From a virus: 33,752 bases of DNA. A program made the position numbers and the translations under genes. Below the pieces are notes generated by a model. It was not told the origin of the DNA. It searched no databases and saw only the letters and a program-made list of their open reading frames with translations. Within the stretch, counting starts at the first letter, position 1. Each line of letters starts with the position of its first letter. Below are positions 1 to 33,752 of the stretch, in pieces. The stretch spans positions 1 through 33,752 of the IMG/VR virus record IMGVR_UViG_3300024348_000144, one strand, 5' to 3'.

Positions 1-442
1 CTGGATTAAAAAATGCTTCATAAAAAGCTTTATTATAAATATAAGATCTATTGTTGTTGTACATAGATTCTTTTGCATTAGCCATTATCCATGATATGTT
101 TTCTTTTGTTATTTCAAACTGGCCAAAACTTGTTTTCCAATTTAAACCTATATTATCGCTTAATCTACCTTTTAATTTATTAAGAGGTACAGGGAATGTT
201 GAGGTTTGTTCTGTTGCGTTTATTTTCATTTTATTAAATAAGTTTTTATATAATTTTCTGTCGACTTTATAGCCGTAAGACTTTTGAAGTTCTATTTCAC
301 GGTCTGATATATACTCTATATCGTCTGACTGTTCAAGAACTTCATACTCATTCTCCTTATAACCTTGCATAAGGGTAACCCGTGTATTAAGATTACGTGT
401 AACACCGATCTTTTTACCTGGTATGTGGTATAAATAATACAT
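1..442 (-). CDS. GIY-YIG-like nuclease domain protein, 3' end outside window
   Basis: The frame opens at an ATG at 442 and runs off the window edge, so at least 147 residues are present and the C-terminus is missing. The N-terminus reads MYYLYHIPGKKIGVTRNLNT, followed by an Arg. A YLY strand, a KIGVT strand and the Arg after it follow the order of the GIY-YIG fold, and a Glu-rich helix near residues 43-48 is where a catalytic Glu could sit. Such domains occur in phage homing endonucleases and repair nucleases. The rest (a Thr-Phe-Pro-Val-Pro segment and a Trp-rich C-terminal part) is not recognised. It is the last visible gene of the minus-strand replication operon and starts 5 nt after the thymidylate-synthase-like gene stops. 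A free-standing homing nuclease is possible but unproven. Confidence 0.6.
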   Translation of the reverse strand, partial: MYYLYHIPGKKIGVTRNLNTRVTLMQGYKENEYEVLEQSDDIEYISDREIELQKSYGYKVDRKLYKNLFNKMKINATEQTSTFPVPLNKLKGRLSDNIGLNWKTSFGQFEITKENISWIMANAKESMYNNNRSYIYNKAFYEAFFNP

Positions 443-447
443 ATTTT

Positions 448-1092
448 TTATAGTTTATTGTTATACAAATGCATGTTATGTGCGTGATGGTAATACCAGC
501 CTATTTCTAAATTAAGACGTCTAGCTATTAGTTTTTGTAATGATGAAAATTGATACTGATCATTACAGAAACCGTACCAGATGTCATTAGAACGCATGTA
601 GACAGACATACAAAGCTTATCGTTTATAATCGTAAACTGAACTGCGTACGTACATGGCGTGTCTTTCTTATATTTATCATATTCTTTACCATCGTATATA
701 CTTATCGCTGCATGTCTAGTATTTTTATTTGTTTTTAATTTAGCGCAAACATAATCTATTTGACAACTTCGTTTCCATTGATAACCATAGTTAGAGTTTA
801 CTTTTCTATCGCCGTCAGCCATTCGCTCCCATATTGGTGGTATTTTACCGTACAGTTCGCCTAGCTTGTCAATACTAGGATCACCTGATAAATACCATTG
901 CCATTCAGCTTCAGCATATTCTAAGCTCCAGTTACGTTCTTTGTTAGTAATATGATTTTGTGTAGGGTTTTCTATATAAAAACCACAATTAAACAAAGCT
1001 TTAGTATCATCAAAATCTTCACCATATCTAATAGCTTGATCTAACAAAAACTCATAAGCTTCATTTGCGTTTTTAAATCTTGTGTTTATCAT
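448..1092 (-). CDS. Thymidylate synthase / dCMP hydroxymethylase family protein
   Basis: A 214-residue ThyA-fold protein, shorter than E. coli ThyA (264) at both ends. IPPIWERMAD followed by YGYQW matches the ThyA IWDEWAD and YGKQW block. The catalytic Cys lies in DTPC at residue 147. RSND at 167-170 matches RSCD, and His208 and Tyr210 match the ThyA HLY motif. The segment from RSND to LEIG aligns without gaps to E. coli, and in it the Asn that recognises dUMP (Asn177) is replaced by Asp178. In this family Asn-to-Asp at that site shifts the substrate to dCMP, as in T4 gp42. The enzyme may therefore make 5-hydroxymethyl-dCMP or 5-methyl-dCMP rather than dTMP. It overlaps the upstream small gene by 20 nt. 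No glycosyltransferase or dCTPase is visible in the window. Family membership is firm; the substrate is inferred. Confidence 0.85.
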   Translation of the reverse strand: MINTRFKNANEAYEFLLDQAIRYGEDFDDTKALFNCGFYIENPTQNHITNKERNWSLEYAEAEWQWYLSGDPSIDKLGELYGKIPPIWERMADGDRKVNSNYGYQWKRSCQIDYVCAKLKTNKNTRHAAISIYDGKEYDKYKKDTPCTYAVQFTIINDKLCMSVYMRSNDIWYGFCNDQYQFSSLQKLIARRLNLEIGWYYHHAHNMHLYNNKL

Positions 1093-1315
1093 AATAATAT
1101 TTATAGTATTTAAATATTGTCTCCCACAACTCTCTTGGGTTGAAAGCCTGAGGTGATCTATTTATTTTTTTGTTTATCTCTATATCTATATACCACCAAG
1201 CAAAGTTTTCTTTACAAAATGGCGATATATATATTCCATTGTTAATACACCAATGATAAGCTTTAAATTCATCAGGTGAATATTGATATTCTACTGATTT
1301 CTTTTTTACTCCCAT
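1073..1315 (-). CDS. Small aromatic-rich hypothetical protein
   Basis: An 80-residue protein, rich in Tyr, Trp and Lys, with no recognised domain. The central part (CKENFAWWYIDIEINKKINR) looks like a compact alpha/beta segment and the C-terminus is a Tyr-Lys-rich helix. The start ATG at 1315 lies inside the last codons of the primase-helicase gene (10 nt overlap), and its end overlaps the thymidylate-synthase-like gene by 20 nt. That tight double overlap is the main evidence that it is translated. The function is unknown; a role linked to replication or nucleotide metabolism is only suggested by position. Confidence 0.7.
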   Translation of the reverse strand: MGVKKKSVEYQYSPDEFKAYHWCINNGIYISPFCKENFAWWYIDIEINKKINRSPQAFNPRELWETIFKYYKYYYDKHKI

Positions 1316-3027
1316 GGCATTGGCTCGTCATTAGATATAGGTTCATGAGGTATAAAACAACCAGACTTTGGTTCCCATTTAAAATGTGCTTCAGCTCCAT
1401 TTTCACCTAAGTTTTGAAACTTAACTTTAAGAACTTTAGCTTTAACTGTTCTAGCTTCATAATCTCTATGAACTAATATACCATGATAACTAGCATCGTA
1501 CCATTCACCACCACCTTTAATATTATACATTGTAGGCTCTTCCATTTTACCGTCTTTGTCTTTGTACATTTTAGTTGGGTGAGCAACAACAAATACTAAT
1601 ACATCAAACTTCTTAGCAAAGACTTCTATCTTTGTTAAGTATTCCATAGTGTATCTATTAACGTCTTCTGTTTTACAGTCTATGTCTCTTACTTTATTAA
1701 ACGGATCAATAACTAAACATTTAATACCTTTACGCTTAACAAGTTCTGCACCTTTTCTAAGTACAGACTCTAACGTATAACGCTCCATGTCAATATGAAA
1801 ATAATTAGTGTTACAATGATCTGCTATTTGATTCCATTTATCACTATGTATATCCGCGGATGTTGGCATACCTTCCCAAGTCTTACGCATTAACTTATGC
1901 GCGTGTAAATATGTAGGCGCGTTTTCTGGTGATGCAAAAGCTGTTTTCCAGCCATAGTTACGGTTGTAACCTACAACCATCTGGTCAACAAAATCAGACT
2001 TACCACTACTAGGTATACCAGTAACAGTAATAAACTGACCGGTGTACGTGCTAAATATGTCATCAAAGTTTTCCAAACCGATTTGATATCCTTTCTTAAA
2101 ACCATTGCGAACAAAGTCTGTAACTTCGTCTTCGATGTCTTTAAAGGTTGTGACGTTCTCAAGCGGTACTGGTCGTGATTGAGAAATACGCTCTGCCAGT
2201 TTTTGTTTTCCATATTTTAAAAGGTATTCATTAGCATCTTTACAATCATCAAATGACGCTAGATAACAAACTTCAGCTCCAAGTCTACGGACTAATTCTG
2301 ATTGTAGTGCTTGACCTGCTTCATCTGAGTCAACAGCTAATATTACTTTTTCTTTATCTTCAAAATAATCTATACAATTATCAAGATAATCAAGATTGTT
2401 TGAATTTAATGTTGCGCCATTAGGAACTGATATACTATTAGGTATACCAGCCTCATGTAGTGCTAACACATCCATTTCACCTTCGGTTATAATACAATAT
2501 TCATAACCTACTATGCTATTTATATTATAGAATACTTTTTCAGCACCCTTATATAATTTAAAGTTTTTTCTACCATCGCGATACTTAATATTAATAAGTT
2601 GATCACCCATGAAGTAGTTAAACTTTATAACGTTCTCGGTTTTACCGGTCTGAGGCATCCACTCAGGACCCTCACCAACCTCTAGGTCAGTAAGAGTCTG
2701 AGTTCCTATACCTCTTGTTTTAAACCACTCAATTACTTTATCATTTAAGAATTCAGGATATTCAGTATTGCTTGGTGGACCAACTGGTCTTACATATACT
2801 TTTTCACTAGCTCCCTTACGTTGATATGTATGCAATTGAAATGACGTGTTACAATTGTGACAAGTACCAAGACCACGTTCCCAGTCATACGAAGCACACT
2901 TTGCTTTAGTATTCTTAGGTTTTCTATCAGAAGAGCACAGGGGACAAATCCCCTGTTTCTTACCTTCTTCAAGCTTATGTTGATTGAATTCATCAATCAA
3001 AAATCCATTGATCTCTGTTGTCTGCAT
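1306..3027 (-). CDS. T7 gp4 / Twinkle-type DNA primase-helicase
   Basis: A 573-residue bifunctional replication protein that would prime and unwind DNA at the phage fork. Domains in order: an N-terminal zinc ribbon with Cys28, Cys31, Cys56 and Cys59; a TOPRIM primase core with TEGEMD (Glu182, Glu184) and AVDSDEAG (Asp233, Asp235); and a RecA-like DnaB-type helicase with Walker A GIPSSGKS at 337-344, Walker B CLVIDPF (Asp441) and the VVAHP motif with His483. The length and domain order match T7 gp4 (566 residues). The gene lies 10 nt downstream of the single-strand binding protein gene and overlaps the next small gene, so it is part of the replication operon. No replicative DNA polymerase is seen in the window; it may lie to the left. 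Confidence 0.95.
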   Translation of the reverse strand: MQTTEINGFLIDEFNQHKLEEGKKQGICPLCSSDRKPKNTKAKCASYDWERGLGTCHNCNTSFQLHTYQRKGASEKVYVRPVGPPSNTEYPEFLNDKVIEWFKTRGIGTQTLTDLEVGEGPEWMPQTGKTENVIKFNYFMGDQLINIKYRDGRKNFKLYKGAEKVFYNINSIVGYEYCIITEGEMDVLALHEAGIPNSISVPNGATLNSNNLDYLDNCIDYFEDKEKVILAVDSDEAGQALQSELVRRLGAEVCYLASFDDCKDANEYLLKYGKQKLAERISQSRPVPLENVTTFKDIEDEVTDFVRNGFKKGYQIGLENFDDIFSTYTGQFITVTGIPSSGKSDFVDQMVVGYNRNYGWKTAFASPENAPTYLHAHKLMRKTWEGMPTSADIHSDKWNQIADHCNTNYFHIDMERYTLESVLRKGAELVKRKGIKCLVIDPFNKVRDIDCKTEDVNRYTMEYLTKIEVFAKKFDVLVFVVAHPTKMYKDKDGKMEEPTMYNIKGGGEWYDASYHGILVHRDYEARTVKAKVLKVKFQNLGENGAEAHFKWEPKSGCFIPHEPISNDEPMPWE

Positions 3028-3037
3028 TTAATTTAAT

Positions 3038-3346
3038 TTAAAATGGTAAATCATCCGCCGGTTGTGCAGCCGGTACTGCTTGCTGTGGTTGATCTGTTCT
3101 AGGCGCTGCAGCTACATTTTCTCCGTTGCTCCACACTACTTTTACATTGCCTAAATAAGTTTTAGCAACCTTAGCCTCTCTTTCTTCTTTAGTCTGATCC
3201 ACTATTACAGGACCTTGATTACCAAACTGATCAACCTCGTCGTTCAGTGTGATCGTAATTGGTAAGTATTTACCTTTTTTACCTATAATTATTTTATCTT
3301 TAGGTATTTCGTTAAGGTTAATACTAGCTTTAATTATACTTGCCAT
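3038..3346 (-). CDS. Single-stranded DNA-binding protein, OB-fold with acidic tail
   Basis: A 102-residue protein. The N-terminal part is beta-rich (KGKYLPITITLNDEVDQFGN), as in small phage OB-fold proteins. A low-complexity Pro/Ala/Gln linker follows, and the chain ends in Asp-Asp-Leu-Pro-Phe. This acidic tail with a terminal Phe is the hallmark of SSBs and recruits replication and repair proteins. It is shorter than E. coli SSB (178), which is common in phages. Its ATG shares an A with the TAA stop of the upstream small gene (TAATG), and it directly precedes the primase-helicase, the expected partner at the fork. It probably also works with the ERF annealing protein and the PDDEXK nuclease encoded just upstream. 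Confidence 0.85.
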   Translation of the reverse strand: MASIIKASINLNEIPKDKIIIGKKGKYLPITITLNDEVDQFGNQGPVIVDQTKEEREAKVAKTYLGNVKVVWSNGENVAAAPRTDQPQQAVPAAQPADDLPF

Positions 3347-3525
3347 TATACGTAATTATTTATTTGGTTAAACATTCTTTGCATTTGATCTTTTGTAGCG
3401 TTTGTGTTTCTGCGCATGTTATCTATAGCTTTAACATGAGTTTGATTAGCGTAAAAATTATCTACACTAGTTTCTAGTCCTGTTACTGCACAAATTTTTG
3501 TTTGGTTTTTTCTGGTTCTTGCCAT
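3346..3525 (-). CDS. Small basic protein, degenerate zinc-motif-like N-terminus
   Basis: A 59-residue protein that starts MARTRKNQTKICAVTGLETS, continues to a Phe-Tyr pair and ends in an Arg/Asn/Gln-rich helix. The N-terminal pattern (Lys-Ile-Cys, then Thr-Gly, then about eight residues to Phe-Tyr) resembles a phage family with a CxxC zinc knuckle before FY, but the second Cys is missing here. The stop codon overlaps the SSB start in a TAATG junction, and the gene lies 2 nt after the PDDEXK nuclease start region, so translational coupling is likely. The function is unknown; the net positive charge would allow nucleic acid binding. Confidence 0.7.
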   Translation of the reverse strand: MARTRKNQTKICAVTGLETSVDNFYANQTHVKAIDNMRRNTNATKDQMQRMFNQINNYV

Positions 3526-3527
3526 TT

Positions 3528-4259
3528 TTAAAGTGTTTTAGTTAAAAAATATTGTTTAGGATCAAAGTCCTCAGACTTATAAAACAATTCATAAGCCTGC
3601 GCTGCTCTTTCTACTTTATCTTTGCCACGAGCATAAAACTCTGGAGAGCAATCAAAGATACCTATTTGATGAGTATTTTTATCTATTACAATAAATAACA
3701 TCTCATAACCAAATAGCTTACTGTAAATATAAGCTTGACTGTCGTAATTGTACTTGGATGCGGAATATTTAAACTTCGTGATATCTGCTGTCGTCTTTAA
3801 ATCGATGATCAGCTTTTCATCATGATTTACAATGTCAGCTTTACCTTTCCATAATTGACCTTCAAGCTCTGTAATCTCTGGTTGTTCATATTCAACGTTG
3901 CCTGATCTTATCAAGTCTCTACATACTTCGTTGCTTAGCATCTTTTCTGTCATTAACTCTATTTGATCAACCTCGTGTTTTAATAAACACATTTCACCAT
4001 CTGAGATCTCCTTATAAGCTTTAGTATTTCTAGTTGTAGCTTCTACTATTTTAAAATTCTTAAGTTTTTCAGGTTCAAGAATTGCTGTATGAAAGTATCC
4101 ACCGACTAAAAAAGCTGGTCTGTTAGCCATCTTTTGTCCTAAAGCTAAAGGGTTTGTTAAAAGCGTACTAATGTCTGAATTACTTAAATACTTTTTACCA
4201 AAGTCTCCGTAGTAATTAGTGTCATCTTGTAAAGCTTTTAAAACTTCTTGCTTATTCAT
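3528..4259 (-). CDS. PD-(D/E)XK exonuclease, RecE/PDDEXK phage type
   Basis: A 243-residue nuclease that probably resects double-stranded DNA ends to feed the adjacent annealing protein, as RecE feeds RecT. Visible motifs: YLSNSDISTLL near residues 24-34; GGYFHTAIL with His57, an early helix motif in this family; the core KGKADIV with Asp142; IIDLKTT with Asp153 and Lys155 (the D-X-K catalytic pair); and YDSQAYIYS with Gln175 and Tyr177. It has the length of the stand-alone phage enzymes. The gene sits 1 nt downstream of the ERF gene, so nuclease and annealing protein form the usual two-gene recombination pair, followed by SSB. Confidence 0.88.
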   Translation of the reverse strand: MNKQEVLKALQDDTNYYGDFGKKYLSNSDISTLLTNPLALGQKMANRPAFLVGGYFHTAILEPEKLKNFKIVEATTRNTKAYKEISDGEMCLLKHEVDQIELMTEKMLSNEVCRDLIRSGNVEYEQPEITELEGQLWKGKADIVNHDEKLIIDLKTTADITKFKYSASKYNYDSQAYIYSKLFGYEMLFIVIDKNTHQIGIFDCSPEFYARGKDKVERAAQAYELFYKSEDFDPKQYFLTKTL

Positions 4260-4260
4260 A

Positions 4261-4815
4261 TTACAGTGTTGTTAGTTGTTGTTCTATCTCTTGTGATAGA
4301 CTGTACTTGGCTTTTATAGCCGCTACTTTACCACCTGCTGTTACATATTGAACTGCTTTTTCGTAAGCTGGATCTTTAGTTGAGGTTAAAGTTGGTTTGT
4401 TAGTTTTTGGCACAAATTTCTTTTTGCCGTGATCATTTGTAGCGTCGCTGTCAGCTGTGTCGTCTATCAAAAACAAATTGCCTAGCGCATACTTTTTTGC
4501 GTAAGATGATGCTGAGCCAAATTGCTGAGGTACGTTCATACCTTTTTGATTTAAATCTACACCAACCATAGCTCTTGCGCTAATTGAATCTTTACCGTCG
4601 TATAGGTCTGCTGTTGATGTCATCACCAATAGTCCACCAATTTCTTGTATGTCTTCGTTAATTGTTACTGATACTCCTAACTCTAATAGAAAGGGTTTTG
4701 TTGCTTCTAGGATGTCTTCGGCTGATCTGAAGTTGTACTTGCCGAAGGAGTTAAATCTACTTTTCTTCGATTTAAACTTTGTTTGGATTGTCGCTAATTT
4801 TTCGTTTATGTTCAT
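4261..4815 (-). CDS. ERF-family single-strand annealing protein
   Basis: A 184-residue protein of the ERF superfamily (phage P22 Erf type), which anneals complementary single strands during recombination and genome circularisation. Signature parts are KYNFRSAEDILEATKPFL at 26-43, a beta-meander to about residue 85, and FGSASSYAKKYALGNLFLID at 99-118 followed by an Asp-rich DTADSDATND. The last is the conserved core of the family. The C-terminal third is Lys/Thr-rich and ends in a short helical segment, as in Erf proteins with a separate C-terminal domain. It heads the recombination block ERF, exonuclease, small protein, SSB. The 51 nt between it and the sigma gene hold nothing I recognise. 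Confidence 0.9.
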   Translation of the reverse strand: MNINEKLATIQTKFKSKKSRFNSFGKYNFRSAEDILEATKPFLLELGVSVTINEDIQEIGGLLVMTSTADLYDGKDSISARAMVGVDLNQKGMNVPQQFGSASSYAKKYALGNLFLIDDTADSDATNDHGKKKFVPKTNKPTLTSTKDPAYEKAVQYVTAGGKVAAIKAKYSLSQEIEQQLTTL

Positions 4816-4866
4816 TCGTTGTTATTTAAATTGCTTATTATTATAATTACATGTTTTATTAATAAC

Positions 4867-5622
4867 TTACACAATATCAAGCACTTGCGAGTGATCTACA
4901 TTGTCTATAAGTTTTTGTACTGCTTGTTTTTTAAGCTCTGATACTCTTACATATGCGCTGACCCCGTTTATATTTAAGTGATTAGCTATTTCTTTAGCCG
5001 AATGCTTGTTACAGTCTAAGCCATAAGATAATCTTAAAGCCTCGTATTCATTAAAGCTTAAATATTTTTGCATAAGTCCTTTTAGATATAAATTTAATAT
5101 TTGTATATTATAAGGTTCTGATTTATCTGCTATTTGATACATCATGTTTTCTTCGTCATCATTTGTAACTTGAGCATCTATACTTAAAAATATACTATTA
5201 AAAAATATTTCAACCATTTTTTTGTCTTTAGGATTTTTACGTATTTCATTAAGTTTGTGCTCTGGTATTCTCATATCACCACGCATCATGTCTATTCTAC
5301 GTCTTATATTTCCTTTTATTCTTTTACTAAAAAATGACTTTAATGTTTTTTCAATGTCTTCTGAATCAGTCAATAATTCCCAGTCTAACTTATCTACTGC
5401 TTTTATTAAACCTTCATTACCTATCTGCAAGATGTCATTAATACTTAAGACTCCTGAAGCTTGTTGCGTAGTTGAAAATTTTCGTGCTAGATTTTCTACT
5501 AAAGGCATAAACTTTATTATCATTTCGTCTCTAGTGTAGTAATCATAAAACTTATCTTTAGGCATAGAGCTTTTTAAGTCTTTTTTATATCTTATATAGT
5601 TTTGTATATTATATTTTTTCAT
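4867..5622 (-). CDS. Phage-encoded sigma-70 family RNA polymerase sigma factor
   Basis: A 251-residue sigma factor expected to redirect host RNA polymerase to phage promoters. Region 2 is clear: IIKFMPLVENLARKF at 35-49, then INDILQIGNEGLIKAVDKLD at 61-80, then FFSKRIKGNIRRRID around 97-111 (the 2.3/2.4 DNA-melting and -10 reading segment). Region 4 spans about 183-240: YLSFNEYEALRLSYGLD, then a helix-turn-helix from SAKEIANHLNINGVSAYVRV to a basic helix. Regions 1.1 and 3 are short or absent. It lies in the early minus-strand operon, so a role in middle or late transcription is likely. Its target promoters cannot be read from sequence alone. The start overlaps a small upstream gene by 14 nt. 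Confidence 0.9.
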   Translation of the reverse strand: MKKYNIQNYIRYKKDLKSSMPKDKFYDYYTRDEMIIKFMPLVENLARKFSTTQQASGVLSINDILQIGNEGLIKAVDKLDWELLTDSEDIEKTLKSFFSKRIKGNIRRRIDMMRGDMRIPEHKLNEIRKNPKDKKMVEIFFNSIFLSIDAQVTNDDEENMMYQIADKSEPYNIQILNLYLKGLMQKYLSFNEYEALRLSYGLDCNKHSAKEIANHLNINGVSAYVRVSELKKQAVQKLIDNVDHSQVLDIV

Positions 5623-5719
5623 ATTCTTCTAGCTTTTCAAATGCCTGTGACATTAGTTTGTTATCAGCGTAGTATATATTACCTATACTTGCCATCCATT
5701 CGTTAAAATCTTTAATCAT
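5609..5719 (-). CDS. 36-residue hypothetical protein upstream of sigma gene
   Basis: A very small gene encoding MIKDFNEWMASIGNIYYADN followed by KLMSQAFEKLEEYEKI. It looks like an amphipathic helical peptide. Its ATG overlaps the TGA of the upstream gene in an ATGA junction and its stop lies inside the sigma gene. Both overlaps fit the translational coupling seen throughout this operon and are the main support. The function is unknown. It could serve mainly to couple translation into the sigma gene. Confidence 0.6.
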   Translation of the reverse strand: MIKDFNEWMASIGNIYYADNKLMSQAFEKLEEYEKI

Positions 5720-6339
5720 ATTTCTTCATTTAATATTGCTTTTTCTTTTCTTAAACAATCGTTTAAATTACGTTGTATAGTTCTAGTAGAACAGTTTAAC
5801 AAACCAGCTATTTTGCTCCATGTTATTGGTTTATTCATGTCGTTTAGATCTAGCATGCATTGGTAAATCGACTCACCATCTACACAACTAGATCTACCGA
5901 TAAGCTTGCCAACGATACTCATTTTTTCGTTAGGTGTTAAGCCGCTATAGTCTTTAAATATTATCTTTCGTTTTTTGTTTACAGGAGGTTCCCCACCAGT
6001 TTGAAATATATCACTAATCATTTCATTTAATTTTTTATCACTAATAAAAAACGTAACAAAGCCGTTTTCTTTATTAGCTATAAATTCAAATATAGTTCTA
6101 GTGTAACCATGTCTTATTTGTAGCTCTGTATTTAGATAATATAAAACATAAAAATGCCACTTCAAAGATTTATATGTTGTAATCTTTGCTTTACTACGAA
6201 ACAAATGATAACATTCATACGTACCATCTTCATAGTAACTATACAATGAGGTTTCGATCGTAGGCTTATCATTAACAGGATCTTTCCTGTAATTTATTCT
6301 ACGATCATTCAACCATTTCATGTTTCTAGTTTGTGACAT
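5716..6339 (-). CDS. Putative DNA-binding protein with C-terminal helix-turn-helix
   Basis: A 207-residue protein. The C-terminal segment ITWSKIAGLLNCSTRTIQRN, near residues 173-192, is a good helix-turn-helix with a recognition helix in CSTRTIQRNL. The N-terminal two thirds is alpha/beta, rich in Tyr and Lys (ECYHLFRSKAKITTYKSLKW), with no family I recognise. A GLTPNEKMSIVGKLIGR segment precedes the HTH. It sits immediately upstream of the small gene and the sigma factor, which fits a regulator or a replication-initiation type protein. A role as iteron or operator binding protein is possible but purely inferred. Confidence 0.75.
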   Translation of the reverse strand: MSQTRNMKWLNDRRINYRKDPVNDKPTIETSLYSYYEDGTYECYHLFRSKAKITTYKSLKWHFYVLYYLNTELQIRHGYTRTIFEFIANKENGFVTFFISDKKLNEMISDIFQTGGEPPVNKKRKIIFKDYSGLTPNEKMSIVGKLIGRSSCVDGESIYQCMLDLNDMNKPITWSKIAGLLNCSTRTIQRNLNDCLRKEKAILNEEI

Positions 6340-6408
6340 TAGGGTCTTACTTTAGTACTATTAGGGGCTTTTGTCACCCTTGGTTTAGTAAAATTTTTAA
6401 TTTTAGTT

Positions 6409-6930
6409 CTAATTCCGAAGGAATCGTTGCCTTCCATATGTTTGTATAATTTTCTTCTTTTCATTTGGTCTAAATATTATTTGTTCGTCTTTTGCGGCTA
6501 TTGTATACTTTTCTTGTTCGTAATAATTCCAGTAAGCAGTTACGCTACAACCAGGAACTTTATAAGCGTCCGGCATACATTGAGGAGGTTCTGTAAAAAT
6601 AGTTTCCGGAATTGTGGGTGGTAATTGTTTTAAAACGTCTTCGCATTTTTTTATTGTTAAATGTGTTTTTTTATATCTTTTTGTATATTCATTTCCTAGC
6701 GCTATCATGTGATCATAGAGCCATTTGTATTGGCTAGCATTTTGCCTACACCATATAGTTGACGGATGATTGTAATGTGCTTTTTTATAAGGTACATTAT
6801 GTCCGTTGTCGTAATGATGATGTGCTGTACAAAGCATCTGGGCTGATTCTAAGATCATTTTAACTACATGCTTATTGTATTGTATCTGTGCAGCTTTTAC
6901 AGGGTCTTTATCTAAATAAAATATATTCAT
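6409..6930 (-). CDS. Conserved phage protein, possible pyrimidine-dimer glycosylase-like
   Basis: A 173-residue protein that begins MNIFYLDKDPVKAAQIQYNK and continues with HVVKMILESAQMLCTAHHHY, then NHPSTIWCRQNASQYKWLYD, and PPQCMPDAYKVPGCSVTAYW. I recognise this as a widespread phage family whose members are sometimes annotated as pyrimidine-dimer DNA glycosylase (Pyr_excise-like). That label is weak: T4 DenV itself is not obviously similar. The conserved His-rich helix and the EPPQ.MPD.YK block are the family signature. It lies next to the DNA ligase gene, which would suit a repair role. The start codon overlaps the preceding stop (TAATG). The 69 nt downstream hold no gene. Confidence 0.75.
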   Translation of the reverse strand: MNIFYLDKDPVKAAQIQYNKHVVKMILESAQMLCTAHHHYDNGHNVPYKKAHYNHPSTIWCRQNASQYKWLYDHMIALGNEYTKRYKKTHLTIKKCEDVLKQLPPTIPETIFTEPPQCMPDAYKVPGCSVTAYWNYYEQEKYTIAAKDEQIIFRPNEKKKIIQTYGRQRFLRN

Positions 6931-7037
6931 TAGTATTTTCGTTTACTTACCCTGTTATAATGAGCATCCAATAATAAGTGTACTACTTCTTCGCTTATCA
7001 TGTTGTCATTGTATAGTTGATATATTAGCTTACTCAT
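6930..7037 (-). CDS. 35-residue hypothetical protein after DNA ligase
   Basis: A longer open frame exists, but the likely start is the ATG at 7037, inside the last codons of the ligase gene (the 8 nt TATGAGTA junction). From there the product is MSKLIYQLYNDNMISEEVVH followed by LLLDAHYNRVSKRKY. It looks helical with a basic C-terminus. The stop overlaps the next ATG in a TAATG junction. The extra N-terminal residues of the longer frame come from the ligase gene read in another frame and look unlike protein. The function is unknown. Confidence 0.6.
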   Translation of the reverse strand: MSKLIYQLYNDNMISEEVVHLLLDAHYNRVSKRKY

Positions 7038-7872
7038 AGTTACGTAAACATTTAAACATAGGGTGTCTGTAGTTGCCTGATTTAGTACGTTCGAAGTACG
7101 TGAAAGTAGCAACTTCACCTATGTAGTCGTGAATATTATCTTGAATTTTAGCTAGATCTTTGTAGGTAAAGCCTTTGCCTGGAGGACAACCGAATTCTAC
7201 ACCTTCTTCGTCTTGCATTAAGAACTTACCTAGTGTGCCTTTACGTTTGCCTTTGCCTGCTTCATAACCTACAATAACAGCTTCTGCATCATGAAAGTCT
7301 TTGAATTTTTGCAAGTTGTAAGATCTCTTGCATTGATATGGAGCATCTAAACGTAATATAGAGCCTTCATAGCCTTTTTCTAAGAAATTCTGGTGCTTCA
7401 TGTTAGCATGACCATTAGACGTAACTTGCCATGTTGGAACGTATTTAACACAATAAGAATAAAAATCACTTACACTTAGGTTAGACATTCTACGTGAATA
7501 CGGTTCATTGCCGTGAGCATAATCATAACAATGAAATTGTACTAGTTTTTTAGCTTTAGAACGCATATAACTAGTTTGTTTTTGAGTTCTAACTAGAGAT
7601 ATAATTTGTTCGAAGTCATCGCGTAAATCGTGGTTGTACAATTCACCGTCAAGTATCATATCAGGATGCATGTCAAACCAAGGTTTAAGACTTTTTAGTA
7701 TATGTCTTATATTAAGCCAAGGTTTTCCTGTTCTTGAATAAGCTATTACTTTTCCTTTTTCGTCGAGTTGTATCAAGCACCTTACACCGTCTAGTTTTGG
7801 TTGCATAAACACTTTCTCGGACCAGTCGACATCTTTATTGCCTACTTTGTATGCGAGCATTGGTTTTATCAT
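7030..7872 (-). CDS. ATP-dependent DNA ligase
   Basis: A 280-residue ligase that seals nicks, probably in phage lagging-strand DNA and recombination intermediates. The nucleotidyltransferase motifs are complete: motif I KLDGVR with the AMP-accepting Lys26, motif III ILDGELY with Glu77, motif IV KGYEGSILRL with Glu169, and motif V around LQKFKDFHDAEAVIVG with Lys189 and Lys191. An OB-fold C-terminal domain follows (KGTLGKFLM, then VATFTYFERTKSGNYRHPMF). Its size matches minimal phage/viral ligases such as T7 ligase (359) without extra domains. It starts directly after the preceding gene stops and overlaps the small gene downstream. Confidence 0.93.
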   Translation of the reverse strand: MIKPMLAYKVGNKDVDWSEKVFMQPKLDGVRCLIQLDEKGKVIAYSRTGKPWLNIRHILKSLKPWFDMHPDMILDGELYNHDLRDDFEQIISLVRTQKQTSYMRSKAKKLVQFHCYDYAHGNEPYSRRMSNLSVSDFYSYCVKYVPTWQVTSNGHANMKHQNFLEKGYEGSILRLDAPYQCKRSYNLQKFKDFHDAEAVIVGYEAGKGKRKGTLGKFLMQDEEGVEFGCPPGKGFTYKDLAKIQDNIHDYIGEVATFTYFERTKSGNYRHPMFKCLRNYE

Positions 7873-8118
7873 TTATTTATAATTTTTAAGTTTATTTTCT
7901 ATTGTTTTTATTTTTTGTTGTAATTCTGTGCATTTTTCATAGTTTTCGCGTTTTAACTCGAAATCTAGTTGAGTCATTGTTGAAGCTAATTCTGCAAGTA
8001 AATCTTCTTCACTATTAAAGCTAGTTGGTATCACAAATGTATCCGCATGGTACATTAATTCTGATAAAACTAACTCAGCAACACGCTGTGATATTTGTTC
8101 TATTTCTTTTTCAGTCAT
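7873..8118 (-). CDS. Hypothetical coiled-coil protein
   Basis: An 81-residue, strongly charged helical protein. Residues 40-81 (ASTMTQLDFELKRENYEKCT and the Gln/Lys/Glu-rich tail) form a predicted coiled coil. The N-terminal helix (EKEIEQISQRVAELVLSEL) is also amphipathic. There is no known domain. The ATG overlaps the end of the upstream gene by 8 nt and the stop abuts the ligase start, so co-expression with the ligase is likely. The function is unknown. Confidence 0.65.
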   Translation of the reverse strand: MTEKEIEQISQRVAELVLSELMYHADTFVIPTSFNSEEDLLAELASTMTQLDFELKRENYEKCTELQQKIKTIENKLKNYK

Positions 8119-8563
8119 TTATACTAAATTTATTATATTCTGTTTTAGGGTTTTCATATTTCTCTATAATTTTATGTATAGGTAATACAAATACATTTTT
8201 ACCTTCATATTGATTGTAACAACTAACCCAAACGTCTGGTTTACCTGTCCATATTATATAAGTGTATTGATGATCAATACTTTCAACACTTGGGTATAAA
8301 TACTGAGAGTTATAATGAAAGTCTTTAACAAGATGAGACGCTATTCTAGACGGATCACCGAAGTTAGTAAAACCTTGATCGTCTTGCATGTGTTTAACCC
8401 ATTTTGCTATCATTACACCTTGCCATTCAGGATAACCGTCATGATGTAAATACATATTTACGTAGCTATTGTCAGCTATTTCAGATGGATTAATTGCAAA
8501 ACCATCAACGTACTTAGATGAAACATCTCTAGGTACTACCATTGTTAAATTTCTAGTGCTCAT
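8111..8563 (-). CDS. Conserved phage protein with HHDGYPE motif
   Basis: A 150-residue protein from the ATG at 8563. An upstream in-frame Met at 8584 exists, but MSTRNLTMVV matches the N-terminus of a common phage family (MSTR start, then Tyr-x-His-x-Asp-Gly-Tyr-Pro). Here the motif is MYLHHDGYPEWQGVMIAKWV, near residues 38-57. The C-terminal half carries a SIDHQYTYIIWTG strand and a basic tail. The family is frequent in phage early regions and has no established function as far as I know. It overlaps the stop of the upstream acidic protein by 11 nt, consistent with coupled translation. Confidence 0.7.
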   Translation of the reverse strand: MSTRNLTMVVPRDVSSKYVDGFAINPSEIADNSYVNMYLHHDGYPEWQGVMIAKWVKHMQDDQGFTNFGDPSRIASHLVKDFHYNSQYLYPSVESIDHQYTYIIWTGKPDVWVSCYNQYEGKNVFVLPIHKIIEKYENPKTEYNKFSIND

Positions 8564-9074
8564 CATCAACTTTTTCAAATTCATAACCTTCTTCTACTAA
8601 CTCGTCTTCAACCTCTTGCTTCATATCATTCACATACTCTTCGTATACTGCTGTAACGGCATCTTGTACGTAATAAGAATCTAGATCATCTACATAGATT
8701 AATTCATTGTAGTCTGTCATTGCTTCAATTAGTTTATCTGATAAGTCGTTTTCATAGTAATGTACGTCTTCATTTATACATATATTTCTACCATCACCAG
8801 TTGTAGCAACCCATACTTCGTAGCCATCTGCTGTTGTTTCAGCGTATATGCTAAAGTCAGGTGTGCCATTCCAGTTATCTACTAGTTCAAACTCGTAATG
8901 ATCTTGTATTACTTTAAGAGCTTCATCGTGGTCAATATCAAAGTTTACGCCGCGTGCTTCTAATCTTTCATCGATTAGTTCTTCTGTTATTAGTTTTTTA
9001 TTTGCCATTTTTTTGTCATTTTTATATTTTTCTTCTTCTTGCATTTCATGCCATTTTTTTACTGAATCACTCAT
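8553..9074 (-). CDS. Acidic hypothetical protein
   Basis: A 173-residue protein with a very acidic C-terminal half (DDLDSYYVQDAVTAVYEEYV and a Glu/Asp-rich tail ending VDDEH) and a Lys/Glu-rich N-terminal helix. The strong negative charge resembles DNA-mimic or anti-host proteins that phages often encode in early regions, but no motif proves this. The start overlaps the stop of the upstream gene by 8 nt. It is not recognised as a known family. Confidence 0.65.
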   Translation of the reverse strand: MSDSVKKWHEMQEEEKYKNDKKMANKKLITEELIDERLEARGVNFDIDHDEALKVIQDHYEFELVDNWNGTPDFSIYAETTADGYEVWVATTGDGRNICINEDVHYYENDLSDKLIEAMTDYNELIYVDDLDSYYVQDAVTAVYEEYVNDMKQEVEDELVEEGYEFEKVDDEH

Positions 9075-9318
9075 AGTCTTTAGATATTAAAATGTTATCA
9101 CCATATTTAAAATCCCATGCAGAAACTTTCATAAATTCAAGGTTGGAAAATGTATATAACGAGCTAACGTCACTAATTTTTAATTCATTGTAAAATGTAG
9201 TGCTTGAAAATGCTTCAACTATACTGTCGATAGAAGCTTTGTATTTGTCGTTTTCAGAGGAATGTAATGCCTCTTTGATTTCAGGCTTTAGCCTTTCGTA
9301 AATTGTAAGTCTTGTCAT
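9067..9318 (-). CDS. Hypothetical protein, first gene after promoter-like element 1
   Basis: An 83-residue protein (MTRLTIYERLKPEIKEALHS at its N-terminus) with mixed helix and strand and no recognised domain. Its ATG lies 9 nt downstream of the GATAATATA box of the repeated promoter-like element at 9328-9360. It is therefore probably the first gene of the long minus-strand replication transcript that continues to position 1. The function is unknown. Confidence 0.65.
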   Translation of the reverse strand: MTRLTIYERLKPEIKEALHSSENDKYKASIDSIVEAFSSTTFYNELKISDVSSLYTFSNLEFMKVSAWDFKYGDNILISKDYE

Positions 9319-9327
9319 TGTTTTTAT

Positions 9328-9360
9328 TATATTATCTGTTAGTGTTTGTATTTTGTTTGT
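9328..9360 (-). promoter_or_regulatory. Repeated promoter-like element, copy 1
   Basis: On the minus strand this reads ACAAACAAAAT (9360-9350), 13 bp, then GATAATATA (9336-9328). The gene start at 9318 follows at once. Inside the spacer is a second ACAAACA-like heptamer. It is one of seven copies in this region. The spacing of an upstream box and a TAATAT-like box suggests a promoter for the replication operon, but its factor is unknown. Confidence 0.65.
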
Positions 9361-9363
9361 AAA

Positions 9364-9552
9364 TTAATAGCCATTAATACCTTCGTCTTCAATTATAGCT
9401 TCTACATCTTGCCAATGATACCAATCCATTTCTAGCTCTGTCATTGTTTGCTTGATCTCATTTACTTTCTTTTGTTTGCCATTTCTATCACCGACCATAT
9501 AGCCGCCGATAAATAGCACGCACGCTAATGCGATTACTTTTTTTCTGTTCAT
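9364..9552 (-). CDS. Small membrane-anchored hypothetical protein
   Basis: A 62-residue protein with an N-terminal transmembrane or signal-anchor helix (KVIALACVLFIGGYMVG, residues 5-21), preceded by basic residues and followed by a soluble acidic tail with the pair of Trp in DWYHWQDV. A Cys at position 11 lies inside the hydrophobic stretch but does not form a clean lipobox. It lies just downstream of the tmRNA-like RNA and just upstream of promoter-like element 1. It might be a host-envelope or superinfection-exclusion type protein, but nothing proves this. Confidence 0.65.
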   Translation of the reverse strand: MNRKKVIALACVLFIGGYMVGDRNGKQKKVNEIKQTMTELEMDWYHWQDVEAIIEDEGINGY

Positions 9553-9573
9553 AGTTTACGTATTTAAAATTAG

Positions 9574-9652
9574 TGGAGGTGGACAGAATCGAACTGTCTT
9601 CCGTAGTAATTCCTTTGCAGGCTTTTTACTACGTCAAAACCATATCACCCCC
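9574..9652 (-). ncRNA. tmRNA-like tRNA-domain RNA without tag reading frame
   Basis: Read on the minus strand, the 79-nt RNA folds as follows. The acceptor GGGGGTG pairs with CACCTCC over seven pairs, with a G3-U70 wobble, and is followed by discriminator A. A 13-nt D-like loop without stem (ATATGGTTTTGAC) comes next. Helix GTAGTAA/TTACTAC has seven perfect pairs and carries a CCT-GCAA-AGG tip. Then come GGAA and a perfect T-arm GACAG-TTCGATT-CTGTC. The acceptor wobble, the stemless GG..TTTGAC loop and the GGA before the T-arm all match the tRNA-like domain of bacterial tmRNA. The messenger part and pseudoknots are missing: helix 2 is closed by 16 nt. No CCA is encoded. An ordinary tRNA does not fit because no D stem and no 5+7 anticodon arm can be drawn. 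Confidence 0.65.
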
Positions 9653-9655
9653 CAT

Positions 9656-9733
9656 ATGTGCAGTCATTTCCTAAGCGCGGTGCACCACTGTCGTTAAACC
9701 GGTGCGCGTCTTTGTTATTTATTCGCTGCACAT
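9656..9733 (-). ncRNA. Structured spacer between the two tRNA-like RNAs
   Basis: Eight bases at 9656-9663 are the exact inverted complement of 9726-9733 (ATGTGCAG with CTGCACAT). Inside, GCACC (9682-9686) pairs with GGTGC (9701-9705), and CGC with GCG extends that stem across a small bulge. The result is one long branched hairpin that fills the space between the tRNA-like elements at 9574-9652 and 9737-9840. It could be a processing signal, a part of a larger composite RNA, or a third RNA. No reading frame is visible in it. Confidence 0.4.
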
Positions 9734-9736
9734 TTG

Positions 9737-9840
9737 TAACTAGTGAGGATTCGAACCTCATACCCGTCGGTAGCCCATATACACTACAAGCATCAATACC
9801 TTGGTATCGGAGTTGTACAATGTTTTACCTGACCTAGTTG
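9737..9840 (-). ncRNA. tRNA-like RNA element with perfect T-arm, unusual core
   Basis: On the minus strand the 3' end carries a perfect T-arm TGAGG-TTCGAAT-CCTCA and acceptor strand CTAGTTA. CAACTAG at 9840-9834 pairs with it except at the first pair. TAGCTAG at 9850-9844 would pair fully, with a G-U at pair three. The core holds a stemless GTCAGGT-type segment, a long helix TACAA/TTGTA capped by CGATAC-CAAG-GTATTG, and a four-pair hairpin TACC-GACG-GGTA just before the T-arm, like a class II variable arm. A decayed tRNA-Tyr is possible: GATGC-TTGTAGT-GTATA gives a GTA anticodon with four of five stem pairs. A standard cloverleaf cannot be completed, so I call it tRNA-like only. Confidence 0.45.
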
Positions 9841-9882
9841 CCGCTAGCTATTCACTTATGTGTAATCATCGAGCCGACGTCA

Positions 9883-9922
9883 CGCTGTACCTCGTCGTTA
9901 GACTTCTCGCTGTACTTAGTCG
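9883..9922. repeat. Near-direct repeat of 15 bp
   Basis: CGCTGTACCTCGTCG (9883-9897) recurs as CGCTGTACTTAGTCG (9908-9922), two differences in 15 positions and 25 bp apart. The flanking stretch 9841-9956 has no gene I can support. The repeat lies 5' of the tRNA-like RNAs on the same strand and just after the zinc-ribbon gene stops. Its role is unknown. Confidence 0.4.
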
Positions 9923-9956
9923 CCTTTAATCATACCTAATTAAGCTACTCGTCTAG

Positions 9957-10145
9957 CTACTTACGTCGCCAAGCACGGTGCACAGATGCACTGACTTCTT
10001 GGCTGACGATTTGTATTGTATTACCTGTTTTGTGCTCGATAATAGGTACGTAAGAGTACGTTTGAGTTGTACTACATGAAACACATGTTTTATATCCTAA
10101 TTCTAAGCGCACAGGGTGCACATTGTTGCCACATCTACAATACAT
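9957..10145 (-). CDS. Small zinc-ribbon protein
   Basis: A 62-residue protein with MYCRCG (Cys3, Cys5) and KTCVSC (Cys21, Cys24), a plausible four-Cys zinc site, followed by YVPIIEHKTGNTIQIV and a basic Arg-Arg-Lys tail. Similar small proteins with a Cys-Ser-Cys-Gly start and the YVPIINHKTGNTIQ motif are common in phages of aquatic bacteria. Their function is unknown to me; DNA, RNA or RNA polymerase binding would all be reasonable. Promoter-like element 2 lies about 25 bp upstream of the start, so it is likely the first gene of a transcript that continues through the tRNA-like RNAs. Confidence 0.7.
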   Translation of the reverse strand: MYCRCGNNVHPVRLELGYKTCVSCSTTQTYSYVPIIEHKTGNTIQIVSQEVSASVHRAWRRK

Positions 10146-10170
10146 AGTTATTTATTTTATTTGTTACATA

Positions 10171-10203
10171 TATATTATCTGTTAGTAATATTATTTTGTT
10201 TGT
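10171..10203 (-). promoter_or_regulatory. Repeated promoter-like element, copy 2
   Basis: Minus strand ACAAACAAAAT (10203-10193), 13 bp, GATAATATA (10179-10171). It overlaps the last codons of the gene that ends at 10175: the TAA inside GATAATATA is that gene's stop. The next start is at 10145. The spacer is the same as in copy 3, which makes the whole 33 bp identical between them. Confidence 0.65.
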
Positions 10204-10369
10204 AAAGATATTCTATAGCTTTATTCATGACCATACTATGTAGCGCGTTGTAATCATCGCCATTTACGGGTTGATCCGCTATCTGCCATTCAACAGTATC
10301 ATACATTATTTCTTTACAATGATCCGCTACACCTTGTGCAATCAAATCTAGTTCTGACATTTTACTCAT
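10175..10369 (-). CDS. Hypothetical protein with element-encoded C-terminus
   Basis: A 64-residue acidic protein (MSKMSELDLIAQGVADHCKE at its start) with no known domain. Its last ten residues, LYKQNNITNR, are encoded by promoter-like element 2. The unrelated product of 11351-11494 ends in almost the same YYKQNNITNR because element 3 lies in the same frame there. The ATG overlaps the upstream TGA (ATGA). The function is unknown. Confidence 0.65.
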   Translation of the reverse strand: MSKMSELDLIAQGVADHCKEIMYDTVEWQIADQPVNGDDYNALHSMVMNKAIEYLYKQNNITNR

Positions 10370-10500
10370 ATTTTAAATTTAGCTGCGACTTCTCTTATTT
10401 CTGCTTTATCATCAGCGTCCATTCCAGGTGTCTGTTGTGCGTACATTCTTAGTACATAGTGTACAAAAGTACAATCGTTTTCTGTTAATTCTATTTTCAT
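10366..10500 (-). CDS. 44-residue hypothetical protein
   Basis: Encodes MKIELTENDCTFVHYVLRMY followed by AQQTPGMDADDKAEIREVAA and a short basic end. It looks like two helices joined by a turn at Pro-Gly-Met-Asp. Its TGA overlaps the next ATG (ATGA) and its start comes right after the upstream stop, which supports translation. The function is unknown. Confidence 0.6.
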   Translation of the reverse strand: MKIELTENDCTFVHYVLRMYAQQTPGMDADDKAEIREVAAKFKI

Positions 10501-10501
10501 A

Positions 10502-10903
10502 TTAGTACATTGTTAAGTTTCTCATATTATAATTTCTTTTGCAAAAGTCTATGATGTACATTAGTCTTGCAAGTGGGTCGTGTATTAATTCTCTAGCATA
10601 ACATATAGCTTTTGAAGTTTTTAGTTTACCGTCTTGTATAGTTGTCCATCTTTCTTCGCGCTTATATACTTTGTTTAGTTGATATATTCTGTCGCTTGAG
10701 TTACATCTTCTAACATAGCCTGTTTTGTACGAGGCAAGTTGGTCGCCGTTAGGTAACACAAATTGTCTTGTGCCATTTTTCTTCTGTCTTTCAGTAGTCA
10801 TTTCTTTAATATTATACTCAATAAACATACGTTTAGCGAACATATCTACTAGTTCTATACGTCTCTGTCTCCAGTCCATATTTTCTTGTTCTAAATCTCT
10901 CAT
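10502..10903 (-). CDS. Basic hypothetical protein
   Basis: A 133-residue protein if the ATG at 10903 is used. That start overlaps the upstream TGA (ATGA), the junction used all along this strand. An earlier in-frame ATG at 10960 would add 19 residues inside the upstream gene and is less likely. The product is rich in Arg, Lys and Tyr (NMDWRQRRIELVDMFAKRMF; GYVRRCNSSDRIYQLNKVYK), which suggests nucleic acid binding. No family is recognised. Confidence 0.65.
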   Translation of the reverse strand: MRDLEQENMDWRQRRIELVDMFAKRMFIEYNIKEMTTERQKKNGTRQFVLPNGDQLASYKTGYVRRCNSSDRIYQLNKVYKREERWTTIQDGKLKTSKAICYARELIHDPLARLMYIIDFCKRNYNMRNLTMY

Positions 10904-11151
10904 AGGGTTTTTATTTGTTTTAATTGTTCTGTTGTAAATTTCTTTGATGTTTCTCGCCACATACGGTTGTGAGTGAACTTTCGTGCTTTGCTGAATGTAG
11001 ATTTCTGCCTGTATCGTACTCGATTGTACTCTGCATCGGTGAGTCCACTACACGTGCCGTTATGGAGAACTAGACGTCTATGCCCGTCTGCTCTGATTTT
11101 TCTTTGTGCTTTAGCATAAGCGCACAGTTCTTTCATGTTAGTAACTACCAT
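10900..11151 (-). CDS. Small highly basic hypothetical protein
   Basis: An 83-residue protein with over 20 Arg/Lys (KAQRKIRADGHRRLVLHNGT; RVRYRQKSTFSKARKFTHNR). It ends in a Lys/Gln-rich helix. It is not recognised; the charge suggests DNA or RNA binding. The start at 11151 overlaps the upstream gene by 7 nt and the stop overlaps the next ATG. Confidence 0.65.
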   Translation of the reverse strand: MVVTNMKELCAYAKAQRKIRADGHRRLVLHNGTCSGLTDAEYNRVRYRQKSTFSKARKFTHNRMWRETSKKFTTEQLKQIKTL

Positions 11152-11336
11152 GGTAATAAAGTTTTTTCAATGTAAGTTAAACCTTTGTAGTTAAACCAAG
11201 AGCTAACACCTTCTTGGTCTTTGCTTTCGTTATAAATAAAAGCAAATTTAGGTGGTAACTCGCCGACATGATAGCCTTTGTAAGTTTTGTTTGATAATTT
11301 AATTTGATTGTTTGGTAAGAATTTAATTGTTTGCAT
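11145..11336 (-). CDS. Hypothetical protein, first gene after promoter-like element 3
   Basis: A 63-residue protein (MQTIKFLPNNQIKLSNKTYK start, Trp at the C-terminus) that looks like a small beta-sheet protein. Its ATG lies 10 nt downstream of the GATAATATA box of element 3, so it is probably the first gene of a transcript covering 11336 to about 10175. The function is unknown. Confidence 0.65.
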   Translation of the reverse strand: MQTIKFLPNNQIKLSNKTYKGYHVGELPPKFAFIYNESKDQEGVSSWFNYKGLTYIEKTLLPW

Positions 11337-11346
11337 AGTTTTTTAT

Positions 11347-11379
11347 TATATTATCTGTTAGTAATATTATTTTGTTTGT
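11347..11379 (-). promoter_or_regulatory. Repeated promoter-like element, copy 3
   Basis: Minus strand ACAAACAAAAT (11379-11369), 13 bp, GATAATATA (11355-11347). The whole 33 bp is the same as copy 2. It overlaps the 3' end of the gene that ends at 11351, whose stop is the TAA in GATAATATA. Confidence 0.65.
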
Positions 11380-11494
11380 AATACAACATAGATTCTAATG
11401 AATCATTATTATATTTTGTCCAATACTGTCGCTCTATTGATTCAATTTGAGCACGAGTTATTTTAATTATTTTATTATGTGAATGTTTTCTCAT
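11351..11494 (-). CDS. 47-residue basic hypothetical protein
   Basis: Encodes MRKHSHNKIIKITRAQIESI followed by an aromatic ERQYWTKYNN stretch and a C-terminus YYKQNNITNR encoded by promoter-like element 3. Its ATG overlaps the upstream TGA (ATGA). The function is unknown. The C-terminal decapeptide is shared with the otherwise unrelated 10175-10369 product. Confidence 0.6.
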   Translation of the reverse strand: MRKHSHNKIIKITRAQIESIERQYWTKYNNDSLESMLYYKQNNITNR

Positions 11495-11688
11495 CTGTAA
11501 TCAATATTAGGTTGAATACTATTTGCTACACCTTGACGCCATTGCCACTCGTTTTGTCTGTATTTAGCATCAGTACACCATTTACGCCAAGCTTTACTCG
11601 CGGGTTTTTCACCGAACTTAGCTTCGAACTCTTCGACTTGTTTTAGTTTTGCAGCGATTTGCTCTGCTGGATAATCATTATATTGCAT
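11491..11688 (-). CDS. Trp-rich small hypothetical protein
   Basis: A 65-residue protein with MQYNDYPAEQIAAKLKQVEE, then FEAKFGEKPASKAWRKWCTD and YRQNEWQWRQGV. Four Trp in 65 residues and the helical N-terminus are notable. No known domain. It starts 4 nt after the stop of the upstream gene and its stop overlaps the next ATG. Confidence 0.65.
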   Translation of the reverse strand: MQYNDYPAEQIAAKLKQVEEFEAKFGEKPASKAWRKWCTDAKYRQNEWQWRQGVANSIQPNIDYR

Positions 11689-11692
11689 AGTA

Positions 11693-11827
11693 TTATTTAT
11701 TAGTTGATTTATAGAACTCTATTCTGTTAAGAACATCTTGTCTAGTTATTTTCTTTTCCATTTGTAATAGTATATCGTGTGACATATCTATTTGTTTACC
11801 GTTAGGGCAAGTTAGTATATATTGCAT
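11693..11827 (-). CDS. 44-residue hypothetical protein
   Basis: Encodes MQYILTCPNGKQIDMSHDIL followed by LQMEKKITRQDVLNRIEFYK and a short tail. The N-terminal beta-hairpin with CPNG and the following helices look like a real fold. It shares the MQY start and a TAGT-containing leader with its neighbour. The function is unknown. Confidence 0.6.
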   Translation of the reverse strand: MQYILTCPNGKQIDMSHDILLQMEKKITRQDVLNRIEFYKSTNK

Positions 11828-11855
11828 AGTTAGTATATTTTTTTATCATAGTGAC

Positions 11856-11996
11856 TCATCCACTCATGTTACCAAGGTTAAAACCCTTGTCACATATGAA
11901 TGATTCTAAGCTTTCTGTTGATTCATATTGGTCATCTTGTATTTCATATTGGTATACTTTACCTTCTGAAAAATCTAGTATAGTTATATATTTCAT
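11856..11996 (-). CDS. 46-residue conserved-looking small phage protein
   Basis: Encodes MKYITILDFSEGKVYQYEIQ followed by an acidic segment and FICDKGFNLGNMSG. The pattern (Lys-x-Ile-Thr-Ile-Leu-Asp-Phe near the N-terminus, acidic middle, Gly-Phe-Asn-Leu-x-Asn at the end) matches a type of very short protein I know from early regions of Bacteroidota phages. Its function is unknown. Confidence 0.65.
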   Translation of the reverse strand: MKYITILDFSEGKVYQYEIQDDQYESTESLESFICDKGFNLGNMSG

Positions 11997-12008
11997 AGTT
12001 GTATTATT

Positions 12009-12128
12009 TTAGTAGAAATCATAGTAGATATCTAGTACGTTAGACTTTTGTTCGTCAGTTAATTTAGTGTAATGCTTGTCGTATACTCGCCAAGATATTT
12101 TTAGTAATGTGTAAGAGAAATTGCTCAT
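12009..12128 (-). CDS. 39-residue hypothetical protein
   Basis: Encodes MSNFSYTLLKISWRVYDKHY followed by TKLTDEQKSNVLDIYYDFY. It looks like two helices with many aromatic residues. It is supported only by its position in a regular series of short genes with A-rich leaders. The function is unknown. Confidence 0.5.
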   Translation of the reverse strand: MSNFSYTLLKISWRVYDKHYTKLTDEQKSNVLDIYYDFY

Positions 12129-12140
12129 GGTATTATTATT

Positions 12141-12281
12141 TTAAAGATTATTAATTAGTTTAGTTTGAAAGCGTTGGAATACATACACTTCATCGAGTAA
12201 TTCTTGTGGAAGAACTGGTAGTATTTCATGGTTACTTTGTAGCCATAGTGATAAGAGCGATATGTATTTTATACGTTTCAT
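12141..12281 (-). CDS. 46-residue hypothetical protein next to promoter-like element 4
   Basis: Encodes MKRIKYISLLSLWLQSNHEI followed by LPVLPQELLDEVYVFQRFQT and a short tail. Its N-terminal stretch is basic then hydrophobic, like a weak membrane signal. The ATG is only 5 nt from the GATAATATA box of element 4. If that box is a -10 element, the mRNA would be leaderless or nearly so. The function is unknown. Confidence 0.55.
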   Translation of the reverse strand: MKRIKYISLLSLWLQSNHEILPVLPQELLDEVYVFQRFQTKLINNL

Positions 12282-12286
12282 TTTAT

Positions 12287-12319
12287 TATATTATCTGTAT
12301 TAGAAATTATTTTGTTTGT
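12287..12319 (-). promoter_or_regulatory. Repeated promoter-like element, copy 4
   Basis: Minus strand ACAAACAAAAT (12319-12309), 13 bp, GATAATATA (12295-12287). It abuts the T-arm-bearing RNA element at 12320, and the next gene starts at 12281. The likely transcript covers the chain of very short genes down to 11351. Confidence 0.65.
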
Positions 12320-12400
12320 AGACGTGAGTAGAATCGAACTACTATTAACCGTTACGTCTTTTAATCTCACCAGTTTGTGTACCATTCAGGTTCGGTGAGT
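12320..12400 (-). ncRNA. Third T-arm-bearing tRNA-like element
   Basis: On the minus strand a perfect T-arm AGTAG-TTCGATT-CTACT (12343-12327) is followed by CACGTCT. The only good partner is AGACGT at 12359-12354, just 10 nt before the T-arm, which would give an acceptor/T-arm minihelix. Further 5', CTCACC and GGTGAG (12399-12394 with 12371-12366) form a separate six-pair helix with 22 nt inside. No full cloverleaf can be drawn. It may be a tRNA remnant or a processed 3' end signal of the transcript that carries 12424-12651. Confidence 0.4.
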
Positions 12401-12423
12401 CACCTTGTCATGACAGATTGTCA

Positions 12424-12651
12424 TTACACTTCCATCAAATCTCTGACGAGTACAGGAACTGAAGTTGAAGATGTATAAGATTTATACTTTAAGAAGCAAT
12501 TCATAGTTGAAAGCTTTTCTTTCATTACTTCATACACTTTATCGTGATTATAAGTTACTGATTTGCCATTTTTGAAAGTTACTTCAATGACTTGATTTTT
12601 TCCGATTAGTGATTGTCTGATGACGAATCTTTTTGAATTTAATTTTGACAT
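12424..12651 (-). CDS. Small basic hypothetical protein
   Basis: A 75-residue protein (MSKLNSKRFVIRQSLIGKNQ start; VTFKNGKSVTYNHDKVYEVM in the middle). The VTFKNGKSVTYNHDKVYE segment looks like a beta-hairpin followed by a helix, as in small KTSC-like or nucleic-acid-binding folds, but this is not a firm match. It is the first gene downstream of promoter-like element 5, with a 40-nt A-rich leader. It is followed by the third tRNA-like element. Confidence 0.6.
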   Translation of the reverse strand: MSKLNSKRFVIRQSLIGKNQVIEVTFKNGKSVTYNHDKVYEVMKEKLSTMNCFLKYKSYTSSTSVPVLVRDLMEV

Positions 12652-12691
12652 AGTTTATTTATTTAAGTTATTATTAGTATTTGTTTACACA

Positions 12692-12723
12692 TATATTATC
12701 GATGAAGATATTATTTTGTTTGT
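12692..12723 (-). promoter_or_regulatory. Repeated promoter-like element, copy 5
   Basis: Minus strand ACAAACAAAAT (12723-12713), 12 bp, GATAATATA (12700-12692). It would drive the gene starting at 12651. Copies 5, 6 and 7 have a 12-bp spacer, whereas copies 1 to 4 have 13 bp. Confidence 0.65.
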
Positions 12724-12926
12724 AGTTTTTTATTGAGTTATTTTATATTTAATATAATTAGTATTTAATAGTTTAGTTATATTATTTAATTGATATTGAG
12801 ATAATATAATTATTTTATTGTTTAAAGATTTAATATTATAATGGTTGTTAGTTAGAATATTAATAGTTTTTTTAATTTGATATTTGTTAGTAGTTATTTT
12901 GATAATATAAAGTTTTAATTGGTTTA
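12701..12926. other. 226-bp stretch with no C on the plus strand
   Basis: From 12701 to 12926 the plus strand holds only A, T and G: about 30 G and no C, so roughly 87% A+T. A minus-strand transcript from promoter-like element 6 would contain no G at all until it reaches element 5. There is no ATG, GTG or TTG possible on that strand. The tract lies next to the TGTCA repeats at 13017-13100. A DNA-unwinding region of an origin, or a deliberately unstructured RNA, are the two readings I consider. Confidence 0.7.
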
Positions 12927-12930
12927 CGTA

Positions 12931-12962
12931 TATATTATCGGTAAAGATATTATTTTGTTTGT
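12931..12962 (-). promoter_or_regulatory. Repeated promoter-like element, copy 6
   Basis: Minus strand ACAAACAAAAT (12962-12952), 12 bp, GATAATATA (12939-12931). Unlike the other copies it has no start codon downstream: the next 226 bp are G-free on this strand. It may drive a non-coding RNA or a replication primer. Confidence 0.6.
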
Positions 12963-13016
12963 AAAAGTTGTATATTTGTTTAGTTGTTAGTAATGTAGTA
13001 AAAGTACTTGTCGAAG

Positions 13017-13100
13017 TGTCAATGTGTCATACATATGTCATATTGTCATACGACCACAATTACTTAAATACCAGTGACTTAGTGTCATGTCACGTTGTCA
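13017..13100. repeat. Iteron-like array of seven TGTCA repeats
   Basis: TGTCA occurs on the plus strand at 13017, 13025, 13036, 13044, 13083, 13088 and 13096, four of them as TGTCATA. The spacing is irregular but 8 bp recurs three times. Such arrays bind initiator or repressor proteins. The array lies between the small membrane peptide gene and promoter-like element 6, beside the AT-rich tract. Confidence 0.6.
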
Positions 13101-13105
13101 TATCG

Positions 13106-13213
13106 CTAAATGTTATGAATAATGTTGATAGTTATGAAGGTTAGACATGGAATGATGAATCCGAAAGTGACTGTTAAGCCTAAGGTTGTTGGTAAGTTTT
13201 CTTTTTTAAACAT
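13106..13213 (-). CDS. 35-residue membrane peptide
   Basis: Encodes MFKKENLPTTLGLTVTFGFI followed by IPCLTFITINIIHNI. Residues 10-31 are hydrophobic and long enough for one transmembrane helix after a charged N-terminus. The ATG follows promoter-like element 7 by about 27 nt with an A-rich leader, which supports expression. It is the first gene of the minus-strand arm at the divergent junction. It could act on the host membrane early in infection; its function is unknown. Confidence 0.55.
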   Translation of the reverse strand: MFKKENLPTTLGLTVTFGFIIPCLTFITINIIHNI

Positions 13214-13240
13214 AGTTATTATTATTAGTTGTTATTCATA

Positions 13241-13272
13241 TATATTATCTGAAAAGTTCGGATTTTGTCTGT
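13241..13272 (-). promoter_or_regulatory. Repeated promoter-like element, copy 7 (one variant base)
   Basis: Minus strand ACAGACAAAAT (13272-13262), 12 bp, GATAATATA (13249-13241). One base differs from the other copies in the upstream box and the spacer differs fully, so the two boxes are the conserved parts. It lies upstream of the peptide gene at 13213. Confidence 0.6.
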
Positions 13273-13347
13273 AAAAATATGATAAAAAGCCCCGAGGGTG
13301 GCCAAAAAAAGCCAATTTTACTGAGAATTACAAACGAAAAAGGGAGG

Positions 13348-13366
13348 GAGGGGTGCTATATCCCTC
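13348..13366. terminator. G-rich hairpin at the divergent junction
   Basis: GAGGGG (13348-13353) can pair with TCCCTC (13361-13366) around a 7-nt loop. It is preceded on the plus strand by two more GGG runs (13342-13348). On the minus strand five T follow after about seven bases. It may be a terminator or a barrier that separates the two arms; no U-tract follows directly on either side, so this is weak. Confidence 0.3.
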
Positions 13367-13495
13367 TATTTGTAACAACTTTTAGAAAACAGGACACTAG
13401 CCCTTTAAGATATATAAGTAATAGGCTAATGTCACACTTGTAAATAAATGGCTTTACCTGTAAGTATATATAGTATAAGAAACTAACAAACTATT
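13367..13495 (+). other. Leader of the plus-strand structural arm, promoter not identified
   Basis: About 130 bp before the first fibre gene. It is AT-rich and contains TATATATAGTATAAG shortly before the ATG and a further TGTCA at about 13433. No copy of the minus-strand element is present and I cannot place a Bacteroidota-type TAnnTTTG box with confidence. The late promoter, probably read by the phage sigma factor, should lie here. Confidence 0.35.
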
Positions 13496-14701
13496 ATGGC
13501 AAATATATCAACATATCCTATTGCAGCGCCTACCACAGCAGACTTAATTCCAGGTACTCAAAAATATACCGATGGAACAGGTAAGCAATACAACTTAACT
13601 AAGAACTTTACGATAGCGAGCGTCTTAGCTTTAGGTGGCGGAGGCGGAGGAGGAGCTGGAGATGGAACAGTCACATCGATATCTTTCGATGCACCGTTAA
13701 CTGGTGGGACTATAACAACTACAGGTAGTGTAGGTATTTCACAAGCAGACTCTACAACTAATGGTTTCTTGTCTGCAGCAAACTTTAATGTTTTTGCAGG
13801 AAAACAAGACCCAATAACTTTAACAACTACAGGGACAACAGGTGCGGCCACTTTTTCGGGCACAACTTTAAACATACCTATATATGCAGGTGGAGGTGGC
13901 GGTAGTGTATCTAGCGTTGGGCTTTCAATGCCTGCAGCTTTTACAGTAGCTAATTCTCCAGTGACGGGATCAGATGTATTAACAGTTACTGGATCAGGTA
14001 ATACTAATCAATACATAGACGGTACAGGTTCTTTACAGGCTTTTCCAGTAATACCTTCAGCATACACCTGGCGTATAGCAGGAGGAACAGGTGGTGGTAC
14101 AGTTGCAAATGGGGACATAGTGGCGTTTCTTCCTGGTGCATCAGGAGGAATAACCACTAATTATAATTCAGCATCTTTAACAATGAAAATAGGTATCGAC
14201 TACGCTGGTTCAGATAATTTAGTAGCGCTAGCACCTGCTCTTCCAGCGGGTCAAGCTGTAGAAATATCAGATACAGTTATAATAGGTAATACCAATGTTG
14301 GAGCAGAAGGAGCTTACGAGGTTACTATAAAAGATTTATTATCTTTATATCAAAGCTTAGGCGCCGCTGTGCCAGAGGTTTATTTCTCTTGTTCAGCGCC
14401 TGGTGGAAACGCTACGACCTTTGCAAACCAAGGTAACACGGCGACTACAGAATTTAACGCCTTTGGGGCTATAACAGTGGTTTCAGCTTCTGTTGGGTTA
14501 TTAAGGTTTACGTTTTCAAACAACATGGGTACAGACTATATTGTTAATTGGACTATAGAAGATCCTTTAGAATCCACATCAGGCACTAGTTGGGGAAGAG
14601 TTTTTAATAAATCACAAAACAGTTTTGATTTTCAGATTTATAAAAACATAGGTAGCACTTCAGTTACCAATAAACTAGTAAACTTTATATTATATAAATA
14701 A
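13496..14701 (+). CDS. Tail fibre / appendage protein
   Basis: A 401-residue Gly/Thr/Ser-rich protein typical of fibrous phage appendages. The N-terminus MANISTYPIAAPTTADLIPG, then a TGKQYNLT segment, resembles that of the next protein (MARISTYPF...IGTQ...TKQFTASAV), so both probably share an attachment domain. Gly-rich linkers (residues 48-56 and around 133) separate beta-repeats such as GTVTSISFDAPLTGG. A QYIDGTGSLQAFPVIPSAYT segment recurs, diverged, in the 837-residue fibre. The C-terminal part (about 290-401) is a globular beta-domain that ends in a Lys, a candidate receptor-binding tip. It is the first gene of the rightward arm. Confidence 0.8.
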   Translation: MANISTYPIAAPTTADLIPGTQKYTDGTGKQYNLTKNFTIASVLALGGGGGGGAGDGTVTSISFDAPLTGGTITTTGSVGISQADSTTNGFLSAANFNVFAGKQDPITLTTTGTTGAATFSGTTLNIPIYAGGGGGSVSSVGLSMPAAFTVANSPVTGSDVLTVTGSGNTNQYIDGTGSLQAFPVIPSAYTWRIAGGTGGGTVANGDIVAFLPGASGGITTNYNSASLTMKIGIDYAGSDNLVALAPALPAGQAVEISDTVIIGNTNVGAEGAYEVTIKDLLSLYQSLGAAVPEVYFSCSAPGGNATTFANQGNTATTEFNAFGAITVVSASVGLLRFTFSNNMGTDYIVNWTIEDPLESTSGTSWGRVFNKSQNSFDFQIYKNIGSTSVTNKLVNFILYK

Positions 14702-14704
14702 CAC

Positions 14705-15412
14705 ATGGCTAGAATAAGTACGTATCCGTTTGATACAACTGTTACAGATAATGACGCGTGGATAGGAACACAATCGTCAAATAGACAGACAAAGCAATTC
14801 ACTGCATCAGCAGTAGCCACTTATCTTAATATTAACGCTAAAGTTAATATAGGTGGTCAAATGTCTTTTAGATGGTCAAATAGCCAAAACGGAGGAAATG
14901 GAAGTATATCTAAAACTGGTGGTGGCGGTACTGGAGACGGGCTCAACACTTTAACAGAGATAAGAATATCTACAACTGAACTAAACGGTCAGAATGTAGT
15001 AAAGTTTCTAGAGTACATAACAGGTAGATCCATACTATTAGGACAAGGTGATGAGATAAGTCAATTTGGTAATTATAGTTTAGATTCATATAGTGTAGAC
15101 CCGCAAGATGCTTTTTATTATATAGCCTCATTAACTTATATTGGTGGCAACGGAACAATAGCTCCAGAAGGAACACAATACACATTGATACATTTTGACA
15201 TAAATAGTGGAGATGTAAACTTAAAACAAAATTTTAGCCTAGCTAATCAATGGATTATAAATAACACAACAGGTAAGGCAGAACCTTCAGTGACGTTAAC
15301 TGACACAGCGAATCCGCCAAACGAAATAAAAGGAAGTATAACATATACTAACGCAACAACAATAACAGTTGACTTTGACGAAAGCGTCGCGGGGTCATCA
15401 ATACTAAACTAA
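14705..15412 (+). CDS. Short tail fibre / appendage protein
   Basis: A 235-residue protein with the same kind of N-terminus as the preceding fibre (MARISTYPFDTTVTDNDAWI, then GTQSSNRQTKQFTASAVATY). It then carries a Gly-rich hinge (GGGGTGDGLN) and a beta-rich C-terminal domain with an Asp-rich segment (LDSYSVDPQDAFYYIASLTY). The common N-terminus suggests that both fit the same site on the virion, or are alternative fibres. It starts 3 nt after its neighbour stops. Confidence 0.75.
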   Translation: MARISTYPFDTTVTDNDAWIGTQSSNRQTKQFTASAVATYLNINAKVNIGGQMSFRWSNSQNGGNGSISKTGGGGTGDGLNTLTEIRISTTELNGQNVVKFLEYITGRSILLGQGDEISQFGNYSLDSYSVDPQDAFYYIASLTYIGGNGTIAPEGTQYTLIHFDINSGDVNLKQNFSLANQWIINNTTGKAEPSVTLTDTANPPNEIKGSITYTNATTITVDFDESVAGSSILN

Positions 15413-15432
15413 CAAATTTAAAAAAATAAACT

Positions 15433-17946
15433 ATGCCTATTAATTATTACTGCGCCATTGCAATGAATGGCTCTGATCTGGAAATGAACAAGAACAGTAT
15501 CACATTGCCGGTCATTGATCCTTTGGCAACAGCACCCGCATCACCGGTGGAGGGGCAAATGTACTTTGATACAACAGCTGGAGATAAAACAATGTATTTC
15601 TATAATGGAACTGCATGGATAGAAATGGATGGTTCTGGCTCAGGTGTATCTTCAGTAGCTGGAGGAACGTCTACATATATAACAAATTCAGTTGACCAGA
15701 GTACCGGCGATGTTATTTTAACTAGTACATTAGCTGGAGGATCTGGAAATAACACTCAGTTTTATAGAGGTGATGGCACATGGGCAACACCATCTGGATC
15801 TTATACTTCATGGACGTTAGATGGAGACACAGGAACACCTCAAGCAATAGCTGATGGAAACACAGCTACATTTGTAGGTGGTTCAGGAATGGATACTACA
15901 GTTAGCGCAACAGATACTTTAACTATTGATTTAGATTTGAAGTCTTTAACGAGTGTATCACCCGCAACTGGAGACTTTGTAGCTATACAAGATGTAAGCG
16001 ATTCAAACGATAACAAAAAAGCATCAATAAGTAGTATAATAGCTTTAGCGCCTCAAGGTGATGTAATAGGTGTTGATGCTGGAGATGGTATTAGAATAGA
16101 CGACGGATCTACAACGACTCCAGAAGTAAACGTACAATACACAGGTACAAACAACGTTGTAGTTAAAGCTGCAAACGCTGAAGGAACCGCTATAGCTACA
16201 ACTGATCTTGTAATGTATGCAGACTCTAATGCTAGTGACGCTGTTAAAAGAGGTTTAGTTTCTGATTTACCGTTTGCATCGTCATCAGTAGTATCTGGTG
16301 TTACAAGTGTAAACTTTAAAACTGACGGTAATGCTTTAAATGTAGCTTCAAACACGATTACAGGATTTGGCACAATGACAGGTGTATGGCAAGGAACTTC
16401 TTCTGAATACGTAAACGGTGAAGGTGACAGAGTATCTTTTCCAGCTATACCTCAAGGTGACATTACAGAAGTAGTTGCTGGAGATTACTTAACTGGTGGT
16501 GGAACATCTGGTTCAGTGGAACTTGACGTTGAAGCAACAGTAGCAGCTACAGCAAATAAAATTATAGCAAGAGACGGCTCTGGTTACGGTTATGTTATAA
16601 CACCTGCTTCTGGTGATAGTTCTACTAAAATAGCAACAACTGCTTTTGTACAATCTTCATTAACCGGTTTATTAGAGTTTAAGGGTGGTTTCAATGCCAG
16701 TACCGGTGCAATAGTCGGTGGTGGTAATTTAACATCAGGTGCTGGTAGAGTTGCAGTTGCAGTAGGTGATTACTACGTGGTAACAGTTGCTGGTAATTTC
16801 TTTGGAAACGCCGCAACACCTTTAACACCTGGTGATTCAGTTATAGTTCAAACAGCGGCGGCGGCGGGAGCTTCTGTTGAAGGTGACTTTATAGTTGTTC
16901 AATCCGATACAGATCTAGCAACATTAACAACAGTTGGTTTAGGTAATGTAAACGGAACATCTAACCAAATAGGTGTTACATACTCAGCAGGTACAGCCAC
17001 ATTAACAAACTTAGATAGAGGATCAAGTCAGAACATATTTAAAAATGTAGCATCTGATTCAGGCACTGCAGTTGCTGATAATAACAATGATACGTTAACA
17101 ATAGTTGGTGCCGGTGGCGCGTCTACTGCTGTAGTTGGAGATACTCTAACTATAACATCAGCAAATGATAACACGCAAAGAGCCGCGGGTACAGGTTTAA
17201 GTTTATCAGGAAATACTATAAATGCAAACGTAGACGGAACTCAAAGCACAGCTGCTAATAATTCGACTACAACAGCATCTAGAACATACAAGGTTCAAGT
17301 TGATGGCTCAGACAATTTAGTAGTCAACGTACCTTGGTCAAATACTAATTCAGGTGGTACTGTAACTAGCGTTAGTGCTTCGCACGAAGGAAACGCGTTT
17401 ACTGTAAGCGTTACTAACCCAACCACAACGCCTGATATCGATATTGATGTTGTTGGTTCTTCTGGTCAATATATAAATGGTGAAGGTAATTTAGTTACTT
17501 TCCCAACAATACCACAAGGTGATGTAGAGAGTGTCGCAGCCTCAACAGTAAATGATGAAAAAGGTATTATAGTAAGTAGTGGTTCAGGTCCTAATGTATC
17601 TGTTGGTCTTGATATTAAAGGTCAAACAAATTTAGGTGGTGCACCTGCAACTACTGATGAGTTAGTAATTTACGATGCAAGTAGCGATACTAACAAAGCA
17701 GTTACCGTATCTAATCTAGCGGCGGCAACACATGATGTTAATTCATATGCTGCTACTATAACTGGGTTTGGAACAGTAACACACAATCTAGGATCTTATG
17801 ATGTAATAGTGCAACTCTATAATGCTACTAACTATGAAACGATATACGCGTGTGTTGATAGAACTTCTACAAATGCAGTCGGTATTTCTGGAGGTAGTTT
17901 CCCAGCAGGAAACATAAGAGTGTTAATTACTAAAGTAATAGCATAA
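15433..17946 (+). CDS. Large tail fibre protein with repeats
   Basis: An 837-residue fibre. The N-terminal part has the fibre motif SPVEGQMYFDTTAGDKTMYF ending in a YNGTAWIEMDG strand, common in phage fibres and collar proteins. The shaft is made of Thr/Ser/Gly-rich beta-repeats. NNTQFYRGDGTWATP, SSEYVNGEGDRVSFPAIPQG and SGQYINGEGNLVTFPTIPQG are diverged copies of one unit, each followed by an Asp-Ile/Val-x-x-Val strand. The C-terminal domain (about 760-837; ATITGFGTVTHNLGSYDVIV) looks like a compact beta-sandwich tip that could bind surface glycans. No chaperone domain is seen at its own C-terminus. Confidence 0.8.
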   Translation: MPINYYCAIAMNGSDLEMNKNSITLPVIDPLATAPASPVEGQMYFDTTAGDKTMYFYNGTAWIEMDGSGSGVSSVAGGTSTYITNSVDQSTGDVILTSTLAGGSGNNTQFYRGDGTWATPSGSYTSWTLDGDTGTPQAIADGNTATFVGGSGMDTTVSATDTLTIDLDLKSLTSVSPATGDFVAIQDVSDSNDNKKASISSIIALAPQGDVIGVDAGDGIRIDDGSTTTPEVNVQYTGTNNVVVKAANAEGTAIATTDLVMYADSNASDAVKRGLVSDLPFASSSVVSGVTSVNFKTDGNALNVASNTITGFGTMTGVWQGTSSEYVNGEGDRVSFPAIPQGDITEVVAGDYLTGGGTSGSVELDVEATVAATANKIIARDGSGYGYVITPASGDSSTKIATTAFVQSSLTGLLEFKGGFNASTGAIVGGGNLTSGAGRVAVAVGDYYVVTVAGNFFGNAATPLTPGDSVIVQTAAAAGASVEGDFIVVQSDTDLATLTTVGLGNVNGTSNQIGVTYSAGTATLTNLDRGSSQNIFKNVASDSGTAVADNNNDTLTIVGAGGASTAVVGDTLTITSANDNTQRAAGTGLSLSGNTINANVDGTQSTAANNSTTTASRTYKVQVDGSDNLVVNVPWSNTNSGGTVTSVSASHEGNAFTVSVTNPTTTPDIDIDVVGSSGQYINGEGNLVTFPTIPQGDVESVAASTVNDEKGIIVSSGSGPNVSVGLDIKGQTNLGGAPATTDELVIYDASSDTNKAVTVSNLAAATHDVNSYAATITGFGTVTHNLGSYDVIVQLYNATNYETIYACVDRTSTNAVGISGGSFPAGNIRVLITKVIA

Positions 17947-17966
17947 TAATAATAAAATTAAATTAA

Positions 17967-19448
17967 ATGGCAATAGAACTATATTGTGATGAAAATATAA
18001 ACGGTGATCTTACTGTTACTGGTAATATAAGGTTGGCTACAAATGCAACTTATCTTAGAGTAAAAGATTCAGGCGGAGCTCTACCTAGAGTTTTAGGGAT
18101 GAATGCTTCTAACAACTTTTATGTTGGACCTATTGATACTTATGCTGGTGGACCTATACTTTATGGTTTGTCTACTAATGTGACTAAACACAATTTTTAC
18201 ATAGGTGGTAGTGAAAAAGTTACAATAGATGACACGGGCAACGTAGGTATTGGAACAAACGATCCTGGCACTAAGTTAGATGTTGTAGCTTCAACAACAG
18301 GTAAAACTTGGGCAGATTACGCAGGGACTGTAGGAACATTTGAAAGAAACGGAGACTCTAATATAAATATAGTTTCAAGTAACACTGGAGTTGGAGGTGT
18401 TTGGTTTGGGGATACTGACTCTATGGTTAAAGGCCGCGTTAGATACGAGCACGCTACTGATAAAATGGAGCTTTGGACTGATAACGCTGAAAGAGTGAGT
18501 ATAACTTCAACAGGTAGCGTCGGGATTGGAAGCAGCTCACCAAGTTACAAATTAGACGTAGACGGGGTAATTAGAGGTGAGCAATATTTAAGATTAAGAG
18601 ATTCAGGCGGTACAAATAGATTTAGCGTTAGATCTGAGACTACATACAGTACTATAGATAATGGAAGCAACGCTCTAAACTATATAGCTAACACCCACGC
18701 GTTTTTAAGAAGCACGACTGAAATAATGCGCGTTCATTCTAATAATAACGTTGGAATAGGAACTAATGCACCAACTGCCAAGTTACACGTTGATGGATCG
18801 GCTTTTAGAGTAACAAATGGAAACGAAACGGGTCTTGATATTGATAACGATGCTTATGTTTATCAATTTGGTGACATGGGCACAGGTGAAAACGGGTCTC
18901 ATCTTGAGATTTCATCACCTGACGAAATAGCTTCTTTTATTTCTTGCAATTTAGGGGTTGGCACGTCTAGCCCAGTTGATAAACTAGATATCAGAGGAAA
19001 CTCTGCTTTTTTTGGAAGTATAAATGGATACACGGGATCTACTTCAAATAAATGGTTACAAATGCTACAATCAGGCAGTTTAACTTATATAAGTACAGGT
19101 ACTACAAACGAAACAATATATTTTGGCTTAGGACCCATAGCTAACACAACAAATATAAGTTGCACCGGAACCGCAACAGCTACAAATTTTATATTATCTT
19201 CAGATGAAAGATTAAAAAAGAATATAAAAGATTTAGAGCCTAAAAAAATAGATATTAAATGGAAGAGCTTTGAATTAAAGCTAGAACCAGATTATAAAAG
19301 AGTTGGTGTAATAGCTCAAGAATTAGAAAAAACAAATCCAGAATTTGTAAGAGAAGACGTAGACGGAACAAAGTCTGTTGCTTATATAGATTTATTAATA
19401 AGTAAAATTGTTGAGTTAGAAGCAAGAATTAAAAAGCTAGAAAAATAA
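17967..19448 (+). CDS. Tail fibre with C-terminal S74 self-cleaving chaperone domain
   Basis: A 493-residue fibre. Several copies of NVGIGTNDPGTKLDV-like units (also SVGIGSSSPSYKLDVDG, NVGIGTNAPTAKLHVDG and LGVGTSSPVDKLDI) form the shaft. The C-terminus is a Peptidase_S74 intramolecular chaperone: SSDERLKKNIKDLEPKKIDI, then YKRVGVIAQELEKTNPEFV and a terminal coiled coil (ISKIVELEARIKKLEK). In this family the domain trimerises the fibre and cuts itself off at the Ser of a Ser-x4-Lys dyad; here Ser412 and Lys417 fit. The mature shaft would end near residue 411. It overlaps the next gene's ATG (TAATG). Confidence 0.88.
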   Translation: MAIELYCDENINGDLTVTGNIRLATNATYLRVKDSGGALPRVLGMNASNNFYVGPIDTYAGGPILYGLSTNVTKHNFYIGGSEKVTIDDTGNVGIGTNDPGTKLDVVASTTGKTWADYAGTVGTFERNGDSNINIVSSNTGVGGVWFGDTDSMVKGRVRYEHATDKMELWTDNAERVSITSTGSVGIGSSSPSYKLDVDGVIRGEQYLRLRDSGGTNRFSVRSETTYSTIDNGSNALNYIANTHAFLRSTTEIMRVHSNNNVGIGTNAPTAKLHVDGSAFRVTNGNETGLDIDNDAYVYQFGDMGTGENGSHLEISSPDEIASFISCNLGVGTSSPVDKLDIRGNSAFFGSINGYTGSTSNKWLQMLQSGSLTYISTGTTNETIYFGLGPIANTTNISCTGTATATNFILSSDERLKKNIKDLEPKKIDIKWKSFELKLEPDYKRVGVIAQELEKTNPEFVREDVDGTKSVAYIDLLISKIVELEARIKKLEK

Positions 19449-20173
19449 TGGCGGTTCCAGACACTAATACTTTTTCTTTACAAGATGTAGTTGACGAGTT
19501 TGATAAACTTAACCCTCAGCCAGATGATCTTGTAGACTGTTTTGCTAGTGCAAGCGCTAGTTCATTTGATCCAGCCTATGAAGGTTCTAAAGATAGATTA
19601 TCTAATTTTAGAAATTACAACGGTGTTTTTGCAGGTCAAGTTGTTACTATTTTTGGACAATCATTATCTAGCTCTAGCAGTTGGACTAATCAAGTACTAG
19701 CTCTTGATAATGCTTACATAGGGCATGATGTTAAGTTTATATGGCACTATATTAGTGGAACTGGCTTTAGAGGAGATCTACAAGTTGGTGGAAACGCGAC
19801 TCTGGGCACAACAACTTTTGATTTTGATACTTATTCAGGAACAGCATGGCAGACTAGTAGAAGTGATACTGCTTCTTATTCAAGCGTGACTTGGTTTGAC
19901 ATAGCTACAGGTACAACGGCTTTAAGGTGGAATAAAAGAGCTAACAGTGCGCCTCCATCAGGAGGAACTGGTTTATCGCCACCACCATATACAGGAGGAG
20001 ACAGCACTTATTATTATGCTGAAACATCTAGTCCAGGATATTCAAATAAAAATTTTTGGTTAAGAAGCCCAACGGTTTCAATAACTAGTGGTAACCAAAG
20101 TTTAGATTACTGGAGAGGTAATCTTGGTTCAAATATGGGCTTTTTATATATTGCTGTAGAAGTAATGACATAA
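19448..20173 (+). CDS. Putative tail appendage / fibre tip protein
   Basis: A 241-residue protein. The N-terminus (MAVPDTNTFSLQDVVDEFDK, then a Leu-Ser-Asn-Phe-Arg-Asn-Tyr motif near residue 55) resembles the attachment segment seen in short appendage proteins of marine phages, often with SLxDV and SxFRNY. The rest is Ser/Thr/Tyr/Gly-rich beta structure with a Pro-rich loop (SAPPSGGTGLSPPPYTGG) and aromatic strands, like a receptor-binding domain. It is the last gene of the fibre cluster. The next 88 bp hold only a weak hairpin and no gene. Confidence 0.65.
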   Translation: MAVPDTNTFSLQDVVDEFDKLNPQPDDLVDCFASASASSFDPAYEGSKDRLSNFRNYNGVFAGQVVTIFGQSLSSSSSWTNQVLALDNAYIGHDVKFIWHYISGTGFRGDLQVGGNATLGTTTFDFDTYSGTAWQTSRSDTASYSSVTWFDIATGTTALRWNKRANSAPPSGGTGLSPPPYTGGDSTYYYAETSSPGYSNKNFWLRSPTVSITSGNQSLDYWRGNLGSNMGFLYIAVEVMT

Positions 20174-20261
20174 TAGTAAAAATGGTGTAAAACCAGTGAT
20201 AATAGAGATATAACCGGCTCGGGCAGAGCAATAACCAATGTCTAACTAAAAACCAAAACCA

Positions 20262-20552
20262 ATGACATTTTTTTACCAGACTCAATCATGGAGTAGTCAA
20301 CCACAAATTACGGAAGAAACCAAATCAATTTGGGAACATATTGTTCAAAAGAAAAACTGGAGAATAGTTCAGTTACCAAATGGATTCTACCAAACTGAAT
20401 ACCTTGATCCTAAAAAAGAAGATTGTTGGATCGATGTAACGAGACGCGAAACAATGGAAGGTGCTGAATCAGCGATTGATGCCTCTATTAACCATTATGA
20501 GAAAAAACTAGCTCATATTCGTGGACCACAAATCGTTAAAACTTTTAAATAA
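20262..20552 (+). CDS. Hypothetical protein between fibres and groEL
   Basis: A 96-residue protein (MTFFYQTQSWSSQPQITEET start) with mixed charge and a C-terminal helix with INHYEKKLAHIRG. The pattern WRIVQLPNGFYQTEYLDP suggests a small beta-sheet that could bind another protein. No known domain. It precedes the phage GroEL gene by 28 nt and could be a helper or a substrate of it, but this is only position. Confidence 0.65.
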   Translation: MTFFYQTQSWSSQPQITEETKSIWEHIVQKKNWRIVQLPNGFYQTEYLDPKKEDCWIDVTRRETMEGAESAIDASINHYEKKLAHIRGPQIVKTFK

Positions 20553-20580
20553 AAAAAATTAAATCTAATCAAATTAAATT

Positions 20581-22137
20581 ATGTCAGACTCAATAGTCAA
20601 AAATCTTAACTTTGGAGACGAAGCTAGAAAACAAGTATTTAAAGGTATAACAAAACTCACAAAAGCTGTTAGCTCCACGTTAGGAGCTAGCGGCAAATGT
20701 GTAATGTTAGAAGATAACACTGGAAGACCAGTGATAACAAAAGACGGTGTAACTGTAGCAGATTCAGTTATATTAAGAGATCCAGTAGAAAATATGGGGG
20801 CTACGCTTTTAAAAGAAGCAGCTCGTAAAACCGTAAGAGAAGCAGGAGATGGTACAACAACAGCAACTGTTTTAGCTCACGCTATATTAGAGGAAGCTTA
20901 TAAGGTATCAGATAAAACAAACTCAAGAGAGTTGAAAGACGGTATAAATAACGCCGTAGATAAGGTTATAGAGTTTTTAAAAACAAACTCAATAGATGTA
21001 CAAGGAGACATGCTTAATCAAGTGGCTTCTATATCTACCAACAACGATAAGTTTTTAGGTTCTATTATTGCAGATGCTTTTAAAGCAGTAGATAACACTG
21101 GTGTAGTAATGATGGAAACCTCGGCAGATGGAAAAACAGAGTTTGAAGTAGTTGAAGGTGTACAATACAATAAGGGAATTACTAATTCTCACTTTGTGAC
21201 TAATAAACAAAATAATTCTGCAGAACTAGAAAATCCACTAGTACTACTAATTGAATCTCCAGTAGAAACAATTAGACAAATTCAATCAGTGCTAGAGTAC
21301 GTAATAAAAAACAATAAACCTTTGCTTATTATAGGCGATTTAGAACAAGGCGTTTTATCAGCTCTAGCAATGAATAAAATGAAAGGCAATATAAAAGTTA
21401 ACGTCGTTAACGCGCCTACATACGGTATAAATAAGAAACAAATGTTAGATGACTTGTCAATGCTAACTAATGCCGTTATTATAAATGAAGATTTAGGTGA
21501 CGATATGGATTTAATCCAGGTTGAACATTTAGGAACGTGTTTGAAAAGTGTTACAACACATGATAGCACTATAATACAAGTTTCAGAATCTTCTGAAGAA
21601 ATAAACAATATAATTAAAGATATAAAAAGTAAACTGCTAACTGAGAAAAATTCAAACGTAGTAATTAGGCTAGAAAAAAGACTAGCTATGTTAGCTGCTA
21701 GAATTGCAATAGTAAAAGTAGGTGCTAACTCTGAAATTGAATTAAAAGAAAAGATGGATAGGGTTGAAGACGCTATCTGTGCTACTAAAGCTGCTGTTAA
21801 AGAAGGTATAGTATCAGGTGGAGGAATAGCTTTACTTAATGCCTCTAATAATATTAAATCAAAAGATATTGGCGAAAAAGTATTACTAAAAGCAATACAA
21901 TCACCCTTTAGAACAATATTAGAGAATGCAGGCATAGAAGTATTTGAGCAAGCACCAGAAAAAGGAGTTGGCTTAGATGTTGTTACAGGAAATATGGTAA
22001 ATATGATTAAATCAGGTATCGTTGATCCTTTACTAGTAACTAAAAGTGCCTTACGAAACGCAGCTTCTGTAGCTACAACAATACTATCAACCGATTGTGT
22101 AATCAATAACTTAAGAGTAGATGAAAGCAATAGGTAG
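20581..22137 (+). CDS. groEL: Phage-encoded GroEL-type chaperonin
   Basis: A 518-residue group I chaperonin. The equatorial ATP site is intact: TLGASGK near 33-39, VITKDGVTVA with Asp55, and AGDGTTTATVLA with Asp90. Asp397 in RVEDAICATKAAVKEGIVSG corresponds to the catalytic Asp398 of E. coli. An apical domain lies between about 190 and 370 (VVEGVQYNKGI, NKPLLIIGDLEQGVLSALAM). The length is 30 residues below E. coli GroEL, and the Gly-Gly-Met tail is missing; the chain ends in DESNR. It was probably acquired for folding large virion proteins or to replace the host chaperonin. Its end overlaps the GroES gene by 17 nt, in the order groEL-groES, opposite to bacterial operons. Confidence 0.97.
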   Translation: MSDSIVKNLNFGDEARKQVFKGITKLTKAVSSTLGASGKCVMLEDNTGRPVITKDGVTVADSVILRDPVENMGATLLKEAARKTVREAGDGTTTATVLAHAILEEAYKVSDKTNSRELKDGINNAVDKVIEFLKTNSIDVQGDMLNQVASISTNNDKFLGSIIADAFKAVDNTGVVMMETSADGKTEFEVVEGVQYNKGITNSHFVTNKQNNSAELENPLVLLIESPVETIRQIQSVLEYVIKNNKPLLIIGDLEQGVLSALAMNKMKGNIKVNVVNAPTYGINKKQMLDDLSMLTNAVIINEDLGDDMDLIQVEHLGTCLKSVTTHDSTIIQVSESSEEINNIIKDIKSKLLTEKNSNVVIRLEKRLAMLAARIAIVKVGANSEIELKEKMDRVEDAICATKAAVKEGIVSGGGIALLNASNNIKSKDIGEKVLLKAIQSPFRTILENAGIEVFEQAPEKGVGLDVVTGNMVNMIKSGIVDPLLVTKSALRNAASVATTILSTDCVINNLRVDESNR

Positions 22138-22381
22138 AAATTTAATTATACAAAAAACAAAAGAAGGAACTACTAAAACAAAAGGTGGTTTACTTTTAGC
22201 AGAGAACCAAAGAGAAGATATTAGATACGTAGAAGCAACAGTTGTTTCTGTGGGTACTGATGTTTCAGGTGTTAAGCAAGGGGATGTTATATTTTACGAT
22301 AGGCATGCTGGTCATAAAATTGAAATTAAAAAACAATCATATAGAGTTATAAAAGCTCAAGACGTGGTGGTCGTGACATGA
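22121..22381 (+). CDS. groES: Phage-encoded GroES-type co-chaperonin
   Basis: An 86-residue GroES-fold lid protein. It starts MKAIGRNLIIQKTKEGTTKT, then the mobile loop GGLLLAENQREDI (the GGIVLTG equivalent, contacting GroEL) and VVSVGTDVSGVKQGDVIFYD, closing with YRVIKAQDVVVV. The family is about 95 residues; the roof loop here is short. It lies directly after, and partly inside, the groEL gene, so the pair should be made together. Phages with GroEL alone or a GroES analogue alone (T4 gp31) are known, but both together is uncommon. It overlaps the next gene by 4 nt. Confidence 0.93.
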   Translation: MKAIGRNLIIQKTKEGTTKTKGGLLLAENQREDIRYVEATVVSVGTDVSGVKQGDVIFYDRHAGHKIEIKKQSYRVIKAQDVVVVT

Positions 22382-22824
22382 GATCGTTAAAGGCTAGTGA
22401 CATTAAGGAGTTAAACCTGCTTAAGCATTATAGAATAATTAGAAAATGGGCTTGTAAAAACAACGAGTTAAATGATGCTGATTTAGAATTGTTAATATAC
22501 TTAGATTGTATTGGTTTTTTTAATATAAAAGATTTTAAAATAGGATCTTATTCTTACAGTTGGGACACAAGGCGCTGGAGCAAGCTTGTTGATCAAGAAT
22601 GGATAGTTGTGTGGAGAAAAAGAAATAGAACAACACAGAAACACAACATGTATCAAGTTTCGTTTAAATGCAAACAACTTATAAATAGAATATATAGAAT
22701 AATGCTAGGTGATGAAGATTTACCAACAAGCACAAGAAGAAATAAATTAATAAATGGAAAAAGTTATACTGATAAAGTTTTAACTAAAGCTATTTACAAC
22801 GTAAACAAAGACAAAGAAAGATAA
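22378..22824 (+). CDS. MarR-like winged-helix protein
   Basis: A 148-residue protein with the MarR-like pattern: an LNDADLELLIYLDCIGFFNI helix pair near 35-54, a DTRRWSKLVDQEWIVVWRKR segment (recognition helix and wing, around 62-81), then the wing continues in NRTTQKHNMYQVSFKCKQLI and the dimerisation helix NRIYRIMLG. It may be a transcription regulator or a DNA-binding protein in packaging. Similar winged-helix proteins appear in the late region of some Bacteroidota phages. The start overlaps the groES stop (ATGA). Confidence 0.65.
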   Translation: MRSLKASDIKELNLLKHYRIIRKWACKNNELNDADLELLIYLDCIGFFNIKDFKIGSYSYSWDTRRWSKLVDQEWIVVWRKRNRTTQKHNMYQVSFKCKQLINRIYRIMLGDEDLPTSTRRNKLINGKSYTDKVLTKAIYNVNKDKER

Positions 22825-22825
22825 C

Positions 22826-23347
22826 ATGGAATCAATTCTAGGAGGAACAGCAGGAGGAGCGCTGGCTAATGCTATTCGCGAGGCTAGAAGTCGTAAGTCT
22901 TCTAGGTTTCAAGCAAAACAAAAAAGAGCTGCATACAATAAAGCTGGATACATGGGCATGATTAACAACGCTCGAACGCAAGCAAATAATGTAGCAAATA
23001 ATGTAGCAAATAATACAGCGAATCCAGTGCCTCAAACTTTTGATCCTGCAACAATGCAAATGGCAGATCCAACTATGGGTGCTATGGGTGATGTTGCGGA
23101 AAGAACATCAATACCGCCTCAAACTTTTGATCCAGCAACAATGCAAATGGGTGCACAAGCTATAAACGAAGCTGAATTAGATCCGACAGGTGGAGCAGCT
23201 TTAGCCGCACCATCAAACGCAGCGGCAAATCTAGCAGATCCTGCTACTAGAAACTTTGGAGTAGCTGGTGTAGCTGAAAACATGTTTGGAACACCTTTTC
23301 AGAGACAAAGATCTGTTAGTAAAAAATATTGTAGTAAAAAAAAATAA
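22826..23347 (+). CDS. Ala/Asn-rich putative virion protein with internal repeat
   Basis: A 173-residue protein. The N-terminus has a Gly-rich MESILGGTAGGALANAIREA helix and basic residues. The middle has tandem NNVANNVANN repeats, and PQTFDPATMQM appears twice (about residues 69 and 99), a likely recent duplication. The C-terminus is SVSKKYCSKKK. The composition resembles virion-internal or injection proteins of phages. The same Cys-Ser/Lys-Lys-Lys ending occurs in other small proteins of this block (for example GCKKK at 23569-23769). Confidence 0.6.
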   Translation: MESILGGTAGGALANAIREARSRKSSRFQAKQKRAAYNKAGYMGMINNARTQANNVANNVANNTANPVPQTFDPATMQMADPTMGAMGDVAERTSIPPQTFDPATMQMGAQAINEAELDPTGGAALAAPSNAAANLADPATRNFGVAGVAENMFGTPFQRQRSVSKKYCSKKK

Positions 23348-23359
23348 CAAACTAAAATA

Positions 23360-23569
23360 ATGGAAAAAGATAAAGCAATAATAAACAACCCAAAGCTTGA
23401 CGGGCAAGTAGGTGAAAACGCTGTGTGGGATGGACCTTTAAGTAAAGAGGGTTTCCCAATGGGAGAAGGTTCTAGTTCAGGTATTACTGGTATGCAAGTA
23501 TCTAAGTATCCAACGGCTTATTCAGCTGGACCAATAACGTCTAAGAGTTCTTTATATTCTAAGAAATAA
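23360..23569 (+). CDS. Small Gly/Ser-rich hypothetical protein
   Basis: A 69-residue protein (MEKDKAIINNPKLDGQVGEN start; GFPMGEGSSSGITGMQVSKY) with few predicted structure elements and a C-terminal SLYSKK. It resembles unstructured virion-associated peptides. The stop overlaps the next ATG (TAATG). The function is unknown. Confidence 0.55.
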   Translation: MEKDKAIINNPKLDGQVGENAVWDGPLSKEGFPMGEGSSSGITGMQVSKYPTAYSAGPITSKSSLYSKK

Positions 23570-23769
23570 TGTATACATCTCCACTATTTAAAGATTTCCC
23601 TGAAATAAAGGAAAAGAACAAAGGAAAGTTTACAGCTTGGGCTAAGAAAAACGGGTTTAAAGACGCGTGTTCTGCGGCTACTGCTGTTATGGCAAAAAAA
23701 GATAAATACAGCGATGAAGTAGTCAAAATGGCTAACTACGCAAATAACTTCGGTTGTAAAAAAAAATAA
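23569..23769 (+). CDS. Small Lys-rich protein with SPLF start and GCKKK end
   Basis: A 66-residue protein. It begins MYTSPLFKDFPEIKEKNKGK, then KFTAWAKKNGFKDACSAATA, and ends in VKMANYANNFGCKKK. The last part is typical of a family found in several Bacteroidota phages (VVKMANFAKNFGCKKK). The Thr-Ser-Pro-Leu-Phe near the N-terminus ties it to the SPF series downstream. Its position in the virion cluster suggests a structural role; the function is unknown. Confidence 0.65.
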   Translation: MYTSPLFKDFPEIKEKNKGKFTAWAKKNGFKDACSAATAVMAKKDKYSDEVVKMANYANNFGCKKK

Positions 23770-24018
23770 ATGAAAAGTAATTCACCATTCAAACAAGACA
23801 AGTGCGCTGCCGCTTGGGAAAAGAAAAAAGCAAGTTATATGTCAAGAAAATCTAAAACAGGTTTAGACATGTCTAAGAAAAACAAAGCTGGAGGTTATGA
23901 TAAAAAAGAAATTCCAATAAGCGAAAAAGAAAACCTAGCTGAATACAATAGAGAAAAAGGAGAGTTTGAGTGCGTTAATGGCAAGATAGTTCTTAAGAAA
24001 ACCGGTGACGATAAGTAA
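23770..24018 (+). CDS. SPF-series small Lys-rich protein
   Basis: An 82-residue protein that starts MKSNSPFKQDKCAAAWEKKK. The SPF tripeptide, the Asp-Lys-Cys and the Ala-Trp resemble the next protein (INSPFHMEDKQCEAW), so these are probable paralogues. A basic middle part (MSRKSKTGLDMSKKNKAGGY) and an acidic C-terminal part follow. It is not recognised as an enzyme and is probably virion-associated. Confidence 0.6.
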   Translation: MKSNSPFKQDKCAAAWEKKKASYMSRKSKTGLDMSKKNKAGGYDKKEIPISEKENLAEYNREKGEFECVNGKIVLKKTGDDK

Positions 24019-24033
24019 CAAATAAAATATAAT

Positions 24034-24234
24034 ATGGCATTTCATATAAACAGTCCTTTTCACATGGAAGACAAGCAATGTGAAGCTTGGAGAAAACAGG
24101 CGGCTAAACTTGACAAAGAAGTCAAAGCTTTAAGAGCTGAAAGCAAAAAAACAGGTAAGGTAACGAACTGGGATGCTCAAGCAGATGAATTGTCTAGAGT
24201 AAGAGAAAGAATATCAGAAAAATGTAAAAAATAA
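24034..24234 (+). CDS. SPF-series small helical protein
   Basis: A 66-residue protein starting MAFHINSPFHMEDKQCEAWR. The rest is a long charged helix (AAKLDKEVKALRAESKKTGK) ending in a Lys/Cys segment. The SPF plus DKxCxAW pattern is shared with 23770-24018. The helix suggests oligomerisation, as in scaffold-like proteins. Confidence 0.6.
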   Translation: MAFHINSPFHMEDKQCEAWRKQAAKLDKEVKALRAESKKTGKVTNWDAQADELSRVRERISEKCKK

Positions 24235-24237
24235 TAT

Positions 24238-24492
24238 ATGAAATTTTCATCACCATTTATGGCAAAAAGCCCACTTAATCAAGAGTTTGGGGAAAAAGAA
24301 CCATCTGTTGTTGAAACAGATGCTAGCAAAGAAAAAAGAGAATTATCTCAAGAAACAAAAGACTCTTTACAAAAAAGAGCCTGTAAAAGAGATAAGCCTT
24401 TTTATAGTAAAAAACACGGAAAATACGTTGAATGCGAAGATGGCGTATTAACAAATACACCGAAAAACACGTCAACATACGAAAAACTATAA
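24238..24492 (+). CDS. SPF-series small protein
   Basis: An 84-residue protein starting MKFSSPFMAKSPLNQEFGEK, with two Ser-Pro motifs (SPF and SPL) in the first 15 residues. The rest is Lys/Glu-rich with a KRACKRDKPFYSKKHGKYVE segment. It starts 3 nt after its neighbour stops. The function is unknown; a virion component is likely. Confidence 0.6.
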   Translation: MKFSSPFMAKSPLNQEFGEKEPSVVETDASKEKRELSQETKDSLQKRACKRDKPFYSKKHGKYVECEDGVLTNTPKNTSTYEKL

Positions 24493-24494
24493 CT

Positions 24495-25340
24495 ATGAGT
24501 TCACCATTTCAAAAAGCCTTTTCGGCTAAAACACCATTTCTAAAACACGATAAGATACAGAAACAGCTAGACAAACTTAATAAAAAACACGGTGATACTG
24601 ATTTTTATGAAAGACAAGATGTTCAAAATTTGATTAAGAAAAAAACAGCTGCCAAAGAAGCTCATAAGTCTGACAAACCTTTACCTATTGATGATAAAAA
24701 TAGTTACGAATACGACTATGATCAAAATGAAGATATAACCACTGCTAAAAAAGCACCATTAAAAAAAAACAATAGTCCTTTAGATCAAGGTGGTTATGCA
24801 GGAGGAGGAATGAGTAGAAGTGATTACGCATCAACTGCTGATCTTTATCAAAACATGTTTAGTAAAGTAGAGGGCGCAACAAAACAGTTCATGGATGGTC
24901 AAGCTGATGTTGAGGCAAGAGCTGATTCTGGGGAAGCTAGAGCACTAAGAAGAGATAGAAAGTTTAAAAAAAAGGGCGCTTCAATGAGTAAAAAAAGGCA
25001 AGCTAGGTTTAATGAAAAAACTGATGAAATTAGTGAAAGAGCTGCTGATTTTAGAGGCTTGGCTAACAACAAGCAACAGAGAGCTGCAGTCGCAGCTAGT
25101 AACGCAGCTAATACTACAAATTCAACACAAACCACAAAACCACCAGTAACACCACCAGTAACACCACCAGTAACACCACCAGTAACACCACCAGCAACAA
25201 ACCAACCTGCTGCGAATAATGCGTGGACTACTCTTTTCAGAACTGTTCAAGGTCTTTCGCAAAATGTAAACAAAAAGGCAATTAAAAATTTCAATAAAGC
25301 AATAAACCCAAATAATAAAAATCAAATACAAAAACCATAA
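24495..25340 (+). CDS. SPF-series larger protein with PPVT repeat
   Basis: The likely start is the ATG at 24495, giving 281 residues that begin MSSPFQKAFSAKTPFLKHDK. An upstream in-frame ATG at 24432 lies inside the preceding gene and is rejected because its extra residues look out of frame. It resembles 27362-27937 (MSSPFYQQFSAKSPLLQ) over its first 15 residues. It holds a Lys-rich helical N-terminal half, NNSPLDQGGYAGGG at about 90-103, a charged coiled part and a PPVT repeat (about 217-232). Composition suggests a virion-internal or scaffold-like protein. Confidence 0.65.
   Translation: MSSPFQKAFSAKTPFLKHDKIQKQLDKLNKKHGDTDFYERQDVQNLIKKKTAAKEAHKSDKPLPIDDKNSYEYDYDQNEDITTAKKAPLKKNNSPLDQGGYAGGGMSRSDYASTADLYQNMFSKVEGATKQFMDGQADVEARADSGEARALRRDRKFKKKGASMSKKRQARFNEKTDEISERAADFRGLANNKQQRAAVAASNAANTTNSTQTTKPPVTPPVTPPVTPPVTPPATNQPAANNAWTTLFRTVQGLSQNVNKKAIKNFNKAINPNNKNQIQKP
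25140..25193 (+). repeat. Tandem 12-bp repeat coding Pro-Pro-Val-Thr
   Basis: The 12-bp unit CCACCAGTAACA is repeated about four times inside the 24495-25340 gene and gives a Pro-rich linker. It is a likely slippage site, so copy number may vary between relatives. Confidence 0.8.
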
Positions 25341-25347
25341 ATTTATC

Positions 25348-25842
25348 ATGGGACATAAAGGACATTACGGAGAATACAGCGGAAACGCAAAGTGGTCAAA
25401 GGTTACAAGCAGTAATATGGGAGCTACAAAAAGAGATGATGAAGCTCATATGAAATATCTTAAAGAAGATATTAATTATGATAATAAGCACGGTCATAGC
25501 GACGAAAGTATGACAGCTGACGAAAAGCATATTTCAAAATTAGCAGGTGATTTAAAATACGATGAAAAAAAACATGGATCCGCTCTTCATCAAAGCATAA
25601 TGGTTAAATCTGACGGTAGTGCTTACACTAAAGAAGATGATGAAAAAGCTCATGAAAATGAAATACGTAACTTTGCTAAGACTTTAAATGTCTCCGAGGA
25701 GTCAACAAGAAAAGGTGGCGCTGTAGGCGGAGGATGGATAGGCGGCGGAAAAATTTTAAGTGGCGCTAAACAAATTGCTAAATTTGCGGCTAAAGTTGGT
25801 GCTAAAAAAGGAGGCGCCAAAGGAGTAGATGAAATAATTTAA
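25348..25842 (+). CDS. His/Lys-rich hypothetical virion-region protein
   Basis: A 164-residue protein with many His, Lys and Asp (MGHKGHYGEYSGNAKWSKVT start; DDEAHMKYLKEDINYDNKHG). The C-terminal part is Gly/Ala/Lys-rich (GGAVGGGWIGGGKILSGAKQ), like a membrane-active or DNA-binding tail. It is not recognised. A virion-injected peptide or structural protein is possible. Confidence 0.55.
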   Translation: MGHKGHYGEYSGNAKWSKVTSSNMGATKRDDEAHMKYLKEDINYDNKHGHSDESMTADEKHISKLAGDLKYDEKKHGSALHQSIMVKSDGSAYTKEDDEKAHENEIRNFAKTLNVSEESTRKGGAVGGGWIGGGKILSGAKQIAKFAAKVGAKKGGAKGVDEII

Positions 25843-25866
25843 AATAACTAACTAAAAATAAAAAAA

Positions 25867-26166
25867 ATGGCATACGAAAAAAATCCAATAATGAACCAAA
25901 ACAAAGGTTACGCTGGACAAGAAGTAAAAGATTTAATGAAAGACAACCCAATAGCTAAAGACGCAAGTGGCGGAAGAGGTGGATCATGGATGTCTAAGCA
26001 CTCACAATCAAAAATGGGTGGTGGATCACCTTTGATGGCTGCTAAACCAGATTTTGCTGATTTAGATAAAGATGGCGATAAAAAAGAAACCATGAAAAAA
26101 GCTGCTGAAGAAGCTGGTAAAGCTGGTGGAAAAATTGCTACTGCTATGCCAAACGCTAAAAAATAA
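25867..26166 (+). CDS. Small protein with EF-hand-like calcium loop
   Basis: A 99-residue protein. FADLDKDGDKKETMKKA, around 62-78, has the Asp-x-Asp-x-Asp-Gly spacing of an EF-hand/dockerin calcium loop, with Glu/Lys following. Similar 'DLDKDGNKKE' segments occur in small virion-region proteins of marine phages. GGGSPLMAAKPDF before it contains another Ser-Pro-Leu motif like the SPF series. Calcium binding is suggested, not shown. Confidence 0.6.
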   Translation: MAYEKNPIMNQNKGYAGQEVKDLMKDNPIAKDASGGRGGSWMSKHSQSKMGGGSPLMAAKPDFADLDKDGDKKETMKKAAEEAGKAGGKIATAMPNAKK

Positions 26167-26226
26167 CAGTAGGGAACTGTACAAAACTCATAACTAAACT
26201 TAACAAAACAAAAAAAACAAAACAAA

Positions 26227-26676
26227 ATGGCAAATTATTTAAATTTCCCCGTTACTGGCGGGTATTCTGTTGTAGGCGCTGCTGCTGACCCAGGATTAGA
26301 TGGAGACAACTTAATACTAGTTGGTTCAGTTGCAAGTTTCAGCATAGCTACGGCTAATCCTACAAACGCAGCTACTTCATTAACTCAAATTACTTTTAAC
26401 CTTTCCGGTACATCTGCAGGATCAGATACTGTTATAGTAACAGTAGGTTCTGTTGCAGCTGGAACTGACCCAGCAGGTACAGCACCTTTTATAGCGACTC
26501 GAGACGCTGCAGGTTCTGCTGCTTACAATGTTTTACTTAAAGCTGCTATAATTAAAGCTATCGGAGCAAATCCAGGTGGAGTTATTTCTACTATAGTGTT
26601 ACCATTAGCTCAAGCTAGCAATGCTCAGTATAACTTTGCGAATACTGTATACTTTAAGGACTTCGCTATCTCATAA
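26227..26676 (+). CDS. Putative structural (beta-rich) protein
   Basis: A 149-residue Ala/Thr/Gly/Ser-rich protein (MANYLNFPVTGGYSVVGAAA start; LTQITFNLSGTSAGSDTVIV). Alternating beta-strands and the small, uncharged composition look like a capsid decoration or head/tail-fibre protein. A 60-bp A-rich leader, with a short hairpin ACAGT-AGGGA-ACTGT at about 26166-26180, precedes it, so it may be strongly expressed. No family is recognised. Confidence 0.6.
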   Translation: MANYLNFPVTGGYSVVGAAADPGLDGDNLILVGSVASFSIATANPTNAATSLTQITFNLSGTSAGSDTVIVTVGSVAAGTDPAGTAPFIATRDAAGSAAYNVLLKAAIIKAIGANPGGVISTIVLPLAQASNAQYNFANTVYFKDFAIS

Positions 26677-26678
26677 CT

Positions 26679-26837
26679 ATGAAATCTAGAGGCTTAGGAG
26701 ACGACATAGAGAAGTTTACTAAAGCTTCAGGTATTAAGAAGTTAGTTGATAACGTATCAAAAGGTTTAAATATCCCTTGCGGCTGCGCAAGTCGCAGGGA
26801 TACTTTAAACAAGTATTTTCCAAATAGAAAACAATAA
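26679..26837 (+). CDS. 52-residue protein with CGC-RR-LN motif
   Basis: Encodes MKSRGLGDDIEKFTKASGIK followed by KLVDNVSKGLNIPCGCASRR and DTLNKYFPNRKQ. The pattern GLGDxIEKFTKAxGI, then Cys-Gly-Cys, two Arg, and Leu-Asn-x-x-Phe-Pro recurs in small phage proteins; I know no function. The two Cys could bind metal with a partner. The stop touches the next ATG (TAAATG). Confidence 0.7.
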   Translation: MKSRGLGDDIEKFTKASGIKKLVDNVSKGLNIPCGCASRRDTLNKYFPNRKQ

Positions 26838-27146
26838 ATGGCTTTTAAATTAACTAATCCACCTTACCAAACAAATCAAACTCCAATTTACCATGTAGAT
26901 ATGGAAGAAGGTGTGATGGGTAAAGCTAATAATAATGGAACAATAATTATAAACAAAGACATTGATCCTGAAGAAGTACCTGGTGTTATTGCGCATGAAG
27001 AAATTCATATAGAGCAAATGAAACGAGGTGATTTAGATTATGACAATGAAAATGTTTACTGGAAAGGTAAAAAATATTCAAGAGCTGATATGGAAGAAGG
27101 GGCGCAAAACTTGCCTTGGGAAGCTGAAGCTTATAAAAGATCATGA
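26838..27146 (+). CDS. Small HExxH putative metallopeptidase
   Basis: A 102-residue protein with AHEEIHIEQM (His53, Glu54, His57), the zinc-binding HExxH helix. A downstream LPWEAEAYKRS (Glu95, Glu97) provides a plausible third ligand, as in gluzincin-like families where the motif is followed by a W-E-x-E-A-Y. The strand before it (GTIIINKD) fits the edge strand of a metzincin/gluzincin core. It may cut a virion or cell-wall protein; a structural, non-catalytic role is possible. The end overlaps the next gene by 4 nt. Confidence 0.65.
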   Translation: MAFKLTNPPYQTNQTPIYHVDMEEGVMGKANNNGTIIINKDIDPEEVPGVIAHEEIHIEQMKRGDLDYDNENVYWKGKKYSRADMEEGAQNLPWEAEAYKRS

Positions 27147-27355
27147 AAGGTTTTTCAGAAAAAGGTTATCTAAGTGATAGTCCTGATGTAGATAAACATC
27201 AAAATATAATACAAGGAAATAAAATAACAATGAAAGGTGTTGAATTTAAAGTTTTGGGAACAGACGATAGGGGATATACTAAAATAATGTATCCGGGATA
27301 TGATTATACTTTTCCAGGAGCAAAATACGTAATAGAAACACCAATTAAAAAATAA
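27143..27355 (+). CDS. Small conserved virion-region protein
   Basis: A 70-residue protein. The pattern GYLSDSPD, then INxxGNKITMKGVEF, then IMYPGYDYTFPGAKYVIETP matches a small protein family that I have seen in flavobacterial phages beside virion genes. Its function is unknown. Beta-strands with Tyr/Pro suggest a compact barrel. It starts inside the end of the HExxH gene (ATGA-type overlap), so the two may work together. Confidence 0.65.
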   Translation: MKGFSEKGYLSDSPDVDKHQNIIQGNKITMKGVEFKVLGTDDRGYTKIMYPGYDYTFPGAKYVIETPIKK

Positions 27356-27361
27356 AAAACT

Positions 27362-27937
27362 ATGAGTTCACCATTTTACCAGCAATTTTCAGCAAAGTCA
27401 CCTTTGCTCCAAGCTAAAAAATCACAATTAGAAAGAGCTAACGCTTTAGTTAGAGAATCCCAAGCTGATGTAGATGCTTCAAGAGCAACTTTTGGTACTA
27501 ATAACGTAGACGAAGCTTTTGATAGAAAATTAAGAGTATTAAAAGATAGAGTAAAAAAAGCTAATAGCTTAGGAAGTGATATTGATTATGATACTACTGA
27601 TGCTTCCGATGCAGGTGAAAAAAGATCAAGTGCTTTAAAACAAAGATTTAAAAAAACAAAACCTGGAGATCTTATAGACGAAAGCACGCATGAAAGTACT
27701 ACCTACAAGTCTAATGACTTGAAAGATAAAATACCAGGAATGAAGTATAACGTTGAAAACCTTAGTGAAATACAAGAAGATGACAAAGGTCAATTTATGA
27801 CGACTTTGGACGAAAGCGAAACTTATGGCGGTGAAAGACCTACAAGTCGTACTGTTACAAATTACGATCAAGGTGAGGGCGCTGTAAGAGATACGTTGAG
27901 ACCTTTTGCTGGTAAAACTTTCAAAAAGCCAAGATAG
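27362..27937 (+). CDS. SPF-series protein, paralogue of 24495-25340 at the N-terminus
   Basis: A 191-residue protein starting MSSPFYQQFSAKSPLLQAKK. The first 15 residues are nearly the same as those of 24495-25340 (MSSPFQKAFSAKTPF), while the rest differs: a charged helix to about 85, then acidic and basic blocks ending in FKKPR. A conserved N-terminal tag on different bodies is unusual and suggests a sorting, assembly or protease-recognition signal. The stop codon overlaps the GTG start of the next gene. Confidence 0.65.
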   Translation: MSSPFYQQFSAKSPLLQAKKSQLERANALVRESQADVDASRATFGTNNVDEAFDRKLRVLKDRVKKANSLGSDIDYDTTDASDAGEKRSSALKQRFKKTKPGDLIDESTHESTTYKSNDLKDKIPGMKYNVENLSEIQEDDKGQFMTTLDESETYGGERPTSRTVTNYDQGEGAVRDTLRPFAGKTFKKPR

Positions 27938-28335
27938 TGAAAAAAATTTGGCAATGGTTAAGCGGTAACGTAATCAAAGACGTTGGAGATGTTATCGACA
28001 AACTAACAACCACTGAAGAGGAAAAACTTCAAATCAAAAAAGACATACAAGTTATAGTTGAAAAAGCAGCTGCTACGGCTGAAGATCAAATAACAAAACG
28101 CTGGGAATCAGACATGACTTCAGATTCTTGGCTTAGTAAAAATACGCGCCCTATGGCACTTATTTTCTTATCGTTTATGGCTATAGCTTTTATATGGGTT
28201 GATAGTCATCATGAAATTTCATTTACTGTAGAACAGGAATGGATAGAATTATTAAAACAATTATTAACAACCGTATACGTAGCCTATTTTGGTTCACGTG
28301 GTTTTGAGAAATATAAATCAATAAGTAATAAATAA
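27937..28335 (+). CDS. Putative holin (GTA_holin_3TM-like)
   Basis: A 132-residue protein starting at GTG (27937), which shares a G with the upstream TAG. An N-terminal amphipathic part (MKKIWQWLSGNVIKDVGDVI) is followed by a charged helix, WESDMTSDSWLSKNTRPMAL and then two hydrophobic segments: about 73-88 (IFLSFMAIAFIWV) and 105-119 (LLKQLLTTVYVAYFG). SDSWLSKNxRPxxLIFL is the signature of the three-helix holin family first described in gene transfer agents. It would form the lesion in the inner membrane that releases an endolysin. No endolysin is recognisable in the window. Confidence 0.65.
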   Translation: MKKIWQWLSGNVIKDVGDVIDKLTTTEEEKLQIKKDIQVIVEKAAATAEDQITKRWESDMTSDSWLSKNTRPMALIFLSFMAIAFIWVDSHHEISFTVEQEWIELLKQLLTTVYVAYFGSRGFEKYKSISNK

Positions 28336-28338
28336 AAA

Positions 28339-29145
28339 ATGGGACAATATCCAATAACAGCCGGAGTATTCGGCAAAGCTTTAGCAATACCTGGTACTGG
28401 TAATGGTGGCACAATCACCACACCATCTGCTTGGTTATTTGAAAATCAATCAGGAACCTTAGGAACAAATTACAATAGCTCTCAAGTATACGTTGGTGCA
28501 ACAGGAACAGTAACAGCAATATTATCGGGCACAGTAGGAGCTCAAGACACGGCGACTGGTTTGGACTTAACTTCAGGAGGTTTAGCTTACGTTACAGGAA
28601 CAGCTTTAGTAACTTCAGCTACTAGCTTAGTTCCTAGATCCCCAGCTAGTCAACCGTCAGGTTTAACAGTAGACATAACAGCAGACTCATTAGCAACTGT
28701 TGGAGCCGCAGGTTTAAACTACACCAACGGGGCATTTACTGTTGCTGGCGGGAGTGGATTAACGGGTACAATCGGCGTTAATGCCGGAACTGGAGCTATA
28801 GAAACCGTAATCATAACAAATGTTGGTACAGCAGTAGCGTCTGACAATTTTGCACCACTAGGAAGAGGAGGCGATGGAAACGGTCAAATAGTTCTTCAAG
28901 GTAATGGGGTAGTTACTGCTGTAGCAATAAATGCAGCAGGAACTAATTATTCTGTAGGAGATATTTGCAAAGTAACACAAGCTGGAAGCAACGGGAGTTG
29001 TACATTTGTAATTACTTCAGTAAATAGTCTACTACCCGTGGTAGGAGACGCTATAACTTTTAAAGACGTTCAAGTAGGTTCAGTTTTACCAGTAGCAATT
29101 GACTATGTGGTAACTTGTCCAGCTGGTTCAGTAGCGTTAAAATAA
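28339..29145 (+). CDS. Structural protein, fibre- or decoration-like
   Basis: A 268-residue Gly/Thr/Ala/Ser-rich protein (MGQYPITAGVFGKALAIPGT start) made of beta-repeats. GLNYTNGAFTVAGGSGLTGT and AGTNYSVGDICKVTQAGSNG resemble the YxxGDxxxVxGGxGxG units found in phage and head fibre proteins. No signal peptide. It could be a head decoration or tail-tip protein. It is separated by 50 AT-rich bp from the next gene. Confidence 0.65.
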   Translation: MGQYPITAGVFGKALAIPGTGNGGTITTPSAWLFENQSGTLGTNYNSSQVYVGATGTVTAILSGTVGAQDTATGLDLTSGGLAYVTGTALVTSATSLVPRSPASQPSGLTVDITADSLATVGAAGLNYTNGAFTVAGGSGLTGTIGVNAGTGAIETVIITNVGTAVASDNFAPLGRGGDGNGQIVLQGNGVVTAVAINAAGTNYSVGDICKVTQAGSNGSCTFVITSVNSLLPVVGDAITFKDVQVGSVLPVAIDYVVTCPAGSVALK

Positions 29146-29195
29146 TAATAAAACGTGTAACTATATTAATATAAACAATTAAATAAAATCAAATT

Positions 29196-29459
29196 ATGAG
29201 TAAAGTAAAAGAAATGGTAAAAGCAATGATTACTGAAGAGCAGTTAAAAACTGTGCAAGATCAACAAGCTAAACTTAGCGAACTATTAAAATCTATAGGT
29301 GTCTTAGATGTTCAAAGAATGAATTTGCATTCTAATGTTAAAACATTAAGTGAAGAGATTGAGGTTACTAAAAAAGAACTTGAAAAAGAATACGGTCAAG
29401 TTAATATCAATCTTACTGATGGAACTTATTCTGAAATAGAAAAAGAGGATGCAAAATAA
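29196..29459 (+). CDS. Coiled-coil protein, putative virion assembly
   Basis: An 87-residue protein that is mostly coiled coil (residues 10-65; EEQLKTVQDQQAKLSELLKS). EYGQVNINLTDGTYSE at the C-terminus recurs in a phage family I know from Bacteroidota phages (EYGKVNINIxDGT), usually in this late region. Its function is unknown. It overlaps the next gene by 11 nt. Confidence 0.65.
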   Translation: MSKVKEMVKAMITEEQLKTVQDQQAKLSELLKSIGVLDVQRMNLHSNVKTLSEEIEVTKKELEKEYGQVNINLTDGTYSEIEKEDAK

Positions 29460-29676
29460 TATTAGAAAAATCAGCATAGGTTCTGACTATAAAAATGATG
29501 CAATGCATTACTCTGTAGGACAACAAGTATACGGAGGACATGAAATATCACATATTTTATTAAGTGAATCTGATGGATCTTATAATATACATATCAAAAA
29601 AAACAACGAGGTATTGCCATGGAAGAAATTTAACTCTAACATGGCTATATCTGTTGAGTACGATTTAGAATATTAA
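29449..29676 (+). CDS. Small conserved virion-region protein
   Basis: A 75-residue protein (MQNNIRKISIGSDYKNDAMH start, then YSVGQQVYGGHEISHILLSE). The IRKIxIGxDYKxAMHYxVGQxV pattern is a recurrent small protein beside the coiled-coil gene in flavobacterial phages. The function is unknown. A beta-sheet-rich fold is likely. The start lies 11 nt inside the upstream gene, and the stop overlaps the next ATG (TAATG). Confidence 0.65.
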   Translation: MQNNIRKISIGSDYKNDAMHYSVGQQVYGGHEISHILLSESDGSYNIHIKKNNEVLPWKKFNSNMAISVEYDLEY

Positions 29677-30281
29677 TGCGTAGTTTATTTGATTTTATTG
29701 TAGAACCCCTAGGGGATAAATACAGTAATACAGTAAAAGTTGGTGATGTAGATTTAGTTGTTAATACTAAAATTGAAAACTGGAAATTTGTAAATAGATT
29801 AGCTAAGGTTATTGAAACGCCAAGGGCATTTAAAACGCCTATAAAAAAAGGTGATATAATTATATTGCATCAAAACGTATTTAGAACCTTTTATGATATG
29901 AAAGGTGTAAAAAAGAAAAGTAGATCTTATTTTAAAGATAATCTACATTTTTGCGCTATAGATCAAATTTATCTATATAAAAATAAATATGGATATCACT
30001 CGTTTGGTGATAGGTGTTTTATTAAACCTATAAAAGATAATCAAGATCTAACGCTAGATAAAGAGCAAAGACTTATTGGTATATTAAAATATGGCAATAG
30101 CTCTTTAAACAAGCTAGGAATAAACCCAGGAGACCTAGTTGGATATACACCTAATGGTGAATGGGAATTTTTAGTTGGCGATAGTCGACTTTATTGTATG
30201 AAATCTAATGATATTGTAATTAAGTATGAACACGAAGGAAACGAAGAAGAATATAATCCAAGCTGGGCATGTAGCAGTTGA
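29676..30281 (+). CDS. Possible tandem GroES-like (co-chaperonin fold) protein
   Basis: A 201-residue protein. Part one reads FIVEPLGD near residue 7, then a gap of about 30, VNRLAKVIETP near 40-50, KKGDIIILHQNVFR near 57-70 and an Ile-Tyr end. This is the order seen in GroES (strand, mobile loop, G-x-V-L-A-V strand, VKVGDIVIF, closing strand). Part two repeats it: GDRCFIKPIKDNQ near 110, LIGILKYGN, INPGDLVGYTPNGEWEF near 150-165, and LYCMKSNDIVIKYE. Two small beta-barrels in one chain would be novel beside the phage GroES at 22121. This rests on pattern only. Confidence 0.5.
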   Translation: MRSLFDFIVEPLGDKYSNTVKVGDVDLVVNTKIENWKFVNRLAKVIETPRAFKTPIKKGDIIILHQNVFRTFYDMKGVKKKSRSYFKDNLHFCAIDQIYLYKNKYGYHSFGDRCFIKPIKDNQDLTLDKEQRLIGILKYGNSSLNKLGINPGDLVGYTPNGEWEFLVGDSRLYCMKSNDIVIKYEHEGNEEEYNPSWACSS

Positions 30282-30507
30282 GGAATTAATTAAGGTGGCT
30301 AAAGAACCTATTGTAGATTCAGACGATGATATATCAGCTGACAGATTAAAAAATGCAGCTGCAACAAAAAAATTAGCAATATTTGATGCTTTTGAAATAC
30401 ATAACCGTATAGTAGAAGAGCAAAATATGTTAGATGAAAAACCAAAAGAAGCTAAAAAAGAAATTTCTTTTAAAGGCTTCGCAGAAGGAAGATCTAAAAA
30501 TGTATAA
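30226..30507 (+). CDS. Putative small terminase subunit or packaging protein
   Basis: A 93-residue, mostly helical protein (MNTKETKKNIIQAGHVAVEE start; DDDISADRLKNAAATKKLAI; EIHNRIVEEQNMLDE). It starts inside the preceding gene and ends 8 nt into the large terminase gene. Small proteins at this place, with DxxxADRLKxAAAxKKxAI followed by an EIxxRI helix, precede the large terminase in many Bacteroidota phages. A role as the small terminase subunit is inferred from position; no HTH is clear. Confidence 0.6.
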   Translation: MNTKETKKNIIQAGHVAVEELIKVAKEPIVDSDDDISADRLKNAAATKKLAIFDAFEIHNRIVEEQNMLDEKPKEAKKEISFKGFAEGRSKNV

Positions 30508-32710
30508 GCAGTCTTTATATAAGGTCTTAAAAGACTACGTAAAACCTAAAGTTCTTAACAGAATGAATAGGTATAAAAAATGGGAATATGGTTATAACGA
30601 AGAGCATGATTTAATAGTTATAAGTAAAACAGGTGAAATAGGCGAGATATATGAAATACAAAATCTTGTAATTGCTTTACCTAAGCAAAAAGATGTTGTT
30701 GAATTTGAAGAAGACAAATGGACTTATACACCGTACCCAAAAGAATTAAATAGAATTAAATCTGTGTTTGATTGGGAAGAATACCCGTTAGACTTTAAAG
30801 AAAAATGGTATGACTATATTGACAAAGAATTTACAAGGCGTGAAGAAGGTTTTTGGTTCATTAACAAAGGTGTTCCTACTTACATTACTGGCACTAATTA
30901 TATGTACCTGCAGTGGAGTAAAATTGACGTCGGGCAACCGGACTTTAGGGAATCAAATAGATTATTCTACATTTTCTGGGAAGCTTGTAAATCAGACGCA
31001 CGGTCTTATGGAATGTGTTATCTTAAAAACCGTCGATCAGGCTTTTCATTTATGTCCTCAGCTGAATCGGTCAACCTTGCTACAATATCCACGGATTCAC
31101 GGTACGGCATATTGTCCAAATCTGGTGCCGATGCTAAGAAGATGTTCACAGATAAGGTGGTACCAATATCCGTTAACTATCCATTCTTCTTCAAACCGAT
31201 CCAGGACGGTATGGACAGGCCCAAGACCGAGCTCGCCTACAGAGTCCCTGCCTCCAAATTTACCCGTAGAAAACTTGATTCCAATCAAGCCACCAAAGAA
31301 ATTACCGGTTTGGACACCACCATCGACTGGAAGAATACCGGCGACAATGCCTACGATGGAGAGAAACTCAGGCTCCTCGTCCACGATGAATCGGGGAAGT
31401 GGGAAAGGCCGAACAACATCCTCAACAACTGGCGTGTTACGAAAACCACCCTTAGATTAGGTAGTAGAGTTATTGGAAAGTGCATGATGGGATCAACATC
31501 AAATTCGCTTGACAAAGGAGGTAGAAATTTTAAGAAATTATACGATGATTCGGACGTTACAAAAAGAAACGCCAATGGACAGACTCGCTCAGGACTCTAT
31601 TCTTTGTTCATACCTATGGAATGGAACTACGAAGGATACATTGATTCTTATGGCTTACCTGTCTTCGATACACCGAAAAAACCTACTGAAGGACCTCGCG
31701 GTGATAAAATAAACATAGGTGTAGTAGAATATTGGGACAACGAAGTTGAAGGATTAAAAGATGATCAAGATGGATTAAATGAATTTTATAGACAGTTTCC
31801 ACGCACGACAAAGCATGCGTTTAGAGACGAGTCTAAACAATCTTTATTTAATTTAACTAAAATATATCAACAAATAGATTACAACGAAGATATTAAAAAC
31901 TCTATAAATGTTACACAAGGAAGTTTTCAGTGGGAAAATGGAGAAAAAGATACTAGAGTTATATTTGTTCCAAACAAAAGTGGTAGATTCTATATAACAT
32001 GGGTTCCACCTGTGCATCTACAAAATAAAAGGTTTTTAAAAAATGGAGTTAATTATCCTGGTAATGAGCATTGCGGAGCATTTGGTTGTGATCCATATGA
32101 TATATCAGGAACAGTAGACGGTAAAGGTTCTAATGGATCTTTACACGGTTTAACTAAGTTTAGCATGGAAGAAGTGCCTCCTAATCATTTCTTCTTAGAA
32201 TACATAGCTAGACCACAAACTGCTGAGATATTTTTTGAAGATGTATTAATGGCTTGCGTGTTTTATGGTATGCCAATATTAGCAGAAAACAATAAACCTA
32301 GATTACTTTATTATTTTAAACGCAGAGGCTATAGAGGCTTTGCTATGAATAGACCGGATAAAAAAAGAAACAAACTGTCTGTAACTGAAAGAGAAATAGG
32401 TGGAATACCTAATTCAAGTGAAGATATAAAACAAGCTCATGCGTCAGCAATAGAAACTTACGTAGAGCATTTTGTGGGTTTAAAAGAAACAGGATACGGT
32501 GATGTTTATTTTCAAAGAACATTAGAAGACTGGTCTCAATTTAACATAAACAATAGAACAACTCATGATGCTTCTATTAGCTCTGGATTAGCCTTAATGG
32601 CTTGTAACAAACACAGGTATTCTCCTGTTAATAAAAAAGAATTAAAACCAGTTGACTTAGGTATTAAAAAATACGACAATAAAGGATCAGTATCAAAAAT
32701 TTTAAATTAA
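30500..32710 (+). CDS. terL: Terminase large subunit (packaging ATPase-nuclease)
   Basis: A 736-residue protein from the ATG at 30500; an upstream in-frame ATG at 30434 lies inside the preceding gene and adds a Lys-rich tail of no family. The ATPase has a divergent P-loop KNRRSGFS near 176-183 and a Walker B LLVHDES with Asp296 and Glu297. The RNase H-like nuclease has FGCDPYD with Asp531 and NRTTHDASISSG near the C-terminus. The sequence fits the TerL group of Bacteroidota phages, which are longer than lambda-type enzymes. It cuts concatemers and drives DNA into the prohead. A block from about 30.9 to 31.45 kb has much higher GC than the rest of the gene (see findings). It overlaps the portal start (TAATG). 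Confidence 0.95.
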   Translation: MYKQSLYKVLKDYVKPKVLNRMNRYKKWEYGYNEEHDLIVISKTGEIGEIYEIQNLVIALPKQKDVVEFEEDKWTYTPYPKELNRIKSVFDWEEYPLDFKEKWYDYIDKEFTRREEGFWFINKGVPTYITGTNYMYLQWSKIDVGQPDFRESNRLFYIFWEACKSDARSYGMCYLKNRRSGFSFMSSAESVNLATISTDSRYGILSKSGADAKKMFTDKVVPISVNYPFFFKPIQDGMDRPKTELAYRVPASKFTRRKLDSNQATKEITGLDTTIDWKNTGDNAYDGEKLRLLVHDESGKWERPNNILNNWRVTKTTLRLGSRVIGKCMMGSTSNSLDKGGRNFKKLYDDSDVTKRNANGQTRSGLYSLFIPMEWNYEGYIDSYGLPVFDTPKKPTEGPRGDKINIGVVEYWDNEVEGLKDDQDGLNEFYRQFPRTTKHAFRDESKQSLFNLTKIYQQIDYNEDIKNSINVTQGSFQWENGEKDTRVIFVPNKSGRFYITWVPPVHLQNKRFLKNGVNYPGNEHCGAFGCDPYDISGTVDGKGSNGSLHGLTKFSMEEVPPNHFFLEYIARPQTAEIFFEDVLMACVFYGMPILAENNKPRLLYYFKRRGYRGFAMNRPDKKRNKLSVTEREIGGIPNSSEDIKQAHASAIETYVEHFVGLKETGYGDVYFQRTLEDWSQFNINNRTTHDASISSGLALMACNKHRYSPVNKKELKPVDLGIKKYDNKGSVSKILN

Positions 32711-33752
32711 TGAATATATATACTAATACGAGAACTTCATTTCCTAGCCAAGTAGTTAGTGACGCAGAAAAAGCTAGTATTGAATACGGTAAGCAAGTGG
32801 CACAAGCCATAGAGGGAGAGTGGTTTTCGCAAGGTAGAACAACTGGAAATAGATACTTAACTAGTTGGAATAACTATCATCAATTAAGATTATACGCAAG
32901 GGGAGAGCAGTCTATACAGAAATATAAAGATGAATTATCTATTAATGGTGATTTGTCTTATTTGAATTTAGACTGGAAACCAGTTCCAATATTGTCTAAA
33001 TTTGTGGACATAGTTGTTAATGGTATTTCGTCCAGATCTTATGACATAAAAGCTTATGCTCAAGATCCTGACTCTATAAAGAAAAGAACTGCTTATGCTT
33101 CTAGAATATATGAAGATATGCTAGCTAAAGATTATTTAGAGGGATTAAAAGAAACCTTAGGTATAGACTTATATCAAGTTCCAAATCCAGATCAACTTCC
33201 AGAGAGTGATGAAGAGCTAGAATTACATATGCAGCTTAGTTATAAGCAGTCTATAGAAATAGCAGAAGAAGAGGCTATATCTTCTGTTATGGCTCAAAAT
33301 AAATATGATTTAATAAAGCGTAGATTAAATATGGACTTAACTGTTCTTGGTATTTCTGCTGCTAAAACAAGTTTTAACTTAGCTAACGGAATAACTATAG
33401 ATTACGTAGACCCGGCTTACATGGTTTATTCATACACTGAAGATCCTAATTTTGAAGACATATACTATGTAGGTGAAATAAAAGCTATAACAATATCGGA
33501 ACTTAAAAAAGAATTTCCAGACTTATCTAATGAAGAATTAGAACGTATACAAAATATGCCCGGCAATAGATCTTATATAACTGGTTGGGGTGATTATGAT
33601 AGTAATACCGTTCAAGTTCTTTATTTTGATTATAAAACCTACCACAATCAAGTATTTAAAATAAAACAAACAGATCAGGGTTTAATGAAAGCTATTGAAA
33701 AAGATGATAGTTTTGATCCACCAGAAAACGATAGCTTTGCAAGAGTTTCAAG
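32710..33752 (+). CDS. Portal protein, 3' end outside window
   Basis: A frame open from the ATG at 32710 to the window end, at least 347 residues. It begins MNIYTNTRTSFPSQVVSDAE and contains LSYLNLDWKPVPILSKFVDI followed by VVNGISSRSYDIKAYAQDPD, then AEEEAISSVMAQNKYDLIKR. The WKPVPILSKFVDIVVNGI segment with the following RSYDI strand is the part I recognise as a portal of Bacteroidota phages. Its place directly after TerL supports this. As a dodecameric ring at the capsid vertex it would take DNA from the terminase. Its C-terminal half (clip, stem and crown) is outside the window. Confidence 0.85.
   Translation, partial: MNIYTNTRTSFPSQVVSDAEKASIEYGKQVAQAIEGEWFSQGRTTGNRYLTSWNNYHQLRLYARGEQSIQKYKDELSINGDLSYLNLDWKPVPILSKFVDIVVNGISSRSYDIKAYAQDPDSIKKRTAYASRIYEDMLAKDYLEGLKETLGIDLYQVPNPDQLPESDEELELHMQLSYKQSIEIAEEEAISSVMAQNKYDLIKRRLNMDLTVLGISAAKTSFNLANGITIDYVDPAYMVYSYTEDPNFEDIYYVGEIKAITISELKKEFPDLSNEELERIQNMPGNRSYITGWGDYDSNTVQVLYFDYKTYHNQVFKIKQTDQGLMKAIEKDDSFDPPENDSFARVS

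Follow-up and report, generated by a model that had tools for sequence, protein, structure and literature searches.

A phage-encoded RNA that consists of the tRNA-like domain of tmRNA without a tag reading frame belongs to a conserved family and may interfere with host trans-translation

The window, i.e., the whole stretch of 33,752 nucleotides of viral DNA analysed here (IMG/VR record IMGVR_UViG_3300024348_000144), carries genes for primase/helicase, thymidylate synthase, Erf, ligase, a sigma factor, terminase, GroEL and GroES (the GroEL and GroES-like genes at 20581-22137 and 29676-30281, plus strand). The terminase is 62% identical to that of Podoviridae sp. ctfjg026, 44% identical to those of Flavobacterium elemoviruses, and 37-38% identical to those of the Cellulophaga phages phi13:2 and phi38:1/Calle. 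Because these phages have the nearest terminases, a host belonging to the Bacteroidota is likely. Assignment to the crAss-like phages was dropped, as the closest terminases are those of Elemovirus, Pachyviridae and Pervagoviridae phages. The leftward strand, which bears the replication genes, also carries the short RNA gene that is the subject of this report, here called the mini-tmRNA (Table 1). It is flanked by promoter-like repeats ending in CAGATAATATA (10171-10181 and 9328-9338). There are ten sites of this promoter-like element with at most one mismatch, against 1.7 expected, and the element, TACAAACAAAATAAT...CAGATAATATA, precedes leftward operons at 9328, 10171, 11347, 12287 and 13241 (minus strand).

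Table 1. The mini-tmRNA, its parts and the elements beside it (positions in the window)
Feature	Position	Strand	Remarks
Mini-tmRNA, tRNA-like domain only, 82 nt including A-CTA 3′ end	9571..9652	-	RF00023 64.7 bits, fold z -3.5
Acceptor stem, 5′ strand GGGGGTG	9646..9652	-	pairs with 9575-9581; position 3 is the G of G3·U70
Unstemmed D-loop ATATGGTTTTGA	9634..9645	-	tmRNA-like GG.TTTTGAC
Helix 2, 5′ strand CGTAGTAA	9626..9633	-	4/8 pairs with two-sided changes in relatives
Closing loop, 16 nt, AAAGCCTGCAAAGGAA	9610..9625	-	replaces tmRNA pseudoknots and tag frame
Helix 2, 3′ strand TTACTACG	9602..9609	-	partner of CGTAGTAA
T-arm GACAG-TTCGATT-CTGTC	9582..9598	-	100% paired; two-sided changes in 3/5
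Acceptor stem, 3′ strand CACCTCC	9575..9581	-	U70 is the fifth base
62-aa ORF, no family	9364..9552	-	ATG 18 nt 3′ of the mini-tmRNA
Hairpin element TGTGCAG...CTGCACA (TGTGCAGCGAATAAATAAC...CTGCACA)	9657..9735	-	contains GCGAATAAATAAC
Type C tRNA-like RNA: T-arm TGAGG-TTCGAAT-CCTCA, acceptor CTAGTTA, hairpin TACC-GACG-GGTA	9733..9850	-	T-arm and acceptor scan

Read along the minus strand from 9652 to 9571, the mini-tmRNA is GGGGGTG-ATATGGTTTTGA-CGTAGTAA-AAAGCCTGCAAAGGAA-TTACTACG-GAA-GACAG-TTCGATT-CTGTC-CACCTCC-ACTA. An acceptor stem with G3·U70, an unstemmed GGTTTTGAC loop, an 8-bp helix 2 and a T-arm together make up the tRNA-like domain (TLD) of tmRNA. The TLD is in one piece, with both halves contiguous and a closed helix 2, between the strands of which there is neither a tag reading frame nor a pseudoknot, only the 16-nt loop. 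The minimum free energy fold (-28.7 kcal/mol, z -3.5 against dinucleotide shuffles) is the structure described in an earlier note on this DNA, and the G-U at the third acceptor pair and the stemless loop with GG and TTTTGAC reported there are both present. Two details of that description need adjustment: helix 2 is indeed closed by 16 nt but has eight pairs rather than seven (an extra C-G), and the stated length of 79 nt ends at the discriminator base, whereas the model match covers 82 nt. As the 3′ end is A-CTA, trimming by RNase Z and addition of CCA would be needed.

The tmRNA model RF00023 is the sole Rfam 15 match in the whole window (cmscan; 64.7 bits, E 3.2e-23; curated cut-off 47 bits). 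Both ends of the model (1-374) are matched, with about 300 model positions deleted. The tRNA model RF00005 gives no match to the mini-tmRNA even at E<=10, and ARAGORN, run on the window, reports no tRNA or tmRNA there; an ordinary tRNA was accordingly rejected. Also rejected was a split or permuted tmRNA, given the contiguous TLD halves and closed helix 2 (the permuted tmRNA of Maribacter phage Panino, at 3964-4172 of record L003 and matching RF04321 with 62.2 bits, is annotated as a standard tmRNA and is a different thing). Thus, the comparison of the tmRNA and tRNA covariance models, which the earlier note had proposed, favours the tmRNA model as that note expected, and the identification of the mini-tmRNA as a tmRNA TLD that lacks the tag frame is strongly supported.

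A BLAST search with the mini-tmRNA against phage records returned only T-arm similarity to tRNAs and tmRNAs. Many related copies were recovered by searching 2.9 million viral contigs with a gapped pattern, in which a short gap separates the tmRNA D-loop from the T-loop, and by using the ligase as bait. Those most like the mini-tmRNA (class 1) are represented by alignment A1, comprising 15 distinct RNAs, in which 98.8% of cells are paired under the predicted structure and 8/22 pairs have two-sided changes (22 cells); none of 500 shuffles reaches any of the five measures, and structures slid by 1-3 columns are only 43-52% paired. Helix 2 varies by whole pairs (CGTAGTAA/TTACTACG, CGTGATAG/CTATTACG, CGTGGTGT/ACACTGCG), as does the T-stem, so that the compensatory changes suggested as a check were found. 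G3·U70 is invariant (15/15), as is the loop TGGT.TTGACG, of which T11-G13, T14 and T16-G21 are the same in all 15 sequences, which come from at least three phage backgrounds. In the closing loop the CC/GG pairs are preserved, with a G-C swap in one relative, and AAAG..GGAA is nearly invariant. Class-1 RNAs score far higher with the tmRNA than with the tRNA model (71.3 vs 29.8 bits for L098, 70 vs 20.2 for L081, and 63.9 vs 17.4 for L026); L098 and L081 are on contigs of different gene content and encode CCA. A third type, of 85 nt (L173/L174/L177), is found in a phage with siphovirus-like tail genes. Given these several phage backgrounds, TLD-only tmRNAs may have arisen more than once. Judged from these sequence comparisons, the mini-tmRNA is a maintained gene, under selection in a phage clade related to flavobacterial phages.

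Further relatives (class 2) are at the same position near the ligase of phages in which the identity of this protein to that of the window is mostly 54-75%. The TLD-only RNA is upstream of the DNA ligase gene, about 1.5-2.75 kb from its start (median 2117). Class-2 acceptors are GGGCGTG/CACGTCC or GGGAGTG/CACTTCC, the D-loop contains GG but is otherwise relaxed, and the inserts at helix 2 vary greatly, resulting in a total length of 68-180 nt. In the syntenic set, unfiltered for pair 3:70, this pair is G·U in 47/49 and A3-U70 in the other two. Pair 4:69 takes three forms in 44 distinct RNAs (24 C-G, 10 G-C and 10 A-U); the alanine determinant is thus preserved next to a covarying pair. T-stem pairs 50-52 have two to four types each, and the discriminator is A in 44/44.

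Class-2 RNAs have RF00023 scores of 27-45 bits, and since a genuine tRNA-Ala, as control, reaches 39.5 bits with the same model, 35-45 bits alone is no proof of descent from tmRNA. In clan competition the tmRNA model beat the tRNA model at 20/20 loci tested, and direct scores (tmRNA/tRNA) were 36.4/27.2, 38.8/31.0, 36.9/14.5, 37.1/15.4 and 33.5/15.1 bits. The case for descent from tmRNA, rather than from tRNA-Ala, is that class-2 RNAs have no D-arm or anticodon arm, that they occupy the same genomic position, and that there are intermediates (L037, L073, L182) in which the acceptor GGGCGTG is combined with the tmRNA loop GG.ATTGACC.

At E 0.001, RF00023 has a match in 41/50 and 19/31 related or pattern-matched records, with 19 above cut-off; several of the records without a match are cut short on the upstream side of the ligase. 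The cultured relatives Elemovirus, Baltivirus and Gundel have no match above cut-off, which implies that the TLD-only RNA is dispensable outside the clade. In Calle_1 and phi38:1 there is a tmRNA about 360 nt long. The tag that ARAGORN predicts for that of Calle_1 (L002, 3671-4032) ends in VAVGV, not in the usual ALAA-like end, and this prediction may be wrong. In bacteria, a pattern search covering one D-loop variant gave 65 matches in 84,980 genomes, none of which combined the tmRNA D-loop with a paired acceptor bearing G3·U70. All RF00023 matches above cut-off in 119 genomes from the order of a Chryseobacterium (Flavobacteriales) span about 360-410 nt, and the only short match is the tRNA-Ala mentioned above. 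TLD-only genes are missed by standard tools: ARAGORN is silent on the window, and class-2 relatives fall below the Rfam cut-off.

A TLD-only tmRNA in a phage is an already known kind of molecule. The only example in the open-licence papers found is that of mycobacteriophage DS6A: PMC4131195 and PMC11915505, with reference to Mao et al. 2009, portray its tmRNA as little more than a TLD. By those descriptions, it resembles the mini-tmRNA in being a phage-encoded TLD without a tag frame, but is a single actinophage case, whereas the mini-tmRNA belongs to a conserved family in relatives of flavobacterial phages and in other phage contigs. The mitochondrial tmRNAs of jakobids and oomycetes (RF02544) likewise have a tag-less tRNA-like domain with an alanine-type acceptor; however, they are organellar and usually encoded by a permuted gene, whereas the mini-tmRNA is a contiguous one-piece phage gene with a closed helix 2. 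The plastid tmRNAs without a CDS of the Mallomonadaceae, of about 65 bp (two sequences, likened to the mini-tmRNA by their description in PMC11915505 only), are of similar size and have lost the tag frame. With standard tmRNA (RF00023; Calle_1, phi38:1 and Flavobacteriales hosts) the mini-tmRNA has in common the acceptor, D-loop and T-arm, and with that of Calle_1 also the A-CTA end, but it lacks the tag frame and pseudoknots of these 360-410-nt molecules. It resembles tRNA-Ala in G3·U70, discriminator A and T-arm, but has no D-arm or anticodon arm, and the tRNA model fails on it. What is new is the scale, the conservation, the exchange of helix-2 inserts between scaffolds, and the companion tRNA-like RNAs; no description of a clade-wide family with exchanged helix-2 inserts in several phage backgrounds was found in open-licence full texts.

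The mini-tmRNA probably jams or bypasses host ribosome rescue. By analogy with DS6A, its most likely role would be to inhibit host trans-translation as a decoy that is alanylated or binds SmpB. RNase P and RNase Z would release the RNA from the early transcript in the manner of a tRNA; it would gain CCA, be charged by host AlaRS, and bind host SmpB and EF-Tu. Having no resume codon, it would then either titrate SmpB/AlaRS or enter stalled ribosomes unproductively; in either case, host trans-translation would be inhibited during infection. This sequence of processing, charging, binding and inhibition, taken as a whole, is on balance the account to be favoured. As 28 phage records contain no SmpB gene, host SmpB would be needed. 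A DS6A-like TLD molecule is reported, in the accounts given in PMC4131195 and PMC11915505, to inhibit tmRNA strongly whether or not it can be charged, perhaps via titration of SmpB; an effect that does not depend on charging would fit such titration. The near-constant G3·U70, on the other hand, suggests that in these phages charging is of importance too, and the two A3-U70 elements among the 49 syntenic ones count against the charged-decoy explanation. The relaxed D-loop and varied inserts of class 2 argue against pure SmpB titration, which would not require them, and it is chiefly this variety of inserts that simple titration leaves unexplained. With a covarying family conserved in dozens of phages, the question whether phages inhibit ribosome rescue, or use it without tagging, would become a general and testable one, and mini-tmRNAs would be natural minimal TLDs for mapping the needs of AlaRS, SmpB and EF-Tu.

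The inserts, and the RNAs that neighbour the mini-tmRNA, are the basis for two further readings. Among 87 distinct RNAs, part of which were retrieved by a pattern that fixes the scaffold, the scaffold is near-constant but the inserts form about 58 clusters, and 67/87 fold as acceptor, helix 2 and T-arm, compared with 3-12 when the inserts are shuffled. Three of the insert families are shared by A-U and C-G acceptor variants, so modules have been swapped among scaffolds. The GCGAATAAATAAC motif of the hairpin element (Table 1) is common to the helix-2 inserts of L018, L032, L209 and L212; farther upstream, at about 9860-9940 (minus strand), there is a module GTATGATTAAAGGCG...CGGCTCGATGATTAC that L067 and L226 have as their helix-2 insert. 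The type C RNA, whose 5′ acceptor partner is TAGCTAG or CAACTAG, recurs upstream of the mini-tmRNA in many relatives. At 12316-12359 (minus strand) the window also has a minihelix, i.e., an RNA of 44-47 nt with no parts other than an acceptor stem and a T-arm joined by a linker like ATGGTTAAT, and so without an anticodon arm. There are about 30 distinct minihelix copies in 35-40 loci (the list of 36 sequences includes a few parts of type C or tRNA elements), with acceptor stems that strongly covary, mostly without G3-U70.

It is conceivable, though tentative, that all of these belong to a modular small-RNA system, in which an alanine-chargeable tmRNA/tRNA-like scaffold at a fixed genomic position, with exchangeable structured modules at helix 2, would manipulate host translation or ribosome rescue together with the 44-nt minihelices and nearby tRNA-like RNAs. 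More doubtful is the proposal that the TLD is a stable, alanylatable scaffold that displays interchangeable RNA modules instead of helix 2, where the insert would bind a host protein or RNA, while the acceptor and T-arm supply processing and stability. The insert diversity, the persistence of the fold and the recurrence of insert motifs in neighbouring RNAs of the window are consistent with this proposal, but the class to which the mini-tmRNA itself belongs has a short, conserved loop and no large module, no partner is known for any insert, and the scaffold was itself fixed in part of the search.

The decoy reading can also be set against one in which the mini-tmRNA assists the phage. As a minimal rescue RNA of the tag-less mitochondrial type, alanylated TLD with SmpB would take over the nascent chain and free the ribosome untagged, thereby aiding phage translation. 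Mitochondrial tmRNAs without a tag frame have been conserved together with SmpB (PMC11915505), and the tmRNAs retained by Calle_1 and phi38:1 indicate that this lineage uses tmRNA biology; nevertheless this is unlikely, as the one phage-type TLD-only molecule for which PMC4131195 describes an effect inhibits tmRNA, and RNAs of this sort have no known release step. Less likely again is that the mini-tmRNA is mere tRNA punctuation, i.e., a processing signal for RNase P/Z that separates early phage mRNAs. An ATG follows closely here and within 40 nt in 38/82 relatives, and other tRNA-like elements are present within the same operons, but many relatives have tRNA genes or long non-coding stretches directly after the mini-tmRNA, and punctuation would explain neither the constant G3·U70 beside a covarying 4:69 nor the invariant tmRNA D-loop.

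tmRNA genes are frequent integration sites of phages, and full-length tmRNAs are present in hosts and related phages; even so, the degenerate relic raised in the earlier note, or an attP copy of the end of a host tmRNA, has hardly any standing against the compensatory changes, conservation, synteny, the presence of both TLD halves, and the lack of a tyrosine integrase in all 31 records searched.

Some relatives have additional elements beside the mini-tmRNA. L024 (5702-5884, plus strand) has a tandem pair of mini-tmRNAs, with A3-U70 in one and G3-U70 in the other. In L006, L011, L020 and L022, genuine tRNA genes (Gln, Met) are directly 3′ of the mini-tmRNA, and several relatives encode an initiator-like tRNA-Met in which the 1:72 pair is T-A or mismatched.
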